Origin: Neoroseomonas soli
GTDB lineage: Bacteria; Pseudomonadota; Alphaproteobacteria; Acetobacterales; Acetobacteraceae
Assembly (NCBI RefSeq): GCF_018129065.1
Contig: NZ_JAAEDM010000006.1
Span: 62,001 to 126,000 of the forward strand
Reading direction: 5' to 3'
DNA: 64,000 bases
How positions within the stretch are numbered: position 1 is the stretch's first letter; every line of letters begins with the position of its first letter. Of this stretch, positions 1 through 64,000 are shown in pieces. The notes below the pieces were generated by a model. The model had not been told where the DNA came from. It did not search any database and worked only from the letters and a program-made list of their open reading frames with translations. The position numbers and the translations under genes were made by a program.

Positions 1-1
1 C

Positions 2-766
2 GTGACGAACGAGGGCAATGGCGACCTGACGCAGACGCTGCCGCGCGTGCACATCGCGCTCGCATCCATCGAGAAGGTGGTGCCGACGCTGGAAGACGCG
101 ACTTCCCTGCTGCGGCTGCTGGCGCGGTCGGCGACCGGGCAGGATTTCTCCGTCTATACGACCTTCAGCACGGGGGCGCGGCGGCCGGGTGATCTCGACG
201 GGCCGGAGGAATACCACGTCGTCCTGCTCGACAACGGCCGGACCAACATGATCGGGTCCGAGTTCCAGGAGATGCTGCGCTGCATCCGCTGCGCCGCCTG
301 CATGAACCACTGCCCGGTCTACGGCGTGACCGGCGGGCATGCCTATGGCTGGGTCTATCCGGGGCCGATGGGCGCGGTGCTGACGCCCTCCTTGATCGGC
401 GTGGACAAGGCGGGGCACCTGCCGAATGCCTCCACCTTCTGCGGCAAGTGCGAGAGCGTCTGCCCGGTGAAGATCCCGCTGCCCAAGATGATGCGCCACT
501 GGCGCGAGCGGGAATTCGAACGGCACCTGACGCCCGCTGGGGTGCGCCGCGGACTCGGCGTCTGGGCCTGGTTCGCGAAGCGGCCCGGCGCCTATCGGCT
601 GGCGACGAAGACGGCGATCGGCGCGCTGTCGCTGCTCGCGCGCGGCAAGGGCGCCTTCCGGTCCCTGCCGCTCGCCGGCGGCTGGACCAAGGGGCGCGAC
701 CTGCCGGCGCCGGAGCCGGGCGGTACCTTCATGGCCCGCTACGCCAAGATGCAGCGGGGGCGGTGA
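2..766 (+). CDS. lutB: LutB-type lactate utilisation iron-sulfur protein, C-terminal part
   Basis: The gene runs in from the left edge, so only about 254 C-terminal residues of a roughly 470-residue family are visible. Two cysteine clusters typical of 8Fe ferredoxin-like domains are present: CIRCAACMNHCP (Cys94, 97, 100, 104 of the visible part) and CGKCESVCP (Cys147, 150, 154), each able to hold a 4Fe-4S cluster. In the LutABC family this subunit carries electrons during L-lactate oxidation to pyruvate. It ends five bases before the start of lutC, as expected for a lut operon; lutA would lie outside the window. The true start is not visible. Identification rests on the cysteine pattern and the lutC neighbour. 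Confidence 0.9.
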   Translation: MTNEGNGDLTQTLPRVHIALASIEKVVPTLEDATSLLRLLARSATGQDFSVYTTFSTGARRPGDLDGPEEYHVVLLDNGRTNMIGSEFQEMLRCIRCAACMNHCPVYGVTGGHAYGWVYPGPMGAVLTPSLIGVDKAGHLPNASTFCGKCESVCPVKIPLPKMMRHWREREFERHLTPAGVRRGLGVWAWFAKRPGAYRLATKTAIGALSLLARGKGAFRSLPLAGGWTKGRDLPAPEPGGTFMARYAKMQRGR

Positions 767-770
767 GGGC

Positions 771-1526
771 ATGAGCAAGGACGCGATCCTCGGCGCCATC
801 CGTCGTGGGCTGAAGCGCGGGCCGCTACCCGCCGACCAGCGCGCCATGCTGGACGGGCGCCTCGCCACCCATCCGCGCCACCTGATCCCACAGCGTTCGC
901 GCGTGTCGCGGCCGGAGCAGGTCGCGCTGTTCGTCCGCAACGTCGAGAAGGAGTTCGGCTCGGTCACGCGCGTGGCCGATGCGAAGGACATCCCGGGCGC
1001 GGTGGCGGACTACCTGGCGGCACAGAATCTCGCGCCACGCTTCGTGCTGGCGCCGAACCCGGAACTCCAGGAACTGCCCTGGTCCGACAAGCCGATGCTG
1101 GAATTCGAGGCGCGGCGCGCGCAGCCGAGCGACGCCGTCTCCGTCCAGCACGGCTATGCCGCCATCGCCGAGACCGGCACGCTGATGCTGCCCTCCGATC
1201 CTGCGCGGCCGACCACGCTGAACATCCTGGCGGAGACGGAGATTGTCGTGCTCCGCGCTTCCCGCATCGCCGGCGCGTACGAGGAAGCCTGGGACCTGCT
1301 GCGCGCGGAACGCACCGACGCGGTGACCGGCGGCTTCATGCCGCGCAACGTCATGCTGGTGACCGGCCCATCCCGCAGCGCCGACATCGAGCAGACGCTC
1401 GAACTCGGCGCGCACGGCCCGCGGCGATTGCACATCGTGCTGCTGGATGATGATCCCGCCGCGCGGAGCGCGGACGATCCCACGGCGCGGAGCGCCAACG
1501 ACCCCGCCGCGCCGCCGACCCCCTGA
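771..1526 (+). CDS. lutC: LutC/YkgG family protein (LUD domain)
   Basis: A 251-residue protein with the LUD-domain signature AIAETGTLML followed by a segment ending in a conserved ILAETEIVVL-type strand. LutC is the third component of the LutABC lactate oxidation complex; its exact chemical role is not settled. It starts four bases after the lutB stop, so the two are surely co-transcribed. The last 30 or so residues are odd: an aspartate/alanine/proline-rich tail made of near-repeats DDPAARSA, DDPTARSA and NDPAAPP, encoded by 24-bp tandem units at about 1448-1516. The family core ends before this tail, so it looks like a recent repeat expansion. Confidence 0.9.
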   Translation: MSKDAILGAIRRGLKRGPLPADQRAMLDGRLATHPRHLIPQRSRVSRPEQVALFVRNVEKEFGSVTRVADAKDIPGAVADYLAAQNLAPRFVLAPNPELQELPWSDKPMLEFEARRAQPSDAVSVQHGYAAIAETGTLMLPSDPARPTTLNILAETEIVVLRASRIAGAYEEAWDLLRAERTDAVTGGFMPRNVMLVTGPSRSADIEQTLELGAHGPRRLHIVLLDDDPAARSADDPTARSANDPAAPPTP

Positions 1527-1529
1527 ACC

Positions 1530-2060
1530 ATGCCCCGCCGCCTCCGCGGCCTGTCGGAGGCCGATCGCGCCCTCTGGCGTGCCTATGCCGCCGAGATCGT
1601 GCCGCTGCCGGGGCACGAGTTGGCGCCGGAACCCGCGCCGCCCATGCCGGTCGTCGCCGCGTCCACCCTGGCCGCGCCATCCGCGCCGCCCCTGCCGCCG
1701 GCGCGTTGGGCGCCGCCCCCCATCGCGGTGAACGCGCCGCCCGCTGGGCTGGACGACCGCCGCTGGCGCGACCTGCGTCGCGGGAAGCTCAAGCCCGAGC
1801 GCACGCTGGACCTGCACGGCCGCCGCGCGCAGGACGCGCATGCGGCTGTCCATGCCTTCCTCGCCGGTGCCTTCGCGGACGGATTGCGCTGCGTCGCCGT
1901 CATCACCGGCCGGGGTTCCTCGCCCGAGGGCGGCGTGCTGCGGCGTGAACTGCCACACTGGCTGAACGCCCCGGACTTGCGCCGCATCCTGCTCGGCGCC
2001 GCGCACCCCCACAGCGCGAACACCGGCGCCGTTCACCTGCTGTTGCGCCGCCGCCGATGA
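1530..2060 (+). CDS. Smr domain protein
   Basis: A 176-residue protein. The N-terminal half is proline/alanine-rich and probably disordered. The C-terminal half, from about residue 90, is a stand-alone Smr domain: LDLHGRRAQDAHAAVHAFL, then the glycine-rich VITGRGSSPEGGVLRRELPHWL and an HPHSANTGAVHLLLRR end. Smr domains, first described in MutS2, are nucleases acting on branched DNA or mRNA; the LDLHG and TGRG motifs are the expected active-site elements. It starts four bases after lutC and could be in the same transcript, though no functional link is evident. The cellular substrate is unknown. Confidence 0.85.
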   Translation: MPRRLRGLSEADRALWRAYAAEIVPLPGHELAPEPAPPMPVVAASTLAAPSAPPLPPARWAPPPIAVNAPPAGLDDRRWRDLRRGKLKPERTLDLHGRRAQDAHAAVHAFLAGAFADGLRCVAVITGRGSSPEGGVLRRELPHWLNAPDLRRILLGAAHPHSANTGAVHLLLRRRR

Positions 2061-2075
2061 ACATCCCAGGTTCAC

Positions 2076-2120
2076 AAGGAAGGAGGGGGGATTCGGGGGG
2101 AGTTCCCTCCCCCCGACCTT
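2076..2120. repeat. Intergenic palindromic repeat, GGGGGAG-TTCN-CTCCCCC family, copy 1
   Basis: A purine-rich lead (AAGGAAGGAGGGGGG) is followed by a perfect 9-bp hairpin, CGGGGGGAG at 2094-2102, loop TTCC, CTCCCCCCG at 2107-2115. It sits between the Smr gene and the XRE regulator. Related sequences occur near 20092, 55294 and 58121. It may act as a terminator, but has no clear T tract. Confidence 0.6.
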
Positions 2121-2127
2121 CCGCCCC

Positions 2128-2496
2128 ATGACCCCGTTCGGCGCCCGCCTGCGCGAACTCCGCGCCCAGCGCGGCGTCACGCTGAAGGAGCTCGCGACCG
2201 CCTTGCAGGTTTCCACCGCCTATCTTTCCGCGCTCGAGCACGGCCGCCGCGGCCGCCCTTCGCCGGGCCTCGTGCACCAGGTGAACGAGTTTTTCGGCCT
2301 GATCTGGGACGATGCGGAGGAACTCGCCCGTCTCGCCCGGCAATCCCATCCGCGCGTGGTGCTCGACACCTCGGGCCTGGCACCGGAGATCACGGACTTC
2401 GCCAACCGCCTGGCGAAGGACGTGCGCAGCCTGACGCCGGAAACGGTGGCGCGGCTGAACGCGGTGCTCGACAGCCGCCCGAAGGCGAAGCGCTGA
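2128..2496 (+). CDS. XRE-family (Cro/CI-type HTH) transcriptional regulator
   Basis: A 122-residue DNA-binding protein. Residues 5-65 form an HTH_3 domain: FGARLRELRAQRGVTLKELA, then STAYLSALEHGRRGRPS, which is the recognition-helix region. The C-terminal half is helical with no ligand domain that I recognise. It overlaps the following transporter gene by one base (TGATG), so the two are translationally coupled and the regulator may control its own operon. The target and the signal are unknown. The start is set by the HTH beginning near residue 5. Confidence 0.85.
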   Translation: MTPFGARLRELRAQRGVTLKELATALQVSTAYLSALEHGRRGRPSPGLVHQVNEFFGLIWDDAEELARLARQSHPRVVLDTSGLAPEITDFANRLAKDVRSLTPETVARLNAVLDSRPKAKR

Positions 2497-3629
2497 TGCA
2501 TGCGATCTCGGCCGGGCTGCTGGCGGGGTTCGTCGGCTTCGCCTCCTCCTTCGCCGTGGTGCTGCAAGGATTGCATGCGGTGGGCGCGAGCCCGTCCCAG
2601 GCGGCCTCCGGCCTGATGGCGCTGTCGATCGCCATGGGGCTCGCGGGCATCGTGCTGTCGTTGAAGCTGCGGCTGCCGATCAGCGTCGCGTGGTCCACGC
2701 CGGGCGGGGCGCTGCTGGCGGCGACCGCGGCGCCGGCCGGCGGCTTCGCGGAGGCCGTGGGTGCGTTCCTGGTCTGCGGCGTGCTGCTGACGGCGGCGGG
2801 GCTGTGGAAGCCGCTCGGGCGCGCCGTGGCGGCGATCCCGGCACCGCTGGCGAACGCCATGTTGGCGGGGATCCTGTTCACGCTCTGCCTCGCGCCTGTG
2901 CGCGCGGTGGCGGAGCAGCCGATGGCGGGCCTCGCCATCGTCGTCACCTGGGCGGTGATGGCGCGCATCAACCGGCTGCTGGCGGTGCCGGCGGCGGTGG
3001 TGGTGGCGGTCGGCGTGATCGCCACCTCGGCGCCGTTGCCGGCGACGGGCTGGATGCCGCAGCCGGAATTCGTGCTGCCTGGCTTCTCCGTCGAGGCCCT
3101 GACGGGCATCGCGCTGCCGTTGTTCATCGTGACCATGGCCTCGCAGAACATCCCCGGCCTCGCGGTGCTCGCGGCCAATGGCTACCGGCCGGAGGCGGGG
3201 CCGCTGTTCGCCACCACCGGCCTGTTCAGCCTGGCCGGCGCGCCGCTGGGCGGGCACGCGGTCAACCTCGCGGCGATCACGGCGGCGCTCTGCGCCGGGG
3301 AAGGGGCGGGGCCCGATCCGGCGCGGAGGTGGATCGCGGCGGTGGTGGCCGGCGCGACCTACATCCTCTTCGGGCTGCTCGCCGGGGCGGTCACGGTCTT
3401 CGTCTCGGCGGCGCCGCCGGTGCTGATCCAGGCGGTGGCGGGGCTGGCGCTGCTCGGGCCCTTCGGGGGCGCGATGCTCGGCGCCGTCTATGCGCCGGAC
3501 GGGCGGGAGGCGGCGCTGGTCTGCTTCGTCGTCACCGCCTCGGGTGTCGCGTTCCTCGGTATCGGGGGGGCGTTCTGGGGGCTGCTGGCGGGCGGGGCAG
3601 TGATGCTGCTGGCGCGCTGGCGGGCATGA
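2496..3629 (+). CDS. BenE-family benzoate/H+ symporter-like transporter
   Basis: A 377-residue integral inner-membrane protein of about eleven hydrophobic segments, with the BenE features SVAWSTPGGALLAA near residue 65 and the strongly conserved FIVTMASQNIPGLAVL near residue 210. Family members import benzoate or related aromatic acids with protons; the substrate here cannot be told from sequence and no benzoate catabolic genes are nearby. Start codon overlaps the stop of the XRE regulator. The next gene overlaps its stop by four bases, so regulator, transporter and DUF2585 protein form a tightly packed unit. Confidence 0.85.
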   Translation: MHAISAGLLAGFVGFASSFAVVLQGLHAVGASPSQAASGLMALSIAMGLAGIVLSLKLRLPISVAWSTPGGALLAATAAPAGGFAEAVGAFLVCGVLLTAAGLWKPLGRAVAAIPAPLANAMLAGILFTLCLAPVRAVAEQPMAGLAIVVTWAVMARINRLLAVPAAVVVAVGVIATSAPLPATGWMPQPEFVLPGFSVEALTGIALPLFIVTMASQNIPGLAVLAANGYRPEAGPLFATTGLFSLAGAPLGGHAVNLAAITAALCAGEGAGPDPARRWIAAVVAGATYILFGLLAGAVTVFVSAAPPVLIQAVAGLALLGPFGGAMLGAVYAPDGREAALVCFVVTASGVAFLGIGGAFWGLLAGGAVMLLARWRA

Positions 3630-4204
3630 GCGCGCGCTGGCTGCCCTGGGCGGCGATGGCGGGGATCCTCGCCGCCGTCGCCGCGATCCAGTTCGCCATC
3701 GGGCGGCTGCCGATCTGCGCCTGCGGCTACGTGAAGTTCTGGCACGGCGATGTCTGGTCGTCGGAGAACTCGCAGCACCTGACGGACTGGTACACGCTGT
3801 CGCACCTCGCGCACGGCTTCATTTTCTACGCCGTGCTGCGCTGGCTGCGGCCGGGCTGGAGCCTCGCCTGGCGCGCCGTCGCCGCGCTGCTGGTGGAAGG
3901 CGCATGGGAGGTGGCGGAGAACACATCCCTCGTCATCGACCGGTATCGGGAGGTGACGGCCTCGCTCGACTACTACGGCGACAGCATCGTGAATTCCTTC
4001 GGCGACGGCGTGGCGATGCTGGCGGGCTTCTTCCTGGCGGCGCGGCTGCCGGTGACGGCCTCGGTCGTCATCGTGCTGGCGATGGAAGGGCTCGCGGTCT
4101 GGATGATCCGCGACAATCTCGCGCTCAATGTCCTGATGCTGCTCTGGCCCGTCGAGGCGGTGCGCGAATGGCAGATGCAGGGCGCGCCGACCGGGACGCG
4201 CTGA
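3626..4204 (+). CDS. DUF2585 (UPF0314) family membrane protein
   Basis: A 192-residue membrane protein starting in an ATGA overlap with the transporter stop. Family hallmarks are an N-terminal membrane segment, the cysteine-containing stretch ICACGYVKFWHGDVWSSENS, then HLTDWYTLSHLAHGFIFY, EGAWEVAENTSLVIDRYRE and YYGDSIVNSFGD. These motifs are typical of the family, which is frequent in Alphaproteobacteria and has no established function. The conserved histidines, aspartates and glutamates within membrane segments suggest a metal- or lipid-related activity, but that is only inference. The gene converges with moeA four bases later. Confidence 0.85.
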   Translation: MSARWLPWAAMAGILAAVAAIQFAIGRLPICACGYVKFWHGDVWSSENSQHLTDWYTLSHLAHGFIFYAVLRWLRPGWSLAWRAVAALLVEGAWEVAENTSLVIDRYREVTASLDYYGDSIVNSFGDGVAMLAGFFLAARLPVTASVVIVLAMEGLAVWMIRDNLALNVLMLLWPVEAVREWQMQGAPTGTR

Positions 4205-4208
4205 ACCG

Positions 4209-6194
4209 TCAGCCGGCCGGCACGAAGCCCAGCGCCGAGAGCCTGTCGCGCACCGGCGCCGAGCGCAGCGCATCGAGGAAGGCCTCGACCGCCGGCCGCG
4301 ACGCGCGGGCTTCGGGCAGGAAGAAGTCGTAGACCTCGTCGGCCAGCGGCAGGAAGCCGAGACCATAGGCGCGCGCCACGCTGGCGATCGCGACACCCCA
4401 GTCCGCGCGCCCCTGCGCCACTGCCGCCGCGACCGCATTGTGCGACTTCGGCTGGTTCGCATATCCCGCCGGTCGCACGCCGCCGAGCAGCCCATCGAGC
4501 AACATCCGCGTGCCCGAGCCCGCATTGCGGTTCACCAGCAGGCAGGCGGGGTCGGGTGCGGCGCGGCGCACCGCTTCGCGTCCGTCTAGCCCCTCGAAGC
4601 GTGCATCGCCGGGGCGGAACACCACGCCCTGCAGCCGCCGCCAGCCCGGCACCAGCCGCAGGCCGGGCGCGAGGAAGGGCGTGTTGTAGGTGCTGCTCCC
4701 CGGGTCGAGCAGATGCGCCGGCGCCAGGTCGCATTCCCCGCGCTTCGCCGCCGCCAGCCCGCCCAGGCTGCCGACGGCGAGCGTGCGCGCCCGCAATCCC
4801 CGCGCCGCGAGAGCATCCAGCACCGCATCCAGCCCGATGCAGTGGCTGCCGATGATGACGAGGTCCGGCGGCCGCGCCGCCTTGCCGATCAGCCGCACGC
4901 TGACCTGCGCCGCCGCCTCCGCCCCGGCATCCAGCGCCGGGATGGCGAAGAACCCATCCGCCTGGGAAAAGGCCGTGACGCTGCCCGAACCCTTGCCGAG
5001 CGGGAAGGCGTGCAGCCCACCTTCCGGCGCCTCGGCCAGCGAGACCATCACGTATTCCGTGCGGCCGAGTTCGCTCGGCGTGCGCACGGCGAGGGTCGCC
5101 GCCACCTGCGTTTCCTCCCGCGGCGGCAGCCCGGCCAGCGCGCGGATCACCGGCACGACGAATTCGTGGAAGGTGAAGACCGCGCTGGTCGGGAAGCCCG
5201 GCAGCACCACCAGCGGCACCTGCCCGACGGCCGCGAGGCACAGCGGCTTGCCCGGCTTCAGCGCCACCCCGTGCACGATCACGCCCGGCGCACCCAGCCG
5301 CGAGAGAATGCGATGCGACACATCCCCCGCGCCCTTGCTGGTGCCGCCCGACATCACGACGAGGTCGGCGCGGTCCAGCGCCTCCCGCACCGCAGCCTCC
5401 AGGACGGCCTCGTCGTCGCGGAAGATGCCCATCGGCACCGGTTCGCCGCCATTCTCGGCGACGGCGGCGCAGAGGATCGCGGCATTGCTGTCGGTGATGC
5501 CGCCCGGCGGCAGCGGCGCGCCCGGCGGCACCAGCTCGTCGCCGGTCGAGATCACCGCGACGCGCGGCCGGCGCACCACCGGCACCTCCGCCAGGCCAGC
5601 GGCGGCGAGCATCCCGATCTCGCGGCTCGTCACCACCGTGCCGGCGCGCAGCAGCGCCTCCCCGCGTGCGATGTCGCTGCCGGCGAAGCCGATGAACTGG
5701 CCCGGCCCGACGGCGCGCTTCAGCACCACCACCGGGCCGTCCGGCGCATCATCGAGTTCCGTCCACTCGATCATCGCCACCGCATCGGCGCCGCGCGGGA
5801 TCACGCCGCCGGTGGCGATGGCGGTGACGGTGCCGGGCGCGACCTCGATGCCCGGCGCGACGCCGCAGGCGAGGAGTTCCGCGTTCAGCCGCAGCCGCAC
5901 CGGCGCGGCCTCGGAGGCCATCGCCGCATCCGCCGCGCGCAGCGCGAAGCCGTCCACCGAGGAACGGTCGAAGGGTGGCGCATCCGCCGCCGCCGTGACG
6001 GTTTCAGCCACCACGCGGCCGAGGCTCGCGGCAAGGCCGAGGCGCTCGGCCGGCAGCGGGCGCAGGTCGAGGGCAGCGCGGAAGCGCCGGGTCGCCTCCT
6101 CGGCGGAGACGACCTCGAGGAACTGCTCCTGCCGCGCGGCGCGACGCAGGCGATCGAGGAGGTCAGCGGGGGCATGCTTCATGGCTTCGGTCAC
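4209..6194 (-). CDS. moeA: Molybdopterin molybdenumtransferase MoeA fused to a periplasmic-binding-like domain
   Basis: A 661-residue fusion. Residues 1 to about 420 are MoeA, which inserts molybdate into adenylylated molybdopterin: PPFDRSSVDGFALRAAD, ATGGVIPRGADAVAMIEWTE, STGDELVPPG, MSGGTSKGAGDVSHR and LKPGKPLCLA, then LPGFPTS. From about residue 435 comes a substrate-binding-protein-like domain (PDLVIIGSHCIGLDAVLD ... NRNAGSGTRMLLDGLL ... GRADWGVAIASVARAYGLGF), the type found alone or fused in molybdate-linked proteins (COG1910). A role in sensing or delivering oxyanion is plausible but inferred. The GTG start at 6194 overlaps the stop of the second MoeA-like gene by four bases; an in-frame ATG at 6182 is an alternative. 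Confidence 0.9.
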   Translation of the reverse strand: MTEAMKHAPADLLDRLRRAARQEQFLEVVSAEEATRRFRAALDLRPLPAERLGLAASLGRVVAETVTAAADAPPFDRSSVDGFALRAADAAMASEAAPVRLRLNAELLACGVAPGIEVAPGTVTAIATGGVIPRGADAVAMIEWTELDDAPDGPVVVLKRAVGPGQFIGFAGSDIARGEALLRAGTVVTSREIGMLAAAGLAEVPVVRRPRVAVISTGDELVPPGAPLPPGGITDSNAAILCAAVAENGGEPVPMGIFRDDEAVLEAAVREALDRADLVVMSGGTSKGAGDVSHRILSRLGAPGVIVHGVALKPGKPLCLAAVGQVPLVVLPGFPTSAVFTFHEFVVPVIRALAGLPPREETQVAATLAVRTPSELGRTEYVMVSLAEAPEGGLHAFPLGKGSGSVTAFSQADGFFAIPALDAGAEAAAQVSVRLIGKAARPPDLVIIGSHCIGLDAVLDALAARGLRARTLAVGSLGGLAAAKRGECDLAPAHLLDPGSSTYNTPFLAPGLRLVPGWRRLQGVVFRPGDARFEGLDGREAVRRAAPDPACLLVNRNAGSGTRMLLDGLLGGVRPAGYANQPKSHNAVAAAVAQGRADWGVAIASVARAYGLGFLPLADEVYDFFLPEARASRPAVEAFLDALRSAPVRDRLSALGFVPAG

Positions 6195-7339
6195 AGCGGC
6201 ATGACGGGGACATCGGCGCCGGGCTCGTAGCCTTCCGATCCGGGCGGCACCACCAGCACGGCATCGGCGGCGGCGAAGGCGCCCGGGGGCAGGGCGCCGA
6301 TGGCCAGGGGTTCCGCGAGGCCCCGCGCATCCACGCGCAGGGGCACGAGTTCGGCGAAGCCGATGCCGGAGGCCACCTTGCGCGCCAGCCGCGCATGCGC
6401 GGGCGCCGCGCCGCGCAGGCCGGACAATGCCGCCAGGGCCGGCCGCGCGAGCAGCAGCCAGGCGGCGAGCGCATCCTCCGTCCGCCCCGGCAGGATCAGC
6501 ACGGGGGTTCCGCCCACCGCGCCGAACCCGGCCGTGGTGCCCGGCCGGGCACCGATGCCGTGCAGGGCCACCCGTCCCGCCGCGGCGAGCCCTTCGGCGC
6601 TGCGATCCTCCGCCCCCTCTCCGCTGCCGCCGCCGAGCAGGATCAGATCATGGTCCGGCGCGGCGGCGCGCAGTGCGGCGGCCGTATTCTCCGGCGTACC
6701 TGGCCGCGGCGGCAGGGCCGACCAGTCCGCGCCCTCGGCCGCGGCGAGGAGCGCCAGCAGGGGGCCGTTGGTGTCGCGCGCCGGATCGGTGGCGATCTCC
6801 GCCCCTGTCGCGATCCAGGCGAGGCGCGGAACGCGGACCGCGGCCTCCGCCGAGCCGAGCGCGGCCAGCGCCGGCAGGTCTCGGGCCCGCAGCCTTTCGC
6901 CGGCAGCGCGCAGCACCGTTCCCGCCGCGATGTCCTCGCCGGGCCGCCTGACGCCCTCGCCGGGGGCGACGGGCTGCACGGCCTGCGCGAAGGGGCCGGT
7001 CATCTCCAGGTCGAAGGGCGGCAGGACGGCATCCGTGCCGGGCGGCAGGCCATCCCCCGGCCGGACCCGCAACGGCGGGCCGGCCAGCACGACCGGAGAA
7101 TACGGACCTGCGCCGAGCGTATCGGCGGCGGCGACCGCCCAGCCGTCGCGCAGCGCCACCGGCATGGCGGGGACGGGCGTCGCCGCCTGCACGCTCTCCG
7201 CCAGCACGCGGCCCACCGCCGCCGCGGCCGGGATGCGGCGCGGCGCGACCGGCGCGGGCAGCAGGGCCAGCCAGGCGGAGAGCGCATCCTCCAGCGGCGC
7301 GAGGCGCAAGGGGGCAGGGGCGCGCAGGGGGGAGTCCAT
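6191..7339 (-). CDS. Divergent MoeA-like molybdopterin-binding protein
   Basis: About 382 residues, related to MoeA across its length but with changed motifs: MPVALRDGWAVAAAD for the usual PPFDNSAMDGYA, DGLPPGTDAVLPPFDLE, ATGAEIA for STGDEL, ILLGGGSGEGAEDRSAEGL, RPGTTAGFG for KPGKP, and LPGRTEDALAAW for LPGNPVS. Loss of the PGKP lysine and of the GNP element suggests weak or altered catalysis. It lies directly upstream of moeA on the same strand and overlaps it, so the pair is co-expressed. Start codons at 7339, 7348 and 7357 are all in frame; I take the one nearest the family start. It may help MoeA or act on a specific molybdoenzyme; that is inference. Confidence 0.7.
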   Translation of the reverse strand: MDSPLRAPAPLRLAPLEDALSAWLALLPAPVAPRRIPAAAAVGRVLAESVQAATPVPAMPVALRDGWAVAAADTLGAGPYSPVVLAGPPLRVRPGDGLPPGTDAVLPPFDLEMTGPFAQAVQPVAPGEGVRRPGEDIAAGTVLRAAGERLRARDLPALAALGSAEAAVRVPRLAWIATGAEIATDPARDTNGPLLALLAAAEGADWSALPPRPGTPENTAAALRAAAPDHDLILLGGGSGEGAEDRSAEGLAAAGRVALHGIGARPGTTAGFGAVGGTPVLILPGRTEDALAAWLLLARPALAALSGLRGAAPAHARLARKVASGIGFAELVPLRVDARGLAEPLAIGALPPGAFAAADAVLVVPPGSEGYEPGADVPVMPL

Positions 7340-7469
7340 CACCCTCATCTCGGCCATGCGGGCGGGCTTGGCCAGACCCCGCCTCCTTCTTGTCGATGGC
7401 GCCATCGGCAGGGCCAGGCGGGGCGGCCGAGCGCAAGGCAGGGGCGCCGACACCGGGTCGGAGCCGATA

Positions 7470-7925
7470 TCAGCCGTGGGCGCGCGGCCGCCGCGCCGGC
7501 TTGATGTCCACAAGCGGCGTCCCGTCCACGCAATCCAGCCCCCGCACCAGCAGCGCGCCCGGCTCGACGCCCACCACCTCGACCTCCGAGATGGCGATCG
7601 GGTTCGGCCGGTTGGGCGAGCGCAGCGCAAAGGTGCCGAGCGGCGCCGGCCGGCCCTTCGGCGCCTGCACGAGCAGGTCGCGCCGCGCGAGGTGCATCCA
7701 GTAGAGCGCCTCCACCCACTGCCCGATGGCGATGCCGTGCAGCGCGGGTTGCCAGGCTGCGTCCACCTCGATGCGGCAGACCGGGCCTTCGGGCGTGCCG
7801 CGATGGGGGCATTCCGCGCGCGTGGCGAAAGGGGTGCGGATGCGGCCGATGAAGGCGAGGGCGGCATCGGTCCGATCCGGCGCGCCGCCTTCCACCTCGC
7901 CTGACCTCGTTGCGTTCCAGTCCAT
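7470..7925 (-). CDS. trmO: TsaA/TrmO-family tRNA methyltransferase
   Basis: About 151 residues from the ATG at 7925 (an upstream in-frame start at 7988 would add about 20 poorly conserved residues). Family motifs are IGRIRTPFATRAECPHRG, EALYWMHLARRDLLVQAPKG and the signature GTFALRSPNRPNPIAISEV. TrmO uses S-adenosylmethionine to methylate t6A37 in threonine tRNA; the beta-barrel fold and the SPNRPNPI motif fit this. In many bacteria such genes sit beside molybdenum genes, and some family members were earlier annotated in connection with molybdate metabolism; here it lies between the moeA pair and the mod operon. The precise substrate is inferred from family. Confidence 0.8.
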   Translation of the reverse strand: MDWNATRSGEVEGGAPDRTDAALAFIGRIRTPFATRAECPHRGTPEGPVCRIEVDAAWQPALHGIAIGQWVEALYWMHLARRDLLVQAPKGRPAPLGTFALRSPNRPNPIAISEVEVVGVEPGALLVRGLDCVDGTPLVDIKPARRPRAHG

Positions 7926-8016
7926 ATCGCGTCCTGTCCTCCACGCCCTTCGCGGGACGGATCCTGCCACGGATCTGCGCAGTTCCAAGCCAAGATGGAC
8001 AGGCCGGCCATCGCAG

Positions 8017-8040
8017 GGTTATTTCCAGTAGAATATAGCG
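8017..8040 (+). promoter_or_regulatory. Candidate ModE-type operator upstream of modA
   Basis: Half-sites GGTTATTT (8017-8024) and ATATAGCG (8033-8040) are separated by 8 bp, the same 8+8+8 layout as the known enterobacterial ModE box CGTTATAT-N8-ACATAACG. It is an A+T island in very G+C-rich DNA, ends 18 bp before the modA start, and a modE gene closes the operon. Predicted role: molybdate-dependent repression of modABC-modE. Confidence 0.55.
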
Positions 8041-8058
8041 GACCGAGGAAGCTCTCCC

Positions 8059-8832
8059 ATGCTCCGTCGTCTCGTTCTCGTCGCGGCCGCCGCGGTGTCG
8101 CTGGCGACGATGCCCGCGGCCCGCGCGCAGGAGGGCGCCACCGTCTTCGCCGCCGCCAGCCTGACGGATGCGCTGCGCGCGCTCGGCCAGGAATGGGCTT
8201 CGCGCGGCCATCCGGCGCCGCGCTTCTCCTTCGCTGCCTCCTCGGCGCTCGCGCGCCAGATCGAGCAGGGCGCGCCGGCGGATCTCTTCATGTCGGCCGA
8301 CGAGCCCTGGATGGACTACGTCGAGCAACGCAACCTGATCGTGAACGCGACGCGGGAGAGCCCGATCGGCAATGCGCTGGTGCTCGTCGCGCCGGCGAAT
8401 GCGGCGCGCGCCGTCGCGGTGGAGCGCGGCACCGACTTGCTGATACTGCTCGGCCCCAATGGCCGCATCGCGACGGGGGACCCCGCGCATGTGCCGGTCG
8501 GCCGCTACGCCCAGGCGGCGCTGACCTGGATGGGGCAATGGGATGCGATCTCGCCGCGCCTCGCCCGCGCCGACAATGTCCGCGCCGCGCTGCTGCTGGT
8601 CGAGCGAGGCGAGGCGCCCTTCGGCATCGTCTATGCCACCGACGCCGCGGCGAGCCCCGGCGTGCGCGTCGCCGGCACCTTCCCGGCCGGGAGCCACCCG
8701 CCGATCACCTATCCCTTCGCGCTCACCCGCCGCGCCGAGGGCAATGCCCAGGCCCGCGCGCTGCTCGCCTTCCTGGCAGGGCCGGAGGCCGTGCCCATCT
8801 GGCAGCGCTTCGGCTTCGCGCTGGCGCGGTGA
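8059..8832 (+). CDS. modA: Molybdate ABC transporter periplasmic binding protein
   Basis: A 257-residue secreted protein. Residues 1-24 form a signal peptide ending AARA before QEG. The mature start ATVFAAASLTDALRAL is the ModA signature, carrying the serine that contacts the oxyanion; FSFAASSALARQIEQGAPADLFMSAD and the late GIVYATDAA segment complete the family pattern. It captures molybdate (or tungstate) in the periplasm for ModBC. A GAGG ribosome site precedes the ATG at 8059. The gene is followed by modB with a GTGA overlap, and a candidate ModE box lies just upstream. Confidence 0.95.
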   Translation: MLRRLVLVAAAAVSLATMPAARAQEGATVFAAASLTDALRALGQEWASRGHPAPRFSFAASSALARQIEQGAPADLFMSADEPWMDYVEQRNLIVNATRESPIGNALVLVAPANAARAVAVERGTDLLILLGPNGRIATGDPAHVPVGRYAQAALTWMGQWDAISPRLARADNVRAALLLVERGEAPFGIVYATDAAASPGVRVAGTFPAGSHPPITYPFALTRRAEGNAQARALLAFLAGPEAVPIWQRFGFALAR

Positions 8833-9527
8833 GCCTCGCGCTGACGCCGGAGGAGTGGCAGGCGGTCCGGCTGAGCCTGGAAGTCGCCACCCGCTCCGTC
8901 GCCGTATCCCTGGTGCCGGCGGTCGGGATCGCCTGGCTGCTGGCGCGCGGGCGCTTCCCCGGGCGGATGCTGCTCGACGCGCTGGTGCACCTGCCGCTGG
9001 TGGTGCCGCCGGTCGTGGTGGGCTGGGGGCTGCTGATGCTGTTCGGCATCCGCGGCCCGATCGGCGGGCCGCTGCACGACTGGTTCGGCATCCGCCTGGT
9101 CTTCACCACCGAGGGCGCGGCGCTGGCGACGGCGGTGATGTCCTTCCCGCTGATCGTGCGGTCCGTGCGGCTCGGCATCGAGAGCGTCGATCCGGGGCTG
9201 GAGGCGGCGGCGCGCACCCTTGGCGCCGGGCCGATGGACCGCTTCGTCACCGTGACGCTGCCGCTGATGTCGCCCGGCATCCTGGCCGGCGCCGTGACCG
9301 CCTTCGCGGCGGGCCTCGGGGAGTTCGGCGCGGTCATCACCTTCGTCTCCAACATCCCCGGCGAGACGCAGACGCTGCCGCTCGCGATCTACAGCGCGAC
9401 GCAGACGGCAGGCGGGGACGCGACCGCCGCGCGGCTCGCCGCCATCGCCTTCGCGCTCGCGGTGGCTGGGCTGCTGCTGGCGGAACTGCTCGCGCGGCGC
9501 ATGCATCGCTGGCTGGGCCGCGCCTGA
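8829..9527 (+). CDS. modB: Molybdate ABC transporter permease
   Basis: A 232-residue inner-membrane permease beginning with GTG within the modA stop (GTGA). It has about five membrane segments, the family stretch LPLVVPPVVVGWGLLMLFG, and the cytoplasmic EAA loop GIESVDPGLEAAARTLGAGP that docks on ModC. The motif GEFGAVITFVSNIPGETQTL is typical of ModB. Length matches the family (about 225-235). It overlaps modC by one base (TGATG), so modA, modB and modC are translationally coupled. Confidence 0.95.
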   Translation: MSLALTPEEWQAVRLSLEVATRSVAVSLVPAVGIAWLLARGRFPGRMLLDALVHLPLVVPPVVVGWGLLMLFGIRGPIGGPLHDWFGIRLVFTTEGAALATAVMSFPLIVRSVRLGIESVDPGLEAAARTLGAGPMDRFVTVTLPLMSPGILAGAVTAFAAGLGEFGAVITFVSNIPGETQTLPLAIYSATQTAGGDATAARLAAIAFALAVAGLLLAELLARRMHRWLGRA

Positions 9528-10633
9528 TGGTCGAGGTCGCCCTGCATCACCGTTACGACCGGGACGGTTTCGCCCTGGAGGCCGCCTTCGCTGCACCGCC
9601 GCGGGGCGTGACGACGCTGTTCGGTCCGTCCGGCTGCGGCAAGAGCACCATCCTCGCCGCCGTCGCCGGGCTGCTGCGGCCGCGGCAGGGCCGGGTGGCG
9701 CTGGACGGGATGGTGCTGCTCGACACGGCGGCAGGCATCTTCGTCGCACCGGAACGCCGGCGCTGCGGCGTGGTGTTTCAGGATGCGCGGCTGTTCCCGC
9801 ACCTCAGCGTGGAGACCAACCTGCGCTACGGCCTGCGCCGCGCGCCGCGCGAGGCGGAAGGCCCGGGCTTCGAGGAGGTGGTCGCGCTGCTCGGCATCGG
9901 CCATCTGCTCGCACGCCGCCCGGCGGGGCTTTCGGGTGGGGAGCGGCAGCGCGTCGCCCTCGGCCGCGCGCTGCTGTCGCGCCCGCGCATGCTGCTGATG
10001 GATGAGCCGCTCGCAGCCCTCGACGCCGCAAGGCGAACGGAGGTGCTGCCCTTCCTCGCCCGCCTGCGCGACGCGGCAAGGATGCCGATCCTCTACGTGA
10101 CGCACGCGCTGGAGGAAGTGGACGCGCTCGCCGACCATCTCGTGGTGCTCGACCATGGCCGCGTGCTGGCGGAAGGCCCGGTCGCGGAGATCGCCTTGCG
10201 CACCGACCTGCCGCTCGCGGCGCGGCGCGATGCCGGCGTGCTGCTCGACTGCACGGTGCTGGCGGCGCCGGAGGGTGGGCTCGCGCGGCTCGGCTTCGCC
10301 GGCGGGGAGTTGCTGACGACGCTGCACCCCGGCGCGGTGGGCACGCGGCTGCGCGTGCGGTTGCGCGCGCGCGACGTCGCCGTGGCGGTGCAGGAACCGC
10401 AGGGCATCTCGACGCAGAACGTGCTGCCCGCGACGCTCGCGGAGATCCGCCCGGCCGGCGAACCGCAGGAGGTCTTCCTGCGCCTCGCCGTCGGGCCGAG
10501 CACGGTGCTGGCGCGCATCACCCGCGACAGCCTGGAACGCCTGGCGCTGCGGCCGGGCATGCCGGTCTGGGCGCTGCTCAAGGCCGTCACCTTCGACCAC
10601 CGCGTCGCGGCGCCGCCGGAGCATGCCCCATGA
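9527..10633 (+). CDS. modC: Molybdate ABC transporter ATPase
   Basis: A 368-residue ATPase. Walker A GPSGCGKST is at residues 33-41, the ABC signature is LSGGERQRVALGRALL, and Walker B is MLLMDEPLAALD, followed by the switch histidine in ILYVTHALEE. From about residue 295 to the end lies a TOBE/Mop domain (STQNVLPATLAEIRPAGEP...) that binds molybdate and can regulate transport. It energises uptake through ModB. Its stop overlaps the modE start by four bases (ATGA). Confidence 0.95.
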   Translation: MVEVALHHRYDRDGFALEAAFAAPPRGVTTLFGPSGCGKSTILAAVAGLLRPRQGRVALDGMVLLDTAAGIFVAPERRRCGVVFQDARLFPHLSVETNLRYGLRRAPREAEGPGFEEVVALLGIGHLLARRPAGLSGGERQRVALGRALLSRPRMLLMDEPLAALDAARRTEVLPFLARLRDAARMPILYVTHALEEVDALADHLVVLDHGRVLAEGPVAEIALRTDLPLAARRDAGVLLDCTVLAAPEGGLARLGFAGGELLTTLHPGAVGTRLRVRLRARDVAVAVQEPQGISTQNVLPATLAEIRPAGEPQEVFLRLAVGPSTVLARITRDSLERLALRPGMPVWALLKAVTFDHRVAAPPEHAP

Positions 10634-10986
10634 CCGACGCGCCGTCCGGTCGAGGCGTGCTCAGCCTGCGCATCGACCTGCCGCAGGGGCGGATCGGGCC
10701 GGGCAAGATCGCACTGCTCGAGGCGATCGACCGGGAAGGGTCGATCTCCGCCGCCGGTCGCGCGATCGGCATGAGCTACAAGCGCGCCTGGGACCTGGTG
10801 GACGAGACGAACCGGTTGCTCGGCACGCCGGTGGTGGCCGCGAGCCCCGGCGGCTACCGCGGCGGCGGTGCCACGCTGACCGATGCCGGACGGAACCTGG
10901 TCGCCGACTACCGCGCCATCGAGCGCGCCGCCCAGCGCGCGGCGGAACCGCGCCTCGCCGCGCTGCTGCGGCGCACGGGGGGCTGA
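10630..10986 (+). CDS. modE: ModE-type winged-helix regulator, DNA-binding domain only
   Basis: A 118-residue protein matching the N-terminal LysR-like winged helix of ModE: GPGKIALLEAIDREGSISAAGRAIGMSYKRAWDLV and then a wing with GGYRGGGATLTDAGRNLV. Enterobacterial ModE has about 260 residues with two further molybdate-binding TOBE domains; these are missing here, as in the short ModE forms of some alphaproteobacteria. It therefore cannot sense molybdate by the standard domain. It is translationally coupled to modC and probably regulates the operon through the box before modA. Confidence 0.85.
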   Translation: MTDAPSGRGVLSLRIDLPQGRIGPGKIALLEAIDREGSISAAGRAIGMSYKRAWDLVDETNRLLGTPVVAASPGGYRGGGATLTDAGRNLVADYRAIERAAQRAAEPRLAALLRRTGG

Positions 10987-11027
10987 AGCGCCTCGACCCG
11001 GCGGCGCCGGCGTGGCACTCCAGTCCG

Positions 11028-12056
11028 ATGCGGCCGACCCTGCATCCGCGCCTGCTGAACGGCCGCTTCGGCGACCCGGCGCTCTATGTCGAAGCACTGC
11101 ACGCGCCCGAGGCGGTGCTGTTCGACTGCGGCGACGTCACGGCGCTCGCGCCGCGGCACCTGCTGCGCGTGGGCGCGCTCGCCGTCTCCCACGCGCACAT
11201 GGACCACTGGGCGGGCTTCGACCGGCTGCTGCGGGTGCTGATCGGGCGAGGCAAGCGCCTGCCGCTGGTCGGGCCCCAGGGCTTCACCGAGCGGCTGCAC
11301 CATCGCCTGCAATCCTATACCTGGAACCTGGCGGACCGCATCCCGGCCGACCTCGTCTTCGAGGTGACGGAGGTGACAGGCGCCCGCGCCTGGCCGCGCA
11401 GCCGGCTCAGCCTGCACGGCGGCTTCCGGCCGCAGGCGCTGGATCCGCTGCCCGCCACCGAGGACGGGGCGGTACTGCATGTCGGCGCGCTGCGGCTGCG
11501 CGCGGCGGTGCTGGACCACTTCACCCCCTGCCTCGGCTTCGCGCTGGAGGAACCGCGGCACGTCAATGTCTGGCGCACAAGGCTTGAGGAGCGCGGCCTG
11601 CCGAAGGGGCCGTGGCTGGCGGGGTTGAAGGCGGCAGTGGTGGAAGGGCTGCCGGACGAGACGCCGGTGCCGGTCTTCGCCCGCGCCGCGGCGGCGCGGG
11701 AGGCGCCGGTGCTGCCGCTCGGCGCGCTGCGCGACCTGGTGGAGATCACGCCCGGCCAGCGGCTCGCCTACCTGACGGACCTGCGCGATACGCCGGCGAA
11801 CCGCGCGGCCGCGATCGCCCTCGCGCGCGGGGCCGACATTCTGTTCATCGAGGCGACCTTCGCCGCCGAGGACGCCGCCGCGGCGGCGGAGCGCGGCCAC
11901 CTCACCACGCGCGCCGCCGGGGAGATCGCCGCCGCTGCTCGCGCGCGGCGCATCGAGCCCTTCCACTTCTCCCCGCGCTATGTCGGTCAGGAGGCCCGCC
12001 TGATGGCCGAGGTCGCCACCGCCGCTCAGGTGAACGGATTGGCCGGCCCGCCATAG
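11028..12056 (+). CDS. MBL-fold metallohydrolase (RNase Z-like)
   Basis: About 342 residues from the ATG at 11028, 41 bp after modE. Zinc motif HAHMDH is at residues 55-60, inside AVSHAHMDHWAGFDRLL, followed by a VLDHFTPCLGFALEEP stretch and the late YLTDLRD and FIEATFAAED segments, ending in RIEPFHFSPRY. This arrangement resembles the RNase Z/ElaC group, with the final histidine as an extra metal ligand, but the usual long exosite arm is not obvious. Function is likely phosphodiesterase or tRNA-processing-like; I would not assert ribonuclease Z. Its 3' end overlaps the convergent M81 peptidase gene by 31 bp. Confidence 0.75.
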   Translation: MRPTLHPRLLNGRFGDPALYVEALHAPEAVLFDCGDVTALAPRHLLRVGALAVSHAHMDHWAGFDRLLRVLIGRGKRLPLVGPQGFTERLHHRLQSYTWNLADRIPADLVFEVTEVTGARAWPRSRLSLHGGFRPQALDPLPATEDGAVLHVGALRLRAAVLDHFTPCLGFALEEPRHVNVWRTRLEERGLPKGPWLAGLKAAVVEGLPDETPVPVFARAAAAREAPVLPLGALRDLVEITPGQRLAYLTDLRDTPANRAAAIALARGADILFIEATFAAEDAAAAAERGHLTTRAAGEIAAAARARRIEPFHFSPRYVGQEARLMAEVATAAQVNGLAGPP

Positions 12057-13522
12057 GGGTAGAAGTCGCGTGGGTTCAGGTGCTCGTAGGGCAGTGCCTC
12101 GAGCCGTACGGTGCCGAGGAAGGGCTCGTCCGGCTCGACCAGAAGGATGGTCTTCGCGAAGCCGCTGTCGTCGAAGCCGCGGCGGAAATGCACGCGGGAC
12201 TTGATGGCGATGACGTCGAAATCCTCTGCCCGCAGACCCAGGCCCCAGAGTTCATCCGGTTCCATGATCTGCACCAGGAAGGGGCTGAGGACGACGACGT
12301 TGCCGTCCCCGAAGCCGATGCAGAGCCATTCCTGCCCGCGCCCCCTGGCACGCATCGAGGTCGCGTCGGCGATGCCGAGCAGCCTGCCGGTGACGCGCAC
12401 CGGATCGCCGGCGGAGACATCCACGCGGCCGCCGATCTCCACCTCGACCGCGTCGCCTGGCTTCGCGCCGGCCGCGAGCACGGCCCGGATCGCCTCCGGC
12501 GCCGCGATGGTCGCGACCAGCGTGCGCTTCAGGCCTTGGGCGATGATCTCCTGCAGCAGCCATGTGGCGTAGCCGGAGCGGTCGCTGTGGTCTGCGAGCA
12601 CGACCGGCGCGCGGCCTTCGGCGGCGGCCTGCTTCGCCTGCGCGACGCCGTCGGCGATGCGCAGCACCTTCGTCGTGCCGACCAGTTCCGCCCGCCGCCG
12701 CCAGGTCCATTCCGCCATGTCGCGCGCGATGCGCTGCGCGAGGTCCGGCTTGCCGTTGGTCAGCACCTGGAACGTCATGCCGGCGTCGGGCACGTCGCTC
12801 CAGGGGAAGCCGAAGAAGACGTTGATGAAGACGTCGGGCTCGCGTGCCTCCCAGACCAGCGCGCGCTGCACCAGGTCCGACCAGGGCGAGGCGCCGGTCC
12901 ACATCACCACCGTCGGCGCCAGGATCGGCAGCTTCAGCGTGACACGCGCGGGCACGAAGTCGCCGCGGATGGAGCGCACCAGCTTGCGCGCCGCGCGCTC
13001 GCCCTGCAGGTGCATGTCGTAGTGCGGGAAGTACTTCACGCAGAAGGCCATGTCCGCGTGGCGGAGGAATTCCGCGTCCTCGTTGCCGTGCGGGTCGAAG
13101 GTGCCGACGATGCGCGCCTTGGGGCCGAGCGCTTCGCGCACGCGGCGCGCGATCTCGGCTTCCGGCCGCGGCACGCCGCGCACGCCCATGGCGCCATGCA
13201 GCGCGAGATACGCGCCGTCGAAGGGGCCCTGTGCCTTCAGTTCCTCGATCTGGCGGCCGAGGAAGGTCTCGAAGGCGTCGTTGGTGATCCAGCCCGATCC
13301 GGTGCCGGTCTTGGGCCAGAGCGGGGATTCGATGCCGACGAGTTCGACGCCGTCATATTCGCGCGCGACCTGCACGAAGCCGCCCATGTAACCCTTGGGG
13401 TCGGTGGCGAGCAGCGCCTCCCCCGAAGCGGGCGAGCCGGGATAGCGGAAATCCTCCTCCGTCGTGTCGAACGGGAGGAAGGTCACGGTCTCATGGGCGA
13501 ATTGCAGGACGGCGATGCGCAT
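12026..13522 (-). CDS. M81-family (MlrC-like) metallopeptidase
   Basis: A 498-residue protein of the MlrC family, named after microcystin-degrading MlrC. It starts MRIAVLQFAHETVTFLP, with the HE pair near residue 10, and has YLALHGAMGV and GTFDPHGNED, where histidines and aspartate would bind zinc, plus VVLADHSDRSGYATWLL typical of the C-terminal domain. Most family members in soil bacteria are of unknown substrate and often lie beside peptide transporters; a peptide-type binding protein gene is 1.5 kb away but not linked. Full family length. It converges with and overlaps the MBL hydrolase. Confidence 0.85.
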   Translation of the reverse strand: MRIAVLQFAHETVTFLPFDTTEEDFRYPGSPASGEALLATDPKGYMGGFVQVAREYDGVELVGIESPLWPKTGTGSGWITNDAFETFLGRQIEELKAQGPFDGAYLALHGAMGVRGVPRPEAEIARRVREALGPKARIVGTFDPHGNEDAEFLRHADMAFCVKYFPHYDMHLQGERAARKLVRSIRGDFVPARVTLKLPILAPTVVMWTGASPWSDLVQRALVWEAREPDVFINVFFGFPWSDVPDAGMTFQVLTNGKPDLAQRIARDMAEWTWRRRAELVGTTKVLRIADGVAQAKQAAAEGRAPVVLADHSDRSGYATWLLQEIIAQGLKRTLVATIAAPEAIRAVLAAGAKPGDAVEVEIGGRVDVSAGDPVRVTGRLLGIADATSMRARGRGQEWLCIGFGDGNVVVLSPFLVQIMEPDELWGLGLRAEDFDVIAIKSRVHFRRGFDDSGFAKTILLVEPDEPFLGTVRLEALPYEHLNPRDFYPYGGPANPFT

Positions 13523-13685
13523 CTCGTTTCCTCGTGCCGCGCGGGCGCCGCATCCTGCGCGAGACCGCCGGCGCTGCCCAGGGGCGTCGCCTTGCGGGCA
13601 TCGCGCCCCGCCGCCATGGTGCGGCGGATCCGACGGTGGCGCCTGGTGGCCTCGTGCCCGCGCCGGTCACGAGGGAGCGGACAAC

Positions 13686-14126
13686 ATGGCGCGAGCGGCG
13701 CATCCCGATGCGGTGCCCGAAGGTTTCGTGCCCGCCACGCATGGCGGGCCTTATGCAGCGGAACTGGGGCCCTTCTGGTCGAAGCCGGGCGAAACGCATG
13801 TCTCGCTCGGCCTTCGGGTCGAGCGCCGCCACTGCAATTCCGCCGGCGCCGCGCATGGCGGCTTCATCGCGACGCTCGCCGACCTCGGGCTGATCCACGC
13901 GGTGGCGGTGATGCGCGAACGCGAAGGCCGGCCGCGCCATTTCCTGACGACCGTGAACCTGACGGTGGACTACCTCGCACCCGCACCCGAAGGCTGCTGG
14001 CTGGAAGTGCAGGCGGAGGTGTCCCGCCTTGGCCGCAACCTCTCCTTCACCGAGGGCGTGATGCTGGCGGACGGCAAGCGCGTCGCGCGGGTCAGCGCGG
14101 TGATGGCGGTGCTCGGGCCGCGTTGA
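13686..14126 (+). CDS. PaaI/hotdog-fold thioesterase
   Basis: A 146-residue hotdog-fold protein. The motif CNSAGAAHGGFIATLADLGLIHAV contains the HGG turn and downstream acidic residue of PaaI-type acyl-CoA thioesterases; FLTTVNLTVDYLAPAPEG and the closing strand EGVMLADGKRVARVSAVMAVLGPR complete the fold. The substrate is unknown. The ATG at 13686 fits family length; there is a 163-bp gap to the divergent M81 gene with no clear signal. A GC hairpin immediately follows the stop. Confidence 0.85.
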   Translation: MARAAHPDAVPEGFVPATHGGPYAAELGPFWSKPGETHVSLGLRVERRHCNSAGAAHGGFIATLADLGLIHAVAVMREREGRPRHFLTTVNLTVDYLAPAPEGCWLEVQAEVSRLGRNLSFTEGVMLADGKRVARVSAVMAVLGPR

Positions 14127-14127
14127 G

Positions 14128-14142
14128 AGGGGCGCCGCCCCT
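14128..14142 (+). terminator. GC hairpin after thioesterase gene
   Basis: AGGGGCG and CGCCCCT flank a single base two nucleotides after the stop codon, giving a compact GC stem. There is no T tract, so termination efficiency is uncertain. Confidence 0.4.
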
Positions 14143-14550
14143 CCGGGTGGAGCCCGCCGCGCCCTTGTACGACTCGCGCACGCACACGCCTTCGATGCCG
14201 CGAAGCCGGTCGATCGAACGTCGCGCCGCTGCGTGCGGCCGGGTCCACGCCCGGGCCCTCCTGGCCGATCACGCGATGCGACACGCCGGCACCCCAAGGC
14301 TATGCGGCACGGCGAAGCACCCATACCAGCCCGACACAAGGCAACCGCGCACCGGTCTCGTTACCCCGTCTCGGACATCCCGATTCTTCGCAAACACAGG
14401 ATGCTCCAACGGGTTGCGTCGTCCTCTTCGCCCCGGCCGCGGGCAGCCGCCGCCGTATTGCTCGCCTGCTGTCCAGGACACCGGCCGGCACGTCCGGGGT
14501 TCTGTCGGTCCGGGCGGGAACCCGAATATCCTGCGGGCAAACCGCTGCCC
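14143..14550. other. Gene-free stretch, nothing recognised
   Basis: About 400 bases between the thioesterase gene and the DUF4087 gene. Open frames here carry no family motif that I recognise, and composition near 14330-14420 is less G+C-rich than its surroundings. It may be decayed coding DNA or untranslated sequence; I see no repeat, tRNA or clear promoter. Confidence 0.4.
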
Positions 14551-14904
14551 TCAGGGCGCAGGCAACGCCCGGTCCCCGCGGCAGCGGCCGAGCGGCAACG
14601 ACTCGGCGGCGATCACGCGCAGCACGCGCCGCGACGCCGCCTCGGTCTCCAGCACGAAGCAGGCGCAGCCGTAGCCGTAGGATCCATTGGTCGCGACCCA
14701 GCCGCGCGTGGTCATGTCCGGGATGCCGTCCATGCCGGCCACCTCCGGCCCGCCCTGGACGGAGAGCACCCACGGCCCGTCTCGGTCCTGCAGCCACCAG
14801 TTCGCCGGCGTTGGATTGTGCAGCCAGCCGCAGCGGCGTTCCGGGGCGGCCCAAGCCGGCGTTGTCGAACCCAGGGCCAGGAGGAGCAGGGCGGCCATGC
14901 GCAT
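14551..14904 (-). CDS. Secreted DUF4087 family protein
   Basis: About 117 residues from the ATG at 14904. An N-terminal signal peptide (MRMAALLLLALGSTTPAWA) is followed by ERRCGWLHNPTPANWWLQDR, VQGGPEVAGMDGIPDM and GSYGYGCACF, the pattern of DUF4087 proteins with conserved tryptophans and paired cysteines that probably form disulfides in the periplasm. The function of the family is not known to me. It is divergent from the solute-binding protein gene at 15029, with 124 bp between the starts. Confidence 0.7.
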   Translation of the reverse strand: MRMAALLLLALGSTTPAWAAPERRCGWLHNPTPANWWLQDRDGPWVLSVQGGPEVAGMDGIPDMTTRGWVATNGSYGYGCACFVLETEAASRRVLRVIAAESLPLGRCRGDRALPAP

Positions 14905-15028
14905 CGCGACATCCTCATTCCGATTCTGCGCATGCCTATCCTGCCATGCCGCAGCGCGCAGGACGACAGCGGGACGGCGCGGCGGTAGGGTGCGGCCCGT
15001 CCGAGACCTCTTGCCGGGATGATTCGCC

Positions 15029-16621
15029 ATGCGCCGCCTTGCCCTTGCGCTCGCCTTCACGACCGCGCTCGCCGCGCCCCTCGCGGCGCAGACCCTGCGC
15101 ATCGGCATGGCCGCCGAAACCACCGCGGCCGACCCGCACAACTACGCCGCCGCGCCGAATTCCACCTTCCGTGACCACATCTTCGACGGGCTGACGGCGC
15201 TCGATGCCCGGCTGCGGCCGAAGCCGGCGCTGGCGACCTCCTGGTCGCGGCGCGACGACCTGACCTGGGTCTTCGAACTCCGCCAGGGCGTGACCTTCCA
15301 CAACGGCCAGCCCTTCACCGCCGAGGACGTGGTCTTCTCCTATTGCCGCACGCTCAACAACGAGAGCGAGGTGGTCGGCTCCTTCTCCCGCGAGATCCGC
15401 CGCATCGAGGCGATGCAGGTGGAGAACCCGCACCGTCTGGTGATCCGCACCAGGGAACCGGAGCCCCTGCTGGTTTCCGACCTGGCCTCGGTCGCCATCA
15501 TCCCGCGCGGCGCGCGTGGCGGCCTGACCTATTCGGCCGAAGGGTGCGGGCGCGAGGGCCCATGGCCAACGGTGGCCGACTTCAACGAGGGCCGTGCCGT
15601 CATCGGCACCGGGCCGTACCGCCTGCGGACCTATAGCCGCGGCGGCGTCATCGAACTCGCCCGCAATGACGCCTATTGGGGTGAGAAGCCGCACTGGGCC
15701 GAGGTCCGCCTGCGCCCGGTGACAAATGCCGGCCCGCGCCTCGCCGGCCTGCTGGCGGGCGACCTCGACGTGATCGAGGCGCCGGCCACGGCCGACGTGC
15801 CGCGCATCCGCCAGAACGCCGCGTTTGCGCTGGCGGTCTCCCCCACCACGCGGCTCATCTTCCTGCAGATGGACCAGCGGGAGAACGCGCCCTTCGCGCA
15901 GGGCCCGAACGGTTCGAATCCGCTGCGCGACGTGCGGGTGCGCCAGGCGCTCTCGCTCGCCATCGACCGGCGAGCGATCGCGGAACGCATCATGGACGGC
16001 CTCGCCACGCCGGCTGGCCAGCTTCTGCCGGACGGGATGCGCGGCACCGTCCAGGGCGCCGGCATGCTGCCCTACGACCCCTCCCGTGCCCGCGCACTGC
16101 TGGCCGAGGCAGGGGTGGCCAGCGGCTTCACCTTCACGCTGCACGCCACCAACAACCGCTACGTCAACGACGCACGCGTAGCGCAGGCACTGGCGCAGTA
16201 CTTCCAGCGCGCCGGCGTCACCGTCACGGTGGACGCCATGCCGTCGAACGTCTTCTTCCCCCGCCGCGGGCGGAAGGAATTCTCGGTGCCGATGGGCGGG
16301 TGGGCTGCCACGGCGGAGGAGACGCAGCTCTTCCTCCGCGCCTGGATCACCACCACGGATCGCGAGCGCGGTTTCGGCATGAGCAATTACGGCGAGTTCT
16401 CCGACGCCGAGATCGACCGCCTGGCCCGCGCCGCCTTCGCCACCATGGACGAGGCCGAGCGCGAGCGCCTGATGCAGGCCGCGAGCCGCCTGGTGATCGA
16501 GCGCCTGCCCGTCATCCCCATCCACTTCGAGAATGCGGCCTGGGCCTTCCGCCGGGGCCTCGCCTTCGAAGGCCGCATGGACCAGACCACCCCCGCCCAG
16601 GACGTGAAGCCCGCCCCGTGA
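15029..16621 (+). CDS. ABC transporter periplasmic solute-binding protein, family 5 (peptide/nickel type)
   Basis: A 530-residue exported protein with signal peptide MRRLALALAFTTALAAPLAA. Family 5 motifs are present: TAADPHNYAAAPNS, LATSWSRRDDLTWVFELRQG, VTFHNGQPFTAEDVVFSY, and the late DVRVRQALSLAIDRRAIAERI. Such proteins feed oligopeptides, glutathione, opines or nickel to an ABC permease, but no permease or ATPase gene is adjacent. Instead the stop overlaps (TGATG) a serine hydrolase gene, suggesting that the bound compound, or a derivative of it, is cleaved by that enzyme. The substrate is unknown. Confidence 0.9.
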   Translation: MRRLALALAFTTALAAPLAAQTLRIGMAAETTAADPHNYAAAPNSTFRDHIFDGLTALDARLRPKPALATSWSRRDDLTWVFELRQGVTFHNGQPFTAEDVVFSYCRTLNNESEVVGSFSREIRRIEAMQVENPHRLVIRTREPEPLLVSDLASVAIIPRGARGGLTYSAEGCGREGPWPTVADFNEGRAVIGTGPYRLRTYSRGGVIELARNDAYWGEKPHWAEVRLRPVTNAGPRLAGLLAGDLDVIEAPATADVPRIRQNAAFALAVSPTTRLIFLQMDQRENAPFAQGPNGSNPLRDVRVRQALSLAIDRRAIAERIMDGLATPAGQLLPDGMRGTVQGAGMLPYDPSRARALLAEAGVASGFTFTLHATNNRYVNDARVAQALAQYFQRAGVTVTVDAMPSNVFFPRRGRKEFSVPMGGWAATAEETQLFLRAWITTTDRERGFGMSNYGEFSDAEIDRLARAAFATMDEAERERLMQAASRLVIERLPVIPIHFENAAWAFRRGLAFEGRMDQTTPAQDVKPAP

Positions 16622-17508
16622 TGAATGCCCAGGATCTCGCCCGCGCTCTATCGGCGCCGGGCCGCAACGCCCACCCCTTCACCGACGAGATGCACGGCGC
16701 GGGCAAGCCGCTGGTGCTGCATGCCTATCGCCCGGCCGGGTTCACGCCCGACAGCCCGGTGGTCTTCGTCCAGCACGGCATGGGCCGGAACGGGGACGAA
16801 TACCGCGACTTCTGGATCGAGGCCGCGGACCGCCACGGGCTGCTGATCCTGGCACCGACCTTCTCGGCGGAAACCCATCCGGGGGCCGAGACCTACAATA
16901 ATGGCGGCGTGCTGGATGACGCCGGCGCCATCACGCCCGCGCAGGGCTGGGCCTACCACATCCCGGCGCGGATCTTCGCGCTGCTGCGGGAAGCCGGCGT
17001 CACGCGCCGGACACAGGCTTTCCTCTTCGGCCATTCGGCAGGGTCGCAGTTCGCGCATCGCATGGCGTCGCTTACCGACCGCTCGCCCTTCTGCGCCATC
17101 GGCTGCGGCAATGCGGGCTGGTATTCCCTGCCGACGCTGGACCGCCGCTTTCCGGAAGGACTGGGGGGCCTCGGCCTCGCCGATGCCGATCTGGAGGCCT
17201 GGCTCGCCTACCCCCTGCTGATCCTCGCCGGCGACGCGGATACCGAGACGAGCGGGCCGTCCCTGCCGTCCAACCCCGAGGCAGTCGTCCAGGGCCCGCA
17301 CCGCTTCGCCCGCGCCCACAACTTCCTGGCCTTCGCCCGCTCCGAGGCTGCCCGCCGCGGCGTGCCCTGCCACTGGCGAATGGAGATGGTGCCCGGCATC
17401 GGCCACGACGGCAACGCCATGTCCAAGGTCTGCGCCGCCATCTGGTTCGAGGGCCGCCAGCCCGAGGCCGCGCGCATGGCGGAACTCGCCGGGAAGGTGG
17501 CGCTCTAG
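16621..17508 (+). CDS. Alpha/beta hydrolase
   Basis: A 295-residue alpha/beta hydrolase. PVVFVQHGMGRNGDEY forms the oxyanion strand-turn, LFGHSAGSQFAHRMA carries the G-x-S-x-G nucleophile elbow (GHSAG), ILAGDADTE supplies the acid position, and VPGIGHDGNAM the catalytic histidine. The nearest general types are polyhydroxybutyrate-depolymerase-like and dienelactone-hydrolase-like enzymes. No signal peptide, so it is probably cytoplasmic. It is translationally coupled to the solute-binding protein upstream, which implies that the imported substrate carries an ester or amide bond that it hydrolyses; this is inference. Confidence 0.8.
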   Translation: MNAQDLARALSAPGRNAHPFTDEMHGAGKPLVLHAYRPAGFTPDSPVVFVQHGMGRNGDEYRDFWIEAADRHGLLILAPTFSAETHPGAETYNNGGVLDDAGAITPAQGWAYHIPARIFALLREAGVTRRTQAFLFGHSAGSQFAHRMASLTDRSPFCAIGCGNAGWYSLPTLDRRFPEGLGGLGLADADLEAWLAYPLLILAGDADTETSGPSLPSNPEAVVQGPHRFARAHNFLAFARSEAARRGVPCHWRMEMVPGIGHDGNAMSKVCAAIWFEGRQPEAARMAELAGKVAL

Positions 17509-17532
17509 CCCCGGCGGGCCCATGTTCCGGCG

Positions 17533-19722
17533 ATGAACCTGATCGCCCCCGGCCCCGTCCTGTTCATGCCCCAGAAGCGCCCGGCCCCTGCGCCGCAGCG
17601 CCGCCTGTCCGTGGTCTCCCCGTTCGAGCCGAACGGCGACCAGCCCCAGGCCATCAGGGAATTGGCCGGCGGGCTGGAGCAGGGCGAACGCGACCAGGTG
17701 CTGCTCGGCGTCACCGGCTCCGGCAAGACGTTCACCATGGCCAAGGTGATCGAGCAGCTTCAGCGCCCGGCGCTCGTGCTCGCGCCGAACAAGACGCTGG
17801 CGGCGCAACTCTACGGGGAGATGAAATCCTTCTTCCCCGACAATGCGGTAGAATACTTCGTTTCCTACTATGATTACTTCCAGCCGGAAGCCTACGTCCC
17901 GCGCACGGACACCTACATCGAGAAGGATTCGCAGATCAACGAGCAGATCGACCGCATGCGGCATTCGGCGACGCAGGCGCTGCTCGAACGCAACGACGTG
18001 GTGATCGTCGCCTCCGTCTCCTGCATCTACGGCATCGGGTCGGTCGAGACCTATTCGCGCATGGTCGTGAAGCTCGAACGCGGCGGGCGGATCGATCGCG
18101 ACGCGCTGGTGAAGGGCCTGGTCGAACAGCAGTATCGTCGCAACGACGCCTTCTTCGCCCGCGGCACCTTCCGCGTGCGCGGCGAGAGCGTCGATATTTG
18201 GCCCTCGCACCTGGATGACCGCGCCTGGCGCGTCTCCCTCTTCGGCGACGAGATCGACGGCATCCGGGAATTCGATCCGTTGACCGGCGAGATCACCGGC
18301 GAGATGGAACGCGTCGCGATCTACGCCAACAGCCACTACGTAACGCCGCGCCCGACGCTCACCCAGGCGATTTCGCAGATCAAGGTCGAGCTGAAGGAAC
18401 GGCTCGCGCAACTGGAAGCGGAAGGCAAGCTGCTGGAGCGCCAGCGCCTGGAACAGCGCACTATCTTCGACATCGAGATGATGGAGACGACCGGGTCCTG
18501 CAAAGGGATCGAGAACTATTCGCGCTACCTGACCGGCCGCAACCCGGGCGAGCCACCGCCGACCCTCTTCGAATATCTGCCCGACAACGCCGTGCTGATC
18601 GTGGACGAGAGCCACGTGACCGTGCCGCAGATCGGCGGCATGTATCGCGGAGACTATGCGCGCAAGTCGATCCTCTCCGAATTCGGCTTCCGCCTGCCCT
18701 CCTGCACCGACAACCGGCCGCTGAAGTTCGAGGAGTGGGACGCCTATCGCCCGCAGACGGTCTTCGTCAGCGCGACGCCCGGTCCCTGGGAGATGGAACG
18801 CACCGGCGGCGCCTTCGCCGAGCAGGTGATCCGCCCGACCGGCCTGGTGGACCCCGTCTGCGAGATTCGCCCCGTTGAAGGCCAAGTGGACGACCTTCTG
18901 GCAGAATGCCGCGCCGTCGCCCAGAAGGGCGGCCGCGTGCTGGTCACGACGCTGACCAAGCGCATGGCCGAGGATCTCACGGAATACATGACGGAAGCGG
19001 GCATCCGCGTGCGCTACCTGCATTCCGACGTGGACACGCTGGAGCGGATCGAGATCATCCGCGACCTGCGCAAGGGCGTCTTCGATGTGCTGGTCGGCAT
19101 CAATCTGCTGCGCGAGGGCCTCGACATTCCCGAATGCGCGCTGGTCGCGATCCTGGATGCCGACAAGGAAGGATTCCTGCGTTCGACGACGTCGCTCATC
19201 CAGACCATCGGCCGCGCCGCGCGCAATGCCGAAGGCCGCGTGGTTCTCTACGCCGACACCATGACGAGGAGCCTGCGCAACGCGCTCGAGGAAACCGAGC
19301 GCCGCCGCGCCAAGCAGCAGGCCTGGAACACCGAGCACGGCATCACCCCGCAGACCATCCGCCGCGAGATCGCCGACGTGCTCAGGGACGTCAGCCAGGG
19401 CGACTATGTCACCGTCGATGCAGTGGAAGGCGAGGAGGAGCAGCACTTCGTCGGCAAGGACCTGCGCGCCACCATCGCGGAACTCGAACGCAAGATGCGC
19501 GCCGCCGCCGCGGAACTGGAATTCGAGACCGCCGCCCGGCTGCGCGACGAGATCAAGCGGCTCGAATCCCTGGACCTTGGCCTGGAACCCAACCTCGCCG
19601 GCCGCTCCCTGCGGGAGGCCACGCCAAAGGCGGATTGGAAGCCGAAGCCGATGGGGCCTGGCGGTGGCGGCTATGAGCCCAAGGGAGCAAAGACGGGCGG
19701 GCGGAAGCGTCGCGCGTCCTGA
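17533..19722 (+). CDS. uvrB: Excinuclease ABC subunit B
   Basis: A 729-residue UvrB, the damage-verifying helicase of nucleotide excision repair working with UvrA and UvrC. Walker [15 protein letters not shown], the beta-hairpin region [38 protein letters not shown] and helicase motifs LREGLDIPE and [10 protein letters not shown] are all intact, and a C-terminal UVR domain ([20 protein letters not shown]) for UvrC binding is present. The last 40 residues are glycine/lysine-rich. An in-frame ATG at 17566 (MPQKRPAP) may be the true start, since the first residues are not conserved. Confidence 0.97.
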
Positions 19723-19736
19723 CGCGGATGTGATGT

Positions 19737-19760
19737 CCGGGGCTGCCTTCGCCCCGGTTC
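19737..19760 (+). terminator. Terminator-like hairpin after uvrB
   Basis: A perfect 7-bp stem CCGGGGC (19737-19743) and GCCCCGG (19751-19757), with loop TGCCTTC and a short TTCT tail, starts 14 bp after the uvrB stop. Confidence 0.55.
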
Positions 19761-19827
19761 TGCCCGATCAACGCCACACGTTGCGATTGTGTTGGCGGCC
19801 ATGGATTACCACTGCAGGAGGCAGGCC

Positions 19828-20067
19828 ATGGCCATTTCCCAAATTCGTATTCTTGCCGTGTCGCTGGTCGCGCTGGCCCTTGCCGCCTGTTCGGACCCGG
19901 TGGGCCGGCGTGCGCTGATCGGCGGCGGCATCGGTGCCGGGGCCGGTGCCGCGGTCGGTGCCCTGACCGGGGGCTCGCCCCTGGCCGGTGCGGCGATCGG
20001 CGGCGCCGGCGGTGCCGCCATCGGCGCCCTGACCGCCCCCCGCCAGCCCCGCGGCTACTATTACTGA
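19828..20067 (+). CDS. Small glycine-zipper lipoprotein
   Basis: A 79-residue protein starting at 19828, where AGGAGG (19816-19821) gives a strong ribosome site 6 bases upstream. Residues 1-22 are a lipoprotein signal with lipobox LAAC at the cysteine. The remainder is a glycine zipper: ALIGGGIGAGAGAAVGALTG then [15 protein letters not shown], as in YMGG-type and 17-kDa-antigen-like envelope proteins that pack against membrane. A role in outer-membrane integrity is inferred only. An upstream in-frame ATG at 19789 lacks a ribosome site. Confidence 0.75.
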   Translation: MAISQIRILAVSLVALALAACSDPVGRRALIGGGIGAGAGAAVGALTGGSPLAGAAIGGAGGAAIGALTAPRQPRGYYY

Positions 20068-20091
20068 CCGCCAGCGAGGGCGGACTCCCAA

Positions 20092-20137
20092 AGAAGGGAG
20101 GGGGTCGCGGGGGAGGTTCTCCTCCCTCGCGCCTTTT
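20092..20137 (+). terminator. Terminator and palindromic repeat, GGGGGAG-TTCN family copy 2
   Basis: AGAAGGGAGGGGG lead, then stem GCGGGGGAGG (20107-20116), loop TTCT, and CCTCCCTCGC (20121-20130) with one G-T pair, followed by GCCTTTT. This is a good intrinsic terminator for the lipoprotein gene and closely resembles the repeats at 2076 and 55294. Confidence 0.7.
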
Positions 20138-20140
20138 CTG

Positions 20141-20908
20141 TCAGGTGAGGGTCAGTTCGACCTTCCCCAGCGTATCGAACTCCACGACCACCTTGCAGGG
20201 TCCATCGACCCAGATCGGCGGCGTCACCGACCCCAGGAACACCACCTGCCCCGTGCGCAGCCCGCCGAATTCCGTCGCGCAGGCGGAGGAGGCGAGCCAT
20301 GCCAGCGCCTCGAAGGGGTGCCCGAGCAGGTCCGCGCCGACGCCTTCCCCGCGCACCTCCCCGTTCACCGTGAGCCGCCCCCGGGTCGCGCCGAGATCGA
20401 GGCTGCGCCAGTCCGCGACGGCCGCGCCGAGCACGCCGCCAGCATGGAAGACCTGGTCCGCGATCAGCGTCGGCGTGCCGAGCTTCGCCAGGTCGTCGTA
20501 GCGCTTCTCGACGATCTCCATGGCCGCGAAGACCTCGCCCACGGCCGCTGCCGCCTGGTCCCGCGTGCAGGGGCCGGGCGCGATGTCGCGGGCGAGACGC
20601 AGCCCGACCTCGCATTCCAGGCCGGGGTTCACGAAATCGGCGTGGCGGGCGGTCGCGGGCGTGGCGCGCAGGCCGGATTTCGGCACGAAACCCGCTGCCG
20701 GGCCGGCGAGGCCCAGGATGGACTGCATCTGCTTCGTGGTGGCGCCGATCTTGAAGCCCGCCGGCGGCAAGCCGCCGAGGCGGAGCGCGACCTCCTTCTG
20801 CAGGGCGTAGCCGGCTTCCGGCGTGGCGGGCGCAAGGGCGCCCAGCGGGGCCAGGATGCGCCTGGCGCGGCGAGCCTCGATGATCGCTTCGGCGGCCTCG
20901 GATGCCAT
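20141..20908 (-). CDS. 2-oxopent-4-enoate hydratase / fumarylacetoacetate hydrolase-fold protein
   Basis: A 255-residue protein of the MhpD-like hydratase group. It has the helical N-terminal part typical of hydratases (ILAPLGALAPATPEAGYALQ), GFKIGATTKQMQ, the metal-binding region VNPGLECEVGLRLARDI with an E-x-E pair, and HPFEALAWLASSACATEFGGL and GQVVFLGSVTPPIWVDG near the end. Members hydrate 2-hydroxy-dienoates from meta-cleavage of aromatics or decarboxylate related oxo acids. No catechol pathway genes are adjacent, so the substrate is open. It converges on the lipoprotein gene. Confidence 0.85.
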   Translation of the reverse strand: MASEAAEAIIEARRARRILAPLGALAPATPEAGYALQKEVALRLGGLPPAGFKIGATTKQMQSILGLAGPAAGFVPKSGLRATPATARHADFVNPGLECEVGLRLARDIAPGPCTRDQAAAAVGEVFAAMEIVEKRYDDLAKLGTPTLIADQVFHAGGVLGAAVADWRSLDLGATRGRLTVNGEVRGEGVGADLLGHPFEALAWLASSACATEFGGLRTGQVVFLGSVTPPIWVDGPCKVVVEFDTLGKVELTLT

Positions 20909-20993
20909 GGTGGGTTTCCTCCTCGAAGGCGGGCATGCTGTCCGCAGCGCCGTGCCGGGGCAAGCCGGCGCATGGGGGAGGGCCGGGGGGACC

Positions 20994-21290
20994 GTGAGGA
21001 TCCGTTACCGCGTGCTGCTGCTGGTGGCCGTGCTCACGGCGATCGCGGGCGTGCTGGAACTGCTGGCCGGCGACGTCGACGCCTTCGAGACGCGCACGGG
21101 CTTCTTCGACCGAATCGGCACGCTGGCCATCAACGGCATGGTCGCGCTGGTGGGTCTGGTCGCGGCGCTCTACGCGACTTCGGTCTTCTTCCCGCGCCGG
21201 TGGGGGGAGAAGGCGGGCGTCGGCGGGGCGATCCTCGCCGCGCTGGTCGCCGCCTTCTGCCTTCGCGTCCTGTGGCTTGGCGGGGCCTAG
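20994..21290 (+). CDS. Small two- or three-helix membrane protein, unknown function
   Basis: A 98-residue protein read from the GTG at 20994 (VRIRYRVLLLVAVLTAIAGV). Hydrophobic segments are at about residues 6-22, 43-62 and 76-94, separated by a short charged loop DVDAFETRTGFFDRIGTLAING. No family is recognised. The stop codon TAG is shared with the CTAGAGC start of the adjoining palindromic repeat, so the repeat may have inserted at, or created, the end of this gene. Divergent from the hydratase gene. Confidence 0.6.
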   Translation: MRIRYRVLLLVAVLTAIAGVLELLAGDVDAFETRTGFFDRIGTLAINGMVALVGLVAALYATSVFFPRRWGEKAGVGGAILAALVAAFCLRVLWLGGA

Positions 21291-21499
21291 AGCAGATCCC
21301 GATCAGGTGGAATCACCTGATCGGGTGAAGATGCTCGCTAAAACAAAGGCCTGGAGCGGTGTTCGTGAGCCGAGGCGAACGGAAACCGCTCTAGATGCAG
21401 ATCCCGATCAGGTGGAATTGCCTGATCGGGTGACGATGCTCGCAGAAACAAGCGCCTGGAGCGGTGTCCGTAATCCGAGGCGAACGGAGGCGGCTCCAG
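21291..21499. repeat. Tandem pair of 105-bp palindromic repeat units
   Basis: Two direct copies starting GCAGATCCCGATCAGG at 21292 and 21397. Each contains a long hairpin, CCCGATCAGGTG (21298-21309) with CACCTGATCGGG (21314-21325) around a GAAT loop in unit 1, and a second inverted pair GAGCGGTG...GCGAACGG...CCGCTC. Unit 2 differs at several bases, including one arm base. Such CTAGAGCAG-type repeats recur between genes of alphaproteobacteria. Only these two copies are in the window. Confidence 0.85.
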
Positions 21500-21530
21500 G
21501 CAGGCCGCCCCGTCCCCCGTGTCCGCGCTG

Positions 21531-22457
21531 CTACCGCCGCACAATCTCGTAGAGCGCTACCGCCGCCGCAGCGGCGACGTTGAGGCTTTCGACCCCCTCA
21601 GCCATCGGCAGGCGCACCAGTTCGTCGCAGGTCTCGCGCTGCAGGCGCCGCAGGCCGGAATCCTCGGCACCGAGCACGAGGGCCGCGCGGCGGTCGCGCG
21701 GGGCGGCTTCGGCGATGGTGCGCTTTCCCTCGCCTGCCAGGCCCAGCACCCAGAATCCGGCCTTCTGAAGCGCGGCGATGGCGCGCGAGAGGTTTACCTC
21801 CCGCACCACCGGCACAACGTCGAGCGTGCCGGAGGCGGCGCGGGCCAGCGCGCCGGTCTCGGGCGGGGCATGGCGGTCCTGCAGCACCACGCAGGCGGCG
21901 CCGAAGGCCGCGGCGGCACGCAGCACGGCGCCGACATTGCGCGGGTCCGTGACCTGGTCGAGCAGCAGCACCGGCCCGTCCGAGGCGGCGATGGCGTCCT
22001 CGAGCGCCACGGGCTCGAGGGGCTCGGCGAGCAGGGCGATGCCCTGATGGACCGAATCCTCGGGCAGGAAGGTGGCGAAGCGGGCGCGGTCGGCGCGCTC
22101 TGGCGTGACGCGCCAGGGGCCCGCGAATCGCTCGCGCAGGGCGGCTTCGGCCTCTGTCGTCACCAGCAGACGGCGAGGCTTGCGGCGAGGGTTGGACAGG
22201 GCTGCGAGAACCGCATGCTGACCGTAGATCCAGAAGGCGCCGGAGCCCGCTCCGGCACCGGGGCGGGGCGGTTCGGCTACAGGTTCCGCCGGTGCGTCGC
22301 GGCCCGGGCGCGCGCCTTGGCGCGCCTTCCGACCGGGAGCGGGCTCATTCCGCGCGGGGCGCTCGGCCTCGGGGCGGGAAGTGCGGCCGCGCTGGGGCGG
22401 GCCGCCGGCGGGGCGTGCAGGGGAACGGTTTTCGGGCCGCTTAGGGGGGCGTCGCAT
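21531..22457 (-). CDS. rlmB: 23S rRNA 2'-O-ribose methyltransferase of the TrmH/SpoU family (RlmB-like)
   Basis: A 308-residue protein. The first 75 residues are arginine/proline-rich and probably disordered, followed by an L30e-like substrate-binding domain beginning FWIYGQHAVLAALSNPRRKPRR. The SPOUT domain shows motif 1 LLLDQVTDPRNVGAVLRAAAAF, motif 2 LVLGAEDSGLRRL and motif 3 ESLNVAAAAAVALYE, which form the S-adenosylmethionine knot. RlmB methylates G2251 of 23S rRNA; the match is to the family and exact site is inferred. It is divergent from the tRNA-Tyr operon. Confidence 0.88.
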   Translation of the reverse strand: MRRPPKRPENRSPARPAGGPPQRGRTSRPEAERPARNEPAPGRKARQGARPGRDAPAEPVAEPPRPGAGAGSGAFWIYGQHAVLAALSNPRRKPRRLLVTTEAEAALRERFAGPWRVTPERADRARFATFLPEDSVHQGIALLAEPLEPVALEDAIAASDGPVLLLDQVTDPRNVGAVLRAAAAFGAACVVLQDRHAPPETGALARAASGTLDVVPVVREVNLSRAIAALQKAGFWVLGLAGEGKRTIAEAAPRDRRAALVLGAEDSGLRRLQRETCDELVRLPMAEGVESLNVAAAAAVALYEIVRR

Positions 22458-22534
22458 GCGCCCATCCTGCCTGCGCGGCGAGGGGAAGGAAACCGCCCGG
22501 CATCATCGGTGCACTGCGCCCGCGAGACGCTCCG

Positions 22535-22563
22535 TTGACAGCACGCGCTGCATGCGGTTAACC
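22535..22563 (+). promoter_or_regulatory. Candidate sigma-70 promoter of the tRNA-Tyr/tuf operon
   Basis: TTGACA at 22535-22540, a 17-bp spacer, then TTAACC at 22558-22563, ending 42 bp before tRNA-Tyr. A run of C and G follows the -10 box, like the GC-rich discriminators of stringently controlled promoters. The -35 box is perfect, the -10 box is weak. Confidence 0.5.
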
Positions 22564-22605
22564 CCCCGCGCTCCCGCCAGCCCCAGTTATTGGGCGAGCG
22601 GCTGC

Positions 22606-22688
22606 GGAGGGGTGCCCGAGTGGCTAAAGGGGACGGACTGTAAATCCGTTGGCTTGCGCCTACGTTGGTTCGAATCCAACCCCCTCCA
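22606..22688 (+). tRNA. tRNA-Tyr (anticodon GTA)
   Basis: Acceptor arms GGAGGGG (22606-22612) and CCCCTCC (22681-22687) with discriminator A. Anticodon GTA is at 22640-22642 in the loop of ACGGACTGTAAATCCG. The long variable arm (TTGGCTTGCGCCTACG) is that of a class II tRNA, as expected for bacterial tyrosine tRNA. CCA is not encoded. Confidence 0.95.
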
Positions 22689-22767
22689 TATCGCCCGCCC
22701 GTGACGACGGGACGAATTCCCCGGACCGGGCGGCGGGAACTTGGATGGGTGCGCGGCGCCTCGCGGC

Positions 22768-22841
22768 GCGGGTGTAGCTCAATGGTAGAGCCCCAGCCTT
22801 CCAAGCTGGTTGTGCGGGTTCGATTCCCGTCACCCGCTCCA
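22768..22841 (+). tRNA. tRNA-Gly (anticodon TCC)
   Basis: Acceptor arms GCGGGTG (22768-22774) and CACCCGC (22831-22837); anticodon TCC at 22800-22802 in loop CTTCCAA closed by CCAGC and GCTGG; T arm GCGGGTTCGATTCCCGT. CCA is encoded at 22839-22841. Confidence 0.95.
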
Positions 22842-22858
22842 GCGAAGCGCGGGTGGCC

Positions 22859-22955
22859 GCTCCGCCAGGAGCGCGGGACAAGTTTGCTCCGCCAGGAGCG
22901 CGGTGTGTGCTCCGCCAGGAGCGCGGGACGTGTGTGCTCCACGAGGAGCACGGGA
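22859..22955 (+). repeat. Four tandem mini-hairpins between tRNA-Gly and tuf
   Basis: Four copies of GCTCC-N4-GGAGC followed by (A/G)CGGG or similar, starting at 22859, 22886, 22909 and 22936 (spacing 27, 23, 27). In copy 4 the loop and flank differ (ACGA, then ACGGGAC) but both arms are kept. They lie in the transcribed spacer just before tuf. Confidence 0.8.
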
Positions 22956-23000
22956 CTGTGTTGGCGGTAACGGATCGGAACGAGGACGCGGGACAGGGCC

Positions 23001-24188
<1,188 letters not shown>

Positions 24189-24247
24189 CTCCGCGGCAGG
24201 CGTTTGCGTATCCGCCATCGTCGCTTACTGTGGCGGCGGCGGACATT

Positions 24248-24324
24248 AGGGGCGTAGCTCAATTGGCTAGAGCGCCGGTCTCCAAAACCGGAGGTTGGGG
24301 GTTCGAGACCCTCCGCCCCTGCCA
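24248..24324 (+). tRNA. tRNA-Trp (anticodon CCA)
   Basis: Acceptor arms AGGGGCG (24248-24254) and CGCCCCT (24314-24320), discriminator G, encoded CCA at 24322-24324. Anticodon CCA at 24282-24284 in loop CTCCAAA closed by CCGGT and ACCGG. The position between tuf and secE is typical of alphaproteobacteria. Confidence 0.95.
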
Positions 24325-24404
24325 TCGCCGCCAGGCCCGAGGCAATTCACCGTGGGTGGCGACCCGTAAGGGCTGCCGCCCGCAATCGTTCCAGAGGTAG
24401 TCAC

Positions 24405-24599
24405 TTGGCCAAACTCGATCCGGCGCAGTTCGTCCGGGAAGTCCGCCAGGAAGTGGGTCGCGTGACCTGGCCCTCGCGCAAGGAGACGCTCGTCACCACC
24501 GGCCTGGTGCTGGCGATGTCGGCGCTTGCCGCGGTGTTCTTCCTGGTGGTGGACCAGTTGATCCAGGTGGCCATGCGCCTCGTGTTCGGAATCGGCTGA
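24405..24599 (+). CDS. secE: Preprotein translocase subunit SecE
   Basis: A 64-residue short-form SecE with a single C-terminal membrane segment (TTGLVLAMSALAAVFFLVVDQ), preceded by the conserved amphipathic helix FVREVRQEVGRVTWPSRKET. It clamps SecY in the SecYEG channel. It starts with TTG at 24405, supported by AGAGG about eight bases upstream; no ATG is available in frame. nusG follows after 13 bp. Confidence 0.95.
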   Translation: MAKLDPAQFVREVRQEVGRVTWPSRKETLVTTGLVLAMSALAAVFFLVVDQLIQVAMRLVFGIG

Positions 24600-24612
24600 G
24601 GGAGACGGCACC

Positions 24613-25149
24613 GTGGCCGAGAAGAAGTGGTACGTGGTTCATGTCTACTCGGGCTTCGAGAAGAAGATCGCCGAGCAGATCAAGCAGCAGGCCGCGCAGA
24701 AGGGTCTCGCCGACAAGTTCGACGAGGTCCTGGTTCCGACCGAGCAGGTGACCGAGGTCCGCCGCGGGCACAAGGTCGACACCGACCGGAAGTTCTTCCC
24801 CGGCTATGTGCTGGTGAAGATGGAGATGACAGACGACGCGTGGCACCTGGTGAAGGACACGCCGAAGGTCACCGGCTTCCTCGGTGCGCGCAACAAGCCG
24901 CAACCCGTACCCGCCAGCGAGGCCGAGCGCCTGCTGCGCCAGGTGCAGGAAGGCGTGGAGAAGCCGCGCAAGCCCGCCGTGATCTTCGAGGTGGGCGAGC
25001 AGGTGCGCGTGGCCGATGGCCCCTTCACCTCCTTCAACGGCGTGGTCGAGGAAGTCGACGAGGAGAAGGGCCGCGTGAAGGTGTCCGTCTCCATCTTCGG
25101 CCGCTCGACGCCGGTCGATCTCGAATACGGTCAGGTCGAGAAGCTCTGA
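24613..25149 (+). CDS. nusG: Transcription termination/antitermination factor NusG
   Basis: A 178-residue NusG with a GTG start. The NGN domain (KKWYVVHVYSGFEKKIAEQI ... PGYVLVKMEMTDDAWHLVKD) binds RNA polymerase beta-prime, and the C-terminal KOW domain (FEVGEQVRVADGPFTSFNGV) contacts Rho or ribosomal protein S10. Length is standard. In most bacteria rplK follows directly; here a four-hairpin repeat and three minus-strand genes intervene. Confidence 0.97.
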   Translation: MAEKKWYVVHVYSGFEKKIAEQIKQQAAQKGLADKFDEVLVPTEQVTEVRRGHKVDTDRKFFPGYVLVKMEMTDDAWHLVKDTPKVTGFLGARNKPQPVPASEAERLLRQVQEGVEKPRKPAVIFEVGEQVRVADGPFTSFNGVVEEVDEEKGRVKVSVSIFGRSTPVDLEYGQVEKL

Positions 25150-25158
25150 TCGCGTGAC

Positions 25159-25276
25159 CGAGGGGGCGCTGCCCCCTCGACCCCCGCCGGGGTGGCCGAG
25201 CCACCCCGGACCCCGCCCGGAGTATCGGTTTCCAAAGGCCTTTCGGCCTTTGGCGGGGCCAGGGGCAGAGCCCCTG
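25159..25276. repeat. Cassette of four consecutive perfect hairpins
   Basis: Hairpin 1: CGAGGGGGC/GCCCCCTCG (25159-25179). Hairpin 2: CCGGGGTGGC/GCCACCCCGG (25187-25209). Hairpin 3: CCAAAGGCC/GGCCTTTGG (25232-25253). Hairpin 4: CAGGGGC/GCCCCTG (25260-25276). All have perfect arms and 3-4 base loops. The block lies between the convergent nusG and the small gene at 25281 and can serve as terminator for both. Confidence 0.85.
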
Positions 25277-25280
25277 CCTT

Positions 25281-25490
25281 CTACTGCCGCGCCAGCGCCT
25301 GTCGTCCGGCCTCGGTGGCCTGCACCATGCCGTCGCGCAGCGTGACGAAGCCCGCCTCCACCGCATCCTCCCACACCGTCAGCCGCGGGCAGGACGTCCG
25401 CCAGGCGTCCAGGACCTCCGCATAGGGGCGCGGCCGTTGCGCGACGAAGGCGACAAGGTCGAGGATCAGCGGCCTGAGTGTCTCTGACAT
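25281..25490 (-). CDS. Small conserved-looking protein, possible winged-helix
   Basis: A 69-residue cytoplasmic protein with a strong ribosome site (AGGAGG, then AAACG, then ATG at 25490). The sequence MSETLRPLILDLVAFVAQRP, then YAEVLDAWRTSCPRLTVWED and VTLRDGMVQATEAGRQALAR, is helix-helix-turn-strand-like and resembles the layout of a compact winged helix with a wing ending in LTEAGR-type text. No family is firmly recognised. It is the last of three minus-strand genes inserted between nusG and rplK. Confidence 0.6.
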   Translation of the reverse strand: MSETLRPLILDLVAFVAQRPRPYAEVLDAWRTSCPRLTVWEDAVEAGFVTLRDGMVQATEAGRQALARQ

Positions 25491-25539
25491 CGTTTCCTCC
25501 TTGTGCTGCGGCCAGCGGCGGCCCGAGGTCGTTGTGGCG

Positions 25540-25942
25540 TCATGCCTCCCGCTCCGAGACGATCAGCCGGAGATCGGTGCGGCCGGGGAAGAGGGTGCTC
25601 GGCGCCGGGGCGGATGGAAAGCCCGTCGCCTCGATGCCGAAGCGCCGCCACTGTTCCGTTCCAGGCCGCAGTCAGGGAGGCCTTGAGGGTCGTCGCGAAG
25701 CGGTCGCCCTCGACGCGGTAGCGGCCGGTGCTGGCGAGCATGGATCTGTGCAGCGCGGCGCGCTCCGCCTCGCTCTCGCCGGGCGCGCGGTCCTCGGCGG
25801 CGGTCAACGCCATGGTGCGGCCCTCCAGCGTCAGGATCAGCCAGCGTTCGGGCCGCGCTCCGAAGATCTCCCGCGGAACGCTGTTCGCAATGACCTCCCG
25901 GGAGTCCGACCTCCAGGCTCCGACAAGAGGATGGGACGCCAC
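25540..25942 (-). pseudogene. Lipocalin-like domain protein with apparent frameshift
   Basis: From the GTG at 25942 (GGAGGAGG five bases upstream) the frame gives SHPLVGAWRSDSREVIANSV, RWLILTLEGRTMALTAAED, then YRVEGDRFATTLKASLTAAW, which match the Lipocalin_5 pattern. After Trp94 (25661-25663) that frame loses family resemblance, whereas another frame reads GTEQWRRFGIEATGF ... LRLIVSEREA and stops at 25540, the expected family ending and length (about 135). Restoring a 5-bp ACGGA repeat unit at the junction would join the two. So the gene is either truly broken or has a sequencing error. Uncertain, since the unshifted frame stays open to 25466. Confidence 0.55.
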
Positions 25943-26021
25943 GGCCACCTCCTCCCCGCCGGCGCGTTCCAGCGGGTGGCGGGCCAAGTGCGCCACCGCC
26001 GCCGGCCCGTCGTCAAGCGCC

Positions 26022-26861
26022 TCATGCCGGCGCGGCGCGGCGTGACCGGCGGCGATGCATGCGCGGGACCGCCCGCAGCGCCATCGCCGCCAGCCCCGCG
26101 ACCAGCACCCAGACCGCCGGCCGTGGCCCGAACTCGATGACCAGATTGGCCTCCAGCACCCGCCAAGGGTCGATACCGGTGGCAAGCCCGTACCAGGTGA
26201 ACTCGATCCCGGCGGTGGCGACGCCCGCCCCCAAGGCGAGCCCGAACATCCTCGGCAGCGAGGGCGCTCCGCCTTCCGGCGCGCCCGCCCGGTATCCCAT
26301 CAGCCATGCATAGAGGCCGGCCATCAGCATCGGCTCGGTCACATCCGCCTTGGACTGCAAGGTGAAATGGACCAGCGCCAGCGCCCCGATCGGGTAGGCC
26401 AGCCGGTGCAGTCTTCGCCAGCCAGCCCCGCCCATCCATCGCACCGCGCCGTCGGTGGATGTGACGGCTAGGGCCGACAGCCCGATCAGCGCCACGAAGC
26501 CGATCGTCAGGTAGATGCGACGGAGGATCTCGCTCGCAACCCTGGCCCAGTCGAAGGCGAGGTCGCCGGCGTAGAGCACCAGGTGCAACGCCGCATACGC
26601 GAAGCAGGCGACCCCGATCATCCGCCGCAGCTCGGCGATCCGCGCCTGGCGCAGCACCTGCCGCGCGGGGGTCACCGCGAGGGAGAGCAGCAGGAAGCGG
26701 ATCGCCCAGGTGCCGCTTTCATGCGTCGCCGCCTGCCACGGCTTTGGCCCGAGCGCCGCCTGCCAGGCCTCGGCCGCGAGCAGAAGGGCAGGGACGAACA
26801 GCCCCGCGAAGACCAGGGCCTTGAGCGGCGAGAAGGCGCCGGAACGGTCGCGCCAGGGCAT
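26022..26861 (-). CDS. msrQ: MsrQ-type heme-binding membrane subunit (ferric reductase-like)
   Basis: About 279 residues from the ATG at 26861 (an upstream in-frame start at 26918 is possible). Six membrane segments; heme-ligand histidines are expected in FAYAALHLVLYAGDLAFDW and in WRRLHRLAYPIGALALVHF. MsrQ supplies electrons from the quinone pool or flavin to the periplasmic methionine sulfoxide reductase MsrP. No msrP gene is adjacent, unlike the usual msrPQ arrangement, so the partner must be elsewhere or absent. It lies on the minus strand inside an otherwise plus-strand ribosomal block. Confidence 0.8.
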   Translation of the reverse strand: MPWRDRSGAFSPLKALVFAGLFVPALLLAAEAWQAALGPKPWQAATHESGTWAIRFLLLSLAVTPARQVLRQARIAELRRMIGVACFAYAALHLVLYAGDLAFDWARVASEILRRIYLTIGFVALIGLSALAVTSTDGAVRWMGGAGWRRLHRLAYPIGALALVHFTLQSKADVTEPMLMAGLYAWLMGYRAGAPEGGAPSLPRMFGLALGAGVATAGIEFTWYGLATGIDPWRVLEANLVIEFGPRPAVWVLVAGLAAMALRAVPRMHRRRSRRAAPA

Positions 26862-26931
26862 GCGTGCGGGATCTCCTGCTTTCCTCCTATACGTCGGGAC
26901 GGCAGCGGCGGTTAGCACCCGCGAATGGCAC

Positions 26932-26960
26932 TGGACTCATCCACCGTCCCGGGCTAGATG
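26932..26960 (+). promoter_or_regulatory. Candidate promoter of the rplK operon, -10 box inside a palindrome
   Basis: TGGACT (26932-26937), 17-bp spacer, TAGATG (26955-26960). The -10 core TAGAT is the exact loop of CGGGC/GCCCG (26950-26954 and 26960-26964). Located 120 bp before rplK, after the msrQ gene that reads the other way. The same layout occurs before rpsL and rpsM. Confidence 0.55.
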
Positions 26961-27079
26961 CCCGACCTCGCCGACCGACCGGGGGCTCTTTCCCCGGCCT
27001 TCGGCGTTTCAGGGAACGCGGGAGACCCTTCGGGGTCGCATGGACCGCGGGCCTCTGACAGCAACAGAGGACTGCCACA

Positions 27080-27514
27080 GTGGCGAAGAAGATCGCAGGC
27101 TACATCAAGCTGCAGATCCCGGCCGGCAAGGCGAACCCGTCGCCGCCCGTCGGGCCCGCGCTCGGTCAGCGCGGCCTGAACATCATGCAGTTCGTGAAGG
27201 AATTCAACGCGGCGACGCAGCAGATCGAGCCGGGCACGCCGACGCCCGTCGTGATCACGGCGTACACGGACCGCACCTTCTCCTTCATCACCAAGACGCC
27301 GCCGAACACCTACTTCCTGCTCAAGGCCGCGAAGCTCGAGAAGGGCTCCACCGCGCCGGGCAAGGGTGCGTCCGTCGGCCGTGTGACCAAGTCCCAGCTG
27401 GTCGAGATCGCGAAGACCAAGATGGTGCACATGAACGCGAACGACGTGGACGCGGCCGTGCGGATGCTCGCGGGCTCCGCGCGCTCCATGGGTCTCACCG
27501 TGGTGGAGGGCTGA
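27080..27514 (+). CDS. rplK: Ribosomal protein L11
   Basis: A 144-residue L11, GTG start, with the N-terminal thiostrepton-region motif [20 protein letters not shown] and the RNA-binding C-terminal domain ending [14 protein letters not shown]. It organises the GTPase-associated centre of the large subunit. First gene of rplK-rplA-rplJ-rplL-rpoB-rpoC, with rplA four bases downstream. Confidence 0.98.
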
Positions 27515-27518
27515 TCCC

Positions 27519-28220
27519 ATGGCCAAGCAGGGCAAGCGCCTGAAGGCGATCTATTCCGCGTTCGACCGCGAGAAGGCCTATGCGCTGGAGGAGGCCGTGA
27601 AGCTCGCCAAGTCCAACGCCAAGGCGAAGTTCGACGAGACGATCGAGATCTCGATGAACCTCGGCATCGACCCGCGCCACGCCGACCAGATGGTCCGCGG
27701 CGTGGTCGGCCTGCCGCACGGCACCGGCAAGACGGTCCGCGTGGGCGTCTTCGCCCGCGGCCCGAAGGCCGAGGAAGCGAAGGCCGCCGGCGCCGACGTG
27801 GTCGGTGCGGACGACCTCGCCGCGCTGGTGCAGGAAGGCAAGATCGAGTTCGATCGCTGCATCGCGACCCCGGACATGATGGCCCTGGTGGGGCGCCTCG
27901 GTAAGGTTCTCGGCCCGCGTGGCCTGATGCCGAACCCGAAGCTCGGCACCGTGACCATGGACGTGAAGGGCGCCGTGACGGCGGCAAAGGCCGGCCAGGT
28001 CGAGTTCCGTGCCGAGAAGGCGGGCATCATCCATGCCGGCATCGGCAAGGCCTCCTTCGGCGAGGACGCGCTGCTGGCCAATGCCCGCGCCTTCGTGGAC
28101 GCGATCCAGCGCGCGAAGCCGACGGGCGCCAAGGGGACCTACGTGAAGAAGGTCGCCGTGTCCTCGACGATGGGCCCCGGCGTCCGCGTGGACGTCGCCA
28201 GCCTCTCGGCGACGGCCTGA
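27519..28220 (+). CDS. rplA: Ribosomal protein L1
   Basis: A 233-residue L1 of the ribosomal stalk, with [37 protein letters not shown] and the signature [15 protein letters not shown]. In many bacteria L1 also binds its own mRNA near the rplK start to repress the operon; such a site is not evident by eye here. It starts four bases after rplK, and a 286-bp spacer with several hairpins follows. Confidence 0.98.
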
Positions 28221-28253
28221 CGAGATACGCCTGCCCTTCGGGGCGGGCGGGCA

Positions 28254-28384
28254 GGGCGGGGCTCCGGTCCCGCCCGAACCTGTCGGAGACCTCCTGCGGC
28301 CCTTCGGGGCCTTGATTCGGCGGAAGCCGGGCAGGGGAGAGACGGGGTGCCGAACCTTTGACGACCCCGGGATCCGTCCCGGGG
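28254..28384 (+). promoter_or_regulatory. rplA-rplJ spacer hairpins, candidate L10 leader
   Basis: The spacer folds strongly: GGGCGGG (28254-28260) with CCCGCCC (28269-28275), and CCCCGGGA (28365-28372) with TCCCGGGG (28377-28384) around TCCG. A TTGACG sits at 28358 but no matching -10 box was found 17 bp on. The L10-L12 complex normally binds a leader here to control rplJL; the exact element is not identified. Confidence 0.4.
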
Positions 28385-28506
28385 CGGCTTGGCTAGGTGT
28401 TCCGGCCTGACAGGCGAACCGGGGTGTGCGGCGTTTGCGCCGGGCGCCCCCGTGTGAACCGGCCGGTGCCCTTCCACAAGGCCCCGGCCACCGACGGAGA
28501 CGTGGA

Positions 28507-29031
28507 GTGGACCGTACGGAGAAGCGTGAGTTCGTCGCCTCCCTCGCGGCCGTCTTCGCAGAGACCTCCTTCGTGCTCGTGGCCCAGAACAAGGGTCTCA
28601 CGGTCACGGATGTGAGCGAACTGCGTCGCCGGATGCGCGCGGCGGGCGCGACGTACAAGGTCGCGAAGAACCGCCTGGCCACCCTCGCCCTCGAAGGCAC
28701 CCGTTTCGACGGCGTCAAGCCGCTGCTGAAGGGTCCGACGGCCATTGCATGGTCGACGGATCCCGTGGCGGTGGCGAAGACCGCGGTCGAGTTCGCCAGG
28801 ACGAACGACAAGTTCGTGGTCCTGGGCGGCGCGCTCGGTACCCAGACGCTCAGCGCCGAAGGCGTGAAGGCTCTGGCCGAGCTGCCGTCCCTGGAGACGC
28901 TGCGTGCGCAGTTGCTGGGTCTCATCCAGACCCCGGCGACGCGCATCGCGGGCATCCTCCAGGCCCCTGGTGGGCAGGTGGCGCGGGTCCTTTCGGCTTA
29001 CGCCAAGAAGGACGAGGCCCAGGCGGCCTGA
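28507..29031 (+). CDS. rplJ: Ribosomal protein L10
   Basis: About 174 residues from the GTG at 28507, chosen because the conserved start [19 protein letters not shown] begins there and GGAG lies about ten bases upstream. Other landmarks are [20 protein letters not shown] and the C-terminal helix that carries L7/L12 dimers. L10 forms the base of the stalk. rplL follows after 112 bp. Confidence 0.97.
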
Positions 29032-29143
29032 GGGCCGCAGGAACCGTCCCCCGAAACCGGTTCGCCTCATGGTTGAGGCGTAAATCGGCGGCGGGGGAGT
29101 TGCACAACCGATGTCAAGCCATTAGATCGAGGAGCATTCAGAC

Positions 29144-29524
<381 letters not shown>

Positions 29525-29538
29525 TCTCGCCCTCCGTC

Positions 29539-29554
29539 CCCGTCCGGCGACGGG
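29539..29554 (+). terminator. Hairpin in the rplL-rpoB spacer, possible attenuator
   Basis: CCCGTC and GACGGG around a CGGC loop, 14 bp after rplL. A partial terminator between rplL and rpoB is common in bacteria and lowers polymerase subunit expression relative to ribosomal protein. No immediate T tract, so the role is tentative. Confidence 0.45.
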
Positions 29555-29715
29555 CGGGGATGGGGGAAAAAGTTGAATCGGGTGCGGGTGGGGTTGCCGG
29601 AAGGGTCCGGTAACGCCGCCCGTTCCTGCGTTCCGCCGGTCCGGGGGTCGGTGGTTCGGTAGGTTCCCAGCTGGCCGGGAAGTACGGGCCGGGGATGAAG
29701 GGAAGCAGGACAGGC

Positions 29716-33900
<4,185 letters not shown>

Positions 33901-33979
33901 TGCGCCGGCGCTCCGCCTCTTTCGTAACGCTCAGCCGCCGCGGGCATTCCGCGGCGGCGGCCTCATCCACGAGGACCGC

Positions 33980-36900
33980 ATGAACGAGCTGATGAAGATC
34001 CTGGGCCAGACCGGCCAGGCGATGACCTTCGACCAGATCAAGATCACGATCGCTTCCCCCGAGCAGATCCGGTCCTGGTCCTATGGCGAGATCAAGAAGC
34101 CCGAGACCATCAACTACCGCACCTTCAAGCCGGAGCGGGACGGGCTGTTCTGCGCGCGCATCTTCGGTCCGATCAAGGACTACGAGTGCCTGTGCGGCAA
34201 GTACAAGCGGATGAAGTTCCGCGGAATCATCTGCGAGAAGTGCGGCGTCGAGGTGACGCTGGCCAAGGTGCGCCGCGAGCGCATGGGCCATATCGAGCTC
34301 GCCTCTCCGGTCGCGCACATCTGGTTCCTGAAGTCGCTGCCCTCGCGCGTTGGCCTGATGGTCGACATGTCGCTGAAGGAGCTGGAGAAGGTCCTGTACT
34401 TCGAGAACTACGTGGTTCTCGAACCCGGCCTGACCGACTTGAAGCTCCATCAGCTGCTGAACGAGGACCAGTACCAGCAGAAGATGGACGAGTTCGGCGA
34501 GGACGCCTTCTCGGTCGGCATCGGCGCGGAAGCCGTGAAGCAGATGCTCGGCGGCAACGACCTGCAGGCCGAGGCCGTGAAGCTGCGTGGCGAGCTGAAG
34601 GAGACGACCTCCGAGGCGAAGCGCAAGAAGCTCGTGAAGCGCCTGAAGCTGATCGAGTCCTTCGCTGAATCGGGTGCGCATCCGCAGTGGATGATCCTCG
34701 ATGTCGTGCCGGTGATCCCGCCCGAGCTGCGCCCGCTGGTGCCGCTGGACGGCGGCCGCTTCGCGACTTCGGACCTGAACGACCTCTATCGTCGCGTCAT
34801 CAACCGCAACAACCGCCTGAAGCGGCTGATCGAGCTCCGCGCGCCCGACATCATCGTGCGCAACGAGAAGCGCATGCTGCAGGAAGCGGTTGACGCGCTG
34901 TTCGACAACGGCCGCCGCGGCCGCGCCATCACGGGTGCCAACAAGCGCCCGCTGAAGTCGCTGTCCGACATGCTGAAGGGCAAGCAGGGCCGGTTCCGCC
35001 AGAACCTGCTCGGCAAGCGCGTGGACTATTCGGGCCGTTCGGTGATCGTCGTCGGGCCGGAGCTGAAGCTCCACCAGTGCGGCCTGCCGAAGAAGATGGC
35101 GCTCGAGCTGTTCAAGCCGTTCATCTACAGCAAGCTCGAGAAGTACGGCCACGCCACCACCATCAAGGCCGCGAAGCGGATGGTGGAGAAGGAGCGTCCC
35201 GAGGTGTGGGACATCCTCGAGGAGGTGATCCGCGAGCACCCGGTCATGCTGAACCGGGCGCCGACGCTGCACCGACTCGGCATCCAGGCCTTCGAGCCCG
35301 TGCTGATCGAAGGCAAGGCGATCCAGCTGCACCCTCTGGTCTGCACCGCCTTCAACGCGGATTTCGACGGCGACCAGATGGCCGTGCACGTCCCGCTGAG
35401 CCTCGAGGCCCAGCTGGAGGCGCGCGTGCTGATGATGTCGACCAACAACATCCTCAGCCCCGCGAACGGCAAGCCCATCATCGTGCCGTCGCAGGACATC
35501 GTCCTCGGCCTCTACTACCTGAGCCTGGAGACGCCGGAATTCCGCGCGGCGACGGAGCAGGTCGAGCGTTACAAGGCGCTGATCGCCGGTGCGGCGGGCA
35601 AGGCCGAATCGGCGCTGACCGCCGATGACCGCACGGCTCTCGCATGGCGCCCGCAGATCTATGCAGGCCTCGGCGAGGTCGAGCAGGCGATCGAGAGCGG
35701 CACCATCACGCTGCACAGCCTCATCCACTCGCGCCGGCAGGCGATGAAGGCGGATGGCAGTGTGGCGAGCGAGACGGTCGTGACCACTGCCGGCCGCATG
35801 ATGATCGGCGCGCTGCTGCCGCTGCATCCGAACCTGCCCTTCGCCCTCGTCAACCGGATGCTGACGAAGAAGAACGTCTCCGACGTGATCGACGCGGTGT
35901 ATCGCCACTGCGGCCAGAAGGAGAGCGTGATCTTCGCCGACCGGCTGATGGGCCTCGGCTTCCGCCAGGCGGCGAAGGCCGGGATTTCCTTCGGCAAGGA
36001 CGACATGGTGGTCCCCGACACCAAGACCGCCCTGATCGCCAAGACGAAGGACGAGGTGAAGGAGTTCGAGCAGCAGTATCTCGACGGCCTCATCACCGCC
36101 GGCGAGCGTTACAACAAGGTGGTCGACGCCTGGTCGCGCTGCACCGACGAAGTCGCCGGCGCGATGATGAAGGAGATCCAGAAGCAGGAAGTCGGCCGGC
36201 CGACCAACTCCGTCTGGATGATGTCGCATTCCGGTGCGCGTGGTTCGCCCGCGCAGATGCGTCAGCTTGCCGGCATGCGCGGCCTGATGGCCAAGCCGAG
36301 CGGCGAGATCATCGAGCAGCCGATCATCGCGAACTTCAAGGAAGGCCTCTCGGTTCTCGAGTACTTCAACTCCACCCACGGCGCCCGCAAGGGCCTCGCG
36401 GACACGGCGCTGAAGACCGCGAACTCGGGCTACCTGACGCGTCGTCTCGTCGACGTGGCGCAGGACTGCATCATCGTCGAACAGGATTGCGGCACCGAGC
36501 GCGGCCTGACCGTGGGTGCGGCGATGGACGGGGCGGAGGTCGTCTCCTCCCTGTCCGAGCGCATCCTGGGCCGCACGGCGCAGGAGAATGTGCTCGATCC
36601 GGCGACGGGCGAGGCAATCGTCTCGCGTAACGACCTGATCGACGAGGTCGGGGCGGAGCGCATCGAGAAGGCCGGCGTGGAGCAGGTGAAGATCCGCTCC
36701 GTGCTGACCTGCGACGCCCGCCAAGGCGTCTGCGGCCGCTGCTATGGCCGTGACCTCGCGCGCGGCACCCCGGTCAACATCGGCGAAGCGGTGGGCGTCA
36801 TCGCCGCGCAGTCGATCGGCGAGCCGGGCACGCAGCTGACGATGCGCACCTTCCACATCGGCGGCGCGGCGCAGCGTGGCGCCGAGCAGTCGGCGGTGGA

Positions 36901-38239
36901 GGCCTCGGGCGACGGCACCATCAAGGTGCTGAACCGCGTGGTGGTGGCGAACAGCCAGAACCAGCCGATCGTGATGTCGCGTAACTGCGAGATCGTGCTG
37001 GTCGATGCGCAGGGCCGCGAGCGCGCGCGCCAGCGCGTGCCCTACGGTGCTCGCCTGCTGGCCGAGGACGGGATGCAGGTTACGCGCGGTCTGAAGCTGG
37101 CCGAGTGGGACCCGTTCACCCTGCCGATCATCACCGAGAAGCTCGGCCGGGTGGAGTTCGCCGACCTCATCGAGAACGTCACGCTGGTCGACCGGCAGGA
37201 CGAGGTCACCGGCCTCTCCTTCAAGGAGGTGGTCGAGTACAAGGCCCCCGGCAAAGCGGCCGACCTGCGCCCGCGCCTGATCCTGCGCGACGAGAAGAAC
37301 AACGTCGTGAAGCGCGACAACGGGACCGAGGCCATCTACTTCCTCACCCCCGGCACGATTCTCTCGATCGACAACGGGGCGCAGGTCGCCGCCGGCGACG
37401 TGCTGGCCCGCCTGCCGCGTGAATCCTCGAAGACCCGCGACATCACCGGCGGTCTGCCGCGAGTCGCGGAACTGTTCGAGGCGCGGCGCCCGAAGGACCA
37501 CGCGATCATCAGCGAGATCGACGGGCGCGTGGAGTTCGGCAAGGACTACAAGGCGAAGCGTCGCATCCTGGTGGTGCCGGAGCAGGTGGGCGACGAGACC
37601 CCGGTCGCGCGCGAATACCTGGTGCCCAAGGGCAAGCACGTCTCGGTGCAGGAAGGCGACTACGTGAAGCGCGGCGACCCGCTGGTCGACGGGCCGCGCG
37701 TGCCGCACGACATCCTGCGCGTCCTTGGCGTCGAGAAGCTGGCCGACTACCTCGTTGAGCAGATCCAGGAGGTCTATCGACTCCAGGGCGTGAAGATCAA
37801 CGACAAGCACATCGAGGTCATCGTCCGGCAGATGCTGCAGAAGGTGGAGGTCACCGATCCGGGCGACACCACCTACCTGATCGGCGAGCAGGTCGACCGC
37901 ATCGAGTTCGAGATCGAGAACGAGAAGCGGGTCGAGGCCAAGGAACGCCCCGCGGTCGCCGAGCCGGTGCTGCAGGGCATCACCAAGGCCTCGTTGCAGA
38001 CGACCTCGTTCATCTCCGCCGCCTCCTTCCAGGAGACGACCAGGGTGCTCACGGAGGCCGCCACGGCGGGCAAGGTGGACTACCTGGCCGGCCTCAAGGA
38101 GAACGTGATCGTCGGGCGCCTGATCCCGGCGGGCACGGGCTCGGTGATGAACCGCCTGCGGGCGCTGGCGGCCCAGCGCGACCGTGGCCGCCTGCCGGCC
38201 GCCGCCCCAGCCCTGCCGGAGCCGCACGCGGCCGAGTAA
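33980..38239 (+). CDS. rpoC: RNA polymerase beta-prime subunit
   Basis: A 1419-residue subunit. The N-terminal zinc site is [20 protein letters not shown]; the catalytic magnesium loop [15 protein letters not shown] is intact; [21 protein letters not shown] and the trigger-loop region [20 protein letters not shown] are in place. The second zinc cluster [15 protein letters not shown] is also visible. It completes the polymerase core with rpoB and is followed by a strong terminator. Confidence 0.98.
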
Positions 38240-38261
38240 GGCGCAGTCTGCGCAAGCGCTT

Positions 38262-38300
38262 GGGGGCCGGTCTTCTCACAGGGGCCGGCCCCTTTTCGTT
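38262..38300 (+). terminator. Intrinsic terminator after rpoC
   Basis: GGGGCCGG (38263-38270) pairs perfectly with CCGGCCCC (38285-38292), 14-base loop, followed by TTTTCGTT. It lies 23 bp after the rpoC stop. Confidence 0.8.
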
Positions 38301-38338
38301 GCGGGTCACGCTTTCCGAGGAATCGGGGCTTGATCCGC

Positions 38339-38375
38339 TTGACTCATTCAGGGGGGCCGCGTAGATAGCGGCCCC
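38339..38375 (+). promoter_or_regulatory. Promoter of the str/S10 operon, -10 box inside an 8-bp palindrome
   Basis: TTGACT (38339-38344), 17-bp spacer, TAGATA (38362-38367). The -10 box lies in the loop between GGGGCCGC (38353-38360) and GCGGCCCC (38368-38375), a perfect inverted repeat; the right arm is also the GC-rich discriminator expected of stringently controlled promoters. The rpsL leader that follows is about 190 bases. Confidence 0.7.
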
Positions 38376-38565
38376 TCGGCAGGGCTCCGGAGACGGAGCC
38401 GTGTCAGGTTTTGGTCCAAATCGCTGCGCCGCCGGCGCCGCCCCGCAAATGGGGGCTGAGGCCGGTAGCAGGACGGACGCCCGGAGGGCGCGCTTACGCG
38501 TGCCGTACCGGGTCTTGCTGTTTGGCAGGGCAGCGATGCGGACGGGATGGTTACGAAGGGGCGTC
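38376..38565 (+). promoter_or_regulatory. Long leader of rpsL
   Basis: About 190 untranslated bases between the predicted promoter and rpsL. It contains hairpin-forming stretches such as GGCTCCGGAGACGGAGCC near 38384. An in-frame open stretch continues upstream of rpsL from 38401, but it lacks conserved residues. No known riboswitch is recognised. Confidence 0.4.
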
Positions 38566-38937
38566 ATGCCGACGATCAACCAGCTCATCGCCAAGGGGCG
38601 TGAGACGAAGCCGGCCCGGAACAAGGTTCCGGCACTGAAGGGCAGCCCGCAGAAGCGTGGCGTCTGCACGCGCGTCTACACGACCACGCCGAAGAAGCCG
38701 AACTCGGCTCTTCGTAAGGTCGCCAAGGTGCGCCTGACGAACGGCTTCGAGGTAGTGAGCTACATCCCGGGCGAAGGCCACAACCTTCAGGAGCACTCGG
38801 TTGTCCTCATCCGCGGTGGCCGCGTGAAGGACCTTCCGGGTGTCCGCTACCACATCCTGCGCGGCGTGCTCGATACCCAGGGCATCGCCAAGCGTCGCCA
38901 GCGCCGCTCGCTCTACGGCGCGAAGCGTCCGAAGTGA
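38566..38937 (+). CDS. rpsL: Ribosomal protein S12
   Basis: A 123-residue S12 from the ATG at 38566 ([15 protein letters not shown]). The decoding-centre loops [19 protein letters not shown] and [14 protein letters not shown] have the lysines that, when changed, give streptomycin resistance; here they are of the sensitive type. First gene of the str operon, 11 bp before rpsG. Confidence 0.98.
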
Positions 38938-38948
38938 GGATCTGAGAG

Positions 38949-39425
38949 ATGTCCCGTCGTCACCGCGCAGAAAAGCGCGAGGTCCTGCCCGATCCGAAGT
39001 TCGGCGACGTCGTGCTGAGCCGTTTCATGAACGTGCTCATGTATGACGGCAAGAAGAGCACGGCCGAGCACATCGTCTATGCCGCCATGGACACGCTGAA
39101 GAAGCGTGGCGGGCCGAACAGCGATCCGCTGCGCCTGTTCCATGAGGCGATGGACAACGTGAAGCCGGCCGTTGAGGTCCGCAGCCGCCGCGTCGGCGGC
39201 GCGACCTACCAGGTGCCGGTCGAGGTCCGCCCGGAGCGGCGCCAGGCGCTGGCGATCCGCTGGCTGATCGAGTCCGCCCGCAAGCGCGGCGAGCACACGA
39301 TGGAAGAGCGCCTCTCCGGCGAGCTGATGGACGCGGCGAACAACCGCGGCTCGGCCGTCAAGAAGCGCGAAGATACGCACCGGATGGCAGAGGCCAACAA
39401 GGCCTTCAGCCACTACCGCTGGTAA
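38949..39425 (+). CDS. rpsG: Ribosomal protein S7
   Basis: A 158-residue S7 with the family start [20 protein letters not shown] and [14 protein letters not shown]-like text ([20 protein letters not shown]). It nucleates 30S head assembly. In the classic str operon fusA comes next; here tuf follows after 24 bp, with no remnant of fusA. Confidence 0.98.
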
Positions 39426-39449
39426 GAACCCCGATCGGGAAGCACGGAC

Positions 39450-40637
<1,188 letters not shown>

Positions 40638-40660
40638 CGGTAGGAACTCGGGTCCCCACA

Positions 40661-40969
40661 ATGGACAACCAGAACATCCGCATCCGCCTCAAGGCGTTCG
40701 ATCACCGCGTGCTGGATGGCAGCACGCGGGAGATCGTGAACACCGCGAAGCGGACGGGCGCGCGTGTGCGGGGGCCGATTCCCCTGCCGACGCATATCGA
40801 GCGGTTCACCGTGAACCGCTCCCCGCACGTGGACAAGAAGTCGCGCGAGCAGTTTGAGATCCGGACACATCGCCGGCTGCTCGATATCGTCGATCCCACC
40901 CCGCAGACCGTGGACGCGCTGATGAAGCTCGACCTCGCCGCGGGCGTGGATGTCGAGATCAAGATCTAA
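40661..40969 (+). CDS. rpsJ: Ribosomal protein S10
   Basis: A 102-residue S10 (NusE), with [20 protein letters not shown] and the [20 protein letters not shown] loop. Besides its place in the 30S head it couples NusG-bound polymerase to the leading ribosome. First gene of the S10 segment, 23 bp after tuf. Confidence 0.98.
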
Positions 40970-40997
40970 GATCTTAAGGCCAGAGGGAAATAGAGCC

Positions 40998-41684
40998 ATG
41001 GCCGCGAAGACGGGCCGCACCGGCCTGATCGCGAAAAAGCTGGGAATGTCCCGGCTGTTCAACGAGGACGGTTCCACCGTTCCCGTGACGCTGTTGCATG
41101 TGGACAATGTCCGCGTGGTCGCGAAGCGCACCGTCGAGAAGGATGGCTACGAAGCCATCCAGCTCGGCATCGGTGCTGCGAAGCCCAAGAACGTCTCCAA
41201 GGCGAACAAGGGTCACTTCGCGAAGGCCGGTGTGGAAGCGCCGAAGAAGGTGGTGGAGTTCCGGGTCGGCGCCGATGCGTCGCTCGAGCCCGGCGCCGTC
41301 CTCTCGCCCGCGCATTTCGTGAAGGGCCAGAAGGTCGACGTCACGGGCGTGACGGTCGGCAAGGGCTTTGCGGGTCCGATGAAGCGCTGGAACTTCGCCG
41401 GACTCGAGGCGACGCACGGCGTGTCCGTCAGCCACCGCTCGCACGGTTCGACCGGGCAGCGGCAGGATCCGGGCAGGACCTTCAAGAACAAGAAGATGGC
41501 CGGCCATCTCGGCGTCGAGCGTGTGACCACCCAGAACCTGGAAGTGGCCGGCGTGGACGCGGAGAAGGGCCTGCTGCTGATCAAGGGCGCCGTGCCTGGT
41601 TCCAAGGGCGGCTACGTGATGATCCGCGACGCAGAGAAGCGCGCGCGTCATGCGGATGCGCCCTTCCCGGCAGCCGTGGCCTGA
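40998..41684 (+). CDS. rplC: Ribosomal protein L3
   Basis: A 228-residue L3 from the ATG at 40998, preceded by GAGGGA. Conserved [20 protein letters not shown] start and the signature [20 protein letters not shown] then [20 protein letters not shown] near the peptidyl transferase centre. The last 10 residues are variable. Confidence 0.97.
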
Positions 41685-41695
41685 GCGAGGCGAAG

Positions 41696-42316
41696 ATGCA
41701 GATTTCCGTCATCACCCTCGACAACGCCCCGGCTGGCGAGATCGAGCTGCCCGTCGAGGTGTTCGGCGCCGCCCCGCGCGCCGACATCATGGCGCGCGTC
41801 GTTCACTGGCAGCTCGCGAAGCGTCGGGCCGGCACGCACAAGACCAAGGGCATGGGCGAGGTCTCCGGGACCACGAAGAAGCCCTATCGCCAGAAGGGCA
41901 CCGGCAATGCCCGCCAGGGCTCGCTGCGCGCTCCGCAGTACCGCAAGGGCGGCGTGGTGCACGGCCCGGTCGTGCGCGACCATGGCTACAGCCTGAACAA
42001 GAAGGTGCGTCGCCTCGGCCTGATCTCGGCGCTGAGCCAGAAGGCCGCGGAAGGCAAGCTCGTGGTGCTCGACACTGCGGCGCTGGCGGCCGATGCCAAG
42101 ACCGGCCAGGTCGCGGCGAAGCTGAAGGCGCTTGGCTGGAAGAGCGCGCTGGTGGTGGACGCTGCGGCGGACGAGAACTTCGCCCGCGTCGTGCGCAACC
42201 TGCCGAAGGTGCAGGTGCTTCCGACCATCGGCGCCAATGTGTACGACATCCTCAACCACGACGTGCTCGCGGTGACGCGCGCCGGCGTGGAGGCGCTGAA
42301 GGAGCGGCTGGCATGA
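41696..42316 (+). CDS. rplD: Ribosomal protein L4
   Basis: A 206-residue L4 with the exit-tunnel loop [20 protein letters not shown] and [20 protein letters not shown]. In enterobacteria L4 also represses the S10 operon; whether that applies here is unknown. Its stop overlaps rplW by four bases (ATGA). Confidence 0.97.
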
Positions 42317-42645
42317 GCGAGACGCCGGCGAAGCCGAAGCGCCCGGTGATCGGGCGCGAGCGGATGTACCAGACCATCCTCTCGCCTCTCGTGACCGAGA
42401 AGGCGACGCTGAACAGCGAGCGCGGTCAGGTGACCTTCAAGGTCGCCCCGGACGCGACGAAGCCGCAGATCAAGGCTGCGGTGGAAGGCCTGTTCGGCGT
42501 CAAGGTCCTCACGGTCAACACGATCGTGGTGAAGGGCAAGGCCAAGCGGTTCAAAAACCGTCCCGGTCAACGCCCTGATTGGAAGAAGGCAATGGTGCGC
42601 CTGGCCGAAGGCCAGAGCATCGACCTCACGACGGGGCTCGCGTAA
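42313..42645 (+). CDS. rplW: Ribosomal protein L23
   Basis: A 110-residue L23 beginning in the rplD stop. The core starts about residue 19 ([20 protein letters not shown]) and the extended loop ends in [19 protein letters not shown]. It surrounds the tunnel exit and binds trigger factor and SRP. The first 15 residues are a variable lysine/proline-rich extension. Confidence 0.97.
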
Positions 42646-42648
42646 GCC

Positions 42649-43485
42649 ATGGCTCTGAAGAATTTCAACCCGGTCACGCCTTCGCTGCGCGGCACGATCC
42701 TCATCGATCGTTCCGAACTGTGGAAGGGTGCCCCGGTGAAGGGTCTGACCGAGGGCAAGCATTCCTCGGGCGGGCGCAACCAGCACGGCCGCATCACCGT
42801 CCGCTTCCGTGGCGGCGGACATAAGCGCGCCTATCGTCTCGTGGACTTCAAGCGTCGCGCGAAGTTCGGCGTGCCGGGCGTCATCGAGCGCCTCGAGTAC
42901 GATCCGAACCGCACGGCGTTCATCGCGCTGGTGAAGTACCAGGATGGGGAGCTTTCCTACATCCTGGCGCCGCAGCGCCTGAAGGCCGGCGACGCGGTGA
43001 TCGCGAGCGAGAAGGCCGACATCAAGCCGGGCAACGCCATGCCGATGGCGGCGATCCCGGTCGGCACGATCATCCACAACATCGAGCTGAAGGCGGGTGC
43101 GGGCGGCAAGCTCGCGCGCTCCGCCGGCACCTTCGCGCAGCTGGTCGGCAAGGACCAGGGCTACGCCCAGGTGAAGCTCATGTCGGGCGAGCTGCGGCTG
43201 ATCCGTTCGGAGTGCATGGCGTCGATCGGCGCCGTGTCCAACCCGGACAACAGCAACCAGGAACTGGGCAAGGCCGGTCGCAGCCGGTGGCTCGGCAGGA
43301 AGCCGCATCAGCGCGGCGTGGTGATGAACCCGGTTGACCATCCGCATGGCGGTGGTGAAGGCCGTACCTCGGGTGGCCGGCATCCGGTCACCCCGTGGGG
43401 CAAGCCCACGAAGGGTGCGAAGACCCGTAACAACAAGCGGACCGACGGGCTCATTGTCCGCCGCCGCAACGCGACGAAGGGCTGA
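42649..43485 (+). CDS. rplB: Ribosomal protein L2
   Basis: A 278-residue L2 with [20 protein letters not shown] near the N terminus and the highly conserved [21 protein letters not shown]-terminal segment, which lies near the peptidyl transferase centre. Starts three bases after rplW. Confidence 0.98.
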
Positions 43486-43490
43486 CGCAG

Positions 43491-43769
43491 ATGTCGCGCA
43501 GTGTTTGGAAGGGGCCGTTCGTCGACGGCTACCTGCTCAACAAGGCGGAGGCCGCACGGGCTTCGACGCGCAACGAGATCATCAAGATCTGGTCGCGCCG
43601 CAGCACGATCCTGCCGCAGTTCGTCGGCCTGACCTTCGGCGTCTACAACGGCAAGAAGTTTCTGCCGGTGCAGGTGACGGAGAACATGGTGGGCCACAAG
43701 TTCGGCGAGTTCTCGCCGACGCGCACCTTCACCGGCCATGCGGCCGACAAGAAGGCGAAGCGGGGCTGA
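43491..43769 (+). CDS. rpsS: Ribosomal protein S19
   Basis: A 92-residue S19: [40 protein letters not shown] and [20 protein letters not shown]. It sits in the 30S head with S13. rplV starts four bases downstream. Confidence 0.98.
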
Positions 43770-43773
43770 TCCG

Positions 43774-44175
43774 ATGAGCAAGCCGAAGCATCCCCGGGGT
43801 CTCGAGGACACCGAGGCGCAGGCGGTGACGTGGAATATCCGCGTCTCCCCGCGCAAGCTGAACCTGGTTGCCGCGATGATCCGCGGCAAGCCGGCGCAGG
43901 ACGCGGTCGCGCAGCTGACCTTCAGCAAGCGCCGCATCGCCGTGACGGTGAAGAAGACGCTCGAGTCCGCGATCGCGAACGCCGAGAACAACCACAGCCT
44001 CGACGTCGACCGCCTGGTCGTCTCGAAGGCCGAGGTTGGCCGCGCGATGGTGATGAAGCGCTTCCACGCGCGTGGTCGCGGTCGCGCGTCCACTGTCGAG
44101 AAGTGGTTCAGCCACCTCAAGATCGTGGTGGCGGAGCAGCAGCTGGCCGCCACGGCCGAGCAGGAGGCCGCGTAA
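43774..44175 (+). CDS. rplV: Ribosomal protein L22
   Basis: A 133-residue L22 from the ATG at 43774. The core runs from [20 protein letters not shown] to [20 protein letters not shown], whose hairpin reaches into the exit tunnel. The glutamine/alanine-rich C-terminal tail is variable. Confidence 0.97.
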
Positions 44176-44176
44176 G

Positions 44177-44854
44177 ATGGGCCAGAAAGTCAATCCGATC
44201 GGGCTGCGGCTCGGCATCAACCGCACCTGGGACAGCCGCTGGTTCGCGGGCGCGGACTACGCCAAGCTGCTGCATGAGGACTTCAAGCTGCGCGAGACGC
44301 TGCACAAGCGCCTGAAGGGCGCCGGCGTGTCCCGCGTGGTGATCGAGCGCCCGGCGAAGAAGCCCCGCGTGACGATCCACGCCGCCCGTCCGGGCGTCGT
44401 GATCGGCAAGAAGGGTGCGGACATCGAGGTGCTGCGCAAGGACCTCATGAAGATGGCCGGTGCCGAGGTGGCGCTGAACATCGTCGAGATCCGCAAGCCC
44501 GAGATCGACGCGACGCTGGTGGCCGAGAACATCGCCCAGCAGCTGGAGCGCCGCGTGGCTTTCCGTCGCGCGATGAAGCGCGCGGTGCAGTCCGCCATGC
44601 GCCTCGGCGCCGGCGGCATCCGCATCAACTGCTCCGGCCGCCTCGGCGGGGCCGAGATCGCGCGCATGGAGTGGTACCGCGAGGGCCGCGTGCCCCTGCA
44701 CACCCTCCGCGCCGACATCGACTTCGGCGTGGCGACCGCGAAGACCACCTACGGCACCTGCGGTGTGAAGGTGTGGATCTTCAAGGGCGAGATCATGGCG
44801 CACGACCCGATGGCGCAGGACAAGCGCGCCGCCGAGCAAGCGCCGCAGCGCTGA
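44177..44854 (+). CDS. rpsC: Ribosomal protein S3
   Basis: A 225-residue S3 beginning [20 protein letters not shown], one base after the rplV stop. The KH-type RNA-binding motif [20 protein letters not shown] and the C-terminal domain [20 protein letters not shown] are present. It forms part of the mRNA entry site. Confidence 0.98.
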
Positions 44855-44866
44855 AGGTGAAGGACA

Positions 44867-45286
44867 ATGCTGCAGCCTAAGCGCACCAAGTTCCGAAAGG
44901 CCCACAAGGGCCGTATCCATGGCCTGGCGAAGGGCGGCTTCACGCTGTCCTTCGGCGGGTTCGGCCTCAAGGCCCTCGAGCCGGAGCGCGTGACTGCGCG
45001 CCAGATCGAGGCAGCGCGCCGTGCGATCACTCGCGCGATGAAGCGTCAGGGCCGCGTGTGGATCCGCATCTTCCCGGACGTGCCGGTTTCGACCAAGCCG
45101 GCGGAAGTCCGCATGGGTTCCGGCAAGGGCGCCCCCGAATACTGGGTGTGCCGCGTGAAGCCGGGCCGTGTGATGTTCGAGATCGACGGCGTGCCGGTCG
45201 AGACGGCGCGTGAGGCGCTGACCCTCGGTGCGGCCAAGCTGCCGATCAAGACCAAGTTCGTCACCCGCCTGGGTGCGGAGGCCTGA
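44867..45286 (+). CDS. rplP: Ribosomal protein L16
   Basis: A 139-residue L16, [20 protein letters not shown] at the start and the signature [20 protein letters not shown]. It helps position A-site tRNA. rpmC begins one base after its stop. Confidence 0.98.
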
Positions 45287-45287
45287 C

Positions 45288-45503
45288 ATGGCTGCCACCA
45301 AGATCGGCGACATCCGCGCCAAGACGCCGGATGAGCTGAACACCATGCTGCTCGACCTGCGCAAGGAGCAGTTCAACCTGCGCTTCCAGCGCGCGACCGG
45401 CCAGCTTGAGGCGCTTTCGCGCATCAAGCAGGTCCGTCGCGACATCGCGCGGGTGAAGACCATCATCGGCGAGCGCGCGCAGAGCGCCGCCCCCAAGGCC
45501 TGA
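45288..45503 (+). CDS. rpmC: Ribosomal protein L29
   Basis: A 71-residue two-helix protein from the ATG at 45288: [20 protein letters not shown], then [20 protein letters not shown]. It lies near the tunnel exit beside L23. The alanine/proline tail is typical of alphaproteobacteria. Confidence 0.97.
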
Positions 45504-45519
45504 GAGGAGACCGACGGCG

Positions 45520-45798
45520 ATGCCGAAGCGCGTCCTCACCGGGCGGGTCGTCAGCGACAAGACGGACAAGACCATTACGGTTCTTGTCGAGCGTCGAGTC
45601 ATGCACCCGCTCTATAAGAAGTTCATCCGGCGCTCCAAGAAGTATGCCGCGCATGACGACGCCAACCTGTGCAAGGAAGGCGACGTGGTGCAGATCGAGG
45701 AGTGTCGTCCGATCTCGAAGTCGAAGTCCTGGGTGGTGATCGAGCGCAACGGCGCCACGGTCGAGCGCCCGGCCTTCCTCGGCGCTGCGGAGGCCTGA
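45520..45798 (+). CDS. rpsQ: Ribosomal protein S17
   Basis: A 92-residue S17 with an OB fold: [40 protein letters not shown] and the [11 protein letters not shown] motif. Primary 16S rRNA binder. Ribosome site GAGGAGA lies 9 bases upstream. Confidence 0.97.
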
Positions 45799-45801
45799 TC
45801 C

Positions 45802-46170
45802 ATGATCCAGGTCGAATCCAACCTCGAAGTCGCGGACAATTCCGGTGCGCGCCGCGTCCAGTGCATCAAGGTGCTGGGCGGCTCGAAGCGGAAGACCGCG
45901 GGCGTGGGCGACATCATCGTCGTCTCCGTGAAGGAAGCGATTCCCCGCGGCAAGGTGAAGAAGGGTACGGTGGAGCGCGCGGTGATCGTGCGCACGGCGT
46001 TCCCCGTTCGCCGCCAGGACGGCACGGTGATCCGCTTCGACCGCAACGCGGCCGTGCTGATCAACAAGCAGAATGAGCCGATCGGCACCCGCATCTTCGG
46101 ACCGGTGGTCCGCGAGCTGCGCGCCAAGAAGTTCATGAAGATCATCTCCCTGGCTCCGGAGGTGCTGTAA
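45802..46170 (+). CDS. rplN: Ribosomal protein L14
   Basis: A 122-residue L14: [20 protein letters not shown], then [20 protein letters not shown] and the [20 protein letters not shown] end. It contributes to an intersubunit bridge. Fully conserved length. Confidence 0.98.
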
Positions 46171-46172
46171 CC

Positions 46173-46493
46173 ATGGCTGCGAAGATCCGTAAGGGCGATC
46201 GCGTCCAGGTCCTGACCGGCAAGGACAAGGGCCGCCAGGGCGAAGTGATCCGGGTTGTTCCCGCCGAAGGCCGCGCCTTCGTGCAGGGCGTGAACCTGGC
46301 GAAGCGGCACCAGAAGCCGCAGGGCATGGGCCGCCCCGGCGGCATCATCGAGAAGGAGGCGTCGATCGACCTCTCCAACCTCGCCCTGCTAGACCCGAAG
46401 TCGGGCAAGCCGACCCGGGTTGGCTTCAAGGTGCTCGAGGACGGCAAGAAGGTCCGGGTGGCGAAGGCCTCCGGCGAGGTGCTCGACGCATGA
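46173..46493 (+). CDS. rplX: Ribosomal protein L24
   Basis: A 106-residue L24 with a KOW motif at residues 5-35 ([20 protein letters not shown]) and [20 protein letters not shown]. It initiates 50S assembly. Two bases after rplN; overlaps rplE by four (ATGA). Confidence 0.97.
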
Positions 46494-47050
46494 GCGACGT
46501 GACGGAGAAGCCGCGCCTGCGGCAGCACTACGACGAGGTCGTGCGCAAGCGCCTCGTCGAGGAATTCGGGTACAAGAACCCGATGGAAGTGCCGAAGCTC
46601 GAGAAGATCGTCATCAACATGGGCGTCGGCGAAGCCGCCGGCGACCAGAAGAAGCTCGACGCCGCTTACGCCGAGCTGACGATGATCGCGGGCCAGAAGC
46701 CGGTGAAGACCAAGGCGAAGAAGGCCATCGCGGGCTTCAAGATCCGCGAGGGCATGGCGATCGGCACGAAGGTGACGCTTCGCCAGCAGCGGATGTACGA
46801 GTTCCTTGACCGGCTCGTGACCATCGCGCTGCCCCGCCTTCGCGACTTCCGTGGGCTGCCGGGGAGCAAGGGCTTCGACGGGCGGGGGAATTTCTCCCTT
46901 GGCCTCAAGGAGCAGATCGTGTTCCCCGAGATCAGCTACGACAAGGTGGACGCGATCCGCGGCATGGACATCGTCTTCGTCACGACGGCGAAGACGGACA
47001 AGGAAGCGAAGGCGCTGCTCAAGGCCTTCGATCTTCCCTTCCAGAACTGA
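46490..47050 (+). CDS. rplE: Ribosomal protein L5
   Basis: A 186-residue L5 beginning in the rplX stop. [40 protein letters not shown] and [20 protein letters not shown] are family landmarks. It binds 5S rRNA and contacts P-site tRNA. Confidence 0.98.
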
Positions 47051-47103
47051 TTTTTGGAAAACCGCCGGGTGCAGCCCGGCAGGTTCCGGAGGACCTAGAC
47101 GGC

Positions 47104-47409
47104 ATGGCCAAGACCTCGTCTGTCGAGAAGAACAAGCGTCGTGAGAAGCTCTCGAAGCTTCACGCGTCGAAGCGCGCCGCCCTGAAGGCCGTGGTGATGG
47201 ACCGCGAGCTGCCGGTGGAGGATCGCTTCGAGGCGACGCTGAAGCTCGCGCAGCTTCCACGCAACGGCGCCGCGAACCGCGTGCGCCTGCGCTGCGAAGT
47301 GACCGGCCGCCCCCGCGGCAATTACCGCAAGTTCAAGCTCTGCCGTAACCAGCTGCGTGAACTGGCCTCGAAGGGCCAGATCCCCGGCGTGGTCAAGGCG
47401 AGCTGGTAA
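47104..47409 (+). CDS. rpsN: Ribosomal protein S14 (zinc-free form)
   Basis: A 101-residue S14 of the long, C-minus type: it lacks the four-cysteine zinc ribbon of the short form, although two isolated cysteines remain in [20 protein letters not shown]. The end [18 protein letters not shown] is conserved. GGAGGA lies upstream. Confidence 0.97.
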
Positions 47410-47422
47410 GGAAGGACCGGCC

Positions 47423-47821
47423 ATGTCCATGTCCGATCCGCTGGGCGATATGCTCACGCGCATCCGCAACGCGCAGTCGGCGCGCCAGTCGCGCTGCAAG
47501 GCGCCGGCGTCCAAGCTGCGTGAGAACGTGCTCGAAGTGTTGAAGCGCGAGGGCTACATCCGCGCCTGGCGCACCGAGGAAGTGCGCCCCGGCGTGCGCT
47601 TCATCGACATCGAGCTGAAGTATTCGGAAGGCGAGCCCGCCATCAAGGAGATCACGCGCATCTCCAAGCCCGGCCGGCGCGTCTATTCGAAGATCACGGA
47701 GCTGCCCAAGGTCTATAACGGCCTTGGCACTTCCATCCTCTCCACGCCGCGCGGCGTGATGAGCGAGAACGAGGCCCGCGCCGCCAATGTCGGCGGCGAG
47801 GTCCTCTGCCGCGTGTTCTGA
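47423..47821 (+). CDS. rpsH: Ribosomal protein S8
   Basis: A 132-residue S8 from the ATG at 47423 ([20 protein letters not shown]); a second ATG lies two codons in. The C-terminal signature [20 protein letters not shown] is intact. In enterobacteria S8 represses the spc operon; no target hairpin was identified here. Confidence 0.97.
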
Positions 47822-47835
47822 CGGGGGGCGAACAG

Positions 47836-48369
47836 ATGTCTCGCGTTGGGAAGTATCCTGTGCCGGTGCCGTCGGGCGTTACGCTCGCGCTGGCCGGCCG
47901 CACGCTGACCGCCAAGGGCAAGCTCGGTGAGCTCAAGCTCGACCTCACGGATGACGTGGATGTCGAGATCAAGGCGAACGAGGTCGCCGTCTCCCCGCGC
48001 CGCACGGACCGCCGTGCGCGCACCATGTGGGGCACGACGCGCAGCCTGATCAACTCGATGGTGACGGGCGTCTCCGCCGGCTTCTCGAAGTCGATGGAGA
48101 TCAACGGCACCGGCTACCGCGCCGCGGTGCAGGGTTCCGATCTGGTGCTGAACCTCGGCTACAGCCACGAGATCCGCTACGCGATCCCGCAGGGGATCAA
48201 GATCACCTGCGAGAAGCCGACCGCCATCAAGGTGGAAGGCTCAGACAAGCGGCAGGTGGGCCAGGTGGCGGCCGAGATCCGCGCGTACCGCGGCCCCGAG
48301 CCCTACAAGGGCAAGGGTGTCAAGTACGACAACGAGCAGATCCTCCGGAAGGAGGGTAAGAAGAAGTAA
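47836..48369 (+). CDS. rplF: Ribosomal protein L6
   Basis: A 177-residue L6: [20 protein letters not shown], then [20 protein letters not shown] and [20 protein letters not shown]. It lies by the sarcin-ricin loop. Its stop shares one base with the rplR start (TAATG). Confidence 0.98.
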
Positions 48370-48731
48370 TGGCCAGCAAGCTCGATCTCGAGGCGCGCCG
48401 CCGGCGTCGCCTCCGCTTCCAGCTCCGGCAGAAGTCCGGCGGGCGCGTGCGCCTGTCGGTGTTCCGCTCGGGCAAGCACATCTACGCGCAGGTCATCGAC
48501 GACAAGCAGGGGCGCACGCTCGCGGCCGCCTCGTCGCTTGAGAAGGCGATGCGCGACGGGCTCAAGACCGGCGCCGACAAGGACGCCGCGGCGGCCGTCG
48601 GCAAGCTGGTGGCCGAACGCGCGCTCGCCGCGGGGGTGACGGAAGTCGTCTTCGACCGGGGACCCTATCTCTACCATGGGCGCGTCAAGGCGCTCGCGGA
48701 CGGCGCCCGCGAGGGCGGGCTGTCGTTCTGA
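48369..48731 (+). CDS. rplR: Ribosomal protein L18
   Basis: A 120-residue 5S rRNA-binding protein. Basic N terminus [20 protein letters not shown], then [20 protein letters not shown] and [20 protein letters not shown]. Translationally coupled to rplF. Confidence 0.98.
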
Positions 48732-48744
48732 GGGGCTGACACAC

Positions 48745-49377
48745 ATGGCATATGCACCGAGGACCGGCGGCGAAGGCGGCGGCGAAGGCGGGCGCGAGCG
48801 CCGCGGCCGCCGTCGCGATGGCGACCGCGACCAGCGTCAGGATCGCCAGGAAGGCGACGAGCTGAAGGACAAGCTCGTCACCATCAACCGCGTTGCCAAG
48901 GTGGTGAAGGGTGGCCGTCGCTTCTCCTTCGCCGCTCTGGTCGTGGTCGGCGACGAGAAGGGCCGCGTGGGCTGGGGTGCGGGCAAGGCCCGCGAGGTGC
49001 CGGAGGCGATCCGCAAGGCGACGGAGCGTGCGAAGCGCACGATGATCCGCGTGCCGATGCGTGAGGGCCGCACCCTGCACCACGACGTGATCGGCGAGTT
49101 CGGCGCCGGCCGCGTGATCCTGCGCGCCGCCCCGGCGGGTACCGGCATCATCGCCGGCGGCCCGATGCGCGCGGTGTTCGAGACGCTCGGCATGGGCGAC
49201 GTCGTCGCCAAGTGCACGGGCTCGGCGAACCCGCACAACATGGTGAAGGCCACCTTCGCGGCGCTGCAGAAGTGCACGAGCCCGCGCGCCGTTGCGGCGC
49301 GTCGCGGCAAGAAGGTTGCCGACATCCTCGGCCAGAAGAAGGACGCCGCCGAGGCGACGGAGGCCGCGAATGCCTGA
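48745..49377 (+). CDS. rpsE: Ribosomal protein S5
   Basis: About 210 residues from the ATG at 48745. Residues 7-38 form a glycine/arginine/aspartate-rich, low-complexity extension absent from the enterobacterial protein. The S5 core begins [20 protein letters not shown] and includes the RNA-binding motif [20 protein letters not shown] and the [15 protein letters not shown] segment. It acts in decoding fidelity. Its end overlaps rpmD by eight bases. Confidence 0.97.
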
Positions 49378-49558
49378 CGAGAAGAAGACCGTGAAGGTGA
49401 CCCAGCTCGGGTCGCCGATCGGCCGCAAGCCTGGCCAGAAGGAGACCCTCATCGGTCTCGGCCTGAACAAGCGTCATCGCACGCGTGAGCTGGAGGACAC
49501 TCCGGCCGTACGCGGCATGATCCGCAAGGTCGCGCACCTGGTGCGCGTCGAGGACTGA
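49370..49558 (+). CDS. rpmD: Ribosomal protein L30
   Basis: A 62-residue L30 from the ATG at 49370, inside the end of rps[21 protein letters not shown] then [20 protein letters not shown] is the family signature. The overlap implies coupled translation. Confidence 0.96.
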
Positions 49559-49561
49559 GCC

Positions 49562-50050
49562 ATGAAGCTCAACGAAATCCGCGACAACGAGGGCGCCCGC
49601 CCGAAGTTCAAGCGAATCGGCCGCGGCATCGGCTCCGGCAAGGGCAAGACCGGCGGCCGCGGCGTGAAGGGTCAGAAGGCCCGCACCGGCGTGTCGATCA
49701 ACGGGTTCGAGGGCGGTCAGCTCCCGATCTACCGGCGCGTGCCGAAGCGCGGCTTCGTTAACGTGTTCCGCAAGGAATACGCGGTGCTGAACCTCGGCGC
49801 GCTCGACGCGGCGATCGAGTCGGGCCGCCTGCCCGCCGGTCAGTCGGTGGACGAGGCGGCGCTGAAGGCGGCGGGGCTGGTGCGTTCCTCCTCCAAGTTC
49901 GTGGGCGTACGCCTGCTGGCGAAGGGCGAGATCAAGCGCGCCGTGGCCATCACCGTCTCCGGTGCCTCGGCGGCCGCGATCGCGGCGGTGCAGGCTGCCG
50001 GCGGCAGCGTGACCGTAACGGCGGCGCCGGCGGAAGCCGCGTCCGAGTGA
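49562..50050 (+). CDS. rplO: Ribosomal protein L15
   Basis: A 162-residue L15. The glycine/lysine-rich start ([20 protein letters not shown]) winds into 23S r[22 protein letters not shown] follows; the C terminus [20 protein letters not shown] is conserved. secY begins 96 bp later. Confidence 0.97.
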
Positions 50051-50146
50051 CCCTTGCCCCTGGTCGGCCGCATGGCTAGGTCAGGGTCCGGTCTTGGCTG
50101 CGGCGCGCAGGGGCACCTGGGCGCCGCAGTGCTGAGGAGATAACGC

Positions 50147-51505
50147 ATGGCGTCCGCTGCCGAGCAGGCGATGTCCAGCCTCAACTTCGGGGTGCTGGCG
50201 AAGGCGACCGAGCTCAAGAAGCGCATCTGGTTCACGCTGGGGGCGCTGATCGTCTATCGACTCGGCACCTATATTCCGGTGCCGGGCGTGGACGCGGCAG
50301 TGATGGGCGAGATCCTTGCCCAGCACGGCGGCGGCATCCTCGGCATGTTCGACATGTTCACGGGCGGCGCTCTCGGGCGCATGACCGTCTTCGCGCTGAA
50401 CATCATGCCCTACATCAGCGCCAGCATCATCGTGCAGCTGATGACCGCTGCCATTCCGTCCTGGGAAGCGCTCAAGAAGGAAGGCGAGGCGGGGCGGAAG
50501 AAGCTCAACCAGTACACGCGCTACCTGACGGTGCTGATCGCGGTCTTCCAGGCCTGGGGAATCGCGGTCGGACTCGAGTCGATGCGCGGGCAGTTCGGTG
50601 CCGCGGTCTATGATCCGGGCTGGTTCTTCCGCATCTCCTGCGTGATCACCCTGGTCGGCGGCACGATGTTCCTGATGTGGCTGGGCGAGCAGATCACCGC
50701 CCGCGGCGTCGGCAACGGCATCAGCCTGATCATCTTCGCGGGCATTGTCGCGAACCTGCCGCATGCGTTGGTCACGACGCTGGAACTGGGGCGGACCGGC
50801 GCGCTCTCGACCGTGTTCATCATCATCTTCCTGATCGTCGCGCTGGCCGTGATCGCCTTCGTGGTGTTCATCGAACGTGCCCAGCGGCGCATCCCGGTGC
50901 AGTACCCCAAGCGCCAGGTCGGGAACCGCATGTTCAGCGGGGAAGCGACGCACCTGCCGCTCAAGCTGAACACTTCGGGCGTCATCCCGCCGATCTTCGC
51001 CTCCTCCCTGCTGCTGCTGCCGGCGACGGTCGCAGGCTTCTCGACCGACCCGACGCAGGAAAGCTGGCTGCAGACGATCACGGCGCTCGTGGCGCACGGG
51101 AAGCCGCTCTACATGGCGCTGTACATGGCGCTGATCATCTTCTTCGCCTTCTTCTACACGGCCGTGGTCTTCAACCCGACCGAGACGGCGGACAATCTGA
51201 AGAAGTACGGCGGCTTCGTGCCGGGTATCCGGCCGGGGCAGAACACGGCGGACTACCTCGACCGGGTGCTGACCAGGCTGACGGTGGTCGGTGCGCTCTA
51301 CCTCGTCGTGGTCTGCCTCATCCCTGAGATCCTGATCAGCCAGTACGGCGTGCCCTTCTACTTCGGCGGCACTTCCCTTCTGATCATTGTCTCGGTCACC
51401 ATGGACACGGTGGCGCAGGTGCAATCGCACCTCTTCGCCCACCAGTACGAAGGCCTGATCAAGAAGGCCAGGCTGGGGGGGCGCGGCATGCCGCGGCCTC
51501 GCTGA
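50147..51505 (+). CDS. secY: Preprotein translocase subunit SecY
   Basis: A 452-residue, ten-helix inner-membrane channel protein. Start region [20 protein letters not shown], plug-domain region, GIGNGIS-like [16 protein letters not shown], and the cytoplasmic loop [20 protein letters not shown] that contacts ribosome and SecA are present. It forms SecYEG with the secE product from 24405. Twenty bases separate it from adk. Confidence 0.98.
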
Positions 51506-51525
51506 CGAAGGGGGAAAGGACGAGG

Positions 51526-52179
51526 ATGAACCTGATCCTGCTGGGCCCGCCCGGGGCCGGGAAGGGTACCCAGGCCAAGCGGCTCGAGGACCAGTACGGG
51601 ATCGCCCAGATCTCGACGGGCGACATGCTGCGGGCCGAGGTCAAGTCGGGCAGCGAGATCGGCCTCACGGCCAAGGCGATCATGGAGCGCGGGGAACTGG
51701 TCCCGGACCAGGTCATCACCGCCATGCTCGCCGCCCGGGTCTCCCGGCCGGACTGCGCCAAGGGGTTCATCCTGGATGGCTTCCCTCGCACGGTCCCGCA
51801 GGCCGAGGCGCTGGATCGGATGCTGTCCGAGAAGGGCCTGAAGCTCGACCACGTGATCGAGTTGAAGGTGGACGACGCCGCGCTGGTCGAGCGCATCGCC
51901 GGCCGCTTCACCTGCGGCCAATGCGGCGCAGGATACCATGACACTTTCAAGCCCACGGCGAAGCCGGGGGTTTGCGACGTCTGCGGCGGGACGGAGTTCA
52001 TCCGCCGCGCGGACGACAAGGCTGAGACGGTGGCGGCCAGGCTTGATGCCTACCACCGCCAGACGGCGCCGCTGCTGCCCTACTATGCCGCCCAGGGGAA
52101 ACTCCGTGGCGTGGACGGGATGGCGGCGATGGACGAGGTGGCGCGCCAGATCGGCGCCATTCTCGCCGCGAAGGGTTGA
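51526..52179 (+). CDS. adk: Adenylate kinase with zinc-type LID
   Basis: A 217-residue long-form adenylate kinase (2 ADP to ATP and AMP). P-loop [10 protein letters not shown] at residues 7-16, AMP-binding [20 protein letters not shown], and a LID that keeps [12 protein letters not shown] with CDVCGG, a four-cysteine zinc site often lacking in gammaproteobacterial enzymes. The secY-adk pairing is conserved. The stop codon lies within the -35 box of the next promoter. Confidence 0.97.
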
Positions 52180-52210
52180 CTCTCTCGGGGGCGGGGTCTA
52201 AATCGCCCCC
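52176..52210 (+). promoter_or_regulatory. Candidate promoter of the rpsM-rplQ operon, -10 box inside a palindrome
   Basis: TTGACT (52176-52181, overlapping the adk stop), 17-bp spacer, TAAATC (52199-52204). GGGGGCG (52187-52193) pairs with CGCCCCC (52204-52210), leaving the TAAAT core at the 3' end of the loop. A leader of about 115 bases follows. Confidence 0.6.
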
Positions 52211-52327
52211 CTTCCCGCGACCGGGCATGCCCGGCCGCCGTTTACCGTTGCATGGACTTGTTCACTGCGCCGAAGGGGCTGCTGCCCCGCACGGCGATTA
52301 TCGGGGCCGAGCCCCAGGAGAAGCACT

Positions 52328-52705
<378 letters not shown>

Positions 52706-52706
52706 G

Positions 52707-53114
52707 ATGGCCCGCGAACCCCGCGGCGGCGCCTCCCGCGGCCCCGTCAAGCGCAAGGAACGGAAGAACATCAGCTCGGGCGTTGCCCATGTGCTGGCGT
52801 CCTTCAACAACACCATCGTGACCATCACGGACGCGCAGGGCAACGCGATCGCGTGGTCGTCCTCCGGTTCCCAGGGCTTCAAGGGCAGCCGGAAGTCCAC
52901 CCCGTACGCCGCCCAGGTCGCCGCGGAAGACGCCGGCCGCAAGGCGCGCGAGCACGGGATGGAGACGCTTGAGATCATGGTGAGCGGCCCCGGCTCGGGT
53001 CGCGAATCGGCGCTGCGCGCCCTGCAGGCGGTTGGCTTCTACGTCACTGCCATCAAGGACGTGACGCCCATCCCGCACAACGGTTGCCGTCCGCGGAAGC
53101 GCCGTCGCGTCTGA
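52707..53114 (+). CDS. rpsK: Ribosomal protein S11
   Basis: A 135-residue S11: [40 protein letters not shown] and [18 protein letters not shown]. Part of the platform near the mRNA exit. It starts one base after rpsM. A set of overlapping inverted repeats begins at its stop codon. Confidence 0.98.
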
Positions 53115-53153
53115 GCAAGACGCGCTACGGAAGGCGCGTCTGATCCGACGCGC
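53106..53153 (+). promoter_or_regulatory. Mutually exclusive hairpins in the rpsK-rpoA spacer
   Basis: Four arms in order: CGCGTCT (53106-53112), AGACGCGC (53118-53125), GCGCGTCT (53134-53141), GACGCGC (53147-53153). Arms 1:2, 2:3 and 3:4 can each pair perfectly over 7-8 bp, so 1:2 plus 3:4 competes with 2:3, as in an attenuator. Arm 1 overlaps the rpsK stop codon, so a terminating ribosome would cover it. Confidence 0.55.
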
Positions 53154-53191
53154 CGCTACGTGACCGGGGCAGCCGACAGGAGATTAAGATC

Positions 53192-54205
53192 GTGCTCGAG
53201 AGGAATTGGCGTTCGCTGATCGAGACGCAGAAGTCCGTCGAGATGGGGGCGGACCCGCTGCGCACGGCGACCGTCGTGCTGGAGCCGCTGGAACGCGGCT
53301 TCGGCATGACGCTGGGCAACGCGCTGCGTCGCGTGCTGCTCTCGTCGCTGCAGGGCGCCGCCGTGACGGCCATCCGCATCGACGGCGTGCTGCATGAATT
53401 CAGCAGCATCCAGGGCGTGCGGGAGGACGTGACGGACATCGTCCTCAACGTGAAGCAGCTCGCCATCCGGATGCAGGGCGAGGGGCCGAAGCGCCTCCAG
53501 CTCAACGCGACCGGCCCGGGCGAGGTCACCGCTGGGCAGATCCAGACCACCGGCGACATCGAGATCGCGAACCCCGACCTCGTGCTCTGCACGCTGGACG
53601 ACGGCGCGAAGTTCGCGATGGAGCTGACGGTCGATGTCGGCAAGGGTTACGTGCCCGCCGCAGAGAACCGCCCCGAGGACGCTCCGATCGGCCTGATTCC
53701 GGTTGATGCGATCTATTCCCCGGTCCGCCGCGTGGCCTACCGCGTGGAGCCGACCCGCGTCGGCCAGAAGACCGACTACGACAAGCTGATCCTGACGGTG
53801 GAGACCGACGGCACCCTGCTGCCGGAGGACGCCGTGGGCGTGGCCGCCCGCATCCTGCAGGAGCAGCTGCAGATCCTCGTGAACTTCGCCGAGCCGCGCG
53901 AGCGCGTCGAGGAGGAGGTCCGCGACGACCTGCCGTTCAACCGCAACCTCCTCCGCAAGGTGGACGAGCTGGAACTGTCGGTCCGCAGCGCGAACTGCCT
54001 GAAGAACGACAACATCGTCTACATCGGCGACCTGGTTCAGAAGACCGAGCAGGAAATGCTCCGCACGCCGAACTTCGGCCGCAAGTCGCTGAACGAGATC
54101 AAGGAAGTCCTCGCCTCGATGGGCCTCGGCCTCGGCATGACCGTCACCGGTTGGCCGCCCGAGAACATCGAGGAACTCGCGAAGAAGGTGGAGGAGCCCT
54201 TCTAA
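53192..54205 (+). CDS. rpoA: RNA polymerase alpha subunit
   Basis: A 337-residue alpha subunit, GTG start, AGGAG nine bases upstream. The N-terminal assembly domain has [20 protein letters not shown]; the C-terminal domain, from about residue 255, has [20 protein letters not shown] then [20 protein letters not shown], which contact UP elements and activators. Alphaproteobacterial operon order rpsK-rpoA-rplQ without rpsD. Confidence 0.98.
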
Positions 54206-54232
54206 GGGCTGCCCGGGTAAGGAAATACAATC

Positions 54233-54658
54233 ATGCGTCACGGAATGGCCGGGCGTAAGCTCAACGTCACCTCCGCCCACCGCGTTGCCATGTTCCGCAA
54301 CATGGCGACCTCGCTGCTGAAGCACGAGCAGATCACCACCACCCTGCCGAAGGCGAAGGAACTGCGCCCGTACGTCGAGCGCATCATCACCCTCGGCAAG
54401 CGTGGCGGCCTGCATGCGCGCCGTCAGGCGCTCGCGCAGATCCGCGACGAGAAGGTGGTGGCGAAGCTCTTCACCGAGATCGCCGACCGCTACAAGACCC
54501 GCCAGGGCGGCTATTGCCGCGTGCTGAAGGCCGGCGTCCGCTACGGCGACGCCGCGACCATGGCGGTGATCGAGCTGGTGGACCGCAACGTGGCTGCGAA
54601 GGGCCAGGACAGCGGCCCGAAGCCGGAAGCCGCGGCGGAAGAGACCGCCGAGTCCTGA
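54233..54658 (+). CDS. rplQ: Ribosomal protein L17
   Basis: A 141-residue L17: [20 protein letters not shown], then [20 protein letters not shown] and [20 protein letters not shown]. The alanine/glutamate tail is variable. Last gene of the supercluster, followed by a strong terminator. Confidence 0.98.
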
Positions 54659-54685
54659 TCGCGCCTCGCCGCGACGGAAGACGCC

Positions 54686-54720
54686 AAGGGCGGATGGGCA
54701 ACCGTCCGCCCTTCTTCTTT
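54686..54720 (+). terminator. Intrinsic terminator of the ribosomal supercluster
   Basis: AAGGGCGGA (54686-54694) pairs perfectly with TCCGCCCTT (54705-54713), 10-base loop, followed by CTTCTTT. It lies 27 bp after rplQ. Confidence 0.85.
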
Positions 54721-54797
54721 GCCGCGACGACTGCGCGGCTTCCTGACGCCCGGTTGGCGGCCGCGGAGCAAGACGCGCACGGCCCGGGTACGATGAC

Positions 54798-54811
54798 GCC
54801 CCGTTACGGGG
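54798..54811 (-). terminator. Hairpin downstream of the minus-strand gene at 54830
   Basis: CCCCG and CGGGG flank TTA in a compact palindrome with additional G pairing, about 20 bp past the stop of the gene read on the minus strand. No T tract. Confidence 0.35.
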
Positions 54812-54829
54812 GGGGCGGTCGCCGTCAGT

Positions 54830-55252
54830 TCAGCGAGGACCCATGGCCTCGGCGAGGGTGGGGATGAACTCGCGCAGGCCGGGCCGGAGTGCCTCCGGCC
54901 AGGCGCGCGGGTCTGGCGGGACGGAAAGGCGAACGCCGCCGCCTTCCGTCAGCAGTAGGTAGACCCGCTCCTCATGCACATCGAAGGCGAGGAAGGCACC
55001 GCCTTCGCGGCAGCCCTCGGCGCGACAGCCGAAGCCGTAGATGTATCGGTCGCCGGCCAGAGCCACGGGCGGGCCCGGATCACGCAGGCGGGCGGCGAGC
55101 GCGCCGCGGTGCCCTCCGCTGTTGAAGCGCAGCGCCGTCGTCAGTTCGTGCCGCTGCGCCAGTGCCAGTACGGGCTGGCCGATCACGCTCTCGATCGAGT
55201 CCTGCCCCGTCGCCGGCGCCGTTAGCGACAAGCCGACAAGCAACGCCGCCAC
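54830..55252 (-). CDS. Secreted protein of unknown function, possibly Ivy-like
   Basis: About 140 residues if started at the GTG at 55252. The N terminus (VAALLVGLSLTAPATGQDS) reads as a signal peptide. The mature part has RHELTTALRFNSGGHRGALA, then YIYGFGCRAEGCREGGAFLAFDV and a short C-terminal helix. The C-x4-C loop followed by a beta strand recalls lysozyme inhibitors of the Ivy type (which have a CKPHDC loop), but similarity is too slight to claim function. The start is uncertain; longer in-frame starts would read through the hairpin repeat at 55294-55335. Downstream of a membrane protein gene on the same strand. Confidence 0.55.
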   Translation of the reverse strand: MAALLVGLSLTAPATGQDSIESVIGQPVLALAQRHELTTALRFNSGGHRGALAARLRDPGPPVALAGDRYIYGFGCRAEGCREGGAFLAFDVHEERVYLLLTEGGGVRLSVPPDPRAWPEALRPGLREFIPTLAEAMGPR

Positions 55253-55293
55253 CCCACTCGCCTGCGCGGCTCGCGACCGGCGAGACGGTCCCG

Positions 55294-55335
55294 CAAGGAA
55301 GGGAAGGGCAGTGGGGGAGGTTCTCCTCCCCAGCA
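55294..55335. repeat. Intergenic palindromic repeat, GGGGGAG-TTCN family, copy 3
   Basis: AAGGAAGGGAAGGG lead, then GGGGAGG (55314-55320), loop TTCT, CCTCCCC (55325-55331). Its orientation on the plus strand matches the copies at 2076 and 20092 even though both flanking genes run on the minus strand, so it is a repeat rather than a terminator arising by chance. Confidence 0.65.
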
Positions 55336-55353
55336 TCTTCCGCAGCAGCCCCG

Positions 55354-55983
55354 TCACAGCGGCGGCACCCGCGCCAGCGCCGCCAGGATGGCGAGCCCCG
55401 CCAGCACCCGCCCCGGTGCCACCCAGCGCTCCGGGATCCGCGCAAGGATCGATATCGCCCATCCGGCCAGCACCACCACCATCACTCCCGCCACGAAGCC
55501 CGCGCAGATCGAGGTGCTGACCAGCACCGCCTCGCGCAGCGTATCCTCCCACAGCACGGGCACGAGTGCCTGGCCATAGGCGCCGATCCGCGTCGTTGCC
55601 ACCACTGCGGCGACCAGAGGCCCGGCCCACCGCACCAGCAAGCCGCGCCAGGAGAGAACGGCGAGCACGATCAGCCAGGCGCCCTCTGCCGCCACCTCCC
55701 AGTCCGAGGGCTCTTCGCCAGGGATCCAACCATTCTCCCCGGCGGTGCCGAGGGCGACACGCCAAGCCACGGCGACGGCAGCGCCCAGCACGGCCCAGCC
55801 CCCGGCAGCGGGAAGGCCCGACGGCCCCCGTGCCAGCAGCATCAGCGCGACCGCGGCGAGGACGGGCGGCGCCGTCCGCACTTCCGCAGCCGCCGCCATC
55901 GCCCCGAACATCGTCCCCCAGGCGCCGGCCAGCAGCAGGGTCGCGATCGCGGCGACCGCAAGGGCGCCCAGCGCGGGCCGCAC
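55354..55983 (-). CDS. Polytopic membrane protein, unknown function
   Basis: A 209-residue protein with about six hydrophobic segments, including ALGALAVAAIATLLLAGAWG at the start and VSTSICAGFVAGVMVVVLAG near the end. A polar loop GTAGENGWIPGEEPSDWEVA lies mid-protein. It follows the Bug-family receptor gene with a six-base gap, on the same strand, where tripartite tricarboxylate transporters place the small membrane subunit TctB; however it is longer than TctB and I see no clear TctB motif. No large TctA subunit gene is present. Function unknown. Confidence 0.6.
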   Translation of the reverse strand: MRPALGALAVAAIATLLLAGAWGTMFGAMAAAAEVRTAPPVLAAVALMLLARGPSGLPAAGGWAVLGAAVAVAWRVALGTAGENGWIPGEEPSDWEVAAEGAWLIVLAVLSWRGLLVRWAGPLVAAVVATTRIGAYGQALVPVLWEDTLREAVLVSTSICAGFVAGVMVVVLAGWAISILARIPERWVAPGRVLAGLAILAALARVPPL

Positions 55984-55989
55984 GCGCTG

Positions 55990-56955
55990 CTACTCGATGC
56001 GGATATTCGCGTCGCGCACCAAGGTCGCCATGGCGGCGCGCCCCTCGGTGACGAAGCGCGAGAAGTCGGCCGGCATGCTGCCGACCGGCACGGCGCCCAG
56101 ACGGTCGAGGCGGGCGCGCACATCGGCTTCGACCAGGGTGGCGGCCAAGGCCTCATGCAGGCGGGCCGCGATCTCCGCCGGCATGCCGGCGGGCGCGAAC
56201 AAGCCGACCCACTCGCTGACGTCGAAGCCGGGCAGGCCGCTTTCGGCCAGCGTCGGCACATCGGGCAGGTTCGCCTGGCGCTGCGCGGTGGCCACCGCAA
56301 GGAAGCGCGCCCGCCCCGACTCGACGACCGGCCGTGCCGAGAGCGCGGTGATGAACACGCCGTCCAGGCTGCCCGCCGCGAGGTCGCGAGCCGCGTCGGC
56401 GCCGCCGCGATAGGGCACGTGCTGCACCTCGATCCCCGCCTCGCGGGCGAAGCGCGCGAGGCCGAGATGCCCCGCCGTCGCATTGCCCTGCGTGCCCATG
56501 TTGATCGTGTTCGGCTGCGCCTTGGCGCGCGCGATGAAGGCGGCGATGTCGCGCGCCGGGAAGTCCTGCTTCACCGCGACCACCTGCGGGAAGGTGCAGA
56601 CCTGGCTGATCGGCAGGAAGGCCGTGGTGTAGTCGAAGGTCAGCCCGCGCAGCAGCGCATGGTTCACGATGTGGGAAGACGCATCCCACAGCAGCGTGTA
56701 GCCGTCCGCGGCGCTGCGGGCGACCTCGCCGCCACCGATGGAGCCGCCGGCGCCGGTGCGGTTCTCGACCACGAAGGTGGCGGGCAGGCGCTCGGCCATG
56801 CGGGGCAGGATGGTGCGCGCGGCGGAATCGGCCGCGCCGCCGGCGGCGAAGGGAACGATGACCCGTACGGGGCGTGTCGGCCAGGATTGCGCGCGGGCGA
56901 TGCCGGCGAGGGGCAGCGCGGCGGCGGCGATCAGGGCGCGGCGATGGAGCGGCAT
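55990..56955 (-). CDS. Bug-family periplasmic solute-binding protein (TctC-like)
   Basis: About 321 residues from the ATG at 56955, for which GGAAGAG lies about six bases upstream; a second in-frame ATG at 56973 is possible. A signal peptide with a twin-arginine-like RRALIAAAALPLAGIARA is followed by WPTRPVRVIVPFAAGGAADS, VVENRTGAGGSIGGGEVARS, and QHVPYRGGADAARDLAAGSL with the usual DGVF(I)TAL and LPDVPTLAESGLPGF stretches. Such receptors bind carboxylates and are much expanded in Roseomonas-type bacteria, often without a cognate transporter. The ligand is not known. Confidence 0.9.
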   Translation of the reverse strand: MPLHRRALIAAAALPLAGIARAQSWPTRPVRVIVPFAAGGAADSAARTILPRMAERLPATFVVENRTGAGGSIGGGEVARSAADGYTLLWDASSHIVNHALLRGLTFDYTTAFLPISQVCTFPQVVAVKQDFPARDIAAFIARAKAQPNTINMGTQGNATAGHLGLARFAREAGIEVQHVPYRGGADAARDLAAGSLDGVFITALSARPVVESGRARFLAVATAQRQANLPDVPTLAESGLPGFDVSEWVGLFAPAGMPAEIAARLHEALAATLVEADVRARLDRLGAVPVGSMPADFSRFVTEGRAAMATLVRDANIRIE

Positions 56956-57133
56956 GGCGATCTCTTCCGGCATCAACGCGCTTCCTCTGGCCATGCGCGC
57001 CGGAGGCGTCAAGCCGCGCCGCGGTGGCGCGAGAAGCAGCGCTGTCGTCAGGGCGGTGCGCAACCTCCCCGCCCTTGTCCGTCGCGCGCTGCGGCCGGGG
57101 TGACGCGCGGCGCCGTGGCGCTACCATGGCGCC

Positions 57134-58117
57134 ATGACCACGCCGCGCTACGACGACCTCCCGCGCCCCAAGGAAGACCCCACCGGCCTGCCGCTCTCAT
57201 GGGGCGTCTGGGGCCAGGATGACCAGGTCGGCACCCTGAACCGCATCACCGATGCGACCGTCGCCGCAGCGCGGGAGGAGATCCGCGCCGGCCGCCGCTT
57301 CAACCTGAACCTGCCGCTGGACGAACCCTTCGGCGCCGCGCTCCCCGGCGCCCACCGCCGGCGGGAAGCCCCGCACCCGGTCATGGTGAAGGAGGAACAC
57401 CCGGGCCGCGTCACGCGCGACGACCGCCTCGACGGCTTCTGGCTGCAGGCGAGCACGCAATGGGACGGGTTGTCGCACTTCGCCGACCCGGCGCACGGCT
57501 TCTACAACCACGCGCCGCTGTCCTCGATCGTGCACGGCGCCGATAGCCGCAACGGCATCGACAAGGCGCTGGCGCACGGCATCGCCGGGCGGTGCGTGCT
57601 CGCGGACCTCGCGCGGCACTTCGCGCGGACGGGACGCGACTGGACGCCGATGGGCGGAAAGCGCGCGACGGCGGAGGACCTTGCCGCCTGCCTCGCGGCC
57701 GAAGGCGTGGCGCTCCGCCCGGGAGACATCCTGCTGGTGCGCACCGGCTGGCTCGAGGCCTTTCGCGCCGCGCCCGACGCCGCGGCGCGCCACCTGCTGA
57801 TCCAGGGCGAGGGCGGGGCACGCGACTATTCGGGCCTGGACGGCAACGAGCCGATGTGGCGCTTCCTTTGGGATGCCGGGATCGCCGCCGTGGCGGCCGA
57901 CAACCCGACGGTCGAGGCCTGGCCGATCTTTCCCTGGAAGCCGGCACTGCATCTCGCGATCGCACGGCTCGGGCTCTGCCTGGGCGAGTTCTTCGACCTT
58001 GAGGCGCTGGCTGCCGACAGTGCGGCCACGGGGCGGTTCACCGCGTTCTTCACGGCGGCGCCGCTGAACCTCAGGGGCGGCATCGGCAGCCCGGGGAATG
58101 CGCTGGCGATACGGTGA
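57134..58117 (+). CDS. Cyclase-family (kynurenine formamidase-like) hydrolase
   Basis: A 327-residue metal-dependent hydrolase. The fold signature STQWDGLSHFADPAHGFYNH replaces the H-x-G-T-H-x-D-x-P motif of classical members but keeps the aspartate and histidine; GVALRPGDILLVRTGWLEAF and the late NPTVEAWPIFPWKPALHLAI are family-typical. Members hydrolyse formylkynurenine, isatin or related cyclic amides; this STQWDG subgroup is of unknown substrate. It is divergent from the Bug receptor, a frequent pairing that suggests a carboxylate or amide imported substrate, but this is inference. Confidence 0.85.
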   Translation: MTTPRYDDLPRPKEDPTGLPLSWGVWGQDDQVGTLNRITDATVAAAREEIRAGRRFNLNLPLDEPFGAALPGAHRRREAPHPVMVKEEHPGRVTRDDRLDGFWLQASTQWDGLSHFADPAHGFYNHAPLSSIVHGADSRNGIDKALAHGIAGRCVLADLARHFARTGRDWTPMGGKRATAEDLAACLAAEGVALRPGDILLVRTGWLEAFRAAPDAAARHLLIQGEGGARDYSGLDGNEPMWRFLWDAGIAAVAADNPTVEAWPIFPWKPALHLAIARLGLCLGEFFDLEALAADSAATGRFTAFFTAAPLNLRGGIGSPGNALAIR

Positions 58118-58120
58118 AAA

Positions 58121-58148
58121 GGTGGGGGGAGAAGGGAGCTTCTCCTCC
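58121..58148 (+). terminator. Hairpin after the cyclase gene, related to the TTCTCCTCC repeats
   Basis: GGAGAAG (58128-58134) pairs perfectly with CTTCTCC (58139-58145) around GGAG; outer bases extend the stem. It shares AAGGTGGGGGGA lead and TTCTCCTCC with the palindromic repeat family but with a different pairing. It lies just past the stop of the cyclase gene, converging on acyP. Confidence 0.5.
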
Positions 58149-58151
58149 GCA

Positions 58152-58418
58152 CTACCTCCGCAGGAAGCCGGGCTCCTCCGGCGGATCGACGAATTCCTCC
58201 GTGATCTCGTCCACCCGCGCCAGCATCGGTCCGCGCCGGCAGGCCGAGAGCAGCGCCTGCACCGCGGCCTCCTCCCCGGCCACCAGTGCCTCCACCGCCC
58301 CGTCCGGGCGGTTGCGCACCCAACCCTGCACGCCGAGGCTCTCCGCCTGCCGCGCCATCCAGTCGCGGTAGCCCACGCCCTGCACCCGTCCGAGGATGAG
58401 GACGCGGCGCGCCTTCAT
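58152..58418 (-). CDS. acyP: Acylphosphatase
   Basis: An 88-residue acylphosphatase. The catalytic arginine is in [20 protein letters not shown] and the asparagine in [20 protein letters not shown], matching the family at standard length. It hydrolyses acyl phosphates such as acetyl or carbamoyl phosphate. Its ATG overlaps the stop of the ATP12-type chaperone gene by four bases, so they are translated together. Confidence 0.93.
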
Positions 58419-59122
58419 GACCGCACCAGCGCGAGGAAGCGTTCCACCAAGGCGAGATCGGCAGCGATCCGTGCCCTGCGTTGGAGCGCCTCGGGGTCTT
58501 CGCCCCAGCGCTGCTCCTGGTAGGCTTCATCGAGCACCGCGAGGCGGTGCGCCTCCGCCGCATCGACCCGCCCGGCCGAGAGGGCGAGGGCCAGCACCAG
58601 GCTGCCCAGCCCCGGCGCCGCCAGGCCGAGCGCGGCCAGCTCCTCGGCCCGGTGCGCCTCGACCGCCGCGCGCAGCGCAGAGAGGCTGGCTTCGGGCTGC
58701 GTCACCGGCATCAGCCCCGCGGTCACCGTCAGCGGCGCACCAAAGGTCGCATCCGCCCAGTCGAGCAGCGCCTGCCACTCCCGCGCCTGCAACTCCGCGA
58801 GGTCCGGATTCTCCGCGCGGTAGCAGAGCAGGTCGGTCTCGGCGTATTTCGCCAGCCCTTCCACCATCGCCGACGGGTCGGGCGTGATGCGGTCCTGCGC
58901 GGTGCCGAGCAGGCGCGTCAGCGGCACCTGGTCCATCGACATCTCGCCCCCTTTGGCGCCGCCGGCTTCCTGCCATTCGGCGGCGATCGCCTCGGCGAGC
59001 CGGGCGGAGGGGGTGACGAGTGGCGCGCCGCCCGGCAGGCGCAGTGGCCGCCCATCAAGCAGCACGGCGTGGCCGCCCTCGGGCCGGGGGACGGCGACGG
59101 CATGATCCCAGAAGCGCTTCAT
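58415..59122 (-). CDS. ATP12-family chaperone for F1-ATPase assembly
   Basis: About 235 residues from the ATG at 59122 ([20 protein letters not shown]). ATP12-like features: [60 protein letters not shown] and a helical C terminus with [16 protein letters not shown]-like text. ATP12 stabilises the F1 alpha subunit before assembly; alphaproteobacteria share it with mitochondria. Coupled to acyP downstream. Confidence 0.9.
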
Positions 59123-59159
59123 GGCCGCTCCAATAGCGCCGCCGGGCGCTGCGCTCCAA

Positions 59160-61649
59160 CTACCTCCGGCCGCCGCCGAGCAGCCCGCCCAGTCCGCGCA
59201 GCAGATCCTGGGTCGTGCCCTGCAATTCCCGAGGCACTCCCGGCACCACGCGCTGCGGCGCCGGCACCGGCCCGTCGGCACCGAAGCGCGCCAGCCGCAG
59301 TTGGGTCGCGCAATCCCCGGCCTGCGATCCGCCCTGGCCGCGCAGCCATTCGACCGTCGGGTCGCGCCACAGGCGGTTCGCGAGGGTGTCGCCGATGACC
59401 TGTGTCGCCGCGCGGGCCGGGTCCACGCCCACCCGCGGCGAGGCCAGCGTCCCGCCGATGCCGACCGGCGCCCGCACGCGCACGCCGAGGATGGCGACAT
59501 CCGGCAGCAGCCGCGCGGCCAGGCCTTCCGTGGTGAGATTCACCGCCGCCACACCCTCGACGCGGCCGGCCGAGGTCTCGATCAGCAGCGCCCGGGTCCG
59601 CGCCATGCCGTCCTCGGCGACGACGCGCAGCGCCAGGCAGCGAAGGTCCAGGCCCTCGCGCGGCATGTTGGGGAAGATGAGGCCGATCAGGTCCGGCCCC
59701 AGACGCATCATCCCCGCCTGCGCCAGACGGCCGTCCACCACCGCCATCCCGGCCTCGCCGGTCAGCGTGGCGGCGATGGCGCGGGTGGTCGCGCCATGGC
59801 CGCGCACGTCGAACCGGATCTCGGCCCGGCCCTCGATGCCGGTCGCTTCCTGCCGCGCCCGGCGCAGCGCCGCGAGGTCGAGGCCGGGGCCCTCGCTGCG
59901 CAGGGCGAGCGCCACCGCGGGCGGGTTGGCACTGGCATCCAGTGTCGCCTGCCCGCGGACCGGCCCGCCGGGCGTGACCGCCGAGAAGGAGGTCAGCTGT
60001 GCCGCATCGTCGGCCAGGGCCAGAGTGCCGCGCACCTGTCGCCAATCCGTGCGGGCCACGATCAGGTGGTCCACCGAAACGTCGAGCCGCCCGCGATAGG
60101 CCCGCACCACGGCGACGGGCAGCGGCAGGTCCGGGATCACGCGGCCATCCGTCGCGACCGGTGCCTGTGCCGGTGCCGGGGTGGGGGCGGGGGTGGGCGC
60201 GGCAGCGGGCGCGGGCACCGCGGCGATCCGCCGTTCGACCAGCGTGTCGACATCGAGCCGCCCGGCCGTGACACGCCCGGTCAGCCCGACGGGCCTGCCC
60301 GGCCGGACGACGACATCGGCTTCGGCTTCGAGCGACGGCGATGCGATGCGGAACGGGGCGAGCCGCATCTCCCCCGTCAGCGCGCCCGGCGCCGTCAGCC
60401 GCCCTGCGATGCGAAGGTCGCGCAACGCCGGCGGGTCCGGCAGCAGCGGCGCCAGCGCTTCGAGATCCGGCACGGTGATGTCGAGATCGAGCCCGGCGCC
60501 GGCAAGGCTCCGCGGCTGTTCGATCCGGCCGGAGAGCTTCGCCACGGCCTCGCCGGCACCGATCTCCGCCGTGATGGCGACGGGTCGCTCGGGCGCGAAG
60601 GGCAGCAACGCGCCTGCGGCGTCGAGGCCGATCGTGGCCCGCAGGGCGACGCCGCCGAGGCTGCCCTCCGCAGTGACCTGTGCGGGGCCGTCGAGGGACG
60701 GCGCGCGCAGTTCCGCCCTCGTCAGGGCCAGGCCCGGCGCCAGTGCAGCCAGATCCGCCGCGGCCAGCCGCACCACGACATCGGAGGGCCGCCACGCGCC
60801 ATCAAGTTTCAGGGTGGCCTCGGCCGGCGGCAGCACCGGCGGCAGCGCGACGCCGGGCGCCAGCGCGGCGGCCAGTGCCAGCAGCGCGCCGGGTTCCGGC
60901 AGCGCGGCGGAGAGCGCGATGGTTCCTCCAAGCCGCCCCTCGGCAGAGACCCGGTTGCCGCCGAAGGTCAGCGTGCCGCGCAGCGGCCAGGGGGCGCCGG
61001 GCGGGGCGGGCAGGGCACCAGTCTGGGCCTCCACCGCCACCGCGACGCCGTGCAGCGTCAGGCGTGCGCCGATCGACGCCGGGCCGCCCGCTCCGAAGCC
61101 GGCCAGGCGCGCGCGCTCCACCGCCACGGTGCCGAGGCGCGGATCGGGCATGGTCAGCCGGCTGTCGGTGAGCAGCACCTCCCCGATCGCGACGCCAGGG
61201 CGCGCGGCGGGGGCGGAGGGTTCGGTGCGCGCCGGGGCCGTGGCCTCGCGCGCAGGCGGGCGGAGGTCCCAGTTCGGCGTGCCGTCGGGCAGGCGCTCGA
61301 GAAGGATGTCGGCGCCGTCGATCTCGATGCTGCGGAAGGCGACCTCCCCGCGCAGCAGGGGCAGCAGGGCGAGGCTTGCCTCGACGCGGCGGATGCGCGC
61401 CATCTCGGGCCGCGATCCGCCGGGCAGGTTGGCGAGGGTCGCGCCCTCCGCCGCCAGCCTCGGCGTCAGCCCCGGGCGCAGCGAGACCGCCCCGAGGGTC
61501 GCCGTGCGCCCGGTCGCGCCTTCGATGGCGGCGACGAGGCGCGGCGTCAGCGTGCCGGCATCGAGCGCGAAGACCAGCGCCGCGACACCGCCGGCGATCA
61601 GCAGCGCTGCCCCGCCCAGCAGCCCGACCGCCCATTTCAGCGCGCGCAT
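59160..61649 (-). CDS. AsmA-family protein
   Basis: An 829-residue AsmA-type protein: an N-terminal membrane anchor (ALKWAVGLLGGAALLIAGGV) followed by a long periplasmic part with repeated beta-strand modules such as FRSIEIDGADILLERLPDGT, the canonical AsmA early signature. Two alanine/proline linkers are seen near residues 160 and 480. The C-terminal AsmA domain includes GHGATTRAIAATLTGEAGMA and LIETSAGRVEGVAAVNLTTE. Such proteins span the envelope and are implicated in lipid transport to the outer membrane. Runs 38 bp before the ATP12 gene. Confidence 0.9.
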   Translation of the reverse strand: MRALKWAVGLLGGAALLIAGGVAALVFALDAGTLTPRLVAAIEGATGRTATLGAVSLRPGLTPRLAAEGATLANLPGGSRPEMARIRRVEASLALLPLLRGEVAFRSIEIDGADILLERLPDGTPNWDLRPPAREATAPARTEPSAPAARPGVAIGEVLLTDSRLTMPDPRLGTVAVERARLAGFGAGGPASIGARLTLHGVAVAVEAQTGALPAPPGAPWPLRGTLTFGGNRVSAEGRLGGTIALSAALPEPGALLALAAALAPGVALPPVLPPAEATLKLDGAWRPSDVVVRLAAADLAALAPGLALTRAELRAPSLDGPAQVTAEGSLGGVALRATIGLDAAGALLPFAPERPVAITAEIGAGEAVAKLSGRIEQPRSLAGAGLDLDITVPDLEALAPLLPDPPALRDLRIAGRLTAPGALTGEMRLAPFRIASPSLEAEADVVVRPGRPVGLTGRVTAGRLDVDTLVERRIAAVPAPAAAPTPAPTPAPAQAPVATDGRVIPDLPLPVAVVRAYRGRLDVSVDHLIVARTDWRQVRGTLALADDAAQLTSFSAVTPGGPVRGQATLDASANPPAVALALRSEGPGLDLAALRRARQEATGIEGRAEIRFDVRGHGATTRAIAATLTGEAGMAVVDGRLAQAGMMRLGPDLIGLIFPNMPREGLDLRCLALRVVAEDGMARTRALLIETSAGRVEGVAAVNLTTEGLAARLLPDVAILGVRVRAPVGIGGTLASPRVGVDPARAATQVIGDTLANRLWRDPTVEWLRGQGGSQAGDCATQLRLARFGADGPVPAPQRVVPGVPRELQGTTQDLLRGLGGLLGGGRR

Positions 61650-61659
61650 CGCAGCCTCC

Positions 61660-62634
61660 TCAGCGCACCCGGCGGCAGGCCGGCGTGCGTGGCTTGTCGA
61701 AGCCCAGGAAGGTAAAGGTCTCCTTCATGTGCGGCGGCAGTGGCGCGGCGAGTTCCAGGATGCCGCCTTCCGGGTGCGGCAGGCGCAGCGCGCGGGCATG
61801 AAGGTGCAGGGAACGGTCGCCGAAGCCGTCGGGATGAGCCTCGGCGCCGCCATACTTGCCGTCGCCCAGGATCGGGCATTTCAGCGCCGAGGCGCAGTGG
61901 ACGCGGATCTGGTGCGTGCGGCCGGTGAGCGGGGTCAGTTCCAGCAGCGCCGCGCGCTTCTGGGCGGAATCGATGGTGCGGTAGAGCGTGACGGCATGGG
62001 CGGCCTCCCTCGTATCGGACGGCACGACGCGTTCGCCGTGGCTGCCGGCGTGCTTCGCGAGCGCCATGTCGATGCGTCCGTCCAGCGGGTGCGGGCGGCC
62101 GACCACGATGGCCCAGTAGGTCTTCTCGGCATCGCGCCCGCGGAACGCGGAGGCGAGCTTCGACGCCGCCGCCGGCGTGCGCGCGAGCAGCAGCACGCCC
62201 GTCGTGTCGCGGTCGAGGCGATGGACGAGGCGCGGGCGCTCCTCGTTGCCGAAGCGCAGCGCGTCGAGCATCCCGTCCAGGTGCTTGGTGATGCCCGGCC
62301 CGCCCTGCACCGGCATGCCCTGCGGCTTGTCGATCGCGATGACGCTGTCGTCGCGATAGATCACCAGACGTTCGAGCGCGGCCGCCTCGCGCGGGTCGAT
62401 CGGCTTCGGCTCGGCCTTCGGCGCCGGGGCATCGGGCATCGGCGGGATGCGGATGGCCTGGCCGGGCAGCAGGCGGGTGTTCGCCTCCGCCCGCTTGCCA
62501 TCCACGCGGATCTGGCCGGTGCGCAGCATCTTTTGCAGCGCGCCCTGGGTCAGGGCGGGAAAGTGGCGATGGAACCAGCGGTCGAGGCGGATCTCGCCGT
62601 CGGCGGGCCGGACGGTGCGGGTGGTGACAGGCAT
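61660..62634 (-). CDS. RluA-family pseudouridine synthase
   Basis: About 324 residues from the ATG at 62634. An S4 RNA-binding domain (IRLDRWFHRHFPALTQGALQ) is followed by DDSVIAIDKPQGMPVQGG, the catalytic motif RLVHRLDRDTTGVLLLART with its aspartate, and LTGRTHQIRVHCASALKCPI. This is the RluC/RluD type acting on 23S rRNA uridines; which site is not decided by sequence. It ends 11 bp before the AsmA gene. A longer start at 62655 exists but is less conserved. Confidence 0.93.
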   Translation of the reverse strand: MPVTTRTVRPADGEIRLDRWFHRHFPALTQGALQKMLRTGQIRVDGKRAEANTRLLPGQAIRIPPMPDAPAPKAEPKPIDPREAAALERLVIYRDDSVIAIDKPQGMPVQGGPGITKHLDGMLDALRFGNEERPRLVHRLDRDTTGVLLLARTPAAASKLASAFRGRDAEKTYWAIVVGRPHPLDGRIDMALAKHAGSHGERVVPSDTREAAHAVTLYRTIDSAQKRAALLELTPLTGRTHQIRVHCASALKCPILGDGKYGGAEAHPDGFGDRSLHLHARALRLPHPEGGILELAAPLPPHMKETFTFLGFDKPRTPACRRVR

Positions 62635-62759
62635 GGCGCATCCATACCGCGTCACCCCGCCGCCACGCCAATCCCGAGGCCCTTGCCGCCCGGCGGGGTG
62701 CTGACGCGCGGGGCCGGCTCTCCTATGTTCGCACGCCGCGACGCACCGGACCCGACGCC

Positions 62760-63869
62760 ATGACCACCCAGACCGCGATCCCCTGCACCCTGATGCGCGG
62801 CGGCACCAGCCGCGGACCCTATTTCCTCGCCTCCGACCTGCCGGAGAGCCGGGAGGGGATATCCCGCGTGCTGCTGGCGGCCATGGGCTCGCCGGACGCG
62901 CGGCAGATCGACGGGCTTGGCGGCGCGACGACGCTCACGAGCAAGGTCTGCATCGTCTCCCCCGCCGCCGCGGGCGAGGCGCAGCAGATCGACTACCTCT
63001 TCGCCCAGGTTTCGGTGGACAAGGCCGCCGTCGATTTCGGGCCGACCTGCGGGAACATGCTGGCCGGCATCGGCCCCTTCGCCATCGAGAAGGGCCTGGT
63101 GGCCGCCGAGGACGGCGAGACCCGGGTGCGCATCCGGGCCGTGAACACCGGCGCGCTGATCGAGGCGGTGGTGCGGACGCCCGGCGGCCGCGTGACCTAT
63201 GACGGCGACACCGCGATCGCCGGCGTGCCCGGCACCGCCGCGCCCATCGTGCTGAACTTCGCCGACGCCGTGGGCGGCGCGACCGGGAAGCTGCTGCCGA
63301 CCGGCAAGGCGAAGGACATGATCGAGGGCGTCGAGGTCACCTGCCTTGACGTCTGCATGCCGGTGGTGATCGCGCGCGCGGTGGACCTCGGCAAGACCGC
63401 GCGGGAGAGCGCCAAGGAACTTGACGCCGACAAGGCGTTCATGGCGCGCATCGAGCGCATCCGCCGCGCGGCGAGCCTGGCCATGGGCATGGGCGACGCG
63501 GAGGGCCGCGTCATTCCGAAATTCGCCATGGTGGCGGCACCCGCGGGCGGCACGGGCGTCGCCGCGCGCTACTTCACGCCGCTCGCCTGCCACGAGGCGA
63601 TGGCGGTGACGGGCGGCATCTGCATCGCTACGGCCTGCATGCTCCCGGGCACGGTCGCGGAGGGCATCGCGCGTGTCGGGCCGAACGAACGCGAGACCGT
63701 CGTCATCGAGCACCCGAGCGGGCAGATGGAGGCGGTGATCTCGACGCGCCGTGCGGCCGCGGGGACGGTGGAGGTGCTTGGCGGCGGCACGCTGCGCACC
63801 GCGCGCAAGCTGATGAGCGGGGAGGTCTTCATACCCGCCCGCGTCTGGGGCGGGCGGGTCAGCGCCTGA
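62760..63869 (+). CDS. 4-oxalomesaconate tautomerase-like protein (PrpF/GalD family)
   Basis: A 369-residue isomerase of the diaminopimelate-epimerase-like PrpF fold. Start TAIPCTLMRGGTSRGPYFLA is the family signature; DFGPTCGNMLAGIGPFAIEK holds a conserved cysteine and GGTGVAARYFTPLACHEAMA the second motif. GalD interconverts keto and enol oxalomesaconate in gallate degradation; PrpF isomerises aconitates. No gallate or methylcitrate genes are adjacent, so the exact substrate is unresolved. Its 3' end overlaps the convergent crcB gene by 11 bp. Confidence 0.88.
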   Translation: MTTQTAIPCTLMRGGTSRGPYFLASDLPESREGISRVLLAAMGSPDARQIDGLGGATTLTSKVCIVSPAAAGEAQQIDYLFAQVSVDKAAVDFGPTCGNMLAGIGPFAIEKGLVAAEDGETRVRIRAVNTGALIEAVVRTPGGRVTYDGDTAIAGVPGTAAPIVLNFADAVGGATGKLLPTGKAKDMIEGVEVTCLDVCMPVVIARAVDLGKTARESAKELDADKAFMARIERIRRAASLAMGMGDAEGRVIPKFAMVAAPAGGTGVAARYFTPLACHEAMAVTGGICIATACMLPGTVAEGIARVGPNERETVVIEHPSGQMEAVISTRRAAAGTVEVLGGGTLRTARKLMSGEVFIPARVWGGRVSA

Positions 63870-64000
63870 AGAGCCAGAAGCCCAGCGCGCAGGCCGTCGC
63901 GCCGAGGCCGACGGAGACGACGACATAGAATACGGCGAGCGCCGGCGCGCGCTCCCACAGCACCGTCGTCTCGAGTGAGAAGGCCGAGAAGGTGGTGAAG
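63859..64000 (-). CDS. crcB: CrcB/FluC fluoride channel, C-terminal part
   Basis: A partial gene entering from the right edge; the last 47 residues are visible and end at the TGA at 63859. The reading FTTFSAFSLETTVLWERAPA followed by a final membrane segment and FWLFRR is the hallmark C-terminal end of CrcB, where the phenylalanines and TTFS motif line the fluoride pore. The N-terminal three-quarters lie outside the window. Its stop lies 11 bp inside the end of the convergent tautomerase gene. Confidence 0.85.
   Translation of the reverse strand, partial: FTTFSAFSLETTVLWERAPALAVFYVVVSVGLGATACALGFWLFRR

Follow-up and report, generated by a model that had tools for sequence, protein, structure and literature searches.

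The genes secE, nusG, rplK and rplA form a locus that PMC7593976 and PMC7819879 describe as conserved across bacteria, and according to PMC7593976, nusG invariably shares an operon with SecE and genes for 50S proteins. In the survey of PMC9514032, however, 553 of more than 1800 genomes carry the rplK-nusG cassette, and PMC4481853 finds that no block is better conserved in proteobacteria than rplKAJL-rpoBC. A loose nusG-rplK joint next to a firm rplK block therefore has a precedent. Concerning regulation, section 22 of PMC10931766 describes that the ribosomal protein L1 represses the translation of rplK-rplA via sites in the 5′UTR which mimic rRNA, and that such L1 sites are located before rplK in Proteobacteria. 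A search of the open-access literature, PMC7247131 and PMC2704228 included, showed no description of an alphaproteobacterial rplK leader.

In this work, a window of 64,000 nucleotides from Neoroseomonas soli (Acetobacteraceae), located on one contig (C6) of an assembly of 216 contigs, was analysed together with the corresponding loci of related genomes. By NusG, the closest named relatives of this genome are Neoroseomonas species. The window contains the same genes in the same order as the conserved locus on both sides of a gap; unlike the conserved locus, the sampled Acetobacteraceae have the middle joint, between nusG and rplK, open.

Gap between nusG and rplK in the window

A preliminary description of the window, made from the letters of the DNA, had reported that about 1.9 kb with a hairpin cassette, a 69-residue gene, a frameshifted lipocalin-like gene and msrQ split nusG from rplK. 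This was confirmed, as nusG (24613–25149, plus strand; NCBIfam TIGR00922, 225.3 bits) ends at position 25149 and the GTG start codon of rplK is located at 27080, which results in an intergenic distance of 1930 bp running to 27079. From left to right, the gap contains a four-hairpin repeat, the small gene orf69, the lipocalin-like gene with a broken frame, msrQ, a promoter-like pair and a structured leader. All three interior genes are encoded on the minus strand, opposite to nusG and rplK. The left-hand transcription unit includes secE (24405–24599, plus strand; Pfam SecE, 66.9 bits) ahead of nusG. The first gene of the right-hand unit is rplK (27080–27514, plus strand; L11; NCBIfam TIGR01632, 197.9 bits), followed by rplA (27519–28220, plus strand), which was identified by a phmmer comparison with L1 chains from solved structures, with an E of 1.2e-76 at best, and whose product L1 is the proposed autoregulator of rplK-rplA. 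The G + C content of positions 25150–27000 is 0.719, compared with 0.700 for the whole window, and thus does not look foreign. Downstream of rplA, towards the next plus-strand ORF (28426–29031), which we take to be rplJ, the stretch 28221–28500 appeared by eye to be G + C-rich and palindrome-bearing; it gave no Rfam match at gathering level.

The gene orf69 (25281–25490, minus strand) comprises 69 codons and is convergent with nusG. It is regarded as a real gene because it is 79–87% identical across eight aligned relatives, and it was found in 13 of 144 genomes of the class, including the own genome. No Pfam match above the cut-off and no NCBIfam match was obtained for it. In three loci in which rplK is out of reach (L012, L025 and L030), orf69 also lies near nusG, as determined by tblastn. 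Its structure model (mean pLDDT 86.7) predicts a fold that looks like a small winged helix, and a comparison of the model with solved structures gave weak matches, with an E of 0.02 at best, among them PadR-like regulators.

The lipocalin-like gene (about 25540–25942, minus strand) matches the Pfam family Lipocalin_5 with 23.5 bits, which is under the gathering cut-off of 25 bits, and its frame is broken near position 25655. An open relative of this gene is present in the same gap in Roseomonas rosulenta (L017), where it lies between nusG and orf69 and therefore on the other side of orf69 than in the window.

The third gene, msrQ (26022–26918, minus strand), encodes the haem-binding subunit of the methionine sulfoxide reductase MsrPQ and passes the NCBIfam model NF003831 with 148.7 bits (cut-off 130). 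In relatives, the first matching residue lies between 1 and 19, so that translation probably starts from the ATG at 26861. In eight of the ten genus genomes tested msrQ was found, seven times between nusG and rplK and once (G014) at a distance of 1.9 kb before rplK with nusG on a different contig; it is lacking in the other two.

The four-hairpin composite repeat next to nusG (approximately 25160–25276) consists of hairpins at about 25160–25178, 25187–25209, 25232–25253 and 25260–25276, all of which are G + C-rich. The cassette belongs to a palindromic repeat that is dispersed over the own genome, of which it represents one copy; at least 50 matches were counted, with 40 of the 174 first-look candidates scored. 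In total, 33 copies of the core, GGTTTCC-AAAGGCC-TTTC-GGCCTTTGG-CGGGG, were collected across 30 stretches of the own genome; the outer hairpins are variable and the copies at times form inverted pairs. Scanning the cassette with Rfam yielded chance-level matches only. REP/BIME-type repeats are dispersed palindromic repeats, and the repeat of the window likewise consists of short palindromes in many copies with some inverted pairs, but differs from them in being a composite of up to four hairpins.

The nusG-rplK joint in relatives

For the family, 150 genomes with a completeness of at least 95% were drawn; 148 of them gave a match for nusG, 148 one for rplK, and 147 contain both genes. Among these 147 genomes, 33 have both genes on the same contig in the same orientation, separated by 239–7163 bp, 26 have them on one contig at a linear distance of 0.2–2.6 Mb, and in the other 88 each gene is on a contig of its own. 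In 70 of the latter, the contig continues past the joint for at least 2.1 kb without the partner (more than 12 kb in 53 cases), and the remaining 18 cannot be bounded. The family minimum of 239 bp (G454) is effectively adjacent. Within the genus, 29 of 35 genomes were scorable, as a gene is missing or partial in six (G002, G013, G021, G022, G026 and G033). Gaps of 1.9–11.1 kb were found in 11 genomes and different contigs in 18, and adjacent genes in none of the 29.

Other families of the class were used as the nearest outgroups because an order-level draw of 110 genomes gave same-family genomes only. Five of 24 genomes were left out, three with neither gene (G036, G045 and G055), one without nusG (G058) and one with a weak nusG match only and a gap near 130 bp (G051). 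The preliminary description had called secE-nusG-rplK nearly always contiguous, which holds outside the family, where 16 of the 19 remaining outgroups have a gap of about 17–123 bp; within it, none of the 147 genomes shows a gap under 239 bp. One further outgroup has a gap of 438 bp, and the distance in E. coli K-12 is 158 bp. In the last two outgroups, the genes are 12.8 kb (G046) and 4.9 kb (G056) apart, so the joint opens outside the Acetobacteraceae, too.

The break is specific to the nusG-rplK joint, and the flanking pairs stay joined. In all of 81 loci (80 named loci and the window), secE and nusG are adjacent (≤117 bp). Likewise, rplK and rplA are at most 4 bp apart in 38 of the 40 loci holding rplK, and as the other two are cut by the locus end, this applies to 38 of 38 measurable cases. 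A quick, unrooted DNA tree of secE-nusG was calculated, on which 70 of 81 rows were scorable and 11 had too little sequence. The separation of “far” from the rest needs 11 changes on this tree, of which at least six are forced by strongly supported branches. The joint has therefore been opened repeatedly, or was opened early and kept changing; gain and loss of adjacency are not distinguishable on an unrooted tree.

In the 40 loci in which both ends of the gap are present, a simple ORF caller detected 32 gene families, none of which is common to all loci; 35 loci contain at least one called gene and five contain none. The commonest families are msrQ (10 loci), orf69 and a cupin protein (7 each), and an EamA transporter and a TctC receptor (6 each). 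These counts come from a crude caller, which missed an msrQ in L015 that was seen by tblastn and made some over-long or merged calls. A scan of 21 of the 32 families against Pfam also revealed a catalase, a haem peroxidase, a glutathione transferase, an isochorismatase, a LysR regulator, a GGDEF-EAL protein, a chemoreceptor, ABC and FUSC transporters and a YoeB-like gene (L015). Neither an integrase nor a transposase was detected in the 21 scanned families or in the gap of the window, and no direct repeats flank the latter. The gap content differs from genus to genus, although the opening itself is family-wide in the sample.

Leader and promoter-like pair upstream of rplK

Covariation in the alignment of the family leaders revealed a hairpin at 27017–27049 (plus strand) that resembles an L1-binding site. 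It consists of the outer helix P1 (27017–27021 with 27045–27049), the 5′ bulge GA (27022–27023), the inner helix P2 (27024–27028 with 27033–27037) and the 3′ loop GCATGGA (27038–27044). A second hairpin at 27052–27070 (plus strand; 27052–27057 paired with 27065–27070) carries the likely ribosome-binding site of rplK in its 3′ arm. In the window as well as in 63 unique upstream regions, this leader is located directly before rplK. The alignment comprises 62 of these sequences and excludes L088, which contains a long inserted loop. Overall, 94.7% of the cells in the 62 aligned leaders are paired. The outer helix of five pairs reaches 100%, the inner helix, in which both partners have changed at four pairs, 96.1%, and the hairpin with the ribosome-binding site 89.0%. 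None of the 62 leaders varies in the GA bulge or at the two ends of the 3′ loop, which begins with G and closes with A. The covariation score of 0.264 compares with 0.120, was not reached by any of 500 shuffles, a count that is not a probability because the sequences are related, and exceeds all slid controls. Taken alone, the leader of the window folds only mildly better than shuffled sequences (z −1.79). Furthermore, an extended outer pairing, P0 (GGG with CCU), can be formed, and the joined outer helix then has 98.0% of its cells paired. P0 shares three bases with the hairpin that holds the ribosome-binding site, so the two compete.

With a covariance model built from the aligned leaders and searched against 21-kb regions with the filters off, the leader was found in 38 of 40 further family genomes (E ≤ 0.001). 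It was missed in L185 (E 0.41) and L197 (no match). In 39 of these 40 genomes, nusG is located more than 200 kb away or on a different contig. The leader also precedes rplK in the five gaps in which no gene was called (L044, L057, L058, L061 and L074). Outside the family, matches of the model with E ≤ 0.001 are few, namely 10 of 289 genomes of the class draw under stricter filters, including the own genome, and 2 of 20 outgroup upstream regions with the filters off. Rfam release 15 contains no family that matches the leader; the search gave chance-level results only (PhotoRC-I, 11.9 bits, E 0.89).

The promoter-like pair upstream of the leader (26932–26960, plus strand) consists of TGGACT at 26932–26937 and TAGATG at 26955–26960, separated by a spacer of 17 nt, and has a counterpart TGGACT-17-TAGACG in L038. 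A generic scan of the window for sigma-70 promoters and terminators gave nothing above the threshold, and the scoring script ranks a different pair first, which also reaches 7 of 12; for this reason, the assignment rests on the similarity to the relatives. In 53 of the 63 rplK upstream regions a pair with at least 8 of 12 matching positions was detected, compared with 5.2% of the mononucleotide shuffles. In the 19 regions listed, the pair is upstream of the leader core at a distance of 29–82 nt, which is about 60 nt in most cases. The leader, and mostly the promoter-like pair as well, also precede rplK where there is no insert or no nusG nearby, and the earlier proposal of a promoter that rplK acquired just past msrQ is not supported.

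The core of the leader was described as a motif of a helix, GA or AA, an inner helix, a loop ending in A, and the closing helix. Of 20 outgroup families, 16 have this motif upstream of rplK, compared with 39 of 4000 shuffled sequences and none of 20 reverse strands; it had been widened after reading the leaders of the family and the outgroups, and a stricter first version had matched in 4 of the 20 outgroups and in 27 of the 40 regions from the family. The four outgroups without the motif have gaps of 17, 20 and 46 bp, the shortest three, and 82 bp. Eight of the 20 outgroups have GUGGGAG…ACCAC as outer parts, a sequence that they share with the L1 stalk in the 23S rRNA of the genus member G010. 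This stalk fits the core motif if its 3′ loop part may be 12 nt long. It was used for the comparison because the own assembly seems to lack a 23S rRNA gene. Neither a sequence pattern of the stalk nor the LSU rRNA model gave a match there, although the assembly is rated 99% complete, and the absence is probably an assembly gap. The leader is located in the predicted 5′UTR of rplK in the rplK-rplA unit and forms an irregular stem-loop with a 23S-like internal loop, the resemblance being judged by an after-the-fact motif. The rplK leader of the Acetobacteraceae is probably an L1 autoregulatory site.

Origin of the open joint and comparison with the E. coli leader

We consider it likely that the joint is an old boundary of transcription units, with a promoter of its own and a leader mimicking the L1-binding site of the rRNA on the rplK side, and that breaks are tolerated there. 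In such an arrangement, secE-nusG and rplK-rplA would be two transcription units that meet at the nusG-rplK junction, and the second would be transcribed from its own promoter. Its leader would imitate the L1-binding stalk of the 23S rRNA, and free L1 would bind to it and repress the translation of rplK-rplA. Expression of rplK could then be independent of read-through from nusG, which would leave the stretch from the end of nusG to the rplK promoter free for genes and breakpoints. The window would represent one state of this stretch, with orf69 on the nusG side and msrQ backed onto the rplK promoter, and with a decaying lipocalin-like gene and the dispersed hairpin repeat between or beside them. 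That the joint may be loose because the control of rplK is autonomous is a correlation, as the outgroups carry the motif yet mostly keep the genes adjacent; a further factor must therefore explain the loosening in the Acetobacteraceae. A more detailed version is possible but rather doubtful. According to it, the leader might act as a two-state RNA, in which P0 and the hairpin of the ribosome-binding site exclude each other and the binding of L1 to the 23S-like core shifts the balance; the unit of ribosomal protein genes would be independent of nusG, and the Acetobacteraceae would be a natural experiment in which the joint was dismantled many times.

It is very improbable that a foreign cassette recently split a contiguous nusG-rplK operon in this lineage and that rplK acquired a promoter afterwards. 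The contiguity usual in other families (16/19), the opposite strand of the interior genes and the content that varies between genera are compatible with such an event, but none of the 29 genus genomes has adjacent genes, msrQ occupies the gap in seven of the ten genus genomes tested and precedes rplK in G014, the G + C content is ordinary, the 21 scanned of the 32 gap families lack integrases and transposases, and the leader is present in five loci in which no gap gene was called. A foreign island was rejected on the ordinary G + C content, the genus- and family-wide splitting and the lack of mobility genes among the scanned families. The preliminary description had suggested a comparison of the junction in relatives to see whether the insertion is special to this lineage, and had named the same insertion across the whole order as the refuting result. 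Neither outcome was obtained: the minimum distance in 147 family genomes and the 11 changes on the tree speak against a single insertion, and the opening is family-wide in the sample, with genus-specific content and, in the window, ordinary G + C content. The intuitive reading that an insertion forced rplK to evolve a promoter is thereby corrected.

Recombination between the hairpin repeat next to nusG and its copies elsewhere is an unlikely cause of the breakage as well. The abundance of the repeat in the own genome, the copy directly 3′ of nusG and a similar hairpin core in 8 of 41 loci without rplK in reach, directly 3′ of nusG in the listed ones of a freshwater clade, would agree with it. 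Nevertheless, the core lies within the gap in only one of the 40 loci with both ends, which is the window itself, so this cause was set aside; the opening is family-wide, whereas the repeat, as searched, does not generally accompany the joint. There is a similarly small chance that the leader is not an L1 site and sets translation by its own folding, or binds another protein. The likely ribosome-binding site is in a hairpin of its own, which could alone set translation; on the other side stand the common layout with the L11 leader of E. coli, the L1-stalk motif of the 23S rRNA and the GA, G and A that are invariant in 62 leaders. We regard an old unit boundary with an autonomous and probably L1-controlled leader as the likely reason for the open joint; most of the alphaproteobacterial families in the sample share the core motif of this leader.

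As an outside check, the L11 leader of E. coli was compared. Its stretch before rplK, which we take to be the tested L1 site, has the sequence GGG-GA-GCCTC…GAGGC-GTTATTA-CCC, and the window leader is laid out as CGCGG-GA-hairpin-GCATGGA-CCGCG. Both are located before rplK and have a short outer helix, a 5′ GA bulge, an inner helix closed by a G:C pair and a 3′ loop of 7 nt from G to A, followed by the ribosome-binding site. The outer helix has five pairs in the window and three in E. coli, and for this reason the core motif as coded misses the E. coli leader. The window leader further differs by the extra hairpin that takes up the ribosome-binding site and by the alternative P0 pairing. A joint of essential genes, which is called invariable in PMC7593976, is open in all measurable genomes of the family, in one of them (239 bp) with effectively adjacent genes; this loosening is an exception to the stated rule of gene order, and the leader would add to the known type of L1-site leaders.
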